The notes beneath the pieces are model-generated. The model was not told where the DNA came from and did no database searches. It saw only the letters and a program-made list of their open reading frames with translations. Positions 1 to 64,000 of a DNA stretch of 64,000 nucleotides are shown in pieces. The DNA is from Mesorhizobium waimense. Its GTDB lineage: Bacteria; Pseudomonadota; Alphaproteobacteria; Rhizobiales; Rhizobiaceae. The translations under genes and the position numbers were made by a program. The stretch covers positions 1 through 64,000 of the forward strand of contig NZ_QZWZ01000008.1 in assembly GCF_003601975.1 (NCBI RefSeq), in the 5' to 3' direction. Position 1 is the first letter of the stretch. Every line of letters starts with the position of its first letter.

Positions 1-58
1 GAGGGACGCCAGCTCACGAAGGGGCAGCCATGGCAAATCGAACTCTCGGACGACCAGA

Positions 59-751
59 TCAACACACTGCGGGCGCGGACCGCTCGCACCAGGCGATCAA
101 GGAAGAAGGCATCATGAAAACTTCGCTCAACAGAAGCCTGAGCCCCAGCCCAACCATGACGATGCCGGTAAAACGCTGCTGCCAGGCAAGCAGGCTCGGC
201 CATCGATTGAGCCATTGGCCGATTGTGCCCGATGCCATGGCGACACCGCCCAGCGAAAATATTCCGGCGAGCTTCTGGATGGTTCCAAGCACGACAAGCT
301 GCATCCAGACCGGTCCGGCATTGGGATTGACGAACTGCGGCAGGAACGCAAACATGAACAGCAGCGATTTCGGATTTGTCAGGCTGTTGATCGCCCCGTC
401 GCGCACGGCCACCCAATCGGAGATTCGAGCTACTGCGGGACGCTTTTTGGTCCGGTCCCCCAGGCTCGACACGATCATCGTGAGACCGAGGTAGAGAAGA
501 TAGAAAGCACCTATCCACTGAAGCACGACAAGGCTTGCCGGATACGCCTGCAATAGTGAGGCGACGCCAAGGACAAGAAGGCTGACCTGTACTGCTCCGG
601 CCACGAAGATCATGCCGACGACCGTCAGGGTGGCGACCCTTCGCCCTTGCGCGATGCCCCTGGCGATGACGAGCATCATATCGGGACCTGGCGTGATCTC
701 CAGCAGGATCAACGCCGCGACGAAGGTCAGAAGTATCGAAGTATCTGGCAC
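59..751 (-). CDS. LysE/RhtB-family amino-acid exporter
   Basis: Predicted inner-membrane efflux protein of 230 residues, close to the usual LysE/RhtB length. The N-terminus carries the family signature with LEITPGPDMMLVIARG at about residues 17-32, and there are about six hydrophobic segments with the typical NPKSLLFMFAFLPQF stretch in the middle. The start is a GTG preceded by a GGGGAA ribosome site. Substrate cannot be read from the sequence; the family exports amino acids or derivatives such as homoserine and threonine. A second, distinct family member lies at 21911-22525. Confidence 0.88.
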   Translation of the reverse strand: MPDTSILLTFVAALILLEITPGPDMMLVIARGIAQGRRVATLTVVGMIFVAGAVQVSLLVLGVASLLQAYPASLVVLQWIGAFYLLYLGLTMIVSSLGDRTKKRPAVARISDWVAVRDGAINSLTNPKSLLFMFAFLPQFVNPNAGPVWMQLVVLGTIQKLAGIFSLGGVAMASGTIGQWLNRWPSLLAWQQRFTGIVMVGLGLRLLLSEVFMMPSSLIAWCERSAPAVC

Positions 752-836
752 GTGTGTTCCCCGGTGATAAGCCCCGTGGGCATCACGAAGCCCGCCACCA
801 TAGATATCCGCAAACTGCCGCCCCAGTGGCAGTCAT

Positions 837-1109
837 TCAGTGCAGCACGAACTCGCCGTCGACCTTGCGCCATTCGTTCGGCGCGATCAGCCTCTGGTGC
901 GTGTAGGTCACCGAATGCAGCGGGCCGTCGAGCTTGGTCTTCCAGAACTCGATGAAGCGGATCAGCACCGGGAACGTCGGCGCGATGTCGTAGTCCTGCC
1001 AGATGTAGCTCTGAAGCAGATGCGGATGGTCGGGGAAATGATAAAGAAGCTTGGCCGTGGTCAAGCCATAGCCCCTGAGCATCAGGTCCATTTCGGAATG
1101 GTCATGCAT
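837..1109 (-). CDS. usg: Usg family protein
   Basis: Short protein of 90 residues matching the Usg family of alphaproteobacteria. The characteristic LRGYGLTTAKLLY, IWQDYDIAPTFPVL and LDGPLHSVTYTH segments are all present and the length is typical. Usg genes are often found beside trp genes in related bacteria, but no trp gene lies here, and the function is unknown. The ATG at 1109 follows a GGGG-containing stretch. It is transcribed leftward, away from the acetyl-CoA synthetase gene. Confidence 0.85.
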   Translation of the reverse strand: MHDHSEMDLMLRGYGLTTAKLLYHFPDHPHLLQSYIWQDYDIAPTFPVLIRFIEFWKTKLDGPLHSVTYTHQRLIAPNEWRKVDGEFVLH

Positions 1110-1412
1110 TGCAGCCCCTGGGTCGATTCTCCTTTCCTCCCGACATCAGATTGTGCGCCTTGTTATTTATCTGTCTATTGATTTTTCCTGATCGTATCCG
1201 GGTTTTCCGCGCGAAAACATGCAGTTAGCAGCGACCATGGTCGAGTGCTGACAGCGCTGGACGATGCCCCTGCGGCATCCCGCCGCGCGAATCCAACGTC
1301 TAATATTGCCGTCATCGTGGAACTGTTAATAATGCGCGCGAATTCGCGGCCGCTTTGCCGCGATGCCGCCGGCGCTCAAGCCGGCGCGTTGGTTTCGGGA
1401 GGAAGCAGAAAA
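1110..1412. other. Intergenic region between usg and acs
   Basis: About 300 bases between divergently transcribed genes, so promoters for both must lie here. The acs reading frame stays open upstream to 1245, but the upstream codons look noncoding and the good ribosome site is next to 1413. I see no convincing operator or riboswitch. Confidence 0.5.
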
Positions 1413-3367
<1,955 letters not shown>

Positions 3368-3368
<1 letters not shown>

Positions 3369-4117
3369 TGGCTGACGCGGCTGCAATGGGCGCGGTTGCC
3401 GAACTCTGGCGCTATCCGGCGAGTTCGCTCGCCGGCGAGCGCCTCGACGCCATCATGGTCGACGTCGAAGGCATCGAGGGCGACCGCATGTTCGGCTTGG
3501 TCGATGCCACCGACAATGAGATCGCCAGGCCCGATCGCGATTCAAAATGGCACAATGTGCCACGGATCCGCACCCGGTTGACCGGCGACCGCAAACTCGA
3601 AGTTGCCGCGCCTGGCGGCGACTGGATGGCGGCGCCAGACGCCGACAGCGACCGCGCCATCTCCGCCTTTCTCGGCTTCCAAGCGTCGATCCGGCCCTTC
3701 ACCCGGGAGAATGCTGCTGCCGGCCATTCCGGTCCGCTGACCGCGGCGCGCTACCGCAAGGCCCCGATCCATCTCCTGACCACGGCCTCGCTGGCGCGGC
3801 TGAAGGCTCTGCATCCTGAAGGCGCCGCCGACCCGCGCCGCTTCCGCCCCAACATCGTCGTCGACATGGCGGCGGTCGAAGGCTCGTTTCCCGAAACGGA
3901 ATGGATCGGCAAGAAGCTCGCGATCGGCGAGCTGCATCTGACCATCTCCGAGCCGTGCCGCCGCTGCGGCTTCACCATCATCGCTCAGGACGGCTTCGAC
4001 AACGATCCAGGAATCCTGCGCAACCTCGTCCGCCACAACGCGCACAATCTCGGCGTCTACTGCACGGTCGATAGGCCGGCGCGGGTCGAGGTTGGCGCGC
4101 CGATACGGTTCGTCTGA
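3368..4117 (+). CDS. MOSC domain protein (MOSC_N plus MOSC)
   Basis: A 249-residue protein with an N-terminal MOSC_N beta-barrel (about residues 8-95, beginning VAELWRYPASSLAGERL) and a C-terminal MOSC domain. The key cysteine is in EPCRRCGFT near residue 197, and the RFRPNIVVD segment precedes it. MOSC proteins handle molybdenum cofactor sulfur or reduce N-hydroxylated compounds (YcbX/mARC-like); the specific role here is not evident. It overlaps the acs stop by one base and is followed by a terminator-like hairpin at 4117-4158. Confidence 0.88.
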
Positions 4118-4158
4118 CAAGGCGCCCTTGGCTTTTTCAAATCCGCGCCTTGTCTTTT
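4117..4158 (+). terminator. Rho-independent terminator after the MOSC gene
   Basis: Inverted arms ACAAGGCGC (4117-4125) and GCGCCTTGT (4145-4153) followed by TCTTTT. It overlaps the MOSC stop codon and separates acs-MOSC from the short ORF downstream. Confidence 0.7.
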
Positions 4159-4198
4159 GCTGCGACGCACCCCATCATGAGGGTGTGATCAACAGATC

Positions 4199-4213
4199 GA
4201 AAGGAGGTGATCC
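4199..4213 (+). promoter_or_regulatory. Extended Shine-Dalgarno sequence of the short ORF
   Basis: GAAAGGAGGTGATCC is complementary over 15 bases to the conserved 3' end of bacterial 16S rRNA. The GGAGG core is 7 bases from the ATG at 4215. This is far stronger than any other ribosome site I examined in the window. Confidence 0.75.
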
Positions 4214-4214
4214 G

Positions 4215-4286
4215 ATGTCGAGTGATTTCGTTTTCCAGAACGTGGCCTCAGCGGATTGCACTTTCGGGAAGCAGTCTTCCCGTTAA
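4215..4286 (+). CDS. Short ORF, 23-residue peptide of unknown function
   Basis: I do not recognise this peptide, which starts MSSDFVFQ, has one cysteine in DCTFGK and ends QSSR. Support for translation is the near-perfect anti-SD complement at 4199-4213 with ideal spacing. The ORF lies between two terminators (4117-4158 and 4356-4393), so it would be a stand-alone transcript of about 200-230 bases. No promoter is certain; TTGTCT at 4150 and CATCAT at 4173 with a 17-base spacer is a weak candidate. It could be a functional micropeptide, a dual-function small RNA, or the translated leader of a regulatory RNA whose remaining part is 4287-4393. Confidence 0.5.
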   Translation: MSSDFVFQNVASADCTFGKQSSR

Positions 4287-4355
4287 GGCGCGAGATGCGC
4301 GGCAGGTGACGTGAGAGCGTCGCCGCCAGAGACCGCGCCATGGACGGAAACACGG

Positions 4356-4393
4356 AAGGCCGCCGGCTTCGAAAGAAGTGGCGGCCTTTTCCG
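4356..4393 (+). terminator. Rho-independent terminator after the short ORF
   Basis: Perfect 9-bp arms AAGGCCGCC (4356-4364) and GGCGGCCTT (4380-4388) followed by TTCC. It ends the short-ORF transcript and faces the end of the convergent TadG-like gene (stop at 4422). Confidence 0.8.
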
Positions 4394-4421
4394 TTCCCGC
4401 GACCTGCCCGAAGTCGGCGGA

Positions 4422-5834
4422 TCAACGCTTGATAGTCAGCGTCTCGATGTTGCGAGTGATCTCGTCGAAGGCATTCGCCAGATCAGTGCCCGTGGCGGCC
4501 TCGTGATAATGCTTCAGCGAGGACGTGTCAGTGGTCGAGCAATTCTTCAGCACGGACTTTGCTTGATCGCGCTCGGTCGCCGTCATTGACGGGTCGTTCA
4601 GATCGAAGCCGATGGTGAATATCTCGATGCCGTCGCGCTTCATGTTGCTGCAGATGCTTTCGGCATTGCTGCGCGACATCTGGCCAGCATCCTGCGATCT
4701 GGATGTGCCACGCCCACGGGCGAAAGCCGTGTTGAACTGACCATCCGTCATCAGGATGGCAATCTTGGCCACTTTCTTCTTGTCGAAATTGGCGGGCCCG
4801 GCGCCCAGGCCGGCATCGGCAATAGCCGGACGCCAAGCCGGAGAAAGCATGTAGTAGCCCCATTGCGCGGCGATGCCACCTGCCGTCACGCCCGCGGCGC
4901 TGAAATCGTCGATGGCGGTGAGCAGCTTGTCCTCATCGGACGTCAGCGGAACGAGAGCCGCCGACGGGCATACCCTCATACGATAGTCACGATTCACCTT
5001 AGCCAGATAGCGCTTGCCCTTATTGTCCAGACGAAGCGTATCGGGCCCGTCGGACGAGTAATCGGCATAGCCGTCCTTGTCCTTGCGCTCTGTGGCGCAT
5101 TTGTCCGGTGCTGGATTTGCCGACACCACGACGGCCGCATCGACCGGCGGCGGCACCTTCGGTCCGTCCTCCGTCTCGACGAATACGGTGGCGGCCAAAC
5201 CACCGGTGTTGACGGCCTCGGCGTAGGGAACGATCGCCACCCGCACGCGCGGATTGCTGGGGTCGCGATTCTGGTCGAGCAGGTCCTTGACCGCATCCGA
5301 AGCAGCGGCCTGCAGATCACCGATCTTGTCGGTCTTGCCGGATCTCTTCATCGATCCGGTCACATCCAGCATCATCGCCACTTCGACCGTCTTGTCCGAA
5401 TAGAGCGCGGTTGTGGATGCCGGCACGCGCTGCGTGTCACCCATGCTGAACAGCGGGAAATAGAAGGCGACATCGACATGGACGTCCGCTCGCACGGTCC
5501 TGGCCGTCCTGTCGACCGTCAATTTGTCGAGAACGATCTGGTCGGTCTGCAGGATGCCGGCCACGCTATTGGCGTCGAGAAAAGCCTGCACCGATTTGTC
5601 CGCATCGGCCTCGTTGATGTCGCCGGTGGTGAGATCGCGCGCCGTCGAGGTCACCGCCGCGTCGACGACGCCCTGCAGGCTCGATTTTGCGTTGTAGAGC
5701 TGGGAGACGTTGACCGCGAAGCCGACGCCTAGCGCCAGCACCGACACTGCAAAGCCGAAGACGATGGCGAAGTTTCCGCCGCGATCCCTAGCAAAGTCGC
5801 CGCCTGCCTGAACAAAACCCTCGAACCGCCGCAT
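4422..5834 (-). CDS. TadG-like pilus-assembly protein with VWA domain
   Basis: A 470-residue protein with the N-terminal signature of TadE/TadG-type proteins: RDRGGNFAIVFGFAVSVLAL at about 17-36, a single membrane segment continuing to about 45, then SSLQGVVDAAVTSTAR. A von Willebrand factor A domain starts around residue 150 with a metal-site motif DVTGSM (Asp157, a DxTxS variant) and a later LMTDGQ. The start at 5834 is chosen because a GGAGGG site precedes it; the frame stays open to 5939. Proteins of this type are surface-anchored and often travel with Tad pilus genes, but none is adjacent, so the partner is unknown. Confidence 0.8.
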   Translation of the reverse strand: MRRFEGFVQAGGDFARDRGGNFAIVFGFAVSVLALGVGFAVNVSQLYNAKSSLQGVVDAAVTSTARDLTTGDINEADADKSVQAFLDANSVAGILQTDQIVLDKLTVDRTARTVRADVHVDVAFYFPLFSMGDTQRVPASTTALYSDKTVEVAMMLDVTGSMKRSGKTDKIGDLQAAASDAVKDLLDQNRDPSNPRVRVAIVPYAEAVNTGGLAATVFVETEDGPKVPPPVDAAVVVSANPAPDKCATERKDKDGYADYSSDGPDTLRLDNKGKRYLAKVNRDYRMRVCPSAALVPLTSDEDKLLTAIDDFSAAGVTAGGIAAQWGYYMLSPAWRPAIADAGLGAGPANFDKKKVAKIAILMTDGQFNTAFARGRGTSRSQDAGQMSRSNAESICSNMKRDGIEIFTIGFDLNDPSMTATERDQAKSVLKNCSTTDTSSLKHYHEAATGTDLANAFDEITRNIETLTIKR

Positions 5835-6130
5835 CTTTCCGCCCTCCACTTGCCGCGGCCTCGAAACCGCATGAGGGGAGTTGCAGGAATCCGGCCGAAT
5901 GGCGCTGCCGCGGCTGCGAAGACCGTCGTCTCTTGTCAAATCATTGTTTTTGCTATGTTTCGAAGCCGGGCAAGGTGAACGGCCGGTAAACAGAAAACCC
6001 CAGCCGCAAGTTCCTTTACGAACTGCTTACCATGATCGCGCCCGTGGCCTTTTTCGGTCCCGATCCGGCACAGACGGATTGTCCCGAAGCGGTTCACTAG
6101 TCGATTTCAGGCCGGTCGCCGATGGCGTCG
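5835..6130. other. Intergenic region upstream of the TadG-like gene
   Basis: About 300 bases between two leftward genes. It should hold the TadG-like promoter and the end of the transglutaminase transcript. I see no clear gene, terminator or operator. Confidence 0.4.
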
Positions 6131-7000
6131 TCAGGCCAGCATTTGGGCGCTGACGGTCCTGTCGACGCCATGATAGGGCGGATTGAACAGATTGCGCTCC
6201 TGCTCATAGGTCCAGACCTTGAACAGGCTGAGCCGGTGCTGACCGAAACTGTGCAGCAGCGGCACGTCGGTGGCGTCGCGGCCGCGCGCGATGACGACGC
6301 GGCCGATCCTCGGGCGATTGTGGCGGGGATCGAAAGTGTACCACTTGCCGTCGAGGAAGACCTCCATCCATGCCGAGAAATCCATCGGCGCCGGATCGAG
6401 CGGTACGCCGATATCGCCGAGATAACCGTTCACGTAACGGGCCGGGATGTTCATGCAGCGGCAGAGCGTGATCGCCAGATGCGCATAGTCGCGGCAGACA
6501 CCGACGCGCTCCTCATGCGCCTGTGCCGCCGTGCGGGTCGAGCGCGCATAACCGTAGCCGAAGGACAGACGGTTGTGGACATAGTCGACGATCGCCTGCA
6601 CCCGCGCCCCGCCGGGCGGAAGCTGGCCGAAGCGCTGCCAGGCGAGGTTGCTGAGATGGTCGGTCTCGCAATAACGGCTGCCGAGCAGATAGACGAGCAC
6701 CTCATCGGGCAGCTGCGCCACCGGCGTTTCCCCGGCCAGCGTGTTGACTTCGTCGGTCTCGCCGCTGTCTTCGATAACCGCATCGTAAAGAATGCGGAAT
6801 CCGCCGGCAGGTGCAGTGAAACGGCGGCAGCTGTTGCCGTGGCGGTCGTGATAGACCCTGGTCGGGACCGAAGGCGACGTCAGCACGCGCGTCTGCCGCT
6901 TGATGTCGGCCTGGCGTTCCCGGTGGATGTCGAGCAGCGAAATGACCGGCGTTGCTGCATCGCTCTCAATAGCGATTTCGTAGCCGAGCCTGATCAGCAT
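6131..7000 (-). CDS. Transglutaminase-like family protein
   Basis: A 289-residue cytoplasmic protein with an N-terminal beta domain followed by a transglutaminase-like core. The nucleophile is Cys169 in GVCRDYAH and the aspartate is Asp224 in YTFDPRHN. The position that normally holds the catalytic histidine is Ser209 in MDFSAWMEVF. The C-terminal NRPRIGRVVIARGRDATDV segment is a familiar block in this family. I chose the ATG at 7000 (MLIRLGYEI) because a GAGGGG site precedes it and the residues upstream to 7156 do not resemble the family. Substrate unknown. Confidence 0.82.
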   Translation of the reverse strand: MLIRLGYEIAIESDAATPVISLLDIHRERQADIKRQTRVLTSPSVPTRVYHDRHGNSCRRFTAPAGGFRILYDAVIEDSGETDEVNTLAGETPVAQLPDEVLVYLLGSRYCETDHLSNLAWQRFGQLPPGGARVQAIVDYVHNRLSFGYGYARSTRTAAQAHEERVGVCRDYAHLAITLCRCMNIPARYVNGYLGDIGVPLDPAPMDFSAWMEVFLDGKWYTFDPRHNRPRIGRVVIARGRDATDVPLLHSFGQHRLSLFKVWTYEQERNLFNPPYHGVDRTVSAQMLA

Positions 7001-7170
7001 CGCGGTCCCCCCCTCGGTCGTCTTGGAAGTGAATATTCTCAACGCGGGAAGGGGGCCATGGTTCCCCCGCGACGAGCCGAAAAGGTGACGCCACGGCTTC
7101 CAATGGCAAGGCCATGACGCTACGGTCGCACCCTCCCGATCCGCCCCCCAAAACAACGCCAGGATATCAG

Positions 7171-7836
7171 ATGTTTGCAGGCAGAAAATTCGCGGCCTTT
7201 CTGTTCGACATGGACGGCACGGTGATCAACTCCATTGCCGCCGCCGAAAGGGTGTGGACGCAGTGGGCGCTGCGCCAGGGCCTCGACGTCGCCGCATTCC
7301 TGCCGACGATCCACGGAGTGCGGGCGATCGAGACCATCGGCCGGCTCAATCTTCCAGGCGTCGACCCGGTACGCGAGGCCGATGCGCTGTTGAAGGCCGA
7401 GGCAGCCGACCTCGATGGCATCCTTCCGATTGCCGGCGCTGTCGCCTTTCTGAAGTCGCTGCCGCCCGAACGCTGGGCCATCGCCACGTCGGCACCGCGC
7501 GAACTGGCGCTGCTGCGCATGAAGGCGGCCGGCATCCCGGTTCCGGCCGTCATTGTCGCCGCCGAGGATGTCGCCCGCGGCAAGCCGGCGCCCGATTGCT
7601 TCCGGCTTGCGGCCGAGCGGCTGGGCGTCGATGCGCGCGACTGCCTGGTCTTCGAGGACGCCCCCGCAGGCATTGCCGCGGCCGAGGCGGCCGAAGCCAC
7701 TGTCATGGTGATCAGCGCCACGCACGGCCATCCGCTGCAGACGCAGCATACTGCGATCAGCTCTTATGACGGGCTCGGCATCGCCGTCGACGAGCGTGGC
7801 TGGATCGCTCCCGCACCGGAGCTGGCCGCTGCTTAA
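7171..7836 (+). CDS. HAD superfamily phosphatase (subfamily IA)
   Basis: A 221-residue hydrolase with all four HAD motifs: FDMDGTVINS (nucleophile Asp near residue 12), TSAPRE, the lysine in GKPAPDCF, and FEDAPAGIAAAEAA. A helical cap containing IHGVRAIETI lies between motifs I and II and resembles the cap of small sugar- or glycerol-phosphate phosphatases. The start at 7171 follows AGGA. Substrate cannot be assigned. It converges on the DUF1674 gene. Confidence 0.88.
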   Translation: MFAGRKFAAFLFDMDGTVINSIAAAERVWTQWALRQGLDVAAFLPTIHGVRAIETIGRLNLPGVDPVREADALLKAEAADLDGILPIAGAVAFLKSLPPERWAIATSAPRELALLRMKAAGIPVPAVIVAAEDVARGKPAPDCFRLAAERLGVDARDCLVFEDAPAGIAAAEAAEATVMVISATHGHPLQTQHTAISSYDGLGIAVDERGWIAPAPELAAA

Positions 7837-7849
7837 GGGTACATTTCAA

Positions 7850-7901
7850 GGGTGGGTTGAGATTCAGGTCAGGCCGGCATCACCTGAATATCAGCCCAGC
7901 C
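7850..7901. repeat. Imperfect inverted repeat between convergent genes
   Basis: GATTCAGGT (7861-7869) and ACCTGAATATC (7882-7892) form inverted arms, extended by GGGTTGA on the left and TCAGCCC on the right. It lies between the convergent HAD and DUF1674 genes and could end both transcripts or be an intergenic repeat. Confidence 0.5.
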
Positions 7902-8122
7902 TAAAAGTCGCTGGTCAGGCCCTTCACTTCCCAATCGCCGTAGCGGCCGGGCTCCTTGCCGCCACGGCCGCCGATTTCCTTCGGCAGGGCGGCTTCCTTT
8001 TCGCGATATTCTTCACGGCGCGCCTGTGCTTCCGCGAGCGCCCGCGCGGCCGCCGGCGTCAGCGGCTTTTGCGACAGATCGCGATCCGGGCCGGCATCGG
8101 CTTTGCTGGTCTGGTCGGTCAT
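7901..8122 (-). CDS. DUF1674 (SDHAF4-like) protein
   Basis: A 73-residue protein whose C-terminus has the DUF1674 signature GGRGGKEPGRYGDWEVKGLTSDF split over residues 51-73. The eukaryotic counterpart SDHAF4 helps mature the flavoprotein subunit of succinate dehydrogenase, so an assembly-factor role is possible by family. The N-terminal half is low-complexity and Ala/Glu rich. No sdh genes are nearby. Confidence 0.82.
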   Translation of the reverse strand: MTDQTSKADAGPDRDLSQKPLTPAAARALAEAQARREEYREKEAALPKEIGGRGGKEPGRYGDWEVKGLTSDF

Positions 8123-8224
8123 GCGATAGTCCCGGCGGATTGAAACAGGGGCAGGCGTTTCCCATCATATAGCGATGAACCCGCTTGGATCGACCCCTTT
8201 TTGCCCCCACGGACGGAGCAGCCG

Positions 8225-9238
8225 ATGAACACCCTTCGCACCGCCATGCTTCTCGCCGCGATGACGGCGCTGTTCATGGGCGTCGGCTTTCTGATCGGCG
8301 GCACGGGCGGCATGATGATCGCGCTGTTGATCGCCGCCGGCACCAATCTGTTCAGCTACTGGAACGCCGACAAGATGGTGCTGTCGATGAACCGCGCCGT
8401 CGAGGTCGACGAGAAGAACGCGCCTGAATATTACGCTATCGTCCAGGCGCTCGCCCAACGGGCCGGACTGCCGATGCCGAAGACCTATCTGATCGACAAC
8501 CCGCAGCCCAACGCGTTCGCCACAGGCCGCAATCCCGAGAATGCCGCGGTGGCGGCTTCGACCGGCCTGTTGCAGCGGCTCTCGCATGAGGAGGTCGCGG
8601 CGGTGATGGCGCACGAACTCGCCCATGTACAGCACCGCGACACGCTGACCATGACCGTCGTCGCCACCCTTGCCGGCGCCATCTCGATGCTCGGCAATTT
8701 CGCCTTCTTCTTCGGCGGCAGCCGCGACAACAACAACCCGTTCGGCTTCGTCGGCGTGCTGGTGGCCATGCTGGTGGCGCCCTTCGCCGCCATGATCGTG
8801 CAGATGGCGGTCAGCCGCACCCGCGAATACGAGGCCGACCGACGTGGCGCCGAGATCGTCGGAAACCCGCTTTGGCTGGCTTCGGCCCTTGACAAGATCG
8901 CTCGCAGCGCCGAACGCATCCCCAACCCGGATGCCGAGCGCAACCCGGCCATGGCCCATCTCTTCATCATCAACCCGCTTTCCGGCGAGCGCATGGACAA
9001 TCTGTTCTCCACCCACCCGAACACCGACAACCGCATCGCCGCCCTGCAGGCAATGGCGCGCGGCGGGGCGTCGCAGGCAACGCCGCGCCAGGCGCCGACG
9101 CCTCGCCAAGAGGACGAGCAACCATCGGCGGGGCCGTGGGGCGAGGCGGCGGGGCGGCAGCCGCCGGCTGAGCCGGCGCGGCCGAAGTCCAACCCGTGGG
9201 GACGTAACCCGACCGGACCCAAAGGTCCGTGGCAGTGA
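8225..9238 (+). CDS. htpX: Zinc metalloprotease HtpX
   Basis: Membrane-bound M48B protease involved in membrane protein quality control. Two N-terminal hydrophobic segments cover about residues 4-44. The zinc site is HELAH at 130-134, with REYEAD at 200-205 carrying the third ligand, and there are two more hydrophobic segments between these motifs. The 337-residue length is longer than enterobacterial HtpX because of a proline/alanine-rich tail (after about 285) typical of rhizobial versions. The start at 8225 follows GGAG. Its last ten bases overlap the rsmB start. Confidence 0.95.
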
Positions 9239-10617
9239 GCGGCGCCAAACGCCGGCAGCGGACACCAGGCGATCGTGAAGACAGCGCAGGCGGCGAGGCG
9301 GTAGCCGGCCTTGCCGCGCGCAAGGCAGCGGCGCGCCTGCTTGCCGCCGTCATCGATGCGCGCACGCCGCTCGACGGACTGACCGATCACGAGAACGGCC
9401 ACCCGCAATACAAGTCGCTCGACCTGCGCGACCGCGCGCTGGTGCGCGCCATACTGGTCACCGCGCTGCGCTATCGCATGACGATTGCGGGCCTGCTGGC
9501 GCGGCGCCTGGAAAAGCCGCTGCCGGCCAACGCAACCGTCCTGTCGCACATACTGCATGTGGCGGCGGCGCAGATTCTGTTCCTCGACATTCCCGACAGC
9601 GCCGCCGTCGACCTTGCCGTCACCCACGCCAAGTCCGACCCGCGCACGCTGCGCTTTTCCGGCCTCGTCAACGGCGTGCTGCGCACCCTCGCGCGCGCCA
9701 AGGAGACCGAGCTCCCCACGGCGCTCGCCGCCACCGACGAAGCGCCAAAATGGTTTTCCGACCGGTTGAAGGCGGCCTATGGCGCCGACAGGACCGGGCA
9801 GATCCTGGCTGCCCATCGCCATGAGGCGCCAGTCGATTTTTCGGTCAAGTCCGATCCGGCGCTGTGGGCCGAACGGTTCGGCGGCATCGTGCTGCCGACT
9901 GGCACGGTGCGCGTGGAAAAACTCAGTGCCTCGGTCCCCGACCTGCCCGGCTTCGCGGACGGCGCCTGGTGGGTGCAGGACGCTGCCGCCAGCCTGCCGG
10001 CCCGGCTGTTCGGCGACGTGAGTGGGCTTCGTGTCGCCGACCTCTGCGCCGCCCCCGGCGGCAAGACCGCGCAGCTCATTCTTGCCGGCGCTAATGTCAC
10101 TGCGGTCGACACGTCGAAGAACCGGCTGGCGCGGCTGGCGCAGAATCTCGAACGGCTCAGCCTCCCCGCCGAGATCGTCCAGGCTGACCTGCTCGACTAT
10201 CAGCCGGAGGAATTGTTCGACGCCATTCTCCTCGACGCGCCCTGCTCCTCGACCGGCACGGTGCGGCGGCATCCCGACGTGCCATGGACCAAGACCATGG
10301 CCGATGTCGAAAAGCTCGCCGGGCTGCAGGCAAGGCTGCTCGCCCGCGCCGTCAGCCTGGTCAAACCCGGCGGGCGGATCGTCTTTTCCAACTGTTCGCT
10401 CGACCCTATCGAAGGCGAGCACCTTTACCGCGCCTTCCTTGCCGGCACGGCTGATATCGTCGACGATCCCGTTCAGCCTGGAGAGTTTGCCGGCATCGAT
10501 CCATTCCTGACGCCGCAAGGCACGCTGCGCACCACGCCCGCCGATCTGGTGCTTGAAACGCCTGGGATTTCCGGCCTCGACGGGTTCTTTGCCGCCCGCA
10601 TGCGCCGGGCCGGTTAA
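9229..10617 (+). CDS. rsmB: RsmB-type 16S rRNA m5C methyltransferase
   Basis: A 462-residue protein with an N-terminal NusB-like RNA-binding domain (about 25-165) and a C-terminal SAM-dependent methyltransferase. Visible motifs are [14 protein letters not shown] (SAM motif I), [15 protein letters not shown] with one catalytic-region cysteine, and [12 protein letters not shown] with the second. This fits RsmB, which methylates C967 of 16S rRNA. The start is a GTG at 9229 overlapping htpX; a GTG at 9235 is the alternative. Translational coupling to htpX is likely. Confidence 0.92.
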
Positions 10618-10763
10618 AATCGTTTCTCACTAAAATTTGCTGACTTTTCTAGGGATGATGCGGCCGCAGCAGCGTGAACTCCTTCACGACGGCGAAATCC
10701 GCCTTCGCATAAGTTCTTGAATCATATAAGCTTGTCCTTGGGTATGGACGACCAGGAGGGGAT

Positions 10764-12488
10764 TTGGCTCTTGCTGCCGGCAGCACGACGCGTCTTTGGA
10801 CGCTTGTCGCGAGGGAGTTCTGGCGCAAGACGCGCCGGCGCCTGCGTGCCGGGCCGATCTATCGCTGGCGCTATTCCGGCCGCACGCCCGAACGCGTCCT
10901 GATCGCGCCGCCGGATCTCAGGCTCGCCGATCCGCAGATCGCGCTCGAGATCTACTACGGCCGCTATCCGCTGTCGGGGCACATGGTCGAAACCGGCGGC
11001 AAGTCGCCGTTCCAGATCGCCGTGCCCAATCGCGGCTGGCAAAAGACGCTGCACGGTTTTCGCTGGCTGCGCCACATGCGCGCCGCCGGCACCGAGCTTG
11101 CCGCCGCCAACGCCCGCGCCCTGGTTTCCGACTGGATCGCCATACACGGCAACCAGATTTCGGGCATCGCCTGGGAACCCGGCACGACGGCCAAGCGGGT
11201 CATTGCCTGGCTGCAGCATTCGTCAGTGGTGCTGCAAGGTGCGGAATTTCCCTTCTATCGCGCCTTCCTGAAATCGCTTGCCATGCAGATACGCTATCTC
11301 CGATCGATGGCGCGCGAAATGCCTGACGGCAAGGACAGGCTGCGCGCCCGCATCGCGCTCGCCTTCGCCGCTTTGTCGCTGCCGGCACCGGCCTCGGCGC
11401 TGCGCAGTGCCACCCGCAACCTGGCAGAAGAGCTCGATCGTCAGATCCTTCCCGACGGCGGCCATATTTCGCGCAACCCGATGACGGTGCTGGAGCTTCT
11501 TGCCGACCTCCTGCCGCTGCGCCAGACCTATGCCAACCAGGCCGAGACACCACCGCCGGCGCTGATGGGCGCCATCGACCGCATGCTGCCGGCGCTGCGC
11601 TTCTTTCGCCACCAGGACGGCAGCCTCGCCCGCTTCAACGGCATGGGCGCCACCATCCACGACCGCATCGCCACCATCCTGCGCCATGACGACACCGTCG
11701 GCGCGCCGCTGCTGCATGCGCCGCATTCGGGCTATGAGCGCCTGTCGATGGGCGGCGTGACCGTCATCGCCGACACCGGCCTGCCGCCGCCCATCGATGT
11801 TTCCAACGCGGCGCACGCCGGCTGCCTTGCCTTCGAACTTTCCTCCGGCCGCCAGCATTACATCGTCAATGCCGGCATAGACACTTACGGCGCCGCCGAA
11901 TTCCGCCCGCTTGCCCGCGCCACGGCCGCGCACTCGACCGCCACCATCAACGATACCTCGTCGGCGCGCTTCAGCCATTCGCTGCGCGTCAACGATCTGC
12001 TGGGCTCGCCGCTGATCGGCGGTCCACAGCAGGCGCCCTGCAAGCGCACCGACCAGAAAGGCAGCCAGGGTTTCATCGCCCGCCATGACGGCTATGCCGC
12101 GCGCTTCGGCTTCCTGCACGAGCGTGAGCTGACGCTGGCAACCAACGGCAATGTGCTGACCGGCAGGGACCGCTTTCTACGTCCCGGAAGTGCTGCGATC
12201 CGCAACAACGTCCGCGACTTTGTCACTGTGCGCTTCCACATCCATCCGGATGTGGAGCTGCTGCAGGACGAGCATGACCGGCTGGTGCTGACCGGCGACC
12301 AGACCGACACCTGGGTGTTCACCTGCAAGGAGGTCGTGCCGGAGGTCGAGGAATCGATCTATTTCGCCGGCCTCGGCGGGCCGCGCCGCAGCCGCCAGAT
12401 CGTGCTGGCCTTCAAGGCCTCCGAGATAGCGGAGGTTCACTGGCAGCTGACCCGGACCGGTATCGCCGGCTATCCCGAAAACAACTAG
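10764..12488 (+). CDS. Heparinase II/III-like family protein
   Basis: A protein of about 574 residues. The N-terminal two thirds form an alpha-helical region and the C-terminus (from about residue 320) resembles the heparinase II/III beta-domain, with SGYERLSMGGVTVIADTG, AHAGCLAFELSSG and ARATAAHSTATINDTSSA. Family members cleave or bind acidic polysaccharides. No signal peptide is visible, so its location is unclear. The only usable in-frame start near the ribosome site (AGGAGGG at 10754-10760) is a TTG at 10764; the nearby ATG at 10744 is out of frame. It sits between rsmB and purH. Substrate unknown. Confidence 0.85.
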   Translation: MALAAGSTTRLWTLVAREFWRKTRRRLRAGPIYRWRYSGRTPERVLIAPPDLRLADPQIALEIYYGRYPLSGHMVETGGKSPFQIAVPNRGWQKTLHGFRWLRHMRAAGTELAAANARALVSDWIAIHGNQISGIAWEPGTTAKRVIAWLQHSSVVLQGAEFPFYRAFLKSLAMQIRYLRSMAREMPDGKDRLRARIALAFAALSLPAPASALRSATRNLAEELDRQILPDGGHISRNPMTVLELLADLLPLRQTYANQAETPPPALMGAIDRMLPALRFFRHQDGSLARFNGMGATIHDRIATILRHDDTVGAPLLHAPHSGYERLSMGGVTVIADTGLPPPIDVSNAAHAGCLAFELSSGRQHYIVNAGIDTYGAAEFRPLARATAAHSTATINDTSSARFSHSLRVNDLLGSPLIGGPQQAPCKRTDQKGSQGFIARHDGYAARFGFLHERELTLATNGNVLTGRDRFLRPGSAAIRNNVRDFVTVRFHIHPDVELLQDEHDRLVLTGDQTDTWVFTCKEVVPEVEESIYFAGLGGPRRSRQIVLAFKASEIAEVHWQLTRTGIAGYPENN

Positions 12489-12489
12489 T

Positions 12490-12592
12490 GCATGTCGCGC
12501 AAAAGTGCGCAGCGGTTTTGCGATAACGACATGCAACGAAACAGGAACTTAAAGCGCGACGCATGAATCCGTTTGGATGCGGCGCGCTTTAA
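12490..12592. repeat. Two adjacent palindromic intergenic repeats
   Basis: First unit: GCATGTCG (12490-12497) against CGACATGC (12527-12534) with inner arms CGCAAAA and TTTTGCG. Second unit: TTAAAGCGCG (12549-12558) against CGCGCTTTAA (12583-12592) with inner CGCAT and ATGCG. This composite is of a type widespread between genes in Rhizobiales. It lies between the heparinase-like gene and purH. Confidence 0.8.
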
Positions 12593-12688
12593 GCGCCTGC
12601 CGTGACGAAGCGCCCGGCTTGATTTCCGGGCCTCATATGCTACGGCCCGATCACGCTTCCCAATCCAGCCGTGAAAGGCCGCCAGCCC

Positions 12689-14305
12689 ATGGCCGTCCCT
12701 GCCAAAAACATTCCAGCACCCGACCTCGTCCCAATCCGTCGTGCACTGCTGTCCGTCTTCGACAAGACCGGTCTCATCGACTTCGCCCGCGCCCTGGCCG
12801 CGGCCGGCGTCGAGCTGGTCTCCACCGGCGGCACCGCGAAAGCGATCGCCGAGGCCGGCATGGCCGTGCGCGACGTCTCCGAGCTGACCGGCTTTCCCGA
12901 GATCATGGACGGTCGCGTCAAGACGCTGCACCCGTCGGTGCATGGCGCTCTGCTCGGCATACGCGACGACGCCGAGCATGCCAGCGCGATGCGTACCCAC
13001 GGCATCGAGCCGATCGACCTCGTCGTCTCCAACCTCTATCCGTTCGAGGAGGTCCGCCGTTCGGGCGCCGGCTATGCTTCGATCGTCGAGAACATCGACA
13101 TTGGCGGCCCGGCGATGATCCGCGCCTCGGCCAAGAACCACGCCTATGTCGCCATCGTCACCGATCCCGGCGACTATGCATCGGTGCTCAACGCGCTGGA
13201 GATGAATATCGGCTCGCTGTCGCTCGATTTCCGCAAGAAGCTGGCGGCCAAGGCCTTTGCACGCACCGCCAGCTACGATGCGGCGATCTCCGGCTGGTTC
13301 GCCGACGCGCTGGAGATCGAGCATCCCGGCTGGCGCGCCTTCGGCGGCCAGTTGGTCGAGGTGATGCGCTACGGCGAGAACCCGCATCAGGGCGCCGGCT
13401 TCTACGTCAATGGCGACAAGCGGCCGGGCGTCGCCACCGCGCGCCAGTTGCAGGGCAAGCAGCTTTCCTACAACAACATCAACGACACCGACGCCGCCTT
13501 CGAGCTGGCCGGCGAGTTCGATCCGGCCCGCTCCGCCGCGATCGCCATCATCAAGCATGCCAACCCATGCGGGGTCGCCGAAGGCGCGTCGCTGAAGGCG
13601 GCCTATGCCAAGGCACTGGCCTGCGACCCGGTCTCGGCCTATGGCGGCATCGTCGCCATGAACCGCATCCTCGACGCCGAGGCGGCGGAAGAGATCGTGA
13701 AAACCTTCACCGAGGTGATCATCGCGCCCGACGCCTCGGAGGAAGCGGTTCGCATCGTCGCCGCAAAAAAGAATCTGCGCCTGCTGGTCGCGGGCGGCTT
13801 GCCCGATCCGCGCGCCGCCGGCACCACGGTCAAGTCCGTTGCCGGCGGACTTCTCGTCCAGGGCCGCGACGATGCGGTGGTCGACGACCTCGAACTGAAA
13901 GTCGTGACCAAGCGCGCGCCGACGCCGGCCGAAATGGCCGATCTCAAATTTGCCTTCCGCGTCGCCAAGCACGTCAAGTCGAACGCCATCGTCTATGCCA
14001 GGGACGGCGCCACCGTCGGCATCGGCGCCGGCCAGATGAGCCGCGTCGATTCCTCGCACATCGCCGCCCGCAAGGCGCTCGACGCCGCCGAGGCCGCCGG
14101 GCTGGCGGAGCCGCTAACCAAGGGCTCGGTCGTCGCTTCCGACGCCTTTTTCCCCTTTGCCGATGGGCTTATATCGGCGATCGAAGCCGGCGCCACCGCC
14201 GTCATCCAGCCGGGCGGCTCGATGCGCGACGACGACGTCATCGCCGCCGCCGACGAACATGGCATCGCTATGGTGTTTACCGGCGTGAGGCATTTCAGGC
14301 ATTGA
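12689..14305 (+). CDS. purH: AICAR formyltransferase / IMP cyclohydrolase
   Basis: Bifunctional enzyme for the last two steps of IMP synthesis. The 538-residue length is standard. The N-terminal cyclohydrolase domain has [16 protein letters not shown] and [13 protein letters not shown]. The transformylase domain contains [13 protein letters not shown] and [11 protein letters not shown] with the catalytic Lys-His pair, and the C-terminus reads [23 protein letters not shown] in two parts. The ATG at 12689 gives the usual MAVPAKNIP start and follows AAAGG; a GTG at 12671 is a weaker alternative. Confidence 0.97.
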
Positions 14306-14316
14306 GGGTTTCTTGT

Positions 14317-14496
14317 CCTTCTCCCCTTGTGGAAGAAGGTGGCCGAGCGAAGCTCGGTCGGATGAGGGGTGTTCCAGCTTGGCAAAATCCTTCGTCTCAA
14401 GCGGCGCGTAGGCGCAGGATCACCAGCGCCTCATTTCTTCCAGCACCCCTCATCCGTCTCGGCGCTGCGCGCCGATCCACCTTCTCAGAAGGGAAG
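14317..14496. repeat. Palindromic intergenic repeat, copy 1
   Basis: About 180 bases with long imperfect inverted ends: GAAGGTGGCCGAGCGAAGC near the left end and GATCCACCTTC near the right, plus inner GGATGAGGGGTG and CACCCCTCATCC. The reverse complement of this element closely matches 40530-40685, so both are copies of one repeat family in opposite orientation. It lies between purH and the convergent MFS gene. Confidence 0.85.
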
Positions 14497-14498
14497 AA

Positions 14499-15875
14499 CT
14501 ATTCCACTGGCTGGTCGGCCGGATATGGCGTCCTGATCAATATCGCCATGCCAACGCCCAAGAACAGCACGATCGCCGCCATGCCGAGCCGCGATGAACC
14601 GCTGGCCAAGGTGATCGTTGCCACCATGAAGGGTGCGGCAAAACTGGTCGCCCGTCCGGCCAGCGCATAGATGCCGAAATAGCGGCCTGATTCGGCGGCG
14701 GTGACGCTGCGGGCCATATAGGAGCGCGACGAGGCCTGCACAGGACCGAAGGCAAGCCCGATCAGCAGGCCGTAGAAAATATAGGCCTTTTCAGCGGGCG
14801 TGCCGAACAATCCGCCGCTATCGGTTTCCGGCATCATCCAGGCACCGAACAGTGTGTAGCCCGGCCCGGTCGAGACGATGCCGATCGTGGCGATGCTAAG
14901 CAGGACGAGCGAGATAAGCACGATCGTCTTGGAGCCAAGCGCCTTATCGAGACGCGCCGCAACCAGGCAACCGACGATGGCGACGACATTGAGGATGATG
15001 CCGAACATGCCGATCTCGGTGATCGACCAATGGAACATTGCCGCGGCAAACGTGCCGCCCAGTGCCAGCAGCGCGTTGACGCCGTCCTGATAGATCATGC
15101 GGGCAATGAGGAACCGGAAGATGCCGCTGCGCTGGCGCACTTCGGCGAGCGTCGACTTCAGTTCCGACAGGCCCTCGCGCACCGCCGGCCCGATCGCGAT
15201 GCCCCTGATGGCGTCCGGTGTGAAGAAGAACATCGGCAGGATGAACAGGAAATACCAGCCGGCCGACAGCGGCCCGGTGGCGCGCGCATCCTCGCCAAGC
15301 TTGGGATCGAGCCCGAAGATGGGATCAAGGCCGACGATGGTCTTGCCGGTCTCCGGCGAACCGGCCATGCAGGCGACGACGAAGATCAGCGCGATCATGC
15401 CGCCGAGATAGCCAAGGCCCCAAGCCATGTTCGAGATGCGGCCGATCTCGCTCTTCGGCACCAGGCGCGGCATCATGGAATCGTTGAAGACCGTCGAGAA
15501 CTCCGCCGCGACGGAGGCGATCGAAAACAACGCCACGATCAGGAAAAGGTTCGAACCGGGCACTGCGAACCAAAGCAGGGCGAGACTGGTGATCTTGATC
15601 GCGGCGAAGAAGGCGATCCACGGCTTGCGCGGCCCGGTCTGGTCGGCGATCGAGCCGAGGATTGGCGACAGCACGGCGATAACCAGACCCGCCGCGGCTA
15701 TGCCGTAACCCCAGGCCGCCTGACCCGTCTCCGGATCGCTGGCCATGCGCGAGACGAAGTAAGGCCCGAAGATGAAGGTGGTGACGACGGTGAAGAACGG
15801 CTGCGCCGCCCAGTCGAACAGCATCCATCCCCAGATGCCGCGCCCTGACGCCCGCTGCACTGCTACCTCGGTCAT
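14499..15875 (-). CDS. MFS transporter of the Atg22-like/UMF1 group
   Basis: A 458-residue integral membrane protein with about 12 hydrophobic segments. The N-terminus GWMLFDWAAQPFFTVVTTFIFGPYF and the following SPILGSIADQTGPRKPW loop are typical of the Atg22/UMF1 branch of the major facilitator superfamily. Substrate unknown; fungal relatives export amino acids from the vacuole. The ATG at 15875 is preceded by GGGAGGGGAC. A hairpin at 15891-15914 sits just upstream, between this gene and gdhB. Confidence 0.85.
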   Translation of the reverse strand: MTEVAVQRASGRGIWGWMLFDWAAQPFFTVVTTFIFGPYFVSRMASDPETGQAAWGYGIAAAGLVIAVLSPILGSIADQTGPRKPWIAFFAAIKITSLALLWFAVPGSNLFLIVALFSIASVAAEFSTVFNDSMMPRLVPKSEIGRISNMAWGLGYLGGMIALIFVVACMAGSPETGKTIVGLDPIFGLDPKLGEDARATGPLSAGWYFLFILPMFFFTPDAIRGIAIGPAVREGLSELKSTLAEVRQRSGIFRFLIARMIYQDGVNALLALGGTFAAAMFHWSITEIGMFGIILNVVAIVGCLVAARLDKALGSKTIVLISLVLLSIATIGIVSTGPGYTLFGAWMMPETDSGGLFGTPAEKAYIFYGLLIGLAFGPVQASSRSYMARSVTAAESGRYFGIYALAGRATSFAAPFMVATITLASGSSRLGMAAIVLFLGVGMAILIRTPYPADQPVE

Positions 15876-15890
15876 GTCCCCTCCCGCAGA

Positions 15891-15914
15891 ACGGCGCCCA
15901 AAGCAGGGCGCCGT
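15891..15914 (-). terminator. Hairpin between gdhB and the MFS gene
   Basis: Perfect arms ACGGCGCCC (15891-15899) and GGGCGCCGT (15906-15914) with a 6-base loop. There is no clear U-run, so it may be a gdhB terminator or a 5' leader structure of the MFS transcript. Confidence 0.45.
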
Positions 15915-15960
15915 GTAGCTCTATAGCGTAGTTCCTGCCAGCAATCTCGCCCGATCTGGC

Positions 15961-18900
15961 TCACATCCCCGTCAGATCGCTCATCAGCCCCGAGGCCACC
16001 GACAGCCGCGATACGGTGATGTCGCCGCCCTCGGTCAGCGTCTGCAGCCGCTCACGGATGCGCCCGACGCGCTCGCCGCCGACCTCCAGCCAGGCCACCA
16101 CCGGGTCGGCCGCCTTGGCGTGGCCGGTAAGTGCGGCCACGGCGATGCCGCGCCTGGCCGCGCCGATCGTGTCGGTGGCGCGGGACAGAGCCAGTTGGTC
16201 GTAGTAGTCCGAAGGCGTGATCGAGCGTGCCGCATCCTCGACGCGCGGAATGCGGAAGGCGTCGCTGACGGCGAAGAAGGCCTTGGCGGCGGCGACGATA
16301 TCGGCATTGGCCGTCCTGGCCGTCAGCGCGATGTCGGGGATGAGTTCCGCCACATCGGTCAGCGCCAGCTGCGCGGCGAGCTTTTCCGGCGCGCCGGCCT
16401 TGAACAAGCCATGCCGCCTCTCCTCGATCCGCTCGCGCGAGAAGGCCGGCAGCAGCGAGGCGAGTTTCGGCTCCAGTGCCTTGCGTGCCTCCTGCAGCTC
16501 GGCAATCCGCTGGCCAAGCGTCGACGTGCCGGCATCGTTTTTGAGATACCAGCCGCTTGTCACGAAAATAAGCCGGCTAATTGCCTGGTAAAGATCGAGC
16601 TGCACCTGCCCGTCGATCTGGCTGTCGAGCGCGTCGATCTCGCGATAGAGCGCCGGCAAGGCAAAGCCGTCCCGCACAACGGCGAAGGTGCGCACCACGT
16701 CGGCGGCGGTGCGGCCGGTGGCTTCCTGCAGCCGGTTGACGAAGGACGGTCCGCCGCGGTTGACCAAGTCGTTGGTCATGACGCGGGTGATGATCTCGCG
16801 GCGCAGCCGGTGGCCATGGATCTCGGAGGCATATTTCTTCGCCATCCGGTCCGGGAAGTAGCCCATCAGATCGCGGTCGAAATGCGCGTCGTCCGGCACG
16901 TCGCTGGCGACGATGTCGGAAAACAGCACGATCTTGGCATAGGCGAGCAGCACGCCGAGCTCGGCCCTTGTCAGCGGCTCGCCGCGCGCCTCGCGCTCGG
17001 CGAGGGCCGCCGGCGACGGCAGCGTCTCGACGGCGCGATCGAGCAGGCCGCGTGCTTCGAGTGCCGACATGAACCGGCTCTGATGCGCGATGTCGGCGAG
17101 CCCGCGCTTGCGCGCCATCGAAAGCGCCAGCGTCTGTTGGTAATTGTTGGACAGCACCAGCGACCCGACCTCATCGGTCATCTCGGCCAGCAATTTGTTG
17201 CGCGCCGGCCTGGTCAGCGATCCCTTGCGCATGGCCGAAGCCAGCGCGATCTTGATGTTGACCTCGACGTCGGAGCAGTTGACGCCCGCCGAATTGTCGA
17301 TGGCGTCGGAATTGCAGCGGCCGCCATTCAGCCCGAACTCGATGCGCGCCCGCTGTGTGACGCCAAGATTGGCGCCCTCGCCGATGACCTTGGCGCGCAC
17401 GTCGAGCGCGGTGATGCGGATTGCATCATTGGCGCGGTCGCCGACATCCGCGTTGGTCTCGGTCGAGGCCCTGAGATAGGTGCCGATGCCGCCGAACCAC
17501 AGAAGATCGACCGGCGCCTTGAGGATGGCGTTCATGATCTCGACCGGCGTCGCCGTGGTCTTGCCGAGGCCGATGGCCGCGGCGGCTGCCGCCGGCAGCG
17601 TGATCGACTTTTGGCTGCGCGAGACGATGATGCCGCCTTCCGACAGCTTGGTCTTGTCGTAGTCCTGCCAGCTCGAGCGCGGCAAAGTGAACATGCGCTG
17701 GCGTTCCGCCATCGAGGCCGCCATGTCCGGATCGGGATCGATGAAGATATCGCGATGATCGAAAGCGGCGATCAGCCTGGTCTGCGGCGACAATAGCATG
17801 CCGTTGCCGAACACGTCGCCCGACATGTCGCCGACGCCGACGACGGTGAAGGGCGATGACTGGATATCGCGATTCATCTCGCGGAAATGCCGCTTCACCG
17901 CTTCCCAGCCGCCCTTGGCGGTGATGCCCATCTTCTTGTGGTCGTAGCCGGCCGAGCCGCCGCTGGCGAAGGCATCGTCGAGCCAGAAGCCGTGCTTCTC
18001 GCTGATCGCATTGGCGGTGTCGGAGAAGGTCGCCGTGCCCTTGTCGGCGGCGACGACAAAATAGGGGTCGTCCTGGTCGCGCCGGATCACGCCGGCCGGC
18101 GGAATGACCTCGTCGATGCCGATATTGTCGGTGATCGACAACAGGCTGGAGACGTAGTTCTTGTAGGCCGAGGTGCCGGCTTCGAAGATGGCGTCGCGCC
18201 CGGCGCTCATCGGCAGCTTCTTCGGATAGAAGCCGCCCTTGGCGCCGACCGGCACGATCACTGCGTTCTTGACCTGCTGCGCCTTGACCAGGCCGAGCAC
18301 CTCGGTGCGGTAGTCCTGGGCGCGGTCCGACCAGCGCAGACCGCCGCGCGCCACCGGACCGAAGCGCAGATGCACGCCTTCGACCTCGGCGCCGTAGACG
18401 AAAATCTCGCGCCACGGCCGCGGCGCCGGCAATCCATCGACCGCCTGCGAGTCGAGCTTGATCGCCAGCGACTGACCTTTCGCTTTCGTATCGGCAACGA
18501 AATGATTGGTGCGCAGCGAGGCTTCGATCAGATTGAGGTAGCGGCGGATGATGGTGTCGTCATCGATGTTGGGCACCTCTTCCAGCGCATCCCGGATCTT
18601 GGCCTTGAGGTGCTTGGCCGCCACCACGCCTTCCGTCTCGGCCGTCGGCCCGAGGCGGGCGACGAACAGCGCATGCAGGCCGCGCGCTATATCCGGATAG
18701 CGGTTCAGCGCGGCGGCGATGAAATCCTGGCTCTGCGGGATGCCGGCCTGCTGCAGATAGCGGCCATAGGCGCGCAGGATGGTAACTTCGCCTGACCATA
18801 GGCCTGCGGTCTGTGCCAGGCCGTTATAGCCGTCATTATCGATGTCGCCGCGCCAGACCGACAGGAAGGCATCCTCGAACAGCGCGCCGCCATCGCCGAG

Positions 18901-20760
18901 GTCGATCGGCTTGCCGTAGCTGTTCTCCAGCTCCATGTCGTGGATGAAGACCTTGTCGGCCGCTTCCTCGCCGACCTCGAAGGTGCGCTCGCTGATGACG
19001 CGGAAGCCGATGTTTTCCAGCACCGGCACCCGCCTGGACAGCGCCACCGGGCTGCCGTGATGATAGATCTTCAGCGCCGCCTGCTGCGGCTTCTGGTCGG
19101 CATGCCGGTAATAGTCGATGGCGATCGGATTGGCGGCACTGATTTTGCCGATGCGCCCGGCATCGGCCAGCGCCACCGCCGGCGAGAAACTATCCCTATA
19201 GCTTTCCGAAAAGCGCGCAGCGATGGCCGTCATCGCAGCATCCGCGCCGGTTTCGGCCGCAGTTTCGCGCAGCGCGTCGTCCCAAGTGCGCACGATGTCG
19301 CGGATCGCCGCTTCGATCGTCGCCTGCTCGACCTTCGGCGTCTTGCCGCCGGAGCGGCCGATGATGAAATGCACGCGCGCCAGCCCGCCTTCCGGGAAGG
19401 CCGGGTAATAGGCCGACAGCCGGCCTTCGAACACGGTCTTCAGATAGGCGCCGACCTTCTCGCGCACGACGCTGTCGTAGCGGTCGCGCGGCACGAAGAC
19501 GAGGATCGAGACGAAACGGTCGAACTGGTCGGCACGCACCAGCGCCCTGACGCGCGGCCGTTCGATCAGCCCGAGGATGGCCTCCGCATGCTTCCTGAGG
19601 ATCGGTATCGGCACCTGGAACAGCTCGTCGCGCGGATAGCTTTCCAGCACGTTGATCAGCGCCTTGCCGGAGTGATCACCGGGATTGAAGCCGGATTTGG
19701 TGATCACGGTCTCGGCCTTCGACCTGAGATAGGGGATCTTCATCACCGAGCGCGTGTAGGCGGTCGAGGTGAACAGGCCGACGATGCGCAGTTCGCCCGA
19801 AAGCGTGCCCTTGGCGGTGTAGGTCTTGACGCCGATGTAATCGAGATAGATGCGCCGATGCACGGAAGATTTGGCGTTGGCCTTGGTGACTATCAGCGGT
19901 TCCGGCCCATGCAGGAAGGCGCGGATCTCGGGCGTCGTCGTCACCGCTTCGGTGCCGCGCCTCAAAACCAGCACGTCCGGATCGGACAAGATGCCGAGGC
20001 CGGGCTTCTCGGCGCGCTCCAGCGTGCCGCTCTTCTCGCCGCCGGTGTATTTGAACTCGCGCATGCCGAGGAAGGTGAAATTGTCGTCGCGCAGCCATTC
20101 GAGGAAGGCGATCGCCTCGGTGACATGCGCCTTGTCGAGCGGCACCGGCGCGTAGCGGAACTCCGAGATCGCCTGGTCGAGGCGGGCCAGCATCGGCTTC
20201 CAGTCGGTGACCGCGGCGCGCACCTGGCCGAGCAGCTTCCTCAGCCGTCCGGCCAGAGCCTCGGCCTGGTCGGCGGACAGGCGGCCGATATGGACGTGGA
20301 CGACGCTCAGCCGGTCATGGCTGAGATCGCCCTTGGCAAAGCCGCCGTCGCCGAGGATTTCATCGACGCCGCTCTTGCCGTGCCTGACGACGACGACCGG
20401 ATGGGTGACCAGCAGCGGCTCGCCGGCGCCCTCGGTGATCTCGCCGAGAATGGAATCGAACAGGAACGGCATGTTGTCGTTGACGACGGTGATCACCGTC
20501 ATCGGCCGGCCCTGGCGCACGACACCCGACTCGACGTCTATGGCAACGACGCATTCGCCCTTCCTGTGTCTGGCGACGGCACGGCCGGCCAGATCGGCGG
20601 CGCGTTCGAGATCGGCGGGATCATAGGCGGCGACGTCTTCGGCCGGTGCCCGGGCAAGCAGGTAATCGGCGAGCTTGCCGGCTTTTTCGCCGCCCTTTGC
20701 GGTGTCTTTCTTTGCCGGACTCGCCTTTTTCGACTGGCTTGCTGTTTTGAGGCTGGCCAT
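15961..20760 (-). CDS. gdhB: NAD-specific glutamate dehydrogenase, large type
   Basis: A 1,599-residue enzyme that oxidatively deaminates glutamate to 2-oxoglutarate with NAD. Its length matches the GDH-180 class of Proteobacteria and Actinobacteria. It has a long N-terminal regulatory region with ACT-like segments (about 1-700), the catalytic core with VHLRFGPVARGGLRWSDR, a lysine in GAKGGFYPKKLP and VVAADKGTATFSDTAN near the middle, then the NAD-binding segment containing GVGDMSGDVFGNGML and a long helical C-terminus. It is divergent from the AhpD-like gene across a 137-base region containing a small palindrome. Confidence 0.95.
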   Translation of the reverse strand: MASLKTASQSKKASPAKKDTAKGGEKAGKLADYLLARAPAEDVAAYDPADLERAADLAGRAVARHRKGECVVAIDVESGVVRQGRPMTVITVVNDNMPFLFDSILGEITEGAGEPLLVTHPVVVVRHGKSGVDEILGDGGFAKGDLSHDRLSVVHVHIGRLSADQAEALAGRLRKLLGQVRAAVTDWKPMLARLDQAISEFRYAPVPLDKAHVTEAIAFLEWLRDDNFTFLGMREFKYTGGEKSGTLERAEKPGLGILSDPDVLVLRRGTEAVTTTPEIRAFLHGPEPLIVTKANAKSSVHRRIYLDYIGVKTYTAKGTLSGELRIVGLFTSTAYTRSVMKIPYLRSKAETVITKSGFNPGDHSGKALINVLESYPRDELFQVPIPILRKHAEAILGLIERPRVRALVRADQFDRFVSILVFVPRDRYDSVVREKVGAYLKTVFEGRLSAYYPAFPEGGLARVHFIIGRSGGKTPKVEQATIEAAIRDIVRTWDDALRETAAETGADAAMTAIAARFSESYRDSFSPAVALADAGRIGKISAANPIAIDYYRHADQKPQQAALKIYHHGSPVALSRRVPVLENIGFRVISERTFEVGEEAADKVFIHDMELENSYGKPIDLGDGGALFEDAFLSVWRGDIDNDGYNGLAQTAGLWSGEVTILRAYGRYLQQAGIPQSQDFIAAALNRYPDIARGLHALFVARLGPTAETEGVVAAKHLKAKIRDALEEVPNIDDDTIIRRYLNLIEASLRTNHFVADTKAKGQSLAIKLDSQAVDGLPAPRPWREIFVYGAEVEGVHLRFGPVARGGLRWSDRAQDYRTEVLGLVKAQQVKNAVIVPVGAKGGFYPKKLPMSAGRDAIFEAGTSAYKNYVSSLLSITDNIGIDEVIPPAGVIRRDQDDPYFVVAADKGTATFSDTANAISEKHGFWLDDAFASGGSAGYDHKKMGITAKGGWEAVKRHFREMNRDIQSSPFTVVGVGDMSGDVFGNGMLLSPQTRLIAAFDHRDIFIDPDPDMAASMAERQRMFTLPRSSWQDYDKTKLSEGGIIVSRSQKSITLPAAAAAAIGLGKTTATPVEIMNAILKAPVDLLWFGGIGTYLRASTETNADVGDRANDAIRITALDVRAKVIGEGANLGVTQRARIEFGLNGGRCNSDAIDNSAGVNCSDVEVNIKIALASAMRKGSLTRPARNKLLAEMTDEVGSLVLSNNYQQTLALSMARKRGLADIAHQSRFMSALEARGLLDRAVETLPSPAALAEREARGEPLTRAELGVLLAYAKIVLFSDIVASDVPDDAHFDRDLMGYFPDRMAKKYASEIHGHRLRREIITRVMTNDLVNRGGPSFVNRLQEATGRTAADVVRTFAVVRDGFALPALYREIDALDSQIDGQVQLDLYQAISRLIFVTSGWYLKNDAGTSTLGQRIAELQEARKALEPKLASLLPAFSRERIEERRHGLFKAGAPEKLAAQLALTDVAELIPDIALTARTANADIVAAAKAFFAVSDAFRIPRVEDAARSITPSDYYDQLALSRATDTIGAARRGIAVAALTGHAKAADPVVAWLEVGGERVGRIRERLQTLTEGGDITVSRLSVASGLMSDLTGM

Positions 20761-20789
20761 GGTGTCAAATCCCTCCCGTCACATGCTTT

Positions 20790-20805
20790 TGCTACTATGG
20801 TAGCA
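20790..20805. promoter_or_regulatory. Palindrome in the gdhB divergent promoter
   Basis: TGCTAC-TATG-GTAGCA, with perfect 6-bp arms, lies 30 bases upstream of the gdhB start and about 95 bases upstream of the divergent AhpD-like gene. It is a candidate operator with no identified regulator. Confidence 0.4.
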
Positions 20806-20897
20806 GATGACCGGTATTTGGCGACAACGGTTTGACGGCTTGCGAAGAAATATCGCAGCGCCAAAACTGGCCCCCGAACGAATGAGGAGGAATGCCG

Positions 20898-21461
20898 ATG
20901 ACCGGCAAGATTATGGCGCTTGACCTTGCGCAGGCGGAGCTGAGCGAGACGACAAAAGCCTACTTCGCCAAATGCGAGGAGAAGCTCGGCCTCGTTCCCA
21001 ATGTGCTGCTGTCCTATGCCTTCGACGAGAAGAAGCTGCGCGCCTTCACCGACATGTACAACGATCTGATGCTGGGCGAGTCAGGCCTGTCTAAGCTGGA
21101 GCGCGAGATGATCGCGGTCGTCGTCTCCTCCATCAACCATTGCTACTACTGCCTGACCGCGCATGGGGCAGCGGTGCGCCAGCTTTCCGGCGACCCGAAG
21201 CTCGGTGAGATGATGGTGATGAACTTCCGCGCCGCCGACCTGTCGGAGCGGCAGCGCGCCATGCTCGAATTCGCGGTCAAGTTGACCGAAGAGCCGGCAA
21301 AGATCGTCGAGGCCGACCGGGCGGCGTTGCGCAAGGCCGGTTTCTCCGACCGCGACATCTGGGACACCGCCTCGACCGCCGCCTTCTTCAACATGTCGAA
21401 CCGGGTGGCGGCGGCGATCGACATGCGGCCCAACGACGAATACCACGCCATGGCGCGGTGA
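20898..21461 (+). CDS. AhpD/carboxymuconolactone decarboxylase-like peroxidase
   Basis: A 187-residue protein with a CMD-like helical fold and the redox motif in NHCYYCLTAHG (CxxC plus downstream His), as in peroxidase-related AhpD-like proteins. The motif suggests thiol peroxidase or disulfide reductase activity. The ATG at 20898 is preferred over 20892 because AGGAGG at 20885-20890 is then 7 bases away instead of one. It is divergent from gdhB. Confidence 0.85.
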   Translation: MTGKIMALDLAQAELSETTKAYFAKCEEKLGLVPNVLLSYAFDEKKLRAFTDMYNDLMLGESGLSKLEREMIAVVVSSINHCYYCLTAHGAAVRQLSGDPKLGEMMVMNFRAADLSERQRAMLEFAVKLTEEPAKIVEADRAALRKAGFSDRDIWDTASTAAFFNMSNRVAAAIDMRPNDEYHAMAR

Positions 21462-21582
21462 GGATCTCGCACCATACTTTAGCAGTTACGTATTCCCGTT
21501 GCGTGTTCACGGGTTTGGTCCGATGATCGGCGGGCGGCATGACCGCATGCCGGTTCGATGCCGCTGATCAAGGGAGGAGAAC

Positions 21583-21906
21583 ATGGCGAAGTTTCTCTAC
21601 GTCTATCATGGCTCGGGCAAGATGCCGACCGACGAGGCCGAGCGGAAAGCCGCGATGGATGCCTGGAACGGCTGGTACGGCCAGCTCGGCTCGGCCGTGG
21701 TCGATGGCGGCAATCCGGTCGGCATGTCGAAGACCGTGCTGCCCGGCGGCAAGGTCGAGAACAATGGCGGCAGCAATCCGACCGCCGGTTACACGATCGT
21801 TGAAGCCAAGGACATCGACGATGCCGTCGCCAAAGCCAAGGACTGCCCGATCCTGATGGACCCGGCCTTCAGCGTCGAGATCGCGCCGATCATCGAAATG
21901 ATGTGA
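21583..21906 (+). CDS. YCII-related domain protein
   Basis: A 107-residue small protein with the YCII/DGPF-type alpha-beta fold: MAKFLYVYHG at the start, a DGGNPVGMSKTV loop, and GYTIVEAKDIDDAVAKAKDCPIL. Members are often linked to extracytoplasmic sigma factors, but none is nearby. A GGGAGGAGAAC ribosome site precedes the ATG. It converges on the LysE gene with only four bases between the stops. Confidence 0.82.
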   Translation: MAKFLYVYHGSGKMPTDEAERKAAMDAWNGWYGQLGSAVVDGGNPVGMSKTVLPGGKVENNGGSNPTAGYTIVEAKDIDDAVAKAKDCPILMDPAFSVEIAPIIEMM

Positions 21907-21910
21907 CGGG

Positions 21911-22525
21911 TCACGACCGCGTCGCGATCGCAGCCGCCGCGCCGGCCATGGTGCCGGCGCTGATGCGGTTGGCGATCTTCATGGCGCGCTTGCTCTTCAG
22001 CAGCTTTCGCGCCTGCGCCGCGGCGAGCACCCAGGCCAGATCGATGGCGACCAGGACCACGGCCATGGTCGCCGTCAGTTCGACCCAGCCGACGACGCTG
22101 ACCGAGGCGAGGTCGATGATCGTCGGCAGCAGCGCCAGATAGAACATCATGATCTTGGGATTGCCTAATGTCACCGCCATGCCGGCGAGGAAGAGCTTTG
22201 CCGGTGAATCCTCGCGCGGCATCTCGCCTTCCTTCGCCTCGACCGGTGCGGTCCACATCTTCCAGGCAAGATAGACGAGATAGGCGACGCCGATCCATTT
22301 CACGACGACGAAGGCGAAATGGAAGGTCTGTGCCACCACAGCCAGCCCGAACACCGCCAGCGACAGCCAGATGCCTTCGCCGATCCACATGGCGAGCAGG
22401 AACGGGAACACATCGCGGAATCCCTTGGCGACCACCCGCGCCACAAGGGCTGCGATCGACGGTCCGGGCGAGCCGGCAGCGACGAATAGAGCGGCGGCAA
22501 AGATCAGGAGCGACGTGAGCTGCAT
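21911..22525 (-). CDS. LysE/RhtB-family amino-acid exporter
   Basis: A 204-residue membrane protein with about six hydrophobic segments. The N-terminal FVAAGSPGPSIAALVARV is a divergent form of the TPGP signature, and LGNPKIMMFYLALLPTIID matches the central conserved block. The canonical threonine of TPGP is serine here. Exporter role is by family and the substrate is unknown. It is distinct from the gene at 59-751. Confidence 0.85.
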   Translation of the reverse strand: MQLTSLLIFAAALFVAAGSPGPSIAALVARVVAKGFRDVFPFLLAMWIGEGIWLSLAVFGLAVVAQTFHFAFVVVKWIGVAYLVYLAWKMWTAPVEAKEGEMPREDSPAKLFLAGMAVTLGNPKIMMFYLALLPTIIDLASVSVVGWVELTATMAVVLVAIDLAWVLAAAQARKLLKSKRAMKIANRISAGTMAGAAAAIATRS

Positions 22526-22918
22526 GGCGGGATCTCTGTTTGAAACGTTCGGCCCATAACTAGCTCAACTGGCCCGGCGACGGTAGCGCCGCAAGGAGAG
22601 ACTTGCTGGACCACCCGCCCAAAGGCTAGAAATGCCGCCCCGACACGATTTTCGAGTTTCACTTTGCCTACGTAACCGCCGGTCTCGTCAACTCCCCCGA
22701 CACAGTGCATGGCGTCGTATTCGCGGCGTCTGTTTTCACAATCACGTGTTCCTCAGGGTAGCGGTTCGAGACCGGTTTGGCACTGCTGAACCGCTGTCGC
22801 GCGCAAGCCGCCCGTGACGCCTGTTTTCCAATCGCCGCAGCCTCTCGCCACGCCGTGCCCGCATGGGCTCTCGACATCGCCGGTCTGACGAACTTCCCGA
22901 CGGGAAGGGCTTATCGGC
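22526..22918. other. Intergenic region with no recognised gene
   Basis: Nearly 400 bases between the divergent LysE and DUF1062 genes. Several short open frames occur on both strands but none has a ribosome site or family resemblance. Promoters for both flanking genes must be here; I cannot place them. Confidence 0.4.
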
Positions 22919-23545
22919 ATGTCCGAACTATTGCGTATCCGCTGGGCGATCGCGCCCACAATCGCGCCTCGACCTCTCATCAACTGCAACCGCTGCGGCG
23001 GCACCAAGCCGTATCAATGCAGCGGGAAATTCCGCATCAACGCCAACGGCAAGCGCATCGACGTCTGGCTGATCTATCGCTGCCTCGATTGCGACAACTC
23101 CTGGAATTTCGGCATCCTGGAGCGCTGCAACCGCCGCGACATCGAACCGACCCTGCTGCAAGGTTTCGAAAGCAACGATCCGGTACTGGCGCGCCGCCAT
23201 GCCTTTGATGTCGTTGCGCTGCGCAGTCGGGTCGGGCGCATCGAAGAATTCCCCGACGTCGCCGTCGACAAGCAGACCCATGGCGGCGCGCCGGAAGTCA
23301 CAAGCGCCTTGGAACTCCAGCTCGCGCTGGAAACGCCGACGTCGTTGCGGCTGGATCGGCTGCTCGCCAGCGAGCTCGGCATCTCCAGGTCGAGGCTTCA
23401 GACTCTGGAAGAAAGGCAATTGCTGAGCATCGACCCCGACGGGACAAAGGCCCTGCGCAAGCCGGTCCGAACCAGAACGGTGGTCCGCATCGATCTGTCC
23501 GGCGAAGCCGATTGCGAAGCCATCATTTCGGCAGCCGGTGGATGA
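22919..23545 (+). CDS. DUF1062 domain protein
   Basis: A 208-residue protein resembling the DUF1062 family. A zinc-ribbon-like N-terminus has two CxxC pairs, CNRCGG near residue 23 and YRCLDCDNSW near residue 53. The C-terminal half contains LRLDRLLASELGISRSRLQTL, an S4-like segment that in other proteins binds RNA. Function unknown; nucleic-acid binding is a reasonable inference from these two features. Confidence 0.75.
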   Translation: MSELLRIRWAIAPTIAPRPLINCNRCGGTKPYQCSGKFRINANGKRIDVWLIYRCLDCDNSWNFGILERCNRRDIEPTLLQGFESNDPVLARRHAFDVVALRSRVGRIEEFPDVAVDKQTHGGAPEVTSALELQLALETPTSLRLDRLLASELGISRSRLQTLEERQLLSIDPDGTKALRKPVRTRTVVRIDLSGEADCEAIISAAGG

Positions 23546-23585
23546 ACCTGCAAGCGAAGTCACACGATCGGAGCGCCCGGCCGGA

Positions 23586-23921
23586 TCATCCTGCCGGCGC
23601 GTATTCGTTCATATCGAAGACATGGTGGTGAACGCGGCCGGTGAACATCTTCAACAGCTCGCCGGTCACTTCGCGGCTCTCGAACCGGACCGAGGATTCA
23701 AGCGCCCGTTCGCACGTTGCCATGTCGGGATAGCGGATCGCGAGCACCATGGCGTAGACCGGCGCTCCTTCGTCGCGGGCCGTGCCGTCGAGGACGCGGA
23801 TTTCCTGCGCTCCGGGAAACTGCGTCCACAGCGGCACCAGCCTCGCTTTCACGAAGCGGCGGAACTCGGCCTCGCTGCCCGGATGAATCTCGCCCTCGAA
23901 CAGGGCATAGCGGACGATCAT
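23586..23921 (-). CDS. Small protein with a dimeric alpha-beta barrel-like fold
   Basis: A 111-residue cytoplasmic protein whose pattern (MIVRYALFEGEIHPGSEAEF, then YAMVLAIRYPDMATCERAL, then a tail with HHHVFDMNEY) fits the ferredoxin-like dimeric barrel of EthD/ABM-type proteins. I do not recognise a specific function. The ATG at 23921 follows AGGAGA. It lies downstream of the sugar-binding protein gene on the same strand but beyond its terminator. Confidence 0.65.
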   Translation of the reverse strand: MIVRYALFEGEIHPGSEAEFRRFVKARLVPLWTQFPGAQEIRVLDGTARDEGAPVYAMVLAIRYPDMATCERALESSVRFESREVTGELLKMFTGRVHHHVFDMNEYAPAG

Positions 23922-24004
23922 GGCTTCTCCTGGCATGACAGAGATCCCACCGGCTGTGCGGCGAACAACGCACGGCCTGTCGGACCGGTTGAATTTTCGG
24001 TCGG

Positions 24005-24035
24005 GATGCGGGCGCGGCTGTCCCGCGCCCGCATC
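24005..24035 (-). terminator. Terminator-like hairpin after the ABC operon
   Basis: Perfect 13-bp arms GATGCGGGCGCGG (24005-24017) and CCGCGCCCGCATC (24023-24035), located 10 bases past the stop of the binding-protein gene. On the minus strand an A/T-rich stretch follows a few bases later. Confidence 0.7.
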
Positions 24036-24044
24036 GGTGAATGC

Positions 24045-25160
24045 CTACTTGCCCCAGATTTTCTTGTACTGGTCGCGATAGCCGTTGTCGGGGTCGAAGG
24101 CATTCTTTGGCCCACCGTCGAACTCGACATTGTCGGCCGTCACCACATGCAGCGGCGACAGATAGCCGGACCATTTTTCGCCGGCGATGGCACGGTTCAG
24201 CTCGTCGACCAGTTGCCAGCCCTGCAGGTTGAGCGGCTCCGCGACCGTGACCTTCTGGAACTGGCCGGCGCGGATGCGCTGATAGGCCGATTCCGAACCG
24301 TCGCCGGCAGCGACATTGATCGGCGCGTCGGTGCCGGCCTTGCCAGCCGCGGCAAGCGAAGGTCCCATGAAGTCGAAGTAGAGATCGTTTATCGCCAGTG
24401 AATGCGTCCAGGCATCGCCGTATTTCTGCAGCAGCGAGGTGGTGAGCTGCGGCATGCGCTGCGACGTCTCGGCGATCGGCGTGTCGACATATTCGAGCAC
24501 CTTTCCGCCCAGCCGCTCGATCTCGGCCTTCATCTTGTCGGCCTTGGCGATGGCGATGGCATAGGTGGAATCGGTGAAGATGATGACGCCCGGCTTGCCC
24601 TTGGCGTCGGCATAGGCCCAGTCGGCCGCGGCCGTGGAAACCTGCATCGCATCGGTCGAGACGTTGGCGAACACGCCATTCTTTTCGTCGGGGCCGATCA
24701 CTGGTCCCGCATGCCAGGAAACCAGCGGAATGCCCGCCGCCTTCGCCTGCTCCAGCGCCGGCGCCTGCTCGACCGCGTCGAAGCCGTTGATGACGATGCC
24801 GCTCGGCTTCAGCGCCATCGCCTGGCCGAAGGCTGCGGTGCGGCCGCCGATCGAGCCGGCACCGTCGATGACCTTGACCTCCCAGCCGATCGCCTTGGCC
24901 GCCTCTTCGACGCCGGTGGTGACGCCGAGAATGCCGCCATTCTTGAGATCGCCGGCGAGCACGACGATGGTCTTGCCTTCCTGCGCCTTCGGACCGGTGG
25001 TCGGGCCGTCCCATGCCGTGACCTTCTGGGCATATTTCTGCACCACCGCCATGGCGTCGGCCATCGCGTCCGCCCGTGCCTCGCCGGCGAACAGGGCCGG
25101 GGCGGCGATGGCCACGGCCATCAGGGCGACGGATGATCTCAGGAATGTTCTGCGCTGCAT
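24045..25160 (-). CDS. ABC transporter sugar-binding protein (ribose type)
   Basis: A 371-residue periplasmic binding protein. It has an N-terminal signal with an arginine pair (MQRRTFLRSSVALMAVAIAAPALFA in two stretches), cleaved after about residue 30, then a type I periplasmic fold with TIVVLAGDLKNGG, GIVINGFDAVEQ and GVIIFTDSTYAIA. It is the last gene of a three-gene leftward operon with the ATPase and permease. Context (idonate/gluconate genes and shared operators) suggests a sugar acid or related carbohydrate; the ligand cannot be read directly. Confidence 0.88.
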   Translation of the reverse strand: MQRRTFLRSSVALMAVAIAAPALFAGEARADAMADAMAVVQKYAQKVTAWDGPTTGPKAQEGKTIVVLAGDLKNGGILGVTTGVEEAAKAIGWEVKVIDGAGSIGGRTAAFGQAMALKPSGIVINGFDAVEQAPALEQAKAAGIPLVSWHAGPVIGPDEKNGVFANVSTDAMQVSTAAADWAYADAKGKPGVIIFTDSTYAIAIAKADKMKAEIERLGGKVLEYVDTPIAETSQRMPQLTTSLLQKYGDAWTHSLAINDLYFDFMGPSLAAAGKAGTDAPINVAAGDGSESAYQRIRAGQFQKVTVAEPLNLQGWQLVDELNRAIAGEKWSGYLSPLHVVTADNVEFDGGPKNAFDPDNGYRDQYKKIWGK

Positions 25161-25207
25161 GTTGGGTTCCTCCCTTGGGTTTTTGAAACAGACCGGCCGT
25201 CCGGTAT

Positions 25208-26257
25208 TCAGCTTCCGGACGGATCTGGTTTGCGGGCTATCCTGGCCGCGCCGCGCTTGCGCTGGGCGTAGCCGGCGATGCCGATGGCAACCAGCAGCGT
25301 AACGCCGTTGAACAGCGGTTCGACGAAGAACGAGCCGCCGAATTGCTGGATACCGGAAATGCCGACGGCCAGGATGATGACGCCGGTCATCGTACCCCAG
25401 ACGTTGACGCGCCCGGGCTTGATGGTGGTCGAGCCGAGAAAGGCGCCGACCAGCGCCGGCAGAAGATATTCCAGCCCGACGCTGGCCTGGCCGATGCGCA
25501 GCTTAGAGGCCAGCAGCACGCCGGTCAGTGCCGTCAGGAAGCCGGACGAGACAAAGGCCCCGATGACGAAGCGGCGCACCGGAATGCCGTTCAGCGCTGC
25601 CGCCTTCGGATTGGCGCCGATGGCATAGACGTAGCGGCCGATCGGCAGATATTCGAGGATGATCCAGAGCGCGATGGCGATTGCCAGCACATAGAGCCCG
25701 GTGATCGGCAGCCCGAACACCATCGTGCCGTTGAGTGCATAAAAGCCTTCCGGCAGCACGCCGACGACCTGCCGGCCGCCGGTGTGCCAGAGCGCCAGCG
25801 CATAGAGCACGGTGCCGGTGCCCAGCGTGGCAATGAAGGAGTCGATACGGGCGACCTCGACCAGCAGGCCGTTGAGGAAGCCGGTGGCGGCGCCGAGCAG
25901 CAGCACGATCAGCACCGCCAGCGGCCAGGGAATGCCGAGCATGGTCTGCAGGCTGATCGCCAGGATGTGCCATAGCACGATGCCGTAGCCGACGGTCAGG
26001 TCGATGCGCCCGGAGGCCATCGGGATCATGGCCGCCAGCGACAGCAGCGCGATGATCGCCTTGTCGGAGACGATCGAGCGCAAATTGAGCAGCGTCGGAA
26101 ATGTATTCGGCAGCAGGATCGAGAACAGCAGGATCAGCACGACGGTTAGGATCACCAGGCCGTATACCGGCAGCAGACGGGTGATCCTCTGCCTTACCGG
26201 CAGGCTGGCCATTTCGCCGCGGGTTGGCTCGAGTGCACTGGATTCGATCGATGGCAT
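25208..26257 (-). CDS. ABC transporter permease (RbsC-like)
   Basis: A 349-residue inner-membrane permease with about ten hydrophobic segments, in the RbsC/XylH branch. Recognisable parts are ARIDSFIATLGTGTVLYALAL, YAIGANPKAAALNGIPV (the cytoplasmic loop that contacts the ATPase) and a C-terminal KPGRVNVWGTMTGVIILAVG. It is flanked by its ATPase 18 bases upstream and its binding protein downstream. Confidence 0.92.
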   Translation of the reverse strand: MPSIESSALEPTRGEMASLPVRQRITRLLPVYGLVILTVVLILLFSILLPNTFPTLLNLRSIVSDKAIIALLSLAAMIPMASGRIDLTVGYGIVLWHILAISLQTMLGIPWPLAVLIVLLLGAATGFLNGLLVEVARIDSFIATLGTGTVLYALALWHTGGRQVVGVLPEGFYALNGTMVFGLPITGLYVLAIAIALWIILEYLPIGRYVYAIGANPKAAALNGIPVRRFVIGAFVSSGFLTALTGVLLASKLRIGQASVGLEYLLPALVGAFLGSTTIKPGRVNVWGTMTGVIILAVGISGIQQFGGSFFVEPLFNGVTLLVAIGIAGYAQRKRGAARIARKPDPSGS

Positions 26258-26275
26258 GGAGATCCTCCGGGACGG

Positions 26276-27772
26276 TCAGGCGGCTTCGGAAGCCGATGCC
26301 GCGGTGATCACCGCGGACGTGGTCAGTTCAGGTCCGGTGAGTTCGCGCACGATCCGACCACGCGAAAACACCAGGGCGCGATGGCAGATATGGGCGATCT
26401 CCTCGAAGTCGGTCGACACCACGACGACGGCGAGGCCGACCTCGAGGGCGCGGCCGATCAGCCGGTAGATCTCGGCCTTGGCGCCGACATCGACGCCAGC
26501 GGTCGGGTCTTCGGCGATCAGCAGCTTGCGGCCGGTATGCAGCCAGCGCCCCACCACCACCTTCTGCTGGTTGCCGCCCGACAGCGCCTCGATCGGCAGG
26601 CTCGGATCATTGGGACGTAGCCCGACCAATCCGCCGATCTCGCGCGCCAGCGCGGCCTCCTTGTAAGGCGCCAGGAACGAGAACAGGCCGCGCTTGCCGG
26701 CGCCGGGGTTGAGAAAGCTGTTCTCGCGGATCGACAGCGATGCGGCGATCGATTCTTCGGTCCGGTCGCGGGCGATCAGGCCGACGCCAGACCCCATGGC
26801 GGCGATCGGGCTCGACAAATCGGGCTCGACGCCGTTGATCGTCACCGAACCGGAAAAGCCCTGGCAGCCGAACAGTGCCCGGCCGACCAGTTCCTGACCG
26901 GCGCCGCGCAGTCCGACCAGACCGAGCAGTTCGCCCTTGCGCACGTCGAACGACACCGGCCCGGCCCCGGCGCAGACCAGGTCGCGGACGGCACACACCG
27001 TCTCGCCGGCCTGCGTCTCTGCCTTGGTGAAGACCTGGCTGACCGGACGGCCGACGATCATCTCGACCAGTTCATCGGGCCTCGTGTCGGCGACCTGCTT
27101 CTGGCCGACCAGCCGGCCGTCGCGAAGCACGGCGACGCGATCGGCGATGCGGAAGATCTCGTCGAGGCGATGCGAGACATAGATCATGCCGACGCCGCGC
27201 TGCTTGAGCGGGCGGATGGCGTCGAACAGGCGGTCGACCTCGTCGGCGGGCAGGCTGGCGGTCGGCTCGTCGAGCACCAGCACATCGGCTTCGGTGGCCA
27301 AGGCGCGCGCGATGGCGACCAGCGATTTTTCGGTGCGGGTCAGATCCTGGACCCGCGTCGTCGGATCGAAATCGCAGCCGACCAGCTTCAGCGCCTCGCG
27401 GGCCCGCTCCTCGGTGGAACGCCAGTCGATGAGGCCGGAGCGCAGTGAAAATCCCTGGGCGAGGCCGACATTCTCGCCGACGGTCATCCATTCGATCAGG
27501 CCGAGATCCTGGTGAATGAAGGCGACGGGCTGGCGCTGGTTCGGCTGCGGCGGGCGGTGGTGATAGGGCTCGCCACGAAACAGGATGCTGCCGCCATCCG
27601 GCCGGTAGATGCCGGCAAGCGTCTTGATCAGTGTCGACTTGCCGGCGCCGTTCTCGCCGAGCAGCGCCAGGATCTCGCTCTTGCCGAGATCGAGCGACAC
27701 GTCGGAGAGCGCGCGGGTGCCGCCGAACTCCTTGGTAATCGACTTGAACTCGATCAGTTTCTCTTCGGTCAA
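26276..27772 (-). CDS. ABC transporter ATPase, duplicated (RbsA-like)
   Basis: A 498-residue protein with two ABC domains. The first has Walker A GENGAGKST, signature-region LTRTEKSLVAIARAL and Walker B VLVLDEPTA. The second has a degenerate Walker A (GLRGAGQELV), signature LSGGNQQKVVVGRWL and LLIAEDPTAGVDVG, as is normal for sugar importers of the RbsA/MglA type. The start is a TTG at 27772, 7 bases beyond a strong GGGAGGAA. The same frame stays open upstream into the neighbouring gene, but that part is antisense-like noise. A promoter and LacI-type operator sit directly upstream. Confidence 0.92.
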   Translation of the reverse strand: MTEEKLIEFKSITKEFGGTRALSDVSLDLGKSEILALLGENGAGKSTLIKTLAGIYRPDGGSILFRGEPYHHRPPQPNQRQPVAFIHQDLGLIEWMTVGENVGLAQGFSLRSGLIDWRSTEERAREALKLVGCDFDPTTRVQDLTRTEKSLVAIARALATEADVLVLDEPTASLPADEVDRLFDAIRPLKQRGVGMIYVSHRLDEIFRIADRVAVLRDGRLVGQKQVADTRPDELVEMIVGRPVSQVFTKAETQAGETVCAVRDLVCAGAGPVSFDVRKGELLGLVGLRGAGQELVGRALFGCQGFSGSVTINGVEPDLSSPIAAMGSGVGLIARDRTEESIAASLSIRENSFLNPGAGKRGLFSFLAPYKEAALAREIGGLVGLRPNDPSLPIEALSGGNQQKVVVGRWLHTGRKLLIAEDPTAGVDVGAKAEIYRLIGRALEVGLAVVVVSTDFEEIAHICHRALVFSRGRIVRELTGPELTTSAVITAASASEAA

Positions 27773-27800
27773 GATGCGTTCCTCCCGAGATCGCCAAGTG

Positions 27801-27829
27801 ATGTTATCGATAACATTTCTGAGCGTCAA
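27801..27829 (-). promoter_or_regulatory. Promoter and LacI operator of the ABC operon
   Basis: ATGTTATCGATAACAT (27801-27816) is a perfect 16-bp palindrome. On the minus strand TTGACG (27829-27824), 17 bases, then TAACAT (27806-27801) makes a good sigma-70 promoter whose -10 and spacer overlap the palindrome, so bound repressor would block polymerase. The identical palindrome recurs at 30115-30130. Confidence 0.82.
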
Positions 27830-27852
27830 GCAACAAAATTGCGGGCTCCCAA

Positions 27853-28740
27853 TCAGCCGATCTTGCCGTCGAGCAGGCACATCATTTCGGCCGAATCCTT
27901 CGGCCCCAGGCCCGCCGCGCAAAGCAAGCGATGGATCTCGACAAGCTGGCCTGTCATCGGCAACGGCGTCTTGGTCTTCAGCGCAAAGGACTGCAAAGAA
28001 TCCAGATCCTTCAGCATGTTGTCGATGCGGCCGGTCGGCGAGAAATCGCGAGCGGCGAACTTCGCCATGAACTCCTGCATGATGCTGGAATCGGCGCGCC
28101 CGCCCTTGAGGGCCGCGGGGATCGCCTTGGGATCGACGCCGCCGGCTTCGGCCAGTTTCACCGCTTCGGCAACCGCCTGGAACAGCACCGCGCAGAACAG
28201 CTGGTTGATCAGCTTGGTCGTCTGCCCGGCGCCGCTCGGACCCATCAGCGTGTAGTTGGCGCAAAGGTGCTGCATCACCGTGCGGGCGCGTTCGAAGTCC
28301 GCCGTTTCGCCGCCCGCCATGACCGTCAATCGGCCGGCGAGCGCGCCAGGAACGCCGCCGGATAGCGGGCAGTCGACCCATTTCATGCCGGTCTCGGCCG
28401 CGAGCTTGCTGGCCATTTGCGCGGTGTCGGCGGGGTCGATCGACGACATGTCGATCAAGAGCTTTTCAGGCGAAGCCGTGGCCGCGACGCCACCCTCGCC
28501 AAACACCACCGAACGCACGATATCGGCATGGTTGAGGCTGAGAATGATGAAGTCGCTGGCTCGCGCCGCCTCGGCAACCGACGCGGCGGCGGCCGCCCCT
28601 TTCGCGGTCAGTGCGGCGACTTTGGCCTTGTCGAGGTCAAAGACCGTGACCGCCTGCTTCGTCTCGATCAGCCGGGTGACGATCGCCGATCCCATGATGC
28701 CGGCGCCGACAATGGCAACCTTTGCTGCTGCTTGCGTCAT
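27853..28740 (-). CDS. Beta-hydroxyacid dehydrogenase (GarR-like)
   Basis: A 295-residue NAD(P)-dependent oxidoreductase of the 3-hydroxyisobutyrate/2-hydroxy-3-oxopropionate reductase family. The N-terminal Rossmann motif is GAGIMGSAIVTRL, the substrate-binding motif is DCPLSGGVPGALAGRLTVMAGG, and the catalytic lysine is in GAGQTTKLINQL. It overlaps the gluconokinase gene by four bases (ATGA), so they are co-translated. A role on a sugar-acid-derived 2-hydroxy or 3-hydroxy acid is likely; the exact substrate is unknown. Confidence 0.88.
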   Translation of the reverse strand: MTQAAAKVAIVGAGIMGSAIVTRLIETKQAVTVFDLDKAKVAALTAKGAAAAASVAEAARASDFIILSLNHADIVRSVVFGEGGVAATASPEKLLIDMSSIDPADTAQMASKLAAETGMKWVDCPLSGGVPGALAGRLTVMAGGETADFERARTVMQHLCANYTLMGPSGAGQTTKLINQLFCAVLFQAVAEAVKLAEAGGVDPKAIPAALKGGRADSSIMQEFMAKFAARDFSPTGRIDNMLKDLDSLQSFALKTKTPLPMTGQLVEIHRLLCAAGLGPKDSAEMMCLLDGKIG

Positions 28741-29303
28741 CTCAATGAGCCTCTTTCCTGGTCCTGGCTGCGGGCGCCAAGCCCGTTCAGCGCCCGATCG
28801 ACGATCCTGTCGACCGGAGCGTCGATGTCGACGGTGACCACCAGCTCCTCGCCGGCCGGATTTTCCAGCGCCGCCAGCTGGCTGTCGAGCAAGGCCGGCG
28901 GAAAGAAGTGCCCGCGGCGATCCGCCATCCTGGCCTTAAGGACAGTGCGCGATCCCTCCAGGAATACGAAGAACAGCGGCCCGCCCGCCACATGGCGAAG
29001 CCGATCGCGGTAGGATTTCTTCAGCGCCGAGCAGCTCACGACGAGCCCGCTTCCCTCCTCATGCGCTTGGCGCAAGGCGGCGCCCACCAGATCGAGCCAG
29101 GGCCAGCGGTCGTCGTCGGACAGCGGTATGCCCAGCGACATCTTCTCGACATTGCCGCGCGGGTGCAGCATGTCGCCTTCGACGAAGGCGAGGCCTAGCC
29201 GTGCGGCGATGTCGATACCGACGCTGGTCTTGCCGCAGCCGCTGACGCCCATCACGACGATGAGAGAAGCCTCAAAGGCAGGTTGTGATGCCGCCATCGA
29301 CAT
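28737..29303 (-). CDS. gntK: Gluconokinase (GntK type)
   Basis: A 188-residue kinase that phosphorylates D-gluconate to 6-phosphogluconate. It has the P-loop GVSGCGKTSVG, EGDMLHPRGNVEKMSLGIPLSDDDRWPWL in consecutive family blocks, and SCSALKKSYRDRLR. The ATG at 29303 overlaps the end of the idnO-like gene by 32 bases; 29297 is an equally possible start. It belongs to the leftward operon idnO-gntK-dehydrogenase, so the pathway from idonate through 5-ketogluconate and gluconate ends here. Confidence 0.93.
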   Translation of the reverse strand: MSMAASQPAFEASLIVVMGVSGCGKTSVGIDIAARLGLAFVEGDMLHPRGNVEKMSLGIPLSDDDRWPWLDLVGAALRQAHEEGSGLVVSCSALKKSYRDRLRHVAGGPLFFVFLEGSRTVLKARMADRRGHFFPPALLDSQLAALENPAGEELVVTVDIDAPVDRIVDRALNGLGARSQDQERGSLR

Positions 29304-30039
29304 AGAGCGTGTGTCCGTTGACAAAGGATGAGGCTGGGCCGGCCAGAAACACCGCCGCGCCGACCAGTTCCTGGACATCACCCCAGCGCCCGGCCGGCGT
29401 GCGGTTGGTGAGCCAGGCCGAAAATTCGGGATTGTCGACCAGCGCCTGGTTGAGCGGCGTCTTGAAATAACCCGGTGCGATGGCGTTGACCTGCAGCCCG
29501 TGCTTGGCCCAGTCCGCGCACATGCCGCGCGTCAAATTGCGCACCGCCCCCTTCGTTGCCGTGTAGGGCGCGATGTTCGTGCGTGCCAGTTCGCTTTGCA
29601 CCGAGGCGATGTTGATGATCTTGCCGCGCTTGCGCGGGATCATGTGCCGCGCCACCGCCTGGCCGACGAAGAACACACTGGAAATGTTGGTGCGCAGCAA
29701 TTCGTCCCATTTGTCGGCGGGAAAGTCCTCAAGCGGCGTGCGGAACTGCATGCCGGCATTGTTTATGAGAATGTCGATCGCACCGACTGTCGCCTCGATC
29801 TCCTCGACGCCTCTGGCGACCGCGGCATGATCGGTGACGTCGAAGACCGCGCCGCGAGCCTTGTGCCCCTTGGCCGTCAGCGCATCGACTGCGGCGGCGA
29901 CCTTTTCGGCGCTGCGGCCGTTGAGCACGATCTCGGCGCCGTGCTGCGCCAGCCCTTCCGCCAGCGCCAGCCCGATGCCTTGCCCCGAGCCGGTAACCAA
30001 CGCCCGCATCCCGGACAAATCGAACAAAGAACCGCTCAC
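29272..30039 (-). CDS. idnO: SDR oxidoreductase, gluconate 5-dehydrogenase-like
   Basis: A 255-residue short-chain dehydrogenase matching gluconate 5-dehydrogenase/5-ketogluconate reductase. It shows the GSGQGIGLALAEGL cofactor motif, NNAGMQFRTPLEDF, a catalytic Ser-Tyr-Lys set with YTATKGAVRNLTRGM, and NAIAPGYFKTPLN. It reduces 5-keto-D-gluconate to D-gluconate. The start is a GTG at 30039 placed after CAGGAGGAGCAG; upstream residues to 30093 are not family-like. It is first in the leftward operon from the divergent promoter at about 30.1 kb. Confidence 0.88.
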   Translation of the reverse strand: MSGSLFDLSGMRALVTGSGQGIGLALAEGLAQHGAEIVLNGRSAEKVAAAVDALTAKGHKARGAVFDVTDHAAVARGVEEIEATVGAIDILINNAGMQFRTPLEDFPADKWDELLRTNISSVFFVGQAVARHMIPRKRGKIINIASVQSELARTNIAPYTATKGAVRNLTRGMCADWAKHGLQVNAIAPGYFKTPLNQALVDNPEFSAWLTNRTPAGRWGDVQELVGAAVFLAGPASSFVNGHTLYVDGGITTCL

Positions 30040-30105
30040 CTGCTCCTCCTGAGGAAATGTGCTTGGAAGCGGATACGATTTCCACCGCGCCACCGCCAGT
30101 ATCTA

Positions 30106-30137
30106 TTGACATGAATGTTATCGATAACATAGTCAAT
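30106..30137. promoter_or_regulatory. Divergent promoter with LacI operator
   Basis: The palindrome ATGTTATCGATAACAT at 30115-30130 is identical to that at 27801. Rightward, TTGACA (30106-30111) with CATAGT (30128-30133) gives a 16-base spacer. Leftward, TTGACT lies at 30137-30132 on the minus strand with the palindrome as its spacer. One bound repressor would block both the idnO and the hydroxyacid dehydrogenase operons. Confidence 0.8.
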
Positions 30138-30170
30138 GGAAAAATTGCAGCTGCAGGAGGAGACGACGCC

Positions 30171-31106
30171 GTGACCGACATCTTGATGACCGGCCCCTAT
30201 CCGGACTGGGACATGGCGGACCTGGAGGCGAGATATCACGTCCACAAGCTGTGGCAGGCCGAGGATAAGGACGCGCTGCTCGCAAGCCACGCCGGCGCAA
30301 TCCGCGCCATCGCGACACGCGGCGAGCTTGGCGCCAGTGCGGCGCTAATGGCAAAGCTGCCGAAGCTGGAGATCGTCTCCTGCTACGGCGTCGGCACCGA
30401 TGCCATCGACCTTGCCTATGCCAGGGGAAACAGCATCCGCGTCACCAATACGCCCGACGTGCTGACCGAGGACGTAGCCGATATCGGCATCGGGTTGCTG
30501 CTCTCAGTGGCCCGCAAGATCCCGCAGGCCGACGCCTATGTGCGCAACGGCAACTGGCGCAAGGGCAACATGCCGCTGGTCACCCGCGTCTGCGGAAAAA
30601 TGCTTGGCATTGTCGGCATGGGCCGTGTCGGCGCGGCGGTGGCCAGGCGCGCGGCTGCCTTCGATTGCACCATCGCCTATTTCGACCGGCATAAGCGCGA
30701 CGACCTGCCCTACGCTTTCGTCGGCGATCTGGTCGAGCTGGCGCGACAGAGCGAATTCTTGATCGTGACGCTCGCCGGCGGCGACAGCACCAGGCACATC
30801 ATCGATGCCACCGTTCTGGCAGCACTCGGAGCGGACGGCATCCTGATCAACATTTCGCGCGGCAGCACGGTCGACGAGACCGCTTTGCTCGCCGCCCTGG
30901 AAACCGGCGCTATCAAGGGCGCCGGGCTCGACGTGTTCTGGAACGAGCCTGGCATCGACGAGCGCTTCCTCAAGCTTTCCAATGTTGTGCTACAACCGCA
31001 CCACGCCAGCGGCACTGTCGAGACCCGCAAGGCCATGGGCCAGCTCGTGCGCGACAACCTTGCCGCCCATTTCAGCGGCCAGTCCTTGCTGACGCCCGTG
31101 GTTTGA
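30171..31106 (+). CDS. D-isomer-specific 2-hydroxyacid dehydrogenase
   Basis: A 311-residue NAD(P)-dependent enzyme of the glyoxylate/hydroxypyruvate/2-ketoacid reductase family. The cofactor motif is GIVGMGRVGAAVARRA, the catalytic Arg is in INISRGSTVDE, the Glu in FWNEPGID and the His in QPHHASGT. The start is GTG at 30171 after CAGGAGG. It is co-transcribed with the idnD-like gene 15 bases downstream, and relatives such as GhrB reduce 2-ketogluconate and 2-keto-L-gulonate, the latter to L-idonate. That makes a 2-ketoaldonate reductase role plausible but unproven. Confidence 0.87.
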   Translation: MTDILMTGPYPDWDMADLEARYHVHKLWQAEDKDALLASHAGAIRAIATRGELGASAALMAKLPKLEIVSCYGVGTDAIDLAYARGNSIRVTNTPDVLTEDVADIGIGLLLSVARKIPQADAYVRNGNWRKGNMPLVTRVCGKMLGIVGMGRVGAAVARRAAAFDCTIAYFDRHKRDDLPYAFVGDLVELARQSEFLIVTLAGGDSTRHIIDATVLAALGADGILINISRGSTVDETALLAALETGAIKGAGLDVFWNEPGIDERFLKLSNVVLQPHHASGTVETRKAMGQLVRDNLAAHFSGQSLLTPVV

Positions 31107-31121
31107 GAAAGGATCGCGGCC

Positions 31122-32156
31122 ATGAAGTCGATCATCATCCACGCGGCGAAGGATTTGCGGATCGAAGAGACCGATCCGGGCGTGCTTGGCGCCGGGCAGG
31201 TCGAGATCGCCATCGAGGCCGGCGGCATATGCGGCTCGGACCTGCACTACTACAACCATGGCGGCTTCGGCGCGATCCGCCTTCGCGAGCCGATGATACT
31301 TGGCCACGAGGTCGCCGGCACGGTGAAGGCTCTTGGCGATGGCGTCTCGAGCCTTGCCGTTGGCGACCGCGTCGCGATCTCGCCGAGCCGGCCCTGCAAT
31401 GCCTGCCGCTACTGCCTGCAGGGAATGCAGAACCAATGCCTCAACATGCGCTTCTACGGCAGCGCCATGCCGATGCCGCACATCCAGGGCGCCTTCCGCC
31501 AGCGCCTCGTTGCCGAGGCGTGGCAATGCCACAGAATCGCCGACCACGTTTCCATCAACGAGGCCGCTTTTGCCGAGCCGTTCGCGGTCACGCTGCACGC
31601 GGTGAACCGCGCCGGCTCGCTGCTCGGCAAGCGGGTCCTGGTCACCGGCTGCGGGCCGATCGGCGCACTGTGCATCCTCGCCGCGCGCGCTCATGGCGCG
31701 CGCGAGATCGTCGCCACCGATGTCATGGACGGCGTGCTGGCGAAGGCTGAGGAGATCGGCGCCGACCGCACCATCAATGTCGCCACCGACGGCGACAAGC
31801 TCGCCGCCTACAATGCCGACAAGGGTAGTTTCGACGTGATGTTCGAGGCCTCCGGCAACGAGCGCGCGGTACGGGCCGGGCTCGATGTCCTGAAGCCGCG
31901 CGGCGTGCTCATGCAGCTCGGCCTTGGCGGCGACGTGTCCCTGCCGCAGAACCTCATCGTCGCCAAGGAGATCGAGATGCGCGGCAGCTTCCGCTTCCAT
32001 GACGAGTTCGCCCTTGCCGTCGACCTGATCAATCGCCGCCGCGTGGACGTTAAGCCGCTGCTGACCGGCATCTACCCCATGGACGAGGCGGTCGCTGCCT
32101 TCGAAATAGCTGGCGACCGCAACAAGTCGATGAAAGTGCAGATCGCATTCGGCTAG
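31122..32156 (+). CDS. idnD: L-idonate 5-dehydrogenase (zinc alcohol dehydrogenase family)
   Basis: A 344-residue medium-chain dehydrogenase. Catalytic zinc ligands are in GGICGSDLHYY and GHEVAGTV, structural zinc cysteines are in CNACRYCLQGMQNQC, and the NAD(P) motif is VTGCGPIGALC. The SDLHYYNHGGFG and MRFYGSAMPMPHIQGAF stretches are typical of L-idonate 5-dehydrogenase, which converts L-idonate to 5-keto-D-gluconate. The neighbouring idnO-like reductase and gluconokinase complete the route. Confidence 0.92.
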   Translation: MKSIIIHAAKDLRIEETDPGVLGAGQVEIAIEAGGICGSDLHYYNHGGFGAIRLREPMILGHEVAGTVKALGDGVSSLAVGDRVAISPSRPCNACRYCLQGMQNQCLNMRFYGSAMPMPHIQGAFRQRLVAEAWQCHRIADHVSINEAAFAEPFAVTLHAVNRAGSLLGKRVLVTGCGPIGALCILAARAHGAREIVATDVMDGVLAKAEEIGADRTINVATDGDKLAAYNADKGSFDVMFEASGNERAVRAGLDVLKPRGVLMQLGLGGDVSLPQNLIVAKEIEMRGSFRFHDEFALAVDLINRRRVDVKPLLTGIYPMDEAVAAFEIAGDRNKSMKVQIAFG

Positions 32157-32196
32157 AGCATGGGCTCATTGCTCGACGGCAAGCGTCTTGAGAAGC

Positions 32197-32415
32197 TCAC
32201 CAGGTGGGATCCCGGCCTTCGAGATCATCGTCGGGGACGACCTGCGGCTGGCGACGGAGACCGGCGTAGGGGGCTACGTAGGTCATGTTGAGTGCATCGC
32301 CCACCAAGCCGAACATGGCGGCAAGCGATGCGCCGATTTCGAGCCTCGGAAAGCTTGGCCGTGGCAGGTTAAGGCGGCGGACGGTGATCGGGGTGGTGGT
32401 GGAGATGTCGGTCAT
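32197..32415 (-). CDS. Hypothetical small protein
   Basis: A 72-residue protein I do not recognise. It starts MTDISTTTPITVRRLNLP, has a hydrophobic stretch EIGASLAAMFGLVGDALNM at about 28-46, and ends in a charged tail. An AGGAGGACACC ribosome site supports the ATG at 32415. It is divergent from the winged-helix regulator, sharing a 142-base region that contains three CCTGAA repeats, so it is a likely target of that regulator. Confidence 0.65.
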   Translation of the reverse strand: MTDISTTTPITVRRLNLPRPSFPRLEIGASLAAMFGLVGDALNMTYVAPYAGLRRQPQVVPDDDLEGRDPTW

Positions 32416-32473
32416 GGTGTCCTCCTGTGACGGTGAGAATGACACCGCTTCCCACTCAGGTCCTTGGCTCGGA

Positions 32474-32512
32474 CCTGAATAGTCCTGAACAACCCTGAAG
32501 TTCGCCTTCAGG
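32474..32512. promoter_or_regulatory. CCTGAA direct-repeat array in the divergent region
   Basis: CCTGAA occurs at 32474-32479, 32484-32489 and 32494-32499, an exact 10-bp period, followed by the inverted copy TTCAGG at 32507-32512. Sites on the same face of the helix suit OmpR/PhoB-type winged-helix proteins, which bind tandem repeats, and the adjacent gene encodes one. Confidence 0.65.
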
Positions 32513-32557
32513 ACCGTCCTGGGTTATCCTAACCCCCGAGGGACGGGTTCTTGCCAA

Positions 32558-34045
32558 ATGGACTTGGAGTTTGGGAACTATCGCCTGAAACGCGCCGAAC
32601 GGCTGCTGCTTGGGCCCAAGGGGCCGATGGTGCTTTCGGCGCGATCCTTCGACATCCTCGCCATGTTGCTGGAGAGGCCGGACGAGGTTATCGGCAAGAC
32701 CGAACTCTTCGATGCGGTCTGGCCCGGCCTGGTGGTGGAGGAGAACACGCTGCAGGTCCACATCTCTGCGCTGCGAAAACTGCTGCCCGCCGAGATGATC
32801 GTAACCGTGCATGGTCGCGGCTATAAATATGCCGGCCCCCAGCCCTTCGGGGCTACAGCGGAAACTCCGGTGCTGCCCAGACCCTCCATCGCCGTTCTTC
32901 CCTTCGACAACATGAGCCGCGACCCGGAGCAGGACTATTTCAGCGACGGGATTACCGAAGACATCATCGCCGAGCTCAGCAAGTTCAGGGAGTTCCTGGT
33001 CATTGCGCGGAACTCCTCCTTCCAGTTCCGGGGCAAGGCGAATGACGTGGCCGAGGTGGCGAAGAAGCTTGGCGTCCAGTATGTCGTCGAAGGCAGTGTG
33101 CGGAAGATCGGCAACCGGGTCCGGGTCACCGTGCAGCTGATCGACGCGTCCTCAACGGCTCATATCTGGGGCGAGCACTACGACCGCGAACTCGACGACA
33201 TTTTCGCCATCCAGGACGAAATCACCCAGATGATTGCAGCCCGCCTGGCTCGGCAGGCCAGAACCGCGATTGCATCACGTGCCAGGGCCCGACCGACCGA
33301 CAATATGTCGGCCTATGAGTTTTACCTGCGGGCGCTGCAACTGGCAGCAGTCTATGAAACGGTGCTCGAGGCGGAACCGTTTCTGCGCCAGGCGGTAAAG
33401 CTCGATCCGCGGTTTGCTGCTGCCCACGCCATGCTCAGCTTTGTGGAGTCCATGAAGTTTTACTGGGACTACAACAATCCCGGTCATTTGCATTCCGGAC
33501 TGGAGATCGCAAGAACCGCATTTGGCCTCGACCCCGACGAGGCCTATGGGCATCTCGCCACCGGCTTCGCTCACTTGTACTTGCGCCAATTCAGGCAAGC
33601 TGAAATCAGTCTTGACCGGGCGGTTGCGCTCAATCCGAACGATCCGTTCATTCTTAGTATCCGTGCGATTCACCTGAACTACACGGACAGGCCGGCCGAG
33701 GCGCTTGTTGAAATAAACGAAGCCCAGCGCCGCGACCCATACGCTGTGGGATGGTATGAAGACTTTCGCGGCATCATACTGACCACGACTGGACGATATC
33801 GCGAGGCAATGGCCTGCTACGCGAAAATGGCAACTGTACCACCGTGGTCGCTCGTTCGTCTTATCGTCTGCCATTCCGAACTCGGCGAAATCAAGCAAGC
33901 GCAAGACGTCCTGGCAAGAGTCAAGGCACATTATCCCGGACTAGGCCTTGACGAGATCGTTGATACGGAAGTGGACTACTATGAGGACCCCGCCGTATGC
34001 AGCCGTTATCGCGCGATCCTGCAGCGCGTTGACAAGGAAGAATAA
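32558..34045 (+). CDS. Winged-helix regulator with TolB-like and TPR domains
   Basis: A 495-residue protein of three parts. Residues 1-90 are an OmpR/CadC-type winged helix (LSARSFDILAMLLERPDEV, then LQVHISALRKLLP and VHGRGYKY). Residues 105-235 are the TolB-like domain found in adenylate-cyclase-associated and CadC-like proteins (RPSIAVLPFDNMSRDPEQDYFSDG in two blocks, VEGSVRKIGNRVRVTVQL). The remainder contains TPR-like helices with FRQAEISLDRAVALNPNDPF. There is no phospho-receiver and no transmembrane segment, so it is probably cytoplasmic. Input signal unknown. Confidence 0.85.
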   Translation: MDLEFGNYRLKRAERLLLGPKGPMVLSARSFDILAMLLERPDEVIGKTELFDAVWPGLVVEENTLQVHISALRKLLPAEMIVTVHGRGYKYAGPQPFGATAETPVLPRPSIAVLPFDNMSRDPEQDYFSDGITEDIIAELSKFREFLVIARNSSFQFRGKANDVAEVAKKLGVQYVVEGSVRKIGNRVRVTVQLIDASSTAHIWGEHYDRELDDIFAIQDEITQMIAARLARQARTAIASRARARPTDNMSAYEFYLRALQLAAVYETVLEAEPFLRQAVKLDPRFAAAHAMLSFVESMKFYWDYNNPGHLHSGLEIARTAFGLDPDEAYGHLATGFAHLYLRQFRQAEISLDRAVALNPNDPFILSIRAIHLNYTDRPAEALVEINEAQRRDPYAVGWYEDFRGIILTTTGRYREAMACYAKMATVPPWSLVRLIVCHSELGEIKQAQDVLARVKAHYPGLGLDEIVDTEVDYYEDPAVCSRYRAILQRVDKEE

Positions 34046-34135
34046 GCTTCACCACGGCCGCAGCCCGCGATGACCGGTAGGCACATGTCGGCCCGACGGC
34101 CAGAAGTCCGAGCATAACGCAGCGACGCCCGCCCA

Positions 34136-34176
34136 TGCCCCATCGCGTCATTTCGCTGCGCGGCGAAATCGGGGCA
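34136..34176. terminator. Bidirectional hairpin between convergent genes
   Basis: TGCCCC (34136-34141) pairs with GGGGCA (34171-34176), and inner arms ATTTCGC (34150-34156) and GCGAAAT (34163-34169) are perfect. It lies between the regulator gene and the convergent lacI-type gene. Confidence 0.45.
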
Positions 34177-34220
34177 TAGCGGACCCTGGCGAGCCGTTCG
34201 CCCGACAGATTTATGGGTAC

Positions 34221-35261
34221 TCAGGTGCTCTCACGCTCGACGATGCGGTAGCTGGTCAGGACGATTTCCTGTCCGCGCTGCTTCTCGCCGCCGCGGATAA
34301 GCTGGATGAGCCGGCGCGCCGCCTCCTGGCCGATCCCGTAGCAATCGACATTAACGGTGGTGATGCCGGGATGGCAGAAGGCGGCAACCTCATAGTCGCC
34401 GAAGCCGGCAATGGCGATGTCCTGCGGCACCCGCATGCCGCGGCGCTTGCATTCCATCAGCGCGCCGAAGGCCGAAAGATCGGACACGCACAGCACCGCC
34501 TCGGTGTCTGGCCAGCGCTCGAGCATGGAGACGACGGCCTGGCCGCCCTGCTCGATGGAGATGGGCGGCACGCCGAAGGAAACCAGCCGGCCCGGCGGCA
34601 GGCCGAGCTCTTCGATGGCCCTGACGAAGCCCTCGCGCCGCTGGCTGCCGCGCGTATCGCGCGAGGTCGTGCCGCCAATATAGCCGAACTTGCGGTAGCC
34701 CTTCCTGGCCAGCGTCTTGACCAGCAGCCCCATCGCTTCCTCGTTGGAGAAGCCGACCACCTGGTCGATGGGCCTGGCCGGCAGCTCCCAGGTTTCGACC
34801 ACCGGGATGCCGGCGCTCTCCAGCAGCCGGCGGGCGCGGTCGGTGTGGGCGCCGCCGGTCAGGATGATGCCTTCCGGCCGCCGCCGCAGCATCGCCTCGA
34901 TCAGCCTCTCTTCCTTCTCGACCGTGTAGTCGGTGTAACCGAGCAGCAGCTGCAGTCCGGTGCTTTCCAGCTCGTCCGTAATGCCGCGCGCCGTGTCGGC
35001 GAAGTTCGAATTGTTGATCGAGGGAACAATCGCCGCGACAAATCCGGTCTTGCGCGACGACAGGCTGCCGGCCGACTGGTCGAGCACGTAGCCGAGCTCG
35101 TTGACGGCGGCCATGATCTTTTCGCGTGTCGCCTTGGAGACCCGGCTGCCTTCCTTCAGCGCCCGCGAGACGGTCATCGCCGACACACCGGCCCGCTCGG
35201 CTACATCGGCCATCGTCGGCGCTTGGTTCTCCCCCGGTCTCGGCGATGCTGCCCTGCCCAT
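34221..35261 (-). CDS. LacI-family transcriptional repressor (GntR-like)
   Basis: A 346-residue regulator. The helix-turn-helix is at about 17-40 (TMADVAERAGVSAMTVSRALK), the linker hinge follows, and a periplasmic-binding-like sensor domain has FVAAIVPSINNSNFAD, GIILTGGAHTD and IAIAGFGDYEVAAFCHPGITTVNVD in consecutive blocks. The ATG at 35261 follows GGGAGGG; the open frame continues to 35417 but looks noncoding. The three matching palindromes at 27801, 30115 and 35386 make it the probable controller of the idonate/gluconate block and of itself. Confidence 0.92.
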   Translation of the reverse strand: MGRAASPRPGENQAPTMADVAERAGVSAMTVSRALKEGSRVSKATREKIMAAVNELGYVLDQSAGSLSSRKTGFVAAIVPSINNSNFADTARGITDELESTGLQLLLGYTDYTVEKEERLIEAMLRRRPEGIILTGGAHTDRARRLLESAGIPVVETWELPARPIDQVVGFSNEEAMGLLVKTLARKGYRKFGYIGGTTSRDTRGSQRREGFVRAIEELGLPPGRLVSFGVPPISIEQGGQAVVSMLERWPDTEAVLCVSDLSAFGALMECKRRGMRVPQDIAIAGFGDYEVAAFCHPGITTVNVDCYGIGQEAARRLIQLIRGGEKQRGQEIVLTSYRIVEREST

Positions 35262-35385
35262 CAGCCCTCCCCGCGAGCCGCCGGCATAGATCTGGCCCAA
35301 GCAGAGGCGGCGCCATTGGACGACAGCTGCATCGGGCGTCCGGCGTCGTTCATGAATCCCCCTTGGAAATCGGATTGTGTTAGGT

Positions 35386-35401
35386 ATGTTATCGATATCA
35401 C
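35386..35401. promoter_or_regulatory. LacI operator (14/16 match) at the lacI/gluconolactonase divergent region
   Basis: ATGTTATCGATATCAC matches the two perfect copies of ATGTTATCGATAACAT at 14 of 16 positions, including the core TATCGATA. It lies about 125 bases upstream of the repressor start and about 95 bases upstream of the gluconolactonase start, as expected for autoregulation. Confidence 0.75.
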
Positions 35402-35494
35402 ATCGATCTGACAACAACCACGCCGCGAAGTTCGATCCCGATTAGCAAAGCGCGCGGCGCTGGGAAAGTGAAACGCGGCAGAGAGGCAATCGGA

Positions 35495-36421
35495 ATGTTC
35501 GGAGAAATCGAGGGTACGGGATTCGAGGTGCTGGATCCGCGTTTCGCCAGCTGCTTCGTCGGCCATGCACGGGTCGAGCGGCTGTGGACGGGCGGACGCT
35601 GGCACGAAGGGCCGGCATGGTTCGCGCCGGGCCGCTATCTGCTCTGGTCCGACATCCCCAACAACCGCATGATGCGCTGGGACGAAACCTCCGGCGCCGT
35701 CTCGGTGTTTCGCCAGCCCGCCAACAACTCGAACGGCAACACGGTCGACCGGCAAGGGCGCCTTGTCACCTGCGAGCACCTGACGCGGCGGGTGACGCGC
35801 ACCGAGTTCGACGGTTCGGTGACGATTGTCGCCGACCGCTTCGAGGGCAAGCGTTTTAATTCGCCCAACGACGTCGTGGTGTCTTCCGACGGCGCAATTT
35901 GGTTCACCGATCCCTCCTACGGCATCATGCACGACTATGAGGGTGAGTATGGTGAGCAGGAGATCGGCGGCTGCCACGTCTACCGGGCCGACCCGGCGAG
36001 CGGCGAGGTGGCGCGTGTCGCGGATGATTTCGCCAAGCCGAACGGCCTCGCTTTTGCACCCAACGAAACACTTCTCTACGTCGCCGACACCGGCGCCTCG
36101 CATCTGGCGGACGGGCCGCGCCACATCCGCCGCTTCAAGGTCGGCAATGACGGCAGGCTGAGCGGCGGCGAGGTTTTCGCCGAGTGCACGAACGGATTGT
36201 TCGATGGATTCCGCGTCGACATCAAGGGGCGGCTGTGGTGCAGCGCGGGCGACGGCGTCCATTGTTACGACCCGGACGGCACGCTGATCGGCAAGGTCCA
36301 CATCCCGGAGGGCGTCTCCAACCTGACCTTTGGCGGCGCTCGCCGGAACCAGCTTTTCATCACCGCAACGACGTCCCTCTACGCGGTCTACGTCACCGCA
36401 AACGGTTCAACGTTGGGATAA
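35495..36421 (+). CDS. SMP-30/gluconolactonase family protein
   Basis: A 308-residue six-bladed beta-propeller lactonase. Metal-site and family motifs include HEGPAWFAPGRYLLWSDIPNN in two blocks, NSNGNTVDRQGRLVTCEH, FNSPNDVVVSSDGAIWFTDP and KPNGLAFAPNETLLYVAD. It would hydrolyse glucono- or other aldono-lactones to the acid, feeding gluconokinase. The ATG at 35495 follows GAGAGG; a GTG at 35468 is an alternative. It is divergent from the LacI repressor with an operator between them. Confidence 0.9.
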   Translation: MFGEIEGTGFEVLDPRFASCFVGHARVERLWTGGRWHEGPAWFAPGRYLLWSDIPNNRMMRWDETSGAVSVFRQPANNSNGNTVDRQGRLVTCEHLTRRVTRTEFDGSVTIVADRFEGKRFNSPNDVVVSSDGAIWFTDPSYGIMHDYEGEYGEQEIGGCHVYRADPASGEVARVADDFAKPNGLAFAPNETLLYVADTGASHLADGPRHIRRFKVGNDGRLSGGEVFAECTNGLFDGFRVDIKGRLWCSAGDGVHCYDPDGTLIGKVHIPEGVSNLTFGGARRNQLFITATTSLYAVYVTANGSTLG

Positions 36422-36423
36422 AC

Positions 36424-36457
36424 AAAAAGAGGGAGCACGCGCAGTGCTCCCTCTTCT
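36424..36457. terminator. Bidirectional Rho-independent terminator
   Basis: Perfect 11-bp arms AGAGGGAGCAC (36428-36438) and GTGCTCCCTCT (36444-36454) with a 5-base loop, an A-run on the left and T-rich end on the right. It serves the gluconolactonase gene and the convergent typA gene. Confidence 0.9.
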
Positions 36458-36479
36458 GAAAATGCTTCTACGAAAAGAC

Positions 36480-38309
36480 TTAAGCAGCGCCGACCACCTT
36501 TGCCGACTTCTCGAAACGCTTGCGCTCGTTCGGGTCGAGATAAAGCTTGCGGAGCCGAATGGTCTTCGGCGTCACCTCGACCAGCTCGTCGTCCTGGATC
36601 CAGGCCAGCGCGCGCTCCAGCGTCATGCGGATCGGCGGCGTCAGTTTGACTGCCTCGTCCTTGCCGGCGGCGCGGATGTTGGTCAGCTTCTTGCCCTTCA
36701 GCACGTTCACTTCGAGGTCATTGTCGCGGCTGTGGATGCCGATGATCATGCCCTGATAGACCTTGACGCCCGGATCGATGACCATCGGGCCGCGGTCTTC
36801 CAGGTTCCACATGGCGTAGGCCACCGCCTCGCCCTGTTCGTTGGAGATCAGCACACCGTTGGTGCGGCCCGGCAGTTCGCCCTTGTAGGGCTGATAGGCG
36901 TGGAACAGCCGGTTCATCACGGCGGTGCCGCGCGTATCGGTCAACAGTTCCGACTGGTAGCCGATCAGGCCGCGTGTCGGCGCGTGGAAGACGATGCGCT
37001 GGCGGTTACCACCGGACGGGCGCAATTCGACCATCTCGGCTTTGCGCTCCGACATCTTCTGCACGACGATGCCGGCATGCTCCTCATCGACGTCGATGAC
37101 GACCTCCTCGACCGGCTCCAGCAATTCGCCATTGTCGCCGTTCTGCATGACGACGCGCGGCCGCGACACGGCGATCTCAAACCCTTCGCGACGCATCGTC
37201 TCGATCAGCACGGCCAGCTGCAATTCGCCGCGCCCGGAAACGAAGAATGAATCCTTGTCCGGCGATTCCTCGATCTTCAGCGCGACATTGCCTTCGGCTT
37301 CGCGCAGCAGGCGGTCGCGGATGACGCGACTGGTCACCTTGTCGCCTTCGGTGCCGGCCAGCGGTGAATCGTTGACCAGGAACGACATCGTCACCGTCGG
37401 CGGATCGATCGGCTGCGCATGCAGCGGCTCGGTCACCGCAGGGTCGCAGAACGTGTCGGCGACGGTGCCCTTCGACAGGCCGGCAATGGCGACGATGTCA
37501 CCCGCCTGCGCCTCGTCGATCGGCTGGCGCTCGAGGCCACGGAAAGCGAGGATCTTGGAGATACGGCCGGTCTCGACCAGTGTGCCGTCATGGTGCAGCA
37601 CCTTGACCGGCTGGTTGGATTTCAACGTGCCGGATTCGATGCGGCCGGTGATGATGCGACCGAGGAAGGGATTGGCTTCCAGGATGGTGCCGATCATGCG
37701 GAACGGGCCGGGATGCACGGTCGGCGTCGGCACATGCTTGATGACGAGGTCGAACAGCGGCGCCAGGCCCTGGTCCTTCGGGCCCTCAGGGTTTTCCGAG
37801 ACCCAGCCGTCGCGGCCTGAACCGTACAGAATGGGGAAGTCGAGCTGCTCGTCGGTGGCGTCGAGTGCGGCAAACAGGTCGAACACCTCGTTGACCACCT
37901 CGACATGACGAGCGTCCGGGCGATCGATCTTGTTGATGACGACGATCGGTTTCAGCCCGACTTTCAGCGCCTTGCCGACGACAAACTTGGTCTGCGGCAT
38001 TGGCCCTTCGGCGGCGTCGACCAGCACGATGGCCGAATCCACCATCGACAGAATGCGCTCGACCTCGCCGCCGAAGTCGGCGTGGCCGGGGGTGTCGACG
38101 ATGTTGATGCGGGTATCCTTCCAGTCGACCGAGGTCGCCTTGGCCAGGATGGTGATGCCGCGTTCCTTTTCGAGGTCGTTGGAATCCATGGCGCGCTCGG
38201 CGACGCGCTGGTTGTCGCGGAAGGAGCCGGACTGCCTCAGAAGCTGGTCGACGAGGGTGGTTTTTCCATGGTCGACGTGCGCGATGATCGCGATATTACG
38301 AATTTTCAT
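36480..38309 (-). CDS. typA: Ribosome-associated GTPase TypA/BipA
   Basis: A 609-residue translational GTPase of standard length. It has all GTP-binding motifs: [10 protein letters not shown] (G1), ERGITI (G2), DTPGHADF (G3) and NKIDRPD (G4). Domains resembling EF-G III and V follow, with the C-terminal TypA-specific part ending near [17 protein letters not shown]. It acts on ribosomes during stress and cold adaptation in other bacteria. The ATG at 38309 gives the canonical [15 protein letters not shown] start. Confidence 0.97.
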
Positions 38310-38505
38310 TTTATGGTCTCGGGAGCGTTGCAGGCAGCAGGCCCAAAGGCGCAGCCTCTTTCGGTTGCGCGGCTCATACAGGGTTTTTCGCATTTGCGAA
38401 AGAGGAGGCTCGTCACCAAATACTCATCAAATCTTAAACATCCACGTGTGAAATGATTTTGTTAACCAAGGCGGAACCTTTCGGGGTCCGGGCAGTTCGA
38501 ACGTC

Positions 38506-38784
38506 ATGACCGATCAAGTCAGCAAATTCCGGCCGATTCTCGCTTGGGCGGCACTCGCCTTCGTTCTGGCGGCAGGCGCCGCGCAGCCCGCCGCGACGCT
38601 CAAGGGAAATCCCGCCTTGCCATCCGAGACGCAGACGGCCGAGCAGCTCTACGCCGACGCCCCTGATGGCGTCGATCCTATCGTGACCGGCCCGGTCAGC
38701 GCCGCCTTCAAGCAGCAGCAAAAGGCATCCGGCTGCGACAGTGCGGTTTGGCCGAAGATTCCCGTCGCCTGCTATCCGGACTAG
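38506..38784 (+). CDS. Small secreted protein of unknown function
   Basis: A 92-residue protein. Residues 10-28 (ILAWAALAFVLAAGAAQPA) form a signal-peptide-like segment and the mature part has two cysteines (SGCDSAVWPKIPVACYPD), which could form one disulfide in the periplasm. I do not recognise the family. It is divergent from typA and followed directly by an inverted repeat that contains its stop codon. Confidence 0.6.
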   Translation: MTDQVSKFRPILAWAALAFVLAAGAAQPAATLKGNPALPSETQTAEQLYADAPDGVDPIVTGPVSAAFKQQQKASGCDSAVWPKIPVACYPD

Positions 38785-38824
38785 AGCGCCGCGCGCGCCC
38801 TTGGGCGCGCAACAGGACGCTCTA
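38782..38824. repeat. Inverted repeat overlapping a stop codon
   Basis: TAGAGCG (38782-38788) against CGCTCTA (38818-38824), with inner GCGCGC and GCGCGC arms. The TAG stop of the small secreted protein lies in the left arm. It probably acts as a terminator and resembles palindromic units common in Rhizobiales. Confidence 0.65.
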
Positions 38825-38852
38825 GCACCTTGAACCCAGCCGAACGGAACCC

Positions 38853-40421
38853 TTACGCCGACCGCACAGGATCGAGCGTGACCTTGTAAAGTTCGTTGTC
38901 GTCGCGATCCATCAGCCGCACAGTCATCTGTTCGCTGGCGCCATTGATGTCGACGAGGCCGAAGAACTGCAGGCCGGCCGACGGCGGCAGGTTCTGGCCC
39001 TGTTCGGCGGTCGGCGCCTTGATGAATTTCAGCTCCGGCCCGAAGGTCATGTCGAAATCGTTGGGGCCGAACGTACCGGCGTGGATCGGCCCGGAGACGA
39101 ATTCCCAGAACGGGTTGAAATCCTGGAACTGTGCCTTGTCCGGGTTGTAATAGTGCGCCGCCGTGTAGTGCACGTCGGCGGTGAGCCACACCGTGTTGCT
39201 TATGCTGGCATTCTTGATGTAGCGCAGCAGGTCGGCGATCTCGAGCTCGCGACCCGTTGGCGCACCATTGTCGCCATTGCTGACCGCTTCGGCGCCGGCC
39301 TTCTTGGCGGCGTCGTCCCAGACGACGAGGCCGAGCGGCATGTCGGCGGCGATGATCTTCCAGGTCGCGTTGGAGTTGGCCAGCTCGCGCTTCAGCCACT
39401 TGGTCTGCTGTTCGCCAAGCATGCGCGACTGCGGCGTCATCGTATCCTGCATGCCCGGGCTGTTGGGGCCGCGATAGGAGCGCATGTCGAGGAAGAACAC
39501 GTCGAGCAGCGGCCCATAGGCGATCTTGCGGTAGACGCGGCCGGGTTCGGACGGCTCGTAGCGGATCGTCGTCATCTCGTGGAAGGCGCGCGCAGCGCGG
39601 GCCGCCAGCACATGGATGGATTTTTCCGTGTAGCGGTTGTCGGCGCTCAAATCCTTCGAATCCGACCAGTTGTTCAGCACCTCATGGTCGTCCCACTGGT
39701 AGAAGGTCGGGCAGATGGCGCTGAGGCCGAGCACGTGTTTGTCCATCATGTTGTATTTCCACTGGTCCCGGTATTCGTCGAGCGTCTCGGCGACCTTGCG
39801 CTTGCCGTCAATGAGCACGACGTTCTTCCACTTGCCGCCGCCGGGCAGGTCGACCTCGTCCTTCATCGCGCCGTCGGCATAGATGGTGTCGCCGGAATGC
39901 AGGAAGAAGTCGGGCGTGTGCTTGCCGATCGTGGCGTAGGTCTTCATGCCGGTCTCGTCGATGCCCCAGCCCTGGCCGGCGGTATCGCCCGACCAGGCGA
40001 ACTTGATGTCACGCTTGGAGGCAGGCGCGGTGCGGAAGCGGCCGACGATCGGTTCGGAGACGGCGTTGATGTCGGCGAGATCGGCAGCAGTCGTGCGGTA
40101 GAAAATGTCCTGGTCGGAGGCAAGCTCGGTAAGCAGTCGCTTCACCGTGTAGTCGCTGGCAGGCGACGTATCGAGCGATGCAAGCCGCGTCGCATTGGCG
40201 AAACTTTCCGTCATCGAGACTTCGAACATGACACGCGCCGGACGGTCGGTGCGTGTCCACACCATGCCGCTGGTGGCGTCGACATCGCCCGACTGGACGC
40301 CATGGGTAAAGCCCGGCCGCTGATTGGCGCGCGAATAATAGGGCAGCGCAAGGCCCGATGCGCCGACCAGGCCAAGGGCGCTGGCGGAGGTGACGAAAGC
40401 GCGGCGGGAAATTGTCTTCAT
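38853..40421 (-). CDS. phoD: PhoD-like alkaline phosphatase/phosphodiesterase
   Basis: A 522-residue exported enzyme. The twin-arginine signal is at the N-terminus (SRRAFVTSASALGLVG), followed by FTHGVQSGDVDATSGMVWTR, AWSGDTAGQG, FFLHSGDTIYADG and WDDHEVLNNW, the usual PhoD metal-site motifs, with WLTADVHYTAAHYYNP nearer the C-terminus. PhoD enzymes hydrolyse phosphomonoesters or diesters and bind calcium and iron. The ATG at 40421 follows AGGAGA; no Pho box was recognised upstream. Confidence 0.92.
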   Translation of the reverse strand: MKTISRRAFVTSASALGLVGASGLALPYYSRANQRPGFTHGVQSGDVDATSGMVWTRTDRPARVMFEVSMTESFANATRLASLDTSPASDYTVKRLLTELASDQDIFYRTTAADLADINAVSEPIVGRFRTAPASKRDIKFAWSGDTAGQGWGIDETGMKTYATIGKHTPDFFLHSGDTIYADGAMKDEVDLPGGGKWKNVVLIDGKRKVAETLDEYRDQWKYNMMDKHVLGLSAICPTFYQWDDHEVLNNWSDSKDLSADNRYTEKSIHVLAARAARAFHEMTTIRYEPSEPGRVYRKIAYGPLLDVFFLDMRSYRGPNSPGMQDTMTPQSRMLGEQQTKWLKRELANSNATWKIIAADMPLGLVVWDDAAKKAGAEAVSNGDNGAPTGRELEIADLLRYIKNASISNTVWLTADVHYTAAHYYNPDKAQFQDFNPFWEFVSGPIHAGTFGPNDFDMTFGPELKFIKAPTAEQGQNLPPSAGLQFFGLVDINGASEQMTVRLMDRDDNELYKVTLDPVRSA

Positions 40422-40529
40422 GGCTGTCTCCTGGATGGCTCCGAACGGTGCCCCAAGGTCCAGCCTCAATGTTTCAGCCACATCTCCAAACCATGAAGGT
40501 TTCGTAACAACCACAGGCGGCCTCTTCGC

Positions 40530-40685
40530 TTCACCCCCTGCGGGAGAAGGTGGATCGGCGCGCAGCGCCGAGACGGATGAGGTGTGTTGGAACGAATGAG
40601 GCGGCGGCGATTTCAGACATCGTGCCAAGCTGGAGCACCCCTCATCCGACCGAGCTTCGCTCGGCCACCTTCTCCCACAGGGGTG
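40530..40685. repeat. Palindromic intergenic repeat, copy 2
   Basis: Reverse-complement copy of the element at 14317-14496. It shares the GAAGGTGGATCGGCGCGCAGC-type left end (split), ACGGATGAGG, GCCAAGCTGGA, CCCCTCATCCGACCGAGCTT and TCGGCCACCTTCT segments. It lies upstream of phoD. Confidence 0.85.
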
Positions 40686-40692
40686 TTTGGAC

Positions 40693-40795
40693 CGGAGACA
40701 TCGCGAACAGGTGTGCGAGGACATCGCGAACAGTTTTGCGCTTTTTGCGCGAGGGGTTCGGGATGCCATTCGAGGACAGAAGCGCGATGTCTCCG
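40693..40795. repeat. MITE-like element with 13-bp inverted ends
   Basis: CGGAGACATCGCG (40693-40705) and CGCGATGTCTCCG (40783-40795) are perfect 13-bp inverted repeats. Inside, GACATCGCGAACAG occurs twice (40697-40710 and 40720-40733) with a 23-bp period. No coding sequence; it may be a remnant of a mobile element. It abuts the repeat at 40530-40685. Confidence 0.65.
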
Positions 40796-40819
40796 AAGGG
40801 AGGGCCGCACGCAGACGCC

Positions 40820-42103
40820 TTAAGCCGCCTGCGGCTCCGGGTCGAACGCTGGCCTACTGGTGTTGATGAGCAGCGAGATACAGGCGGCGGCGATCGCGGT
40901 CATACCGGCGATCATGAAGGCCAGTTCGTAATTGCCTTGCAATTCGCGCATGGTGCCGCCGAAGAATGCGGCGCTTGCCGCACCCACCTGGTGCCCGGCG
41001 ACGATCCAGCCGAAGACGATCGGCCCGCTGCGGTCGCCGAACGCCTCGTTGGCAAGCCGCAGCGTCGGCGGCACGGTGGCGATCCAGTCCAGCCCATAGA
41101 GCACGGCGAAGATGATCAGGCTGGTCGCCGAGAAACCGGAATAGGGCAGGTAGATCAGCGACAGGCCGCGGATGGCATAGTAGACGCCGAGCAGCTTGCG
41201 CGGATCGAAGCGGTCGGTGAGCCAGCCCGACAGCGTCGTGCCGATCAGGTCAAAGATGCCCATCATCGACAGAAGGCCGGCGGCCTGCACCTCGCCGATG
41301 CCCATGTCGCCGCAGAAGGCGATCAGATGCGTGCCGACCAGTCCGTTGGTGGTGAAACCGCAAACGAAGAAGGTGGCAAACAGGTACCAGAAGACACGCG
41401 TGCCGGCGGCGCGCCGAAGCGTGCCCAGCGTGTGCGCCAGGAAATTACCCTGGGACGCCGGCGATGTCGGCGGCACGTCGTCGGCCTCCGCACCATAGCG
41501 CACCATGCCGATCGAGGCCGGGCGCTCCGGCACCAGCAGCCAGACCAGCGGCAGGAGAGCGGCGGTGGCGATCGCGATCGCGATGGCGACCGGCTTCCAG
41601 CCGCCCGACTGGGCGAGCGCAGCCAGCAGCGGCAGGAACACCAGCAGGCCGGTGGCGCTGGAAGCCGACATCAGCCCCATCACAAGGCCGCGATTGGTCT
41701 TGAACCAGCGATTGACGATGGTGGCGCCGAGCACGGTGGCGACCGCGCCCGAGCCGATGCCGGAAAACACGCCCCAGGTGATCAGCAGGTGCCACGGCTT
41801 GGTCATCAGCAGGCTGAGCGCCGTCGAACCCGACATGATCAGCAGCGCGGCGAGCAGCGTGCGGCGCAGGCCGATCCGTTCCATCAACGCAGCGGCAAAC
41901 GGCCCGGTCAGGCCGTAGAGAAAGATGCCGATGGCGGCGGCCAGCGAGACGACATCGCGCCGCCAGCCAAAACTCTCCTCCAGCGGCAGCATCATGACGG
42001 AGGGGGCCGAGCGCAGGCCGGCGGCGATCAGCAGGCAGAGGAAGATGACGCCGACCACGACGAAAGCGTAGCGCTGGCCAAACGGACGGGATTGAGCTAT
42101 CAT
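40820..42103 (-). CDS. MFS transporter
   Basis: A 427-residue permease with about 12 hydrophobic segments. It begins RYAFVVVGVIFLCLLIAAGLRSAPSVMMLPLE in two stretches and resembles the oxalate/formate and monocarboxylate group of MFS proteins; the substrate is not evident. The ATG at 42103 is the last base of the coding strand before an operator half at 42104. The frame continues open to 42577 across the tetR gene, but that part is antisense noise. It is divergent from and probably repressed by the adjacent TetR regulator. Confidence 0.88.
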   Translation of the reverse strand: MIAQSRPFGQRYAFVVVGVIFLCLLIAAGLRSAPSVMMLPLEESFGWRRDVVSLAAAIGIFLYGLTGPFAAALMERIGLRRTLLAALLIMSGSTALSLLMTKPWHLLITWGVFSGIGSGAVATVLGATIVNRWFKTNRGLVMGLMSASSATGLLVFLPLLAALAQSGGWKPVAIAIAIATAALLPLVWLLVPERPASIGMVRYGAEADDVPPTSPASQGNFLAHTLGTLRRAAGTRVFWYLFATFFVCGFTTNGLVGTHLIAFCGDMGIGEVQAAGLLSMMGIFDLIGTTLSGWLTDRFDPRKLLGVYYAIRGLSLIYLPYSGFSATSLIIFAVLYGLDWIATVPPTLRLANEAFGDRSGPIVFGWIVAGHQVGAASAAFFGGTMRELQGNYELAFMIAGMTAIAAACISLLINTSRPAFDPEPQAA

Positions 42104-42168
42104 GTTACTGACCGGTACGTTGCAATTGGGCGGCACTATCCATACGTACCGGTCAGTAACATTGTCAA
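42104..42168. promoter_or_regulatory. Duplicated TetR operators and divergent promoters
   Basis: GTTACTGACCGGTACGT (42104-42120) is repeated as its exact inverse at 42144-42160, each half holding ACCGGT. On the minus strand TTGACA (42168-42163) drives the MFS gene with one operator in its spacer. TTGCAA (42120-42125) and TACGTA (42143-42148) could drive tetR, overlapping the second operator. Confidence 0.8.
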
Positions 42169-42181
42169 GCGAGTCTTTTGC

Positions 42182-42799
42182 ATGCCATCGGACAATAAAA
42201 TTGAACCGTCCATCAAGGACCCTCACGCGTCGGTCCTGCCGAGAGCCGCCGAGAAGATCCTCGACGTGGCCCGCGACCTCTTCTATCGGCAGGGCATCAG
42301 GGCGATCGGCGTCGACGAGATCGTCAAGCGCGCCGGCGTCACCAAGCCCAGCCTCTACCGCAGCTTTCCGTCCAAGGACGAATTGGCCGCATCCTACCTG
42401 CGGCAATACGACCTTGAGTTCTGGGAACGCTTCGACGAGGCGGTGCATGCCCATCCCGGCAATCCGCGCACCCAGATCAACGCCTTCCTCGCCCGCGTCG
42501 GCAAGCGCACGCAAAAGTCCGACTACCGCGGCTGCGGCATGACCAACGCGGCGATCGAATATCCCGAGCACGGGCACCCGGCCCGCGTGGTGAGCGAGGC
42601 CAACAAGCAGGAACTGCGCCGCCGCCTGCGCGCCATGGCGACGGCGATGGGTGCTGCCGATTCCGACACGCTGGGCGATGGACTGCTGCTCCTGATCGAG
42701 GGCGCCTATATCAGCGGCCAGCTGTTCGGGTTAGGCGGGCCGGCAGGGACTGTGGCACGCAACGCCGACCTGCTGATCGAAGCCAGCTTGAAGAAATAG
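42182..42799 (+). CDS. TetR-family repressor
   Basis: A 205-residue regulator. The DNA-binding region is ILDVARDLFYRQGIRAIGVDEIVKRAGVTKPSLYRSFPSKDELAASYL (about 26-73, given in part), followed by a ligand-binding helical domain. It begins at ATG 42182; no strong Shine-Dalgarno is seen. It is divergent from the MFS permease with two identical operator sites between them, the standard arrangement for an efflux or uptake pair controlled by its substrate. Confidence 0.9.
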   Translation: MPSDNKIEPSIKDPHASVLPRAAEKILDVARDLFYRQGIRAIGVDEIVKRAGVTKPSLYRSFPSKDELAASYLRQYDLEFWERFDEAVHAHPGNPRTQINAFLARVGKRTQKSDYRGCGMTNAAIEYPEHGHPARVVSEANKQELRRRLRAMATAMGAADSDTLGDGLLLLIEGAYISGQLFGLGGPAGTVARNADLLIEASLKK

Positions 42800-42843
42800 C
42801 GTTTGACGATACGCTGTGACGACCTCCAATGGAGTTGTCCGCC

Positions 42844-43437
42844 ATGCGTGCCTCGCTGCTTGCTCCGCTTGCCCTCGCTGGTCTCTGCCAGGCAGCCCAC
42901 GCCGACGGCATTGCCAGCGTCTACACCGACCTCGACTGGAAGAAGGATTGCGTCACCTATGCGAAGGCCGAGGAAGGCGAAGGCGACTGGGCCAATCTCG
43001 CCTGCTCCGGCTATCGTGGCTACCCGGTGCTGGTCGCTTATGACGACGCCCGCGAGTCGCTCTACTACGGCTTTCCGTCCGACGACATGACCTCGGTCTG
43101 GGAGAGCTTTTCCGGCTTCAACTCGGCCGGTCCCAAGATCGAATGGCGCATCGAGACCACGGGCGACATCGCCATCCCCTTCGCTGTTATCCACCGCCGT
43201 TCGATCGGCAATCCCGAGGACGATAACAAGCCGACCGAGGTGCTGGTCGTCGCCAAGGTAGCGCAGCCGGAGGCCCATGACGGCTGCACGGTCGGGCTGG
43301 TGCTGGCCACCGGCAACCCGCAAGCCAACGATCAGGCGCGCAAGCTGGCCGACGACAAGGCGAAGAGCTTTGCCTGCGGCAAGGACAAGCGCGTGGTGAT
43401 CGGCGACGCACCCGACTTCGGCCGGGTTGATAACTGA
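42844..43437 (+). CDS. Exported protein of unknown function
   Basis: A 197-residue protein with a signal peptide ending near AHA-DG (MRASLLAPLALAGLCQAAHA). The mature part has YKxxDC-like cysteines (DCVTYAKAE, NLACSGYRGYPVLVAYDDARESLYYGF in two parts) and DGCTVGLVLATGNPQANDQARKLADDKAKSFAC in the C-terminal half. I do not recognise the family. The start at 42844 follows GGAG; an ATG at 42829 is an alternative. Confidence 0.75.
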   Translation: MRASLLAPLALAGLCQAAHADGIASVYTDLDWKKDCVTYAKAEEGEGDWANLACSGYRGYPVLVAYDDARESLYYGFPSDDMTSVWESFSGFNSAGPKIEWRIETTGDIAIPFAVIHRRSIGNPEDDNKPTEVLVVAKVAQPEAHDGCTVGLVLATGNPQANDQARKLADDKAKSFACGKDKRVVIGDAPDFGRVDN

Positions 43438-43468
43438 AGACCGTGGAGATTGGCCGAAGCGCCTCTAA

Positions 43469-43631
43469 CTTCGTCATCCTCGGGCTTGACCCGAGGATCC
43501 ATGCCGCGACAACAACAACGCCGCAACGGTGCAGAACTCTGTTTCGCCGCGCACTTCACCTGGCGTCACGGCATGGATACCAGGGTCTTTGCGACGCCGC
43601 TTCGCGGCTGCTCCGCCCTGATATGACGAAG
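43469..43631. repeat. Inverted-repeat element upstream of the ppa stop
   Basis: Outer arms CTTCGTCAT (43469-43477) and ATGACGAAG (43623-43631); inner arms ATCCATGCCG (43497-43506) and CGGCATGGAT (43569-43578). CCTCGGGCTTGACCCGAGG lies just inside the left arm. This is a type of intergenic repeat seen in many alphaproteobacteria. Confidence 0.7.
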
Positions 43632-43636
43632 CTGAG

Positions 43637-44170
43637 TTACTTGCTCGCCTTCGCCCGCGCGATCGCGTCGACGATCATCTTCTTGGCATACTTCGAATCG
43701 TGCCAGCCCTCGATCTTGACCCATTTGCCGGGTTCGAGATCCTTGTAGTGCTCGAAGAAGTGCTGAACCTGCTGGCGGGTGATGTCGGGCAACTGCGTAT
43801 ACTCGGTGACGTTCTCGTAGCGCAGCGTCAGCTTGGGCGACGGCACGGCGATGATCTTTTCGTCCTGGCCGGCATTGTCTTCCATGATCAGCACGCCGAT
43901 CGGCCGCACATTGATGACGCAACCCGGCACCAGCGCGCGCGTGTTGCAGACCAGCACGTCGATCGGGTCACCATCGCCCGACAGCGTGTGCGGCACGAAG
44001 CCGTAGTTGCCGGGATAGCGCATCGAGGTGTGCAGGAAGCGGTCGACGAACAGCGTGCCGGCCTCCTTGTCCATCTCGTACTTGATCGGCTCGCCGCCGA
44101 TCGGCACCTCGATGATGACGTTGAGGTCTTCCGGTGGGTTCTTTCCGGTGGCTATCGCTTCGATACGCAT
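43637..44170 (-). CDS. ppa: Inorganic pyrophosphatase
   Basis: A 177-residue family I soluble pyrophosphatase of usual length. Active-site aspartates are in [11 protein letters not shown], and [26 protein letters not shown] and IKVEGWHD-like WVKIEGWHD are conserved. It hydrolyses pyrophosphate to two phosphates and pulls biosynthetic reactions forward. A palindromic element lies just beyond its stop. Confidence 0.96.
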
Positions 44171-44270
44171 TGGTTTTCCCTCTCTCGATTTCCGAGATCG
44201 ATAGCGGGCGACGCGGCACGGTGCAATGCGGCGAATGGTGCTCAGGACCCGGCGGCAGGCCTTCAGGCCG

Positions 44271-44777
44271 TCATTCCCAGACGAAAGCGACCTTCTTCAG
44301 CGCCTTCTGTTCGAAGATCTCGACGCCCTCGGCGACATCACGACCGCCGGCGCCGGCATAGAAGGAGAGCGCGTTCTGGTTGTCTTCCAGCGCCCACACA
44401 ACCATGCCTTTCAGGCCGTGGTCGGCGAGTCGCGCTCGCGCGGCCTTGAACAGCCGGCTGCCGAGCCCGATGCCCTGGTATTCCGGACGCAGGTAAAGCT
44501 CATAGATCTCGCCCTGCTGCCTGAGCTCGCGGGCGCGGTTCTTGCCGATCGTGGCATAGCCGGCGATCTTGCCGCCGATTTCGACCACCAGCACCGTGGC
44601 GGCGCGGCGGATGGCGTTCGCCCACCAGTCGGCGCCGCGACGGTTGATCATCGAAGTCAGCGTGCGGTGCGGGATGATGCCGGAATAGGCGCCGCGCCAG
44701 GCCTCCTGGTGCACGTCGGCGATGGCGCCGGCGTCGCGCGGCTCGGCTTTCCTGATGTCGATGGTCAGCGTGTTCAT
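44271..44777 (-). CDS. GNAT-family N-acetyltransferase
   Basis: A 168-residue acetyltransferase. It has [24 protein letters not shown] at the N-terminus and the acetyl-CoA binding segment [24 protein letters not shown] (RxxGxG loop) in the middle, followed by [23 protein letters not shown]. Substrate is not evident. It is the next leftward gene after the TPM gene cluster. Confidence 0.87.
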
Positions 44778-44875
44778 AATTGCTTAACCATAAACCCGCA
44801 TCGCCCGATTGCAAAGAGTCCGGTCGCCGGCTGCAACGCTTTCGCACAGGCGGATGATACGTTGACGAGGCAAGG

Positions 44876-44986
44876 GAGAGCCTGTCTGAAAATGCGCTCT
44901 GCCGAGGCGGATGGCGTGGTTCGAGAACCGAAGCGCAGAAAACCGCGTCAGGCGTCCGGCAGAGTAGCGTTTGCAGACAGGCTCTC
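44876..44986. repeat. MITE-like inverted-repeat element, 111 bp
   Basis: GAGAGCCTGTCTG (44876-44888) and CAGACAGGCTCTC (44974-44986) are perfect 13-bp inverted ends, with inner CTCTGCCG and CGGCAGAG arms. The right end overlaps two bases of the TPM gene's stop codon (TGA, 44985-44987). Confidence 0.7.
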
Positions 44987-45623
44987 AGATTTCGACCAAG
45001 TGGTCGTCGAGCTCGTTGGCATCGCCGGCCGTGACCGGAAAATGCTCCCGCAGCACGGCGCCGACTGATTCGATCGCCTTGACGAAGCCGTCGGCGAGAC
45101 GGTCGTCGCTGGCGTGCGCGGTAAGGTCGCCCACCACGCCGTCCCAGACATGCTGGCCGACCTTGGCGTCGATGCCGCTGTCGGCGACCACTTCGGCATA
45201 GCGCTCGGCGATCGAGACGAAGACAAGCACGCCGGTGCGCGCCGTGGTGCGGTGGACGTTGCGGGCGAGGAACTGCTTGATCGCATTGGCGTGCGCCGCC
45301 TGGTAGCGCAGCCGCCGCGGCACGAGATGGATGCGCAAGCCGGGCAGCGCCCACAGCAGGAAAAGCACCGAGGCCAGCGCCAGAAGCTGATCGAAGACGA
45401 AATGCGGCAGGCGGATCGTCAGCCACCATGCCTCCAGCCCGTAGGCGACGGCGAGGCTGACGATCAGCATGGCCAGCGTCGCCATGAAGGCGGCCGGAAA
45501 GAAATAGCCGTCGCTGGCGCGCGCCACGACGCAGTAGATCTCGCCATCGGTTTTGGATTCGGCGGCGCGGATCGCTTCGGCGATGCGATCATGGTCCTGC
45601 GGGCTGATCGGTCGTGTTGCCAT
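44985..45623 (-). CDS. TPM domain membrane protein
   Basis: A 212-residue protein with a TPM (DUF477) domain: IAEAIRAAESKTDGEIYCVVAR near the start and a C-terminal half containing VLVFVSIAERYAEVVADSGIDAKVG (in two blocks) and AVLREHFPVTAGDANELDDHLVEI. Two hydrophobic segments cover about 46-95. TPM proteins usually travel with LemA; here lemA and two further TPM genes lie just upstream in the same operon. Function in the family is uncertain; a role in photosystem or membrane protein repair has been proposed for plant relatives. Confidence 0.85.
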   Translation of the reverse strand: MATRPISPQDHDRIAEAIRAAESKTDGEIYCVVARASDGYFFPAAFMATLAMLIVSLAVAYGLEAWWLTIRLPHFVFDQLLALASVLFLLWALPGLRIHLVPRRLRYQAAHANAIKQFLARNVHRTTARTGVLVFVSIAERYAEVVADSGIDAKVGQHVWDGVVGDLTAHASDDRLADGFVKAIESVGAVLREHFPVTAGDANELDDHLVEI

Positions 45624-45629
45624 CTCGTC

Positions 45630-46514
45630 TCACCAGCTCCCTGAAGACCCGCCACCACCGGACGAGCCGCCGCCACCTGAAAACCCGCCACCGCCGCTCG
45701 AACCGGAAGACCAGCCGCCGCCGGAACTGCCCGACGACCAGCCGCTGCCGGATGAGGATCCCGTCACCCAGCCACTGCCGGAAGACGACGAGCCCGGCCC
45801 GCGGCCATAGCGGAAGGTCATGCCGAGCCATTTATACACGCCCGGCGACAGCTTCGTGCCGAAGATCGGCGGCAGGAAGGCCATTGCCAGGCCGCCGAAG
45901 AACATCGTCGCCCACAGGATCAGGAACAGCGCGACGATGGGGTCGATGGGCGAGCTGTCATCAGCCGGATTGCGCTTGCCGCGCGCCTCGAGCTCCTCCG
46001 GGTTCCCCTCCAGCACCATGATCATGTCGTCGACGGCTTTGGAAAAGCCGCCGGAGAAATCGCCGGCGCGGAAGGCCGGCACCATGTCGTTTTCGATGAT
46101 CAGCTTGGTGTGCAGGTCGGTCAGCGTGCCTTCCAGCCCGTAGCCGACCTCGATACGCATCTTGCGGTCGTTCTTGGCCACCAGCAGCAGGACGCCATTG
46201 TTCTCGCCGGCCTGGCCGAGCTTCCAGGCGCGGAACAGCCGGTTGGCGTAAGGCTCGATCTCCTCGCCATCGAGGCTGGGGATCGTCGCGACGACGATCT
46301 GGTCCGAACCTTTCTTCTCGAAAGCGGCAAGCTTCTGCGTCAACGCCGCCTTGGTCGCGGCATCGATGATGCCGGCATTGTCAACGACCCGTCCGGTCAG
46401 TACCGGCAGCGCGGCCGCGAGTGCCGCAACGCCGAGGAGCAGCAGCATCGCCAGGGCCAGCAGGACCGCGTCGATCCGCTTGGCGACAGGGCCGGATGTT
46501 GCGTGTCTCGTCAT
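45630..46514 (-). CDS. TPM domain protein with glycine/serine-rich tail (YgcG family), copy 2
   Basis: A 294-residue protein with an N-terminal signal/anchor segment (about 17-37), a TPM domain with LTGRVVDNAGIIDAATK, DQIVVATIPSLDGEEIEPYANRL and KMRIEVGYGLEGTLTD in consecutive blocks, a second hydrophobic segment near residues 195-220, and a low-complexity Gly/Ser tail from about residue 240. It begins one base after the upstream paralog's stop. The TPM region is nearly identical to that paralog, which points to a recent tandem duplication. Confidence 0.88.
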   Translation of the reverse strand: MTRHATSGPVAKRIDAVLLALAMLLLLGVAALAAALPVLTGRVVDNAGIIDAATKAALTQKLAAFEKKGSDQIVVATIPSLDGEEIEPYANRLFRAWKLGQAGENNGVLLLVAKNDRKMRIEVGYGLEGTLTDLHTKLIIENDMVPAFRAGDFSGGFSKAVDDMIMVLEGNPEELEARGKRNPADDSSPIDPIVALFLILWATMFFGGLAMAFLPPIFGTKLSPGVYKWLGMTFRYGRGPGSSSSGSGWVTGSSSGSGWSSGSSGGGWSSGSSGGGGFSGGGGSSGGGGSSGSW

Positions 46515-46515
46515 G

Positions 46516-47550
46516 TCACCAGCTTCCCGAGGAGCCGCCGCCGCCGGACGAACCGCCGCCACCGGAAAAACCGCCGCCGCTTGACCCCGACGACCAGCCG
46601 CCGCCGGAACTGCCCGAGCCGCTGGACGAGCGCCGGCTGGGTTCGAAGGTCATGCCCAGCCAGCGATAGCGGCCGGGTCCGATCTTCTGGCCGAAGATCG
46701 GCGGCAGGATCGAGGCGGCCAGGCTGCCGACCAGGATGGTGATCCAGATGGCGATGAAAATTGTGAAGAACAGGTCGTCGGAATTGAACGGCGCCTGCTG
46801 GTTGCGTTCGCCGCGGGCTTCCAGTTCCTCCGGATTGCCCTCCAGCACCATGATCATGTCGTCGACGGCTTTGGAAATGCCGCCGGAGAAATCGCCGGCA
46901 CGGAAGGCCGGCACCATGTCGTTTTCGATGATCAGCTTGGTGTGCAGGTCGGTCAGCGTACCTTCCAGGCCGTAGCCGACCTCGATGCGCATCTTGCGAT
47001 CGTTCGGCGCGACCAAAAGCAGGGCGCCGTTGTTTTCCTTGGCCTGGCCGAGCTTCCAGAAGCGGAACAGGCGGTTGGCGTAGGGTTCGATCTCCTCGCC
47101 GTCGAGGCTGGGAATCGTCGCCACGACGATCTGGTCGGAGCCCTTTGTCTCGAAATCGGCGAGCTTTTGCGTCAGCACCGCCTTGGTCGCGGCATCGATG
47201 ATGCCGGCATTGTCGACGACGCGGCCAGTGAGTGCGGGGAGTTCGGCGGCGAAGGCGGCGAGGGGGAGGAAGAGGGCGAGGAGGACTAGTAAGACGTCTA
47301 AGAATGTTAGGCTGGCGATCCTTCGCGCCCCCCTCTGTCCTGCCGGACATCTCCTCCTAGGGGGAGATTGGATGCTTGTCCGGCAGCGCTTAACCAGCGG
47401 CGTTGGAGATTGGCTAAGGCCGCAGATACAGCCAATCTCCCCCCTCGAGGGGGAGATGTCCGGCAGGACAGAGGGGGGTGTGGACACGCCTGCAGTCCGT
47501 CTCGTCAGGATGTGGTCTTGGAAGATTTGCCGGCTTCGCCGTTCACCCAC
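46516..47550 (-). CDS. TPM domain protein with glycine/serine-rich tail, copy 1, 5' end disrupted
   Basis: The body of this gene (from about 47327 leftward) encodes a signal-like segment LTFLDVLLVLLALFLPLAAFA, then a TPM domain with LTGRVVDNAGIIDAATK and GYGLEGTLTDLHTK, a membrane segment and a Gly/Ser tail. It is a close paralog of 45630-46514. No ATG, GTG or TTG start lies in frame near the signal segment; the frame only reaches a GTG at 47550 by reading through a 151-bp inverted-repeat element (47328-47478). The given start is that GTG and is uncertain. The native start was probably lost to the insertion. Confidence 0.6.
   Translation of the reverse strand: MGERRSRQIFQDHILTRRTAGVSTPPSVLPDISPSRGEIGCICGLSQSPTPLVKRCRTSIQSPPRRRCPAGQRGARRIASLTFLDVLLVLLALFLPLAAFAAELPALTGRVVDNAGIIDAATKAVLTQKLADFETKGSDQIVVATIPSLDGEEIEPYANRLFRFWKLGQAKENNGALLLVAPNDRKMRIEVGYGLEGTLTDLHTKLIIENDMVPAFRAGDFSGGISKAVDDMIMVLEGNPEELEARGERNQQAPFNSDDLFFTIFIAIWITILVGSLAASILPPIFGQKIGPGRYRWLGMTFEPSRRSSSGSGSSGGGWSSGSSGGGFSGGGGSSGGGGSSGSW
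47328..47478. repeat. Inverted-repeat element with 27-bp perfect ends
   Basis: The left arm (47328-47354) and the right arm (47452-47478) are perfect 27-bp inverted copies; the arms hold CCTCTGTCCTGCCGGACAT and its inverse. Inner parts also pair (GGAGATTGG and CCAATCTCC). No coding content. It lies between lemA and the first TPM gene. Confidence 0.8.
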
Positions 47551-48181
47551 CCTGCTTCGTGCCGAAATCGACCTTCGGCGTCTGCAGCTTGTCTTCCTCG
47601 ATGGTGAAGTTCGCGAACGGCTCGTTGCTCCGGAACCAGAAGGTTGCCCACAGCACCGACGGGAAGGTTCTCAGCGTCAGATTGTAGTCCCTGACCGCCT
47701 GGATATAGTCGCGCCGCGCCACCGCGATGCGGTTCTCGGTGCCTTCGAGTTGCGCCTGCAGCGCCAGGAAATTCTGGTTGGCCTTGAGGTCGGGATAGTT
47801 CTCGACCACCGCGAGCAGCCTGGACAGGGCGCTGGTCAGGCCGGACTGGCTGTCCTGGAATTTCTTGAAGGCTTCCGGGTCCTTCAGCGTTTCCGGCGTC
47901 ACCGTCACCTGCGTTGCCTTGGCGCGCGCTTCCACCACCGCGTCGAGCGTGTCCTTTTCATGCGCCGCATAGCCCTTGACCGTCTCGACCAGGTTGGGGA
48001 TCAGGTCGGCGCGGCGTTGATACTGGTTGAGCACCTCGCTCCAGGCCGCTTTGGCATTTTCCTCCGCCGTCGGAATGGTGTTGTAGCCGCAGCCGGCAAG
48101 CAGCGGCAGTACGATCGCCATCAGCAGGAAGGCCGGTAGAGTGCGGACAATGGAGGGTGAAGAGAGGCGCTGGGCAAACAT
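47543..48181 (-). CDS. lemA: LemA family lipoprotein
   Basis: A 212-residue protein with a lipoprotein signal (LLAGCGYN, lipobox cysteine near residue 31) and an all-helical LemA domain: AAWSEVLNQYQRRADLIPNLVETVKGYAAHEK in blocks, RLLAVVENYPDLKANQNF and YIQAVRDYNLTLRTFPS. It is the first gene of a leftward cluster with three TPM genes. LemA with TPM is a conserved pair in many bacteria, but the biochemical role is not known. Confidence 0.92.
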   Translation of the reverse strand: MFAQRLSSPSIVRTLPAFLLMAIVLPLLAGCGYNTIPTAEENAKAAWSEVLNQYQRRADLIPNLVETVKGYAAHEKDTLDAVVEARAKATQVTVTPETLKDPEAFKKFQDSQSGLTSALSRLLAVVENYPDLKANQNFLALQAQLEGTENRIAVARRDYIQAVRDYNLTLRTFPSVLWATFWFRSNEPFANFTIEEDKLQTPKVDFGTKQGG

Positions 48182-48344
48182 GATCTGGGTACCTCGTCGG
48201 AAGTTGCACGCGAAGCATTACCACAATCTGCGCGCAAGAAAATAACCCGGCCCGGAAGCCTCCACTGGCATCTGTTGGTCCGGCACGAGGCCCTGTGAAT
48301 GGCCTCGCGAACAGGCTAAGGTCCCGGCAAAACAGGATATTGCC

Positions 48345-48596
48345 ATGGCGCAACGCCAGGATAGCGACACCGAATCGCGCCGTATTATCGAACGTGTGGA
48401 ACACGAGACCGCGCCGGGCGGCACCTCGTTCATCGCACGCACCGCGAAGGGCGCGCAGGACCATGTGTCGGCGGCAGACGCCGACCGTTCGGACCCGATC
48501 GAAGTTTGGGGCACCCGCATCGGCCGGGTGCTGGGCCTTCTCATCGCCATTGGGCTGCTGGCCTGGCTGGTGTATGTCGCCACCCGTGGCGGTTAG
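48345..48596 (+). CDS. Small single-span membrane protein
   Basis: An 83-residue protein of unknown function. The first 55 residues are polar (MAQRQDSDTESRRIIERVEHET) and residues 60-79 (RVLGLLIAIGLLAWLVYVA) form one transmembrane helix near the C-terminus, so it is tail-anchored. AGGA precedes the ATG. It precedes pdxY by 12 bases and may be co-transcribed with it. Confidence 0.7.
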   Translation: MAQRQDSDTESRRIIERVEHETAPGGTSFIARTAKGAQDHVSAADADRSDPIEVWGTRIGRVLGLLIAIGLLAWLVYVATRGG

Positions 48597-48608
48597 GAAT
48601 CGAATTCC

Positions 48609-49493
48609 ATGAATGCAGAAAAAGCCGACGCGCCGCGTGCGGTCATCGTCATTTCCAGCCATGTCGCTCGCGGCTCGGTCGGTAATCGCGCCGCCGTCTT
48701 CGCGCTGGAGACGCTGGGCTTTCCGGTCTGGGCGGTGCCGACGGTCGTCCTACCCTGGCATCCCGGCCATGGCCGCGCCACCCGCATCGTGCCGCCGCTC
48801 GACCAGTTCAAGGCGCTGATGGCCGATCTCGAGCGCGCGCCCTGGCTGGGCGAAGTCGGCGCGGTGCTGTCCGGTTATCTCGGCGAGGCCGGCCAGGCCG
48901 ACGCCGTCGCCTCGCTGGTCGCAGCGGTCAAGGACAGGACGCCGGACGCTGTCTATATCTGCGATCCGGTGATGGGCGATTCGGGCGGGCTTTATGTGCC
49001 GGAGCCGACGGCGATAGCCTTGCGCGACCGGCTGATGCCGATCGCCGACATCGCCACCCCCAACCGTTACGAACTGGAATGGATGGCCGGCGCGCCGCTG
49101 CCCGACCTCAAATCGGTGATCGCCGCCGCCCTTCACGCGGGACCCGGGACCATGCTGGTCACCTCGGCGCCGTCAATGATGGCCGGCGGCACCGGCAATC
49201 TGCTGCTTGACGCCAGACAGGCGCTGCTCGCCGAGCATCGCCTCATCGACAAGCCGCCAAACGGGCTGGGCGACCTGACGGCGGCCGTCTACCTGGCGCG
49301 CATCCTCTCCGGCCAGCCGGCGATCAAGGCGCTGCAGTCGACCACGGCGGCGGTCTACGAGATCCTGGCACGCACCGCCAAGCGCGGTGGCGACGAGCTG
49401 CAGCTCGAGACCGACGCGCAGAGCCTGTCGCACCCGATGGCGATGGTGCAGCTACGCCACCTCCTGCATCCGGGGCGGGACAAACGGGCGTGA
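48609..49493 (+). CDS. pdxY: Pyridoxal kinase
   Basis: A 294-residue ribokinase-like kinase that phosphorylates pyridoxal to PLP. It has the N-terminal VISSHVARGSVGNRAAVFALE substrate-binding block, YICDPVMGDSGGLYVPE, TPNRYELEWMAG and the GxGD catalytic motif in PPNGLGDLTAAVYLARIL. Length and motifs fit PdxY. Its stop overlaps the DUF429 start (GTGA). Confidence 0.92.
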   Translation: MNAEKADAPRAVIVISSHVARGSVGNRAAVFALETLGFPVWAVPTVVLPWHPGHGRATRIVPPLDQFKALMADLERAPWLGEVGAVLSGYLGEAGQADAVASLVAAVKDRTPDAVYICDPVMGDSGGLYVPEPTAIALRDRLMPIADIATPNRYELEWMAGAPLPDLKSVIAAALHAGPGTMLVTSAPSMMAGGTGNLLLDARQALLAEHRLIDKPPNGLGDLTAAVYLARILSGQPAIKALQSTTAAVYEILARTAKRGGDELQLETDAQSLSHPMAMVQLRHLLHPGRDKRA

Positions 49494-50245
49494 CTTTGGT
49501 CGGCGTCGACGGCTGCAAGGCCGGCTGGATCGCCGTCCGCCGCGATCCCGGCGCCTTGCCGTCGGTCTGCGTCTTTCCAAGCTTCGCGATGCTGGTCGAC
49601 GCCTTGCCTGCCGATGCCGTGGTCGCCGTCGACATGCCGATCGGCCTGCCCGATCAATCGCAAAAAGGCGGACGCGGGCCGGAGGCGCTGGTGCGGCCAA
49701 TGCTCGGGCAGCGCCAATCGAGCGTCTTCGCCATTCCATCGCGCGCCGCCCTTTACGCAGACGCGGATGACTTCACCACGGTCGAAGCCTGGTATGTCGC
49801 GCATCGCCGCGCCAGCGAAGTGGCCAAGACAACGTCCGATCCGCCGCGCGGCGTCTCGATCCAGGCTTTTGGCATCTTCGCCAAGATCCGCGAGATCGAT
49901 GCCTTGCTGATCGCCCGCCCCGAATTGCGCAGCCGCGTCTTCGAGTCGCATCCGGAAGTTGCTTTCTGCCGGCTGAACTGCGGGAAGGCCATGTCGCTGC
50001 CGAAGAAGATCAAGGGCGCCGTCAACGCGGCCGGCATGAACGAGCGCAAGGCGCTGCTGTGCAGGCATGGCTATGAACAAGGCTTTCTCGACCGGGCGCC
50101 GCCGAAAGGTGCAGCCGCCGACGATTTCCTCGACGCTGCGGCGATGATGCTGATCGCCGGCCGCATCGCCGGCGGCGAAGCGAGACCGTTTCCGGACCCG
50201 CCGCTCGCCGACCGTTTCGGCATCCCGGTCGCCATCTGGGCGTAA
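49490..50245 (+). CDS. DUF429 domain protein (predicted RNase H-like nuclease)
   Basis: A 251-residue protein beginning TLVGVDGCKAGWIAV, the RNase H-like first strand with an acidic residue, followed by AVDMPIGLPD and a C-terminal DDFLDAAAMMLIAGRIA carrying further acidic residues. The family is predicted to act on nucleic acids but has no established function. The GTG start at 49490 overlaps the pdxY stop by four bases, implying coupled translation. Confidence 0.85.
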   Translation: MTLVGVDGCKAGWIAVRRDPGALPSVCVFPSFAMLVDALPADAVVAVDMPIGLPDQSQKGGRGPEALVRPMLGQRQSSVFAIPSRAALYADADDFTTVEAWYVAHRRASEVAKTTSDPPRGVSIQAFGIFAKIREIDALLIARPELRSRVFESHPEVAFCRLNCGKAMSLPKKIKGAVNAAGMNERKALLCRHGYEQGFLDRAPPKGAAADDFLDAAAMMLIAGRIAGGEARPFPDPPLADRFGIPVAIWA

Positions 50246-50394
50246 AGCAGCGCCTGAGCTATGCGCGCCGCATTGCGTTTTGCGACGAAACCATCCGCAA
50301 ATTCGGCATTGCTCGCGACGGGCTTTTGCCGTTAGAGCCATTCCAAACTGAAACGTGCCGCCGCCTCCAACCCCGAAAGGGTCCAGCGCCGCCC

Positions 50395-51039
50395 ATGCCT
50401 CACCTCCCCGAACACCTTCTCGCCGGCTATCGCAATTTCATGAACGGCCGCTATCCCGCAGAGAGCGGACGCTACCGCTCGCTCGCCCGCGAGGGCCAGG
50501 CACCGGAGACGATGATCGTCGCCTGCTGCGATTCGCGCTCGGCGCCGGAGGCGATCTTCGATGCCGGCCCGGGCGAGCTGTTCGTGCTGCGCAATGTCGG
50601 CAATCTGGTGCCGCCCTACGCGCCGGACGGCCAGTTCCATTCGACCTCGGCGGCGCTCGAATTCGCCGTACAGAGCCTCAAGGTCAAGAACATCGTGGTG
50701 ATGGGGCATGGCCGCTGCGGCGGCATCCGCGCCGCGCTTGACACCAATTCCGCGCCGCTGTCGCCCGGCGACTTTATCGGCAAATGGATGAGCCTGATCG
50801 CGCCGGCCGCCGAAACGGTGTCGTCCAGCACCTTCATGACGGCGACGGAGCGCCAGACCGCGCTGGAGCGCATCTCGATCCGCTATTCGATCGCCAATCT
50901 TAGAACCTTCCCTTGCGTCTCCATCCTCGAGGGCAAGGGCCGGCTGTCTCTGCACGGCGCCTGGTTCGACATCTCGACCGGCGAGCTTTGGGTGATGAAC
51001 AAGGAAACCGGCGATTTCGAACGGCCGGAGATCGCATAG
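50395..51039 (+). CDS. Beta-class carbonic anhydrase
   Basis: A 214-residue enzyme interconverting CO2 and bicarbonate. Zinc ligands are in ACCDSRSAPE (Cys near residue 45) and in GHGRCGG (His and Cys near 104-107), with the catalytic Asp-Arg pair in DSR. The ATG at 50395 gives the family-like MPHLPEHLLAGY start; the frame is open to 50326. It stands alone here, followed by a palindromic repeat. Confidence 0.93.
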   Translation: MPHLPEHLLAGYRNFMNGRYPAESGRYRSLAREGQAPETMIVACCDSRSAPEAIFDAGPGELFVLRNVGNLVPPYAPDGQFHSTSAALEFAVQSLKVKNIVVMGHGRCGGIRAALDTNSAPLSPGDFIGKWMSLIAPAAETVSSSTFMTATERQTALERISIRYSIANLRTFPCVSILEGKGRLSLHGAWFDISTGELWVMNKETGDFERPEIA

Positions 51040-51041
51040 AA

Positions 51042-51110
51042 ACCATGATCCCGGAACCGAAGGTCCGCGTCTGCGAAAAGCGGGAACCGGTTTGCGGATA
51101 GGATCATGGT
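51042..51110. repeat. Palindromic repeat after the carbonic anhydrase gene
   Basis: ACCATGATCC (51042-51051) and GGATCATGGT (51101-51110) are perfect 10-bp inverted ends around a partially self-complementary centre. It starts two bases past the carbonic anhydrase stop, may act as a terminator, and belongs to a type common in Rhizobiales. Confidence 0.7.
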
Positions 51111-51127
51111 CAAACATGGAGGTGGCA

Positions 51128-51541
51128 ATGCGGAATTGGCGTGCGATCACTTTTGTCGTGGCAGCATTGATGCCTACGCTCACCGCTGCCCGCGCCGATG
51201 ACGGCGCGATCATCGACCGCTGGTATTCGGCGTTGCTTGTCGCCGACCGCACCGAATTGTCGGACCTGCTCGCCGACGATGTGCGCATCAAGCTCGAAGA
51301 TCTCAGCGTCGTGCAGAACAAGCAGGAGTTCATCGCCTCGATCGATAACTGGCAAGGTGCTGTCGCCGGTGCGGCAATTCGGCATCGCATCGCGAAGAGC
51401 GAGGGTGGCGTCACCACGGTGATCGCCTGCTACGACTTCCCCAACAACGACATGCTGATGCAGGAGACGTTCTCCGTCACCGACAACCGCATCAGCGCCA
51501 GTTCGCAGGCCGCGATCGCGGAAAGCTGCGACGGTTACTGA
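51128..51541 (+). CDS. Exported SnoaL/NTF2-like protein
   Basis: A 137-residue protein with a signal peptide (about 1-22, ending ARA) and a mature domain beginning IIDRWYSALLVADRTELSDLLADDVRIKLE, the pattern of NTF2/SnoaL-like folds. It ends with SSQAAIAESCDGY. Function unknown. The ATG at 51128 is preceded by GGAGGTGGCA; the frame is open back to 51092. Confidence 0.72.
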   Translation: MRNWRAITFVVAALMPTLTAARADDGAIIDRWYSALLVADRTELSDLLADDVRIKLEDLSVVQNKQEFIASIDNWQGAVAGAAIRHRIAKSEGGVTTVIACYDFPNNDMLMQETFSVTDNRISASSQAAIAESCDGY

Positions 51542-51640
51542 CGAAAACCTGACTGGCCGCGATGTTGCGCGCAACAGGCCCGCGCCCTACATCGGTGGCG
51601 ATCCCGCCCTGCCTTGCCGCCAACAGCCGAAAGATCATCC

Positions 51641-53695
51641 ATGTCATCCACGAAAGACATCGAACTCGCCGCCCATCCGCTGACCGCATGGCAAGGGCCG
51701 CTTGGCCTGCCCGACTTCTCCCGCATCGGCGACGACGACTTTTCCGGGGTGTTCGACGCGGCGCTGAAGACGCATGAAGCCGAGATCGAGGCGATATCAG
51801 GCAATGAAGAGGCGCCGACGGTTCACAACACGCTGGCCGCGCTCGAGCTAGCCGGCGAGCCGCTCGACCATGTCTCGTCGATCTTCTGGTGCCGGGCCGG
51901 CGCCCACACCAACGAGGCGATCCAGGCGCTGGAGCGCGACATTTCGCCGAAGATGTCGAGGCATTTCTCGGCGATCTCGATGAACGAGAAACTGTTTGCC
52001 CGAATCGACGATCTCTACCAGCGCCGCGAGACGCTGAAGCTCGACCCCGAGACGCTGCGGGTGTTGGAAAAGACCTGGAAAGGCTTCGTCCGTTCCGGCG
52101 CCAAACTCGACGCCGACGGCAAGAAGCGGCTGGCCAAGATCAACGAGGAATTGTCCTCGCTCGGCACCAGCTTCGGCCAGAACGTGCTGGCCGACGAGCG
52201 CGACTGGGCGCTGTTCCTCGACGAGGCCGACCTTGCCGGCCTGCCCGAATTCCTGAAAAGCGCCATGGCCGAGGCCGCCGAGATGCGCGGCCAGCAAGGT
52301 CGCTATGCCGTCACGCTGTCGCGCTCGATCTACGAGCCGTTCACCACCTTCTCCGATCGCCGCGACCTGCGCGAGGTCGCCTTCCGCGCCTTCACCATGC
52401 GCGGCCAGAATGGCGGCGCCACCGACAACACGTCCGTGGTGCGCGATATGCTGAAGCTGCGCGCCGAGAAGGCAAAGCTGCTCGGCTACGGCTCGTTTGC
52501 GGCGTTGAAGCTCGACGACACGATGGCGAAGACGCCGAAGGCGGTGCACGCGCTGCTCGATCCGGTCTGGGAAAAGGCGCTGGAGAAGGCCGCCAGCGAC
52601 CAGACCGAGTTGCAGCGGCTGGCGACCGCGGCCGGCAGCAACGAACAATTCGCTGCCTGGGACTGGCGCTTCTACCAGGAGAAATTGCGCGCCGAGAAAT
52701 TCGCCTTCGACGAGGCCGAGCTGAAACCGTATCTGCAGCTCGAGCGCGTCATCGACGCCTGCTTCGACGTGGCGACAAAATTGTTCGGCATCACTTTCGA
52801 AGAGAAAAAGGGCATCGCCGCATGGCATTCTGATACCCGCGCGTTCGTGGTCAAGAACGCCGATGGCAGCGAGCGCGGCCTGTTTCTCGCTGACTATTTC
52901 GCCCGACCCTCCAAACGCTCCGGCGCCTGGATGAGCGCGCTGAAATCCGGCTACAAGCTCGGCGATGGCTCGAAGCCGGTGATCTACAACATCATGAACT
53001 TCGCCAAGCCGCCGGCCGGCGAGGCGGCCCTTTTGTCGGTCGATGAGGCAAAGACGCTGTTCCACGAATTCGGCCACGCGCTGCACGGCATGCTGACCGA
53101 CGTCACCTGGCCTTCGGTGTCCGGCACCTCGGTCAGCCGCGATTTCGTCGAACTGCCCTCGCAACTCTACGAGCATTGGCTAACGGTGCCGGCAGTGCTG
53201 GAAAAGCATGCCCTGCACGTCAAGACCGGCAAGCCGATACCGAAGGCGCTCCTCGACAAGATGCTGGCGACGCGCACCTTCGGCGCCGGCTTCGCCACTG
53301 TCGAATTCACCGCCTCGGCGCTGATCGACATGGCCTATCACGCGCGCGCCGACGCGCCGGAACAGCCGCTTCGTTTCGAGACCGAAACGCTGGATAAGCT
53401 CGACATGCCCGACACCATCGCCATGCGTCACCGCACCCCGCATTTCGGCCACATCTTTTCCGGCGACGGCTATTCAGCCGGCTACTATTCCTACATGTGG
53501 TCGGAGGTGCTCGACGCCGACGCCTTCGCCGCCTTCGAGGAAACGGGCGATCCATTCAACCCGGCACTGGCCGAGCGGCTGCGCAAGAACATCTACGCCG
53601 CCGGCGGCTCGAAGGATCCGGAAGAACTCTACACCACCTTCCGCGGCAAGATGCCGTCGCCGGAAGCGATGATGGTGAAGCGCGGGCTGGTGTGA
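51641..53695 (+). CDS. dcp: M3 family metallopeptidase (peptidyl-dipeptidase Dcp/oligopeptidase A type)
   Basis: A 684-residue zinc peptidase. The catalytic motif is HEFGHALH in LFHEFGHALHGML, with the third ligand region in the following SRDFVELPSQLYEHW, and YMWSEVLDADAFAAFEE near the C-terminus. Length and sequence fit the M3A group (Dcp or OpdA), which degrades peptides in the cytoplasm or periplasm. No signal peptide is visible. The choice of Dcp over OpdA is not certain. Confidence 0.9.
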   Translation: MSSTKDIELAAHPLTAWQGPLGLPDFSRIGDDDFSGVFDAALKTHEAEIEAISGNEEAPTVHNTLAALELAGEPLDHVSSIFWCRAGAHTNEAIQALERDISPKMSRHFSAISMNEKLFARIDDLYQRRETLKLDPETLRVLEKTWKGFVRSGAKLDADGKKRLAKINEELSSLGTSFGQNVLADERDWALFLDEADLAGLPEFLKSAMAEAAEMRGQQGRYAVTLSRSIYEPFTTFSDRRDLREVAFRAFTMRGQNGGATDNTSVVRDMLKLRAEKAKLLGYGSFAALKLDDTMAKTPKAVHALLDPVWEKALEKAASDQTELQRLATAAGSNEQFAAWDWRFYQEKLRAEKFAFDEAELKPYLQLERVIDACFDVATKLFGITFEEKKGIAAWHSDTRAFVVKNADGSERGLFLADYFARPSKRSGAWMSALKSGYKLGDGSKPVIYNIMNFAKPPAGEAALLSVDEAKTLFHEFGHALHGMLTDVTWPSVSGTSVSRDFVELPSQLYEHWLTVPAVLEKHALHVKTGKPIPKALLDKMLATRTFGAGFATVEFTASALIDMAYHARADAPEQPLRFETETLDKLDMPDTIAMRHRTPHFGHIFSGDGYSAGYYSYMWSEVLDADAFAAFEETGDPFNPALAERLRKNIYAAGGSKDPEELYTTFRGKMPSPEAMMVKRGLV

Positions 53696-53713
53696 ACCAG
53701 CCGATCTCCCCCT

Positions 53714-55192
53714 TCAGACCGCCTTCCACGGATTCGCAACCCGCGGCCAGATCGGCCGCGTCAGCTTCGTGTAATTCGTCACCGCCGGATTGCTTGGATA
53801 CGAGCTCGGCGCCGACACATAGATGATCTCGGCGGCGATCGGCTCGAAGCCGGCGTAGAAATGGTTGGTCGACTTGATCAGCAGGATGTCCTTCGACAGC
53901 GGATCGACGCCGATATTGGAAAAAATATCGGGCTCGAAAGTCTGCGTGCGGTTGGTGTTAAGGATGATGTCGACCTCGGTGCCTTCGATGCGGACCAGCG
54001 CCGTCGGCCCAAGCGTCACGCGGCTCGGCCCGAAGCTCTGCCACCCTTCCGTGATGGCCTTCAGCACCTTAACCCGCGCATCGATCGGTTCGCCCGCCAG
54101 CGGCCCGGCCTTGCCGCCGAAGCGCAGATCGATGACGGCGCCCTCGCCGGCCGCCTGGCAGAAGGTCACGGCGATCGGATCCCAGATCGTCGCCATGCCG
54201 ACATTGTCGACGCCGCGTTCCAGCATGGCGCGCAGCACGACGGTGCCGTCGCCGGCAACACCGCCACCCGGATTGTCCCAGATGTCGGCGATCACCACCG
54301 GCTTGTCCTGTCTTTCGGCGCGCACGGCCAGCGCCCGCTCGATGCCGTCGGAAGCACTCAGCATTGTCATCGCCGCCTTTTCGCGCATCGCATAGAGTTC
54401 GCGCCCCAGCCTTTCCGCCAGCGCATCGCCCTTGGCCTTGTCGCTATCGGTGACGACCAGGATGCGCGTGCCCATTTCCGCGACGTCGGCGGCCATGAAG
54501 CCGTGGATGACGGAAACCGACAGCACGCCGTCCTTGCCGTGCAGCGCCTTAATGCGGTCGACGAAAGAACGCATCGGCTCGCGGCTGGTTGGCAGCACCT
54601 GGATCATGCGGCAGTCGAAGGTCGAGATCACAGGCTTGATCTCGCCGCGCGCCGCGGCCAGCCCAAGCTCGACGACATGCTCGCCGCGTTCATAGAAATC
54701 AGTGTGCGGGAATTCGAGGAAGTAGGCCATGACGTCCGATGCCGCCACGCGCTTCGGCGTCAGATGGCTGTGCGGATCGAACTCCGAGGCGATCACCACC
54801 TCCGGCCCAACGATTTCACGAACGCGTTGGAGGAGGTCGCCTTCGCAATCGTCATAGCCTTGCGCCACCATGGCGCCATGCAGGCCGAGGATCACCGCCT
54901 CGACCGGCAAGGCGGCCTTCAACTGATCGAGGATCTCGTCGCGCAGCGCCTCATAGGTCTGCCGCTGCACCAACCCGCCAGGCTCCGCCCAGGTGGCGGT
55001 GCCTTCGACCACGGTCAGCCCTTCGCTGGCCGCGCGTCGGCGCAAGGCGACGATCGGCGACGAGCACAAAGTCGGCGTCTCCGGATGCATGCCGGGCCCG
55101 GCATAGAAGGCCATCTCGAACGAGGTGCGGTCGGTCGGCACCGGCGAGAAGGTGTTGGTTTCGGTCGCCAGCGAGGCGGTGAAGATGCGCAT
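53714..55192 (-). CDS. MlrC-like M81 metallopeptidase
   Basis: A 492-residue protein of the M81 (microcystin-degrading MlrC-like) family. The N-terminus is MRIFTASLATETNTFSPVPT, with FEMAFYAGP, VILGLHGAMVAQGYDDCEGDLL in blocks, EFDPHSHLT and IWDNPGGGVAGDGTVVLRAML. It likely hydrolyses a small peptide or peptide-like compound brought in by the adjacent ABC transporter. The ATG at 55192 follows GGAG. It is the last gene of the leftward operon of transporter genes. Confidence 0.88.
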   Translation of the reverse strand: MRIFTASLATETNTFSPVPTDRTSFEMAFYAGPGMHPETPTLCSSPIVALRRRAASEGLTVVEGTATWAEPGGLVQRQTYEALRDEILDQLKAALPVEAVILGLHGAMVAQGYDDCEGDLLQRVREIVGPEVVIASEFDPHSHLTPKRVAASDVMAYFLEFPHTDFYERGEHVVELGLAAARGEIKPVISTFDCRMIQVLPTSREPMRSFVDRIKALHGKDGVLSVSVIHGFMAADVAEMGTRILVVTDSDKAKGDALAERLGRELYAMREKAAMTMLSASDGIERALAVRAERQDKPVVIADIWDNPGGGVAGDGTVVLRAMLERGVDNVGMATIWDPIAVTFCQAAGEGAVIDLRFGGKAGPLAGEPIDARVKVLKAITEGWQSFGPSRVTLGPTALVRIEGTEVDIILNTNRTQTFEPDIFSNIGVDPLSKDILLIKSTNHFYAGFEPIAAEIIYVSAPSSYPSNPAVTNYTKLTRPIWPRVANPWKAV

Positions 55193-55209
55193 GAAAGCTC
55201 CGTGGTAGG

Positions 55210-56037
55210 CTATTTGACGGCCCCGAGCGCCAGGCCCCGGACGAGGTAGCGCTGGAGCCAGATGAACAGGATCGCCACCGGCAAGGTCGCCAGCAGCGTG
55301 GCCGCCATGACGTGATGCCATTCGATCGTGTAGCGGCCGGCGACCAGTGAAAAAACCTGGATCGGCAGCGTGTAGCTTTCCTGGCTGCGCAGCATGGTGA
55401 GCGCTACGACGAATTCGTTCCAGGCATTGATGAAGGTGAAGATGGCAGTCACCGCGATCGCCGGCAGGCAGAGCGGCAAAAACACCTTGCGCAAGGTCAG
55501 CCAGCGGCCGGCGCCCTCCATCCAGGCGGCCTCCTCGAGGTCGCGCGGGATGGTGTCGAAATAGCTCTGCAGCATCCACACGGTGAAGGCGACATTGAAG
55601 GCCATGTAGATGAAGCCGAGCGCCGTCGTGCTCTCGACCAGCCCCCAGGCCGCCATCAGCCGGAACAGGCCGAGCACCAGCACGATCGGCGAGATCATCT
55701 GCGACACCAGCAGGAACTGGCGGAAGGCTCCGTAGCCGGCAAAGCGAAAGCGCGACATCGCATAGGCCGCCGGCACAGAGATCAGAATGGCGCCGACGGT
55801 GGCGATAACCGAGACGTATAGCGAGTTGGCCAGCGCCTGGCCAAAGCCGGTCGCCACCCACATGTCGGCGAAATTCGACCAGCGGAACTCGCTCGGCCAC
55901 CAGGTCGGCGACAGCACCTCCTGTCGTGGCTTGACCGCAGTCAAAAACATCACCGCGAAGGGAAAGATTGTCACCGCGATCAGCGGTGAAAGCAGCAGCC
56001 AGGCAATGATCGAACGCTTCAGCTTGCCGTTGCTCAT
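55210..56037 (-). CDS. ABC transporter permease (MalG-like)
   Basis: A 275-residue inner-membrane permease with about six spans. The EAA loop is [25 protein letters not shown], as in the MalG/UgpE group. It overlaps the upstream permease by four bases (ATGA) and precedes the M81 peptidase gene by 17 bases. Confidence 0.93.
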
Positions 56038-56903
56038 GCGCGCTGCTCCCGCATGGCCAGCCGCACATAGATCATGGTGAAAACCAGCAATATGGCGAAC
56101 ATCACCAGCGACACGGCTGACGCCTCGCCGAGTTTGCCGATGCGAAAGGCGAGCTTGTAGAGGTGGGTGACCAATATGTCGGTCGAGTTGGCCGGCCCGC
56201 CCTGCGTCATCACCCAGATAATCGGGAAGGAGTTGAAGACGTAGATGGTGTTGAGCACGATGGCGATGTTGATGAACGGCTTCAGCAGCGGAAAGGTGAT
56301 CTCGCGGAACTGCTGCAGTGGCGTCGCACCCTCGAGCGCGGCCGCTTCGTAGAAATCGTCGGGGATCGACGACAGGCCGCCGAGGAAGATCGTCGTCGTG
56401 AACGGCACCGTCACCAATATGCCGATCAGCACCTGCATCGGGAACGCCGTCTCGGCGCTCGCCAGCCACTGAATGTTCTGGTCGATCAGGCCGAGCCCGA
56501 GCAGCGCCGAGTTCAGCATGCCGCTTTCGCCGTTGAGCGCCCAGCGCCAGACCACCGCCGTCATGGTCAGCGACACCGCCCAGGGCAGCATGATGATGAC
56601 GCGGGCAATGCCGCGGCCATAGAAGTCGGTGTTGAGGATGATCGCTACCGGAATGGACAACAGCAGCGCGCCGCCGACGACCAGCACCGTCCACAGTCCG
56701 GTGCGCCAGAGTGCTGCGGTGAAATCAGCATCGGCGGTGAGCGCCCAGAAATTGGTCAGGCCGCTGAAGTCGCGCAACTGGCCGAAGCGGCTGACATCAT
56801 GCGTCGAGATCTGGATCAGGTCCCAGACCGGCCAGAAGATGACGACGGCCGCCAGGAACAGGCTGGGTAAGGTCAGGAGATAGGGCAAGAAGCGAGTTTG
56901 CAT
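56034..56903 (-). CDS. ABC transporter permease (MalF-like)
   Basis: A 289-residue permease with about six membrane spans in the MalF/UgpA group. The EAA loop is [25 protein letters not shown]. The ATG at 56903 gives [14 protein letters not shown], a normal start; the frame is open to 56957 through a GC-rich repeat. A strong hairpin (56927-56957) separates it from the binding-protein gene upstream. Confidence 0.93.
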
Positions 56904-56926
56904 CGGCTGACCTGAGGGCGTCGGGG

Positions 56927-56957
56927 GTGGCGCGCCCCGACGGGCGGGGCGCGCCAC
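56927..56957 (-). terminator. Intercistronic hairpin after the binding-protein gene
   Basis: Perfect 12-bp arms GTGGCGCGCCCC (56927-56938) and GGGGCGCGCCAC (56946-56957) with a 7-base loop, and no U-run. A stem-loop at this place in maltose-type operons often raises binding-protein levels over permease levels by partial termination or RNA protection. Confidence 0.6.
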
Positions 56958-56977
56958 GGGCGTCGGGAGTGAACGCC

Positions 56978-58213
56978 CTATTTCTTGAGCACGCCGTTGG
57001 CCTTGGCCGCTGCTTCCTTCAAGGCAGCCTCCGGCTCGGCGCTGCCCAGATAGATCTTCTGCATGGCATCCGAGGTGATCTGCGCGATCTCTTCCCAGCC
57101 CGGAATGACCGGCGCGAAGCGGGCATCGGGCAGCAGCGCGGTGAACGCCGCCAGGTCGGCATTGTTCACGTAGTAGTCCATTTTCGCCTCTTCCTTGTTC
57201 ACCGGCAGGAAGCCTTCGCCTTGCGTGAACTTGGCGCGCTGCTCCGTGGTGAACAGGAAGTCGAGCAGTTTCCAGGCCTCATCCTTGTTCTTGGAGTTCT
57301 TGAACATGATGATGGAATCGGTCACGCCATAGGTGCCGCGCGCGCCGGTCGGCCCTGTCGGAATCGCCGCCACGCCATACTTCAGGTTCGGCGCCTCGTC
57401 CTTGATCTGGTTGGACAGGAAGGGTGCCGTGATCATCATGCCGACCTTGCCCTGCTTGAACAGGTTCTGCACGTCCTCGCGGTTATTGGAGGTGACGCCC
57501 GGCTCGGTCAGGCCCTCGTCAATCATCGACTTGTAAAGCTTGGCGGCTTCGAGCGCGCCTGGCGTGCTTAAGCCCGAGGTGCCGTCCTTGTTGAGTATCT
57601 CGGTGCCGTAGGACCACATCGCATAATAGTAGTAGACGTCGGTCTCGATCTCCTTGCCCTGCAGACCGAAGCCGAACGTGCCGGAGCCGAGCGCCTTGAT
57701 CTTGCGCGCATCTTCCTGCAACTCGGTCCAGTTGGCCGGCGGATTGGCGATGCCGGCCTTCTCGAACAATTCCTTGTTGTAATACATGGCGCGTGCCGAG
57801 GCCGCGATCGGCAGGCCGTAAGTCTTGCCCTCCATGATCGACGGCGACAGGAAGGTGTCTATGAAGCGGTCCTTGAACTCAGGCGTGATGTAGCTGTCGA
57901 GCGGCTCGGCGACATCCTGCTGGACGAAGTCGATCAGCCAGCGCGTGCCGATGATCGACAGGTCGGCATTGGTGCTGGCGGTGATGTCGGTGGTCAGCTT
58001 CTGCAGCAGCACCTCCCATGGCACGATCTCGAACTTGACGGTGATGCCCGGGTTGGCCGCCTCGAAATCCTTCTTGACGCTTTCGAAATAGGGGCCGGTC
58101 TTGGCGCTGTATTCGGCAACGGTGACGCGCACCTCGCCGGCATTTGCCTGCGCTGCGAGCATCAGCATGCTCATTCCGGCCATCAGGCCGACAGTCCATT
58201 TCCTCAGACTCAT
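56978..58213 (-). CDS. ABC transporter solute-binding protein (family 1)
   Basis: A 411-residue periplasmic binding protein. The signal peptide is at 1-25 ([15 protein letters not shown]), followed by [30 protein letters not shown] and a MalE-like domain with [19 protein letters not shown]. It heads the leftward operon. The ligand is unknown; co-location with an M81 peptidase and an SDR suggests an unusual carbohydrate or peptide-like compound. Confidence 0.92.
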
Positions 58214-58390
58214 CTGCTCTCTCCCTTTGATGTGCGCTGCGCGCTCCCATGCTGTCAGGCAGCATAGGTTTATGTGACTTTCCTACATTATCCATCATTC
58301 TGCGCTTCGCAAGCAGATTGATCTGTTGCTAAATTACATTTCGGCGAATAGCCTCACAGCCCCAACCGGGATCAGGGAGGAGCGCGCGCG
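58214..58390. promoter_or_regulatory. Divergent promoter region of the transporter locus
   Basis: Separates the binding-protein operon from the SDR-ATPase-RpiR operon, so it must contain both promoters and probably the RpiR operator. An A/T-rich stretch around 58280-58340 is suggestive, but I cannot define a site. Confidence 0.4.
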
Positions 58391-59161
58391 GTGGTTTCGA
58401 GAACCGAGTTCGAAGGCAAGACTGTCGTGGTGACGGGCGCCGGCGGCGGCCTCGGCTCGGCGATCGTGGCGCTGCTGGCCGGGCGCGGCGCGCGGGTCGT
58501 CGGCTGCGATCAGTCGGACGAGGCGCTGGCCAGCCCGCAGCTTGCCTCGCGCCACGTCTTCAACCTTCTGGACCGGGCCTCGATGGAAACGGCAATCAGC
58601 GCGATCCTCGACAAGGACGGCATTCCCGACATCCTCATCAACAATGCCGGCTGGACCCGCGCCGAGACGCTGCCGGCGCTGACCCCGGATAAGATCGAGC
58701 ACGAGCTCGACCTCAACCTGACCGGGGTGATGACTTTCGCCGACCCCCTGGTCAAGGCGATGGCCGGACGCGGCTCGGGCAGCGTCGTCTTCATCTCCTC
58801 GGTCAATGCCATCGCGCATTTCGGCAACCCGGCCTATGCGGCGGCCAAGGCCGGCATCAACGCCTACGCAAAATCGATCGCGGTCGAACTGGGCCGCAGC
58901 GGCATACGCGCCAATGTCGTCTGTCCGGGATCGATCCGCACCGCCGCGTGGGATCATCGCCTGGCCAAGGACCCGGAAATCCTCGGCAAGCTGCAGCGGC
59001 TCTATCCGCTCGGCCGCATCGTCACTGCTTCCGAAGTGGCCGAGGCAGTGGCCTTCCTTGCCTCCGATCGCGCATCGGGCGTAACAGGCGTGGTGATGCC
59101 TGTGGATGCCGGACTGACTGCCGGCTGCCTGCCCTTCATCGACGACATATTGGGAGCGTGA
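58391..59161 (+). CDS. SDR-family oxidoreductase
   Basis: A 256-residue short-chain dehydrogenase. The cofactor motif is TGAGGGLGSAIVALLAG, with NNAGWTRAETLPAL and a Ser-Tyr-Lys set in SSVNAIAHFGNPAYAAAKAGINAYAKSIA (in blocks). The start is GTG at 58391 after GGGAGGAG. It is the first gene of the rightward operon, ending two bases before the ATPase gene. Substrate unknown; presumably processes the imported compound. Confidence 0.9.
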   Translation: MVSRTEFEGKTVVVTGAGGGLGSAIVALLAGRGARVVGCDQSDEALASPQLASRHVFNLLDRASMETAISAILDKDGIPDILINNAGWTRAETLPALTPDKIEHELDLNLTGVMTFADPLVKAMAGRGSGSVVFISSVNAIAHFGNPAYAAAKAGINAYAKSIAVELGRSGIRANVVCPGSIRTAAWDHRLAKDPEILGKLQRLYPLGRIVTASEVAEAVAFLASDRASGVTGVVMPVDAGLTAGCLPFIDDILGA

Positions 59162-59163
59162 CC

Positions 59164-60231
59164 ATGACCGATGTCCAGTTTCGCAACCTGTCGAAATCGT
59201 TCGGGCATCACAAGATCCTCGAGGACATCAATCTCGAGATCAACAGCGGCGAGTTCGTTGTACTCGTCGGCCCTTCGGGCTGCGGCAAGTCGACCTTGCT
59301 GCGCATGCTGGCCGGGCTGGAGCCGATCACATCAGGCGATCTCATCATCGGTGGCGTGCGCGCCAACGATCTGCCGCCGCAGCAGCGCAACATCGCCATG
59401 GTGTTCCAGTCCTATGCGCTGTTCCCGCATCTCAAGGCATCCGACAATATCGGCTTTGGCCCGAAAATCCGCGGCGAGACGCGCGCGGCCATCGACGAAA
59501 AGGTCAAGAAAGCGTCCGGCGTCCTCAACCTCTTTTCCTATCTCGACCGCTACCCTCGGGAATTGTCGGGCGGCCAGCGCCAGCGCGTCGCCATGGGCCG
59601 CGCCATCGTGCGCGAGCCGTCGGTGTTCCTGTTCGACGAGCCGCTGTCCAATCTCGACGCACAGCTGCGCGTGCAGATGCGCACTGAGATCAAGGCGCTG
59701 CACCAGCGGCTGAAATCGACCATCGTCTACGTCACCCATGACCAGATCGAGGCCATGACCATGGCCGACCGTATCGTGGTGATGAATCTCGGCCGGATCC
59801 AGCAGGTCGGGGCACCGCTGGAACTCTATGACCGACCGGCCAACAAATTCGTCGCCAGCTTCATCGGCTCGCCCTCGATGAGCTTCGTTTCCGGCGCCCT
59901 CAAGGGGTCTGCGACCAAGGCCTGGTTCGAGACATCAGGCGGCGGGCGTCTGGCGCTGGCCGGCAAGCCCGTGCCGGCGGACATCACGGTAGAAGCCGGC
60001 ATCCGCCCCGAGCACTTCGTTGTCGGCGGCGCCGACGATGCGATGGCGATCGATGTCGACGTGGTCGAGCCGACCGGCGCCGAAACTCATGTTTACGGCG
60101 CGATAGGTCCCGATACGGTGCGCGCCGTGTTCCGCGACCGGCTGCAGATCCGGCCGGGCGACCGCTTGCCGGTCAGCGTCGATCCCGCCAACATCCATCT
60201 GTTCGACAAGATGACGGGCCTGCCCCTGTGA
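59164..60231 (+). CDS. ABC transporter ATPase (MalK/UgpC-like)
   Basis: A 355-residue ATPase. Walker A is GPSGCGKST, the Q-loop is FQSYALFPHL, the signature is LSGGQRQR, Walker B is FLFDEPLSNLD and the H-loop is VTHDQIEAM. A C-terminal TOBE-type regulatory domain starts near residue 240 (GSPSMSFVSGAL onward). This completes a MalEFGK-type importer with the permeases and binding protein across the divergent promoter. Confidence 0.94.
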   Translation: MTDVQFRNLSKSFGHHKILEDINLEINSGEFVVLVGPSGCGKSTLLRMLAGLEPITSGDLIIGGVRANDLPPQQRNIAMVFQSYALFPHLKASDNIGFGPKIRGETRAAIDEKVKKASGVLNLFSYLDRYPRELSGGQRQRVAMGRAIVREPSVFLFDEPLSNLDAQLRVQMRTEIKALHQRLKSTIVYVTHDQIEAMTMADRIVVMNLGRIQQVGAPLELYDRPANKFVASFIGSPSMSFVSGALKGSATKAWFETSGGGRLALAGKPVPADITVEAGIRPEHFVVGGADDAMAIDVDVVEPTGAETHVYGAIGPDTVRAVFRDRLQIRPGDRLPVSVDPANIHLFDKMTGLPL

Positions 60232-60241
60232 GGACGCCGGT

Positions 60242-61123
60242 ATGAAGACACCGGCCGACATTATCACGCGGCTGCAGCTGATGTCGCAGGACGGCACCAA
60301 GTCGGACCGCCGGCTGGCCGGCCTTGTTCTCTCGGACCTCGACTTCGCCTCCAAGGCGGCGATCTCGGAGATCGCCGCGCGCGTCGGCGTCAGCGAGCCG
60401 ACGGTGACCCGCTTCTGCCGCAACCTCGGCTGCGAAGGCCTGCGCGACTTCAAATTCTACCTGGCGCAGGCCATCGCCATCGGTGCCCAATACCTTTCGC
60501 CGGAGCCGCTCAACCGCGACGTCCGCGAGCAGCGTATCGCCTCCGCCATCACTGAGGCGGCGATATCGGCCATGCAACGTGCCACTGAGAACCTCGACAT
60601 GAAGGCGCTGGTCGGCGTTGCCGCGCGCATCGCCAATTCGGGCAATGTGCTGTGCATCGGTTCCGGCGGCATTTCCTCGATGATGGCGACCGAGATGCAG
60701 AACCGGCTGTTCCGGCTGGGCCTGTCGGCGCTGGCGCAGGTCGATGGCCAGTTGCAGCGCATGTACGCGGCGGTCGCCACGCCGGAGACGACTGTGGTAG
60801 CCTTCTCGGTGTCTGGCTACGCGCGTTCGGTCATCGAGGCCGTGCAGGTGGCGCAGCAATATGGCGCCGCCACGGTCGCCATCACCGCGCCGGACTCGGC
60901 GCTCGCCAAGGCCGCCGATACAGTGATCCATTTCCAGCCGCTCGAGGACGGCAACATCTACAAGCCGACATCCTCGCGCTACGCGCTGATGGCGATCGTC
61001 GACATGATCGCCACCTCGGTTGCCGAAACACGCGGACCCAAGGTTTTGGAAAACCTGCGCCGCATCAAGCAGAGCGTGAACACGCTGAAAGTCGACGATC
61101 CGCGTTTGCCGCTGGGGGATTGA
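60242..61123 (+). CDS. RpiR/MurR-family transcriptional regulator
   Basis: A 293-residue regulator. The N-terminal winged helix has AISEIAARVGVSEPTVTRFCRNLGCEGLRDFK (in blocks) at about 40-75, and a SIS sugar-phosphate-binding domain follows with VLCIGSGGISSMMATEMQNRL and VVAFSVSGYARSVIEAV. It is the last gene of the rightward operon and probably senses a phosphorylated sugar from the imported substrate to control both operons. Confidence 0.93.
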   Translation: MKTPADIITRLQLMSQDGTKSDRRLAGLVLSDLDFASKAAISEIAARVGVSEPTVTRFCRNLGCEGLRDFKFYLAQAIAIGAQYLSPEPLNRDVREQRIASAITEAAISAMQRATENLDMKALVGVAARIANSGNVLCIGSGGISSMMATEMQNRLFRLGLSALAQVDGQLQRMYAAVATPETTVVAFSVSGYARSVIEAVQVAQQYGAATVAITAPDSALAKAADTVIHFQPLEDGNIYKPTSSRYALMAIVDMIATSVAETRGPKVLENLRRIKQSVNTLKVDDPRLPLGD

Positions 61124-61206
61124 GGAGCCTTTTGTTCCCCCGCTTTTATGCCGGCCAAGCGAGTCATTTCGCCGCAAAATGCGCCAATCCAGAAACGTCG
61201 GCGCAG

Positions 61207-61351
61207 CCCCTCATCCGCCTGCCGGTACCTTCTCCCCGTAACGGGGAGAAGGGAGATGGCCGCAACGTTGGTGCTCATTCTGCCACGTCTGTGACAGCGT
61301 CTTTCTCCCCGTCACTATACGGGGAGAAATGCCCGGCAGGGCAATGAGGGG
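61207..61351. repeat. Composite palindromic repeat after the RpiR gene
   Basis: Outer arms CCCCTCAT (61207-61214) and ATGAGGGG (61344-61351), inner CCTGCCGG and CCGGCAGG. Within it CCTTCTCCCCGT (61228-61239) and ACGGGGAGAAGG (61241-61252) form a 12-bp perfect hairpin that may terminate the RpiR operon. It resembles the family at 14317 and 40530 in its CCCCTCAT end. Confidence 0.7.
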
Positions 61352-61408
61352 CGGCGCAGACCGACGTGATCAAGCGCCTCGCAGCAAGCCGTCACAAAGC
61401 GACGTGTT

Positions 61409-61729
61409 TTAGCCGTCACCCAACGCCTCGATGCGCTTCGCCAGCGCTGCCGGCTCGCCGAAAATGCGCAACGTCTTCAGCCGCGCCGTGCCGCCGGCAA
61501 CCACCGACACAGTCGATGCCGGCACGCCCAGCGCCTTGGCAACCAGCTTCTCAAGCGCCGCATTGGCGGCGCCATTCTCCGGCACGGCGCGCACGCGGGC
61601 CTTGAGATGGCTGCGCCCATCGGCCGTCGTCTCAACGCCTTCGAGCCTGTCCAGCGCCGCCTTCGGCGTCAGCCGGACAAACAGGTCGATGCCATCCGAT
61701 CGCGTTCTGAAGAATGCGACCGGCAGCAC
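61409..61729 (-). CDS. DUF167 (YggU-like) protein
   Basis: A 106-residue protein of the DUF167 family. It has LFVRLTPKAALDRLEGVE, LKARVRAVPENGAANAALEKLVAKALGVP (in blocks) and VVAGGTARLKTLRI. The GTG start is four bases past the yggT stop, so the two are co-transcribed, a conserved arrangement. Function unknown. Confidence 0.88.
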   Translation of the reverse strand: MLPVAFFRTRSDGIDLFVRLTPKAALDRLEGVETTADGRSHLKARVRAVPENGAANAALEKLVAKALGVPASTVSVVAGGTARLKTLRIFGEPAALAKRIEALGDG

Positions 61730-61732
61730 CGC

Positions 61733-62029
61733 TCAAAAGCCGGTCAAAATGTCTCTGACAGTGCTATCGAGGAACCGCTGCAGGAAGAAAATGATCAGCA
61801 GCACGATGATTGGCGAGATGTCGACCCCACCCAGGTCGGGCATGAAACGGCGGATTGGCCGCAGCGCCGGCTCGGTCAGCCGATAAAGCACGTTGCCGAT
61901 ATTGCTGACGAACTGGTTGCGCGAGTTGACTACGTTGAATGCGTAGAGCCAGGAGAAAATGGCCGACGCGATGATGATCCACCAGTAAAGGCTGAGCGCG
62001 TAGATCAGAGTGTCGATAAGCGCGTTCAT
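61733..62029 (-). CDS. YggT family membrane protein
   Basis: A 98-residue membrane protein with two spans (about 7-28 and 70-90), [19 protein letters not shown] and the [22 protein letters not shown] loop typical of YggT. Relatives are linked to osmotic stress tolerance and cell division or secretion in other bacteria; the exact role is unclear. It is the first gene of the yggT-DUF167 pair. Confidence 0.9.
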
Positions 62030-62135
62030 TCAGAGCTCCATTGATTTCGCGACATGTAGCCATTGCAGGAGAAAGCGGCAAGGGCCGGCTTCCGCCACAT
62101 GCCGGACTGAAGGGCGGATGTAGGGCCATTTCGCC

Positions 62136-62164
62136 TTGACAGGAAACCGCTGCCTTCGATAAAT
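62136..62164 (+). promoter_or_regulatory. tRNA promoter
   Basis: TTGACA (62136-62141), 17-base spacer and ATAAAT (62159-62164) lie 16 bases upstream of the tRNA 5' end. This is a good sigma-70 promoter in the right place. Confidence 0.75.
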
Positions 62165-62180
62165 GCGCCATCCGTTGGAC

Positions 62181-62256
<76 letters not shown>

Positions 62257-62587
62257 TCGGATTTTCACCGAAATGAACCCACGACCATCGATCGGGTCGA
62301 ATTTCAGATGGCGGCAAGATGTCCGCCGCCGAAATCCCTGAGCACCAGTTTCGCGTTCGCCTCGCCGACCCTTCTGGGTCGAATTCGAAATTTCCCCTCT
62401 CGCGGCGGGCGAAGCGCTGCCGGCGCCTGGCGGGATCGGGCACCTTCGATCAAGTGCATGGTCGTGCACACCATCTCGTGCCCATCGCTGCAGAACGTCT
62501 GAACGCCATGTGACGTATGTCATAGTTTATTGCGGCACGCAGGTATTATTGGCACGGTCACATGTTTCACCATGTGGGAGAAAAGCG
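62257..62587. other. Intergenic region after the tRNA
   Basis: About 330 bases with no recognised gene. It should contain the tRNA 3' end and a promoter for the small gene at 62588. A short inverted repeat, CACATG (62559-62564) and CATGTG (62571-62576), sits next to the ribosome site of that gene. Confidence 0.45.
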
Positions 62588-62923
62588 ATGCCTTATTCAC
62601 AAAGCGATGTGCGTGCTTATCTGGACAGCTATGGCGGTCTTTTGGGAACCCGCGTTGAGATCGTTGAGACGGACCGCCAATGCTTTGTGCGGGTCATCGA
62701 GGACGACGAGGAATGCACCTACTCATTCGAGCCGGGATCCTTCGCCCTGGCCTTCGCTGAGCGCCAGCGAATGCGCCTTAAGCTGCCCGCAATCGCGCGC
62801 CCTTTAACGCAGCCCAGATTTCGTGGCCCTGGCCGTATCAATACCAAATCCGGCGCATCGGACCGACGCGCCTTCACACCACCCGGATATAGCTCGTCAT
62901 CCCTGATTTCTGATGCTCGATGA
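62588..62923 (+). CDS. Hypothetical protein
   Basis: A 111-residue protein I do not recognise. The N-terminal half looks structured (DVRAYLDSYGGLLGTRVEIVE, CFVRVIEDDEECTYSFEPGSF), while the C-terminal 30 residues are basic and low complexity. GGGAG precedes the ATG at 62588. The last 50 bases overlap the convergent multicopper oxidase gene, so the true functional part may be only the first 80 residues. Confidence 0.6.
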   Translation: MPYSQSDVRAYLDSYGGLLGTRVEIVETDRQCFVRVIEDDEECTYSFEPGSFALAFAERQRMRLKLPAIARPLTQPRFRGPGRINTKSGASDRRAFTPPGYSSSSLISDAR

Positions 62924-64000
62924 TGTGGCAGTGCAGTAGCCAGTCGCCTTGGTTGTCGGCGACGAAACCGAGCTGAACCTTCTCGTTGGGCTGGATGAGA
63001 TAGGTGTCTGAGATGACAGGCTGCACCGGACGTGTCGAGGACGACAGCACCTTGAAGCTCATGCCGTGCAGATGGATCGGATGCGACTGCGGCGTCAGGT
63101 TTTCCATGTCGATGACGTAGCTTCTGCCGAGCTTCAGTTCGGCCAGCGGCGCAGTCGGGTCCGGCGTATCGCCTGGCCACGGCACTTTGTTGATGGCCCA
63201 GAAACTGTATCCAAGCGAGCCGCAGATGCCGTCGCTCGGTACGTTTTCCGCCGTAGCACTGAGCGACAATGAAATGTGCTCGGCGGCGACGAGATCGACT
63301 TGCTGGACCGGGTTGACCTCCAGCGGTGCAAGGTCGCGAAGGTCGCGTTTGAGGGAACTTCCAACGGCACGTAGCGTCGCCAAGACCTTGGGCTTGGTGC
63401 CCCTGACATCTCCCAGACTGACGATCGCCCCCTCTTCGTCGGGCATGCGTATGGCGAGCTCCAGCCGCTGTCCGGGCCCGAGCTGCAAGGCATCGGGCGC
63501 AAAGCGCTGCGGCACCGGATTGCCGTCGAGCGCGATCACCATCGCCTCGGCACCTTCGACGCGAAAAGCATAGACGCGCGTGACGTCGGTAATGGCGACC
63601 CTGAGCCGCACCAGCCCTCCGGCCGGCGCGTCATAGTGCGGCTGGTCGAGCCAGTTGGCGGTGCGCACCGTGCCGTAAGTGCCGGATCTTGCGGCATCGC
63701 GCGGCCGGAATTGTTCGATGAACTGGCCGTCGTCGCCGAGGCGCCAGTCGCGCAGATTGATGACCACCTCGGCATCGAACTGCGGATCGTTGAGGTTTTC
63801 AACCACGATCACGCCGGTCAGGCCGTGGCCCATCTGCTCCAGCGTGTTGCAATGTGGGTGATACCAGAAGGTGCCGGCGTCGGGCGGTGTAAAGGCGTAG
63901 TCGAAATGATCGCCGGTATAGACATAGGGCTGCACCAGGAACGGCACGCCATCCATCCTGTTGGGAACGCGAATGCCATGCCAGTGGATCGTCGTTGGAT
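62874..64000 (-). CDS. Multicopper oxidase (partial, 5' end outside the window)
   Basis: At least 375 residues of a multicopper oxidase; the gene begins beyond 64000. All four copper-binding motifs are visible: HWHG at the window edge, WYHPHC, HPIHLHG and HCHIIEHQKSGM with a methionine as likely type 1 axial ligand. It resembles CueO/laccase-type oxidases that oxidise Cu(I) or phenolic compounds in the periplasm. The signal peptide, if any, is outside the window. Confidence 0.9.
   Translation of the reverse strand, partial: PTTIHWHGIRVPNRMDGVPFLVQPYVYTGDHFDYAFTPPDAGTFWYHPHCNTLEQMGHGLTGVIVVENLNDPQFDAEVVINLRDWRLGDDGQFIEQFRPRDAARSGTYGTVRTANWLDQPHYDAPAGGLVRLRVAITDVTRVYAFRVEGAEAMVIALDGNPVPQRFAPDALQLGPGQRLELAIRMPDEEGAIVSLGDVRGTKPKVLATLRAVGSSLKRDLRDLAPLEVNPVQQVDLVAAEHISLSLSATAENVPSDGICGSLGYSFWAINKVPWPGDTPDPTAPLAELKLGRSYVIDMENLTPQSHPIHLHGMSFKVLSSSTRPVQPVISDTYLIQPNEKVQLGFVADNQGDWLLHCHIIEHQKSGMTSYIRVV

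Follow-up and report, generated by a model that had tools for sequence, protein, structure and literature searches.

A CC2171-type RNA of Mesorhizobium waimense with a maintained short reading frame and an extended Shine–Dalgarno sequence

A short reading frame that is preceded by a Shine–Dalgarno sequence of 15 bases raises the question of what is maintained at such a locus: the peptide, the RNA, or translation itself. A frame of this kind lies in the 64,000-nucleotide stretch of Mesorhizobium waimense DNA analyzed here (contig NZ_QZWZ01000008.1, positions 1 to 64,000; referred to as the window). An initial annotation, made from the sequence alone, had described it as a free-standing ORF between two terminators that could encode a micropeptide or belong to a dual-function RNA, and that might be undescribed.

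The locus and its relation to Rfam CC2171

The ORF, which reads MSSDFVFQNVASADCTFGKQSSR, consists of 23 codons plus the stop codon at positions 4215–4286 of the forward strand, and its frame, length and stop are kept class-wide. Positions 4199–4213 of the same strand hold the 15-base Shine–Dalgarno sequence GAAAGGAGGTGATCC. The match to the anti-Shine–Dalgarno region claimed for it was confirmed, as it is the exact complement of GGATCACCTCCTTTC, the 3′ end of the 16S rRNA taken from a Phyllobacterium rRNA operon; neither this genome nor five relatives gave a match to the 16S-end pattern, so that complementarity to the strain's own 16S rRNA is not read directly. That this Shine–Dalgarno sequence is unlike those of other genes in the window also holds, the next-best match to the 16S tail being 10 bases long. 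Its 11-base core, AAAGGAGGTGA, has five copies in the 8.15-Mb genome, of which the other four continue differently. In 231 non-redundant loci, anchored for this count on the motif itself with at most two mismatches, each of the 15 bases is kept in 96–100%. The 23-residue peptide has no match in Pfam. The neighbors upstream, on the same strand, are acs and a gene with a MOSC domain, and downstream a Tad-type gene (4422–5939) lies on the minus strand.

The RNA itself turned out to have a known family, which refutes the suggestion that it is undescribed. The Rfam model RF01867 (CC2171) matches positions 4191–4387 over its full length (model positions 1–159) with 32.6 bits and an E-value of 2e-5 for the 321 bases searched; against the whole genome the match is single, with an E-value of 1.2e-4. 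Since this score lies below the curated cut-off of 75 bits, the RNA is called a homolog of CC2171 and not a member by the Rfam rule. Judged from its sequence, it is a divergent, Mesorhizobium-type homolog of the alphaproteobacterial CC2171 RNA. Besides the score, the likeness consists of the block GAAAGGAGGUGAUCC at the 5′ end, of a long-range stem that closes just before the terminator, both stem and terminator being present in the window RNA, and of the Shine–Dalgarno sequence with a GTG start, contained in the family consensus as GAAAGGAGGUGAUCCAGUGUC. The middle region, in contrast, has diverged. Relatives match the model as well, in 13 of 13 loci of one set and 9 of 10 of another, and four of them score above the cut-off (L069, 100.7 bits; L055, 88.6; L274, 86.1; L262, 75.5), with scores rising toward the Caulobacter side, as in L274 and L069. 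Under strict filters, 61 of the 289 genomes of the class were matched, 9 of them above the cut-off, and among 14 named control genomes Caulobacter vibrioides alone was matched. Other Rfam families gave weak, chance-level matches in the window, where the default gathering threshold left only a tRNA; BjrC1505 overlaps one of the loci with a score of 28.9 bits, which falls short of the cut-off of 50 for that family.

Rfam types RF01867 as an sRNA, and the family material examined does not mention an ORF. In Mesorhizobium huakuii 7653R, an intergenic RNA of 215 nt found by RNA-seq, MH_s33, is listed as RF01867 (PMC5596092); it is likened to the window RNA by this listed family and not by sequence, and differs in that no ORF is mentioned for it in the part of that source consulted. 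As far as literature searches reached, no description of an ORF inside CC2171 RNAs was found. With the RNA family itself known, what appears to be new within that reach is that CC2171-type RNAs carry a maintained short ORF with a Shine–Dalgarno sequence covering the full 16S tail, and that the encoded peptide drifts. The sources consulted assign these RNAs no function.

Conservation, spread and limits of the transcript

Of the 37 genus genomes, the window's own included, 36 have a match to the region 4117–4400, G013 being the one without. Over 33 genus loci, mean identity is 0.34 upstream, 0.75 in the likely promoter, 0.998 from the Shine–Dalgarno sequence to the start codon, 0.97 in the remainder of the ORF, 0.80 after the stop codon, 0.93 in the 3′ arm of the long-range stem plus terminator, and 0.39 beyond. 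This profile delimits a conserved unit of approximately 4135–4390 that has a likely promoter and a terminator to itself. Across the order, 127 of the 249 genomes searched contain the pattern AGGAGGTGATCCRRTGTC with no more than one mismatch, mostly as a single copy, and the reversed-pattern control gave 2 matches. A looser pattern was found in 93 of 151 genomes of the family, representing 68 of 109 genera, with 5 control matches, in view of which some of the two-mismatch matches look like chance. At the settings given, there was no match in 58 of 151 family, 122 of 249 order and, under strict filters, 228 of 289 class genomes. A scan of bacteria and archaea with one genome per species returned at least 119 stretches. 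Among the 80 matches listed, all titles that name a lineage below 'Proteobacteria' are of organisms that we take to be alphaproteobacterial. To judge by the named loci, CC2171-type RNAs occur in at least Hyphomicrobiales, Caulobacterales, Rhodobacterales, Sphingomonadales and Rhodospirillales-type lineages. Chance as the origin of the pattern is ruled out by its presence in 36 of 37 genus genomes, at about one copy per genome, and by the 2 control matches in 249 genomes. A mobile element was rejected as well, the RNA having no match in plasmid and phage collections.

A likely promoter on the forward strand (4149–4178) consists of CTTGTC at 4149–4154, a spacer of 18 bases and CATCAT at 4173–4178. 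The hexamers are proposed from conservation: mean identity over 4135–4182 is 0.75, with CTTG kept in at least 97% of the 33 genus loci, and a simple scan for consensus elements detected no sigma-70 promoter for the RNA. The RNA is placed at 4185–4393 on the basis of the RF01867 match and of folding, its 5′ end being estimated at about 7 bases past the −10-like hexamer; the fold of 4160–4395 beats 200 of 200 shuffles (z −5.35). The separate transcript of about 200 bases that had been predicted is thus supported, and an RNA of 215 nt seen by RNA-seq is listed under CC2171 for M. huakuii, its locus being matched by family and not by sequence (PMC5596092).

Of the two terminators said to box the ORF, the downstream one stands. 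It lies at 4356–4393 on the forward strand and is a strong hairpin (4354–4392, −27 kcal/mol, z −5.0). In the wider set, a terminator-like hairpin follows the stop codon in 196 of 226 loci vs. 26–35 of 213–221 at displaced places; by the rule applied, 30 of about 226–228 loci are without one. The upstream hairpin with its TTTT (4116–4158, forward strand; hairpin 4116–4154, −18.5 kcal/mol, z −4.0) lies outside the conserved unit, in a stretch (4085–4134) with a mean identity of 0.34 in the genus. Because its sequence is unconserved, it is apparently a local element and probably terminates the acs-MOSC genes in this species. A consensus terminator scan missed the downstream terminator and caught only a five-pair part (4118–4130) of the upstream hairpin, with 1 terminator found vs. 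0.6 expected. The 3′ arm of the upstream hairpin overlaps the conserved CTTG that resembles the −35 element of the promoter of the RNA.

A maintained frame, a drifting peptide and a covarying structure

To follow the reading frame, the ORF was counted from the triplet two bases past GGAGGTGATC in the 231 non-redundant loci (130 plus 101 further, a 45% 8-mer reduction of 331; L223, L245 and L250 are too short and were left out of the counts). Frame 0 closes at 18–32 codons in 96% of them, vs. 17% for frame +1 and 19% for frame +2. For the first 130 loci the values are 96% vs. 14 and 13%, and nucleotide shuffling gives 23%, with a maximum of 35% in 200 shuffles. The result is the same for loci picked by the Rfam model alone, of which 46 out of 46 close at 18–35 codons vs. 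7 and 11 out of 46 in the other frames. Start codons in the 231 loci are ATG (129), GTG (99) and TTG (1), two loci being mis-anchored; the search patterns for the later loci already included the TG of the start, so that the most reliable start-codon counts are those of the loci picked by the model (n = 50), with 28 ATG, 19 GTG, 2 TTG and 1 other. All three stop codons are used (TGA 134, TAA 54, TAG 43). In Rhodobacterales, 14 of 14 ORFs are exactly 18 codons long and end in TAG (8), TGA (5) or TAA (1). The start, ORF and stop that the initial annotation took to be genuine are thus supported by an ORF that is plainly conserved across loci, and its idea of a dual-function RNA or small mRNA gains comparative support in the same way. 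Outliers in length are 14 codons in Bradyrhizobium, 34–36 in a few loci and 59 in L281. The Bradyrhizobium-type loci L155, L261 and L286 share a 14-codon ORF (V S x x K R C H L A x x A R) and have a tRNA gene at about 150–300 nt from the RNA. In L281 (6757–6840, Azospirillum sp. B21), a matching Shine–Dalgarno sequence and start lead into an unlike ORF of 59 codons, MSHGASPVVAALFGLAALL...

The peptide behaves differently from the frame that encodes it. It is kept within the genus and changes freely beyond it, while the ORF itself persists, so that an expectation of a conserved peptide is borne out only at close range. Disjoint close pairs in four groups give pN/pS values of 0.81, 1.6, 0.98 and 0.88, and the variable codons among the 11 haplotypes of the genus are 9 non-synonymous and 1 synonymous, which speaks against the micropeptide as the object of selection; a pN/pS of about 1 could nevertheless mask weak selection on the peptide, since RNA structure also constrains synonymous sites. 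Some lineages do have recognizable words (VSHC..TWILAS, EQP), by RNA constraint or otherwise. One of these has a nucleotide counterpart: GGAGCARCCTC, which encodes EQP in many loci, falls into other reading frames at L045, L057, L094, L121, L174 and L178. Its part GCARCC occurs within the ORF in 58 of 92 MSS-type loci (2.1 expected) and directly past the stop codon in 12 of 14 Rhodobacterales (0.1 expected). Because it is read in differing frames, inside the ORF or beyond its stop, GCARCC is regarded as an RNA element. Comparison of the sequences indicates that the start, length and stop of the ORF are under selection and that the peptide product is not.

The structure was derived from 14 Rhizobiaceae-type sequences out of 22, the other eight having different ORF types or long 3′ parts; L039, L181 and L281 were left out of the structure work. 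Four helices result, i.e., P1, P1b, P2 and the terminator. P1 pairs positions 4222–4230 (codons 3–6) with 4345–4353, directly before the terminator, where the Rfam CC2171 model is paired too. P1b joins 4240–4247 to 4331–4338, with 4 of 8 pairs changed on both sides. P2 (4265–4282) closes the ORF as a hairpin of 4265–4271 with 4276–4282, for which covariation (99% of cells paired, 4 of 7 pairs changed on both sides) is joined by motif enrichment, the loop being CAGT in the window and holding the GCARCC motif in relatives. All of these arms lie on the forward strand. Overall, 18 of 33 pairs are changed on both sides with 92.6% of cells paired, a result matched by 0 of 500 shuffles and 0 of 6 slid versions, although the structure was derived from the very alignment on which it was tested. 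P1 was additionally examined by swapping arms between 198 loci: arms with their own partner score −8.93 vs. −6.77 when swapped (sd 0.146, 300 permutations). With over-wide windows the comparison is uninformative (−12.77 for own, −11.03 for swapped and −11.59 for shuffled arms). In Rhodobacterales P1 is weak, with −6.61 for the own partner and no gain over swapped arms. The leader with the Shine–Dalgarno sequence lies outside P1 and the ORF inside it from codon 3 onward, so that most of the ORF falls within covarying helices closed by the long-range stem.

Possible roles of the translated RNA

With start, length and stop selected and the product not, the analysis arrives at translation itself as the selected property. 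The findings suggest that the act of translation is of greater importance than the peptide it yields. The RNA is probably a translated small mRNA whose peptide is not what selection acts on, and CC2171-type RNAs would, with good likelihood, be structured small mRNAs and not non-coding ones. In Caulobacter, ncRNA regions are generally untranslated, with two earlier predicted ncRNAs being translated (Schrader et al., PMC4117421); in the part of that source consulted these two are unnamed, and it is not stated whether CC2171 is among them.

As to how translation could serve the RNA, the Shine–Dalgarno sequence spans 15–16 bases of the 16S 3′ tail, with the start codon at a fixed spacing. An initiating ribosome would have to melt P1, then P1b and P2, and would halt before the terminator. 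Since the helices would have to be opened in turn, the RNA would have two exclusive states, loaded and folded. Its strong Shine–Dalgarno sequence would keep the RNA loaded as long as free 30S subunits are present, and folding would be confined to times of their scarcity; it would then be the folded form that acts on a partner or is cleaved by it. Such a switch, in which ribosome loading selects the folded or the open state, is proposed tentatively, from the anatomy of the RNA. It is possible too, albeit doubtful, that the RNA is selected for translation throughout the class because, in competition for free 30S subunits, it reports or buffers initiation capacity by folding and unfolding. Should the loading switch hold, an RNA would here be sensing ribosome availability in a new manner. 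In any case, an ORF with start, length and stop kept by selection without its peptide makes CC2171, otherwise an entry in a list, a problem that can be tested; a sizeable RNA family labeled non-coding may be translated, and the Rfam cut-off misses much of it.

Other explanations assign the ORF a different weight. An sRNA of dual function could regulate mRNAs in trans by base pairing through an exposed loop (GCARCC/CCUC, resembling an anti-Shine–Dalgarno motif), translation modulating its stability or availability. The conserved loop motif GCARCC agrees with this, as does CCTC, which 77 of 128 loci contain within the ORF (38 expected); such motifs are common in rhizobial sRNAs, and SisA-D of Caulobacter carry an anti-Shine–Dalgarno motif (PMC12559287). 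However, CCTC is missing in 51 of the 128 loci, and GCARCC is present in just 8 of 55 VSH-type loci and 5 of 20 Sphingomonadales, where the Shine–Dalgarno sequence and the ORF are kept all the same. Base pairing as the main role is given limited credence. Less credible is an ordinary micropeptide gene whose product evolves fast. A strong initiation site, a conserved frame and length, and recurring lineage-specific words (MSHGSA..SV, VSR.ILERGVGT) are in line with it, but the pN/pS of about 1 in four groups and the 9:1 ratio in the genus argue the other way, as do a motif that is shared across reading frames or placed outside the ORF and the high conservation (0.93) of the non-coding P1 3′ arm with the terminator. 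The functional conserved peptide of a dual-function sRNA is likewise not seen in these figures. Among known systems, rnTrpL/peTrpL of Sinorhizobium and Spot 42/SpfP resemble the window RNA in being small RNAs with a translated short ORF (PMC10117765); they differ in that a function is described for their peptide, and the peptide sequence here is not maintained. Extended pairing between Shine–Dalgarno and anti-Shine–Dalgarno sequences occurs at small ORFs of Staphylococcus aureus (PMC13009471), which as other genes in another phylum are, as far as this source was consulted, a mechanistic parallel only.

The opposite extreme, a non-coding RNA that tethers or decoys 30S subunits by its Shine–Dalgarno-like stretch, with the ORF being incidental, would account for a complement that far exceeds the needs of initiation and is the best-kept part of the RNA, in a family that Rfam files as sRNA. 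It is quite improbable given an ORF that closes at 18–32 codons in 96% of loci vs. 17–23% in controls and given the interchange of ATG with GTG and of all three stops. Control of a neighboring gene by a leader peptide or attenuator is still more improbable and is largely refuted by position and neighbors. The arrangement of a short ORF with strong initiation ahead of a terminator does recall such leaders, and in the Bosea locus the RNA is followed after 119 nt by a same-strand RNB-domain gene of RNase R type (L225:3314–5632). In the window, however, the next gene (4422–5939) is on the minus strand, which leaves no gene to be regulated next downstream on the strand of the RNA, and the neighbors differ among the 16 loci examined with a crude longest-ORF rule, eight neighbor proteins being searched against Pfam. 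In three Rhodobacterales loci (L222:6471–7112, L285:4461–5135 and L231:2707–3417) a Vut_1 transporter gene (PF02592) lies on the same strand, with the RNA 40–76 nt downstream of it; this neighbor is constant in those three loci and not elsewhere.
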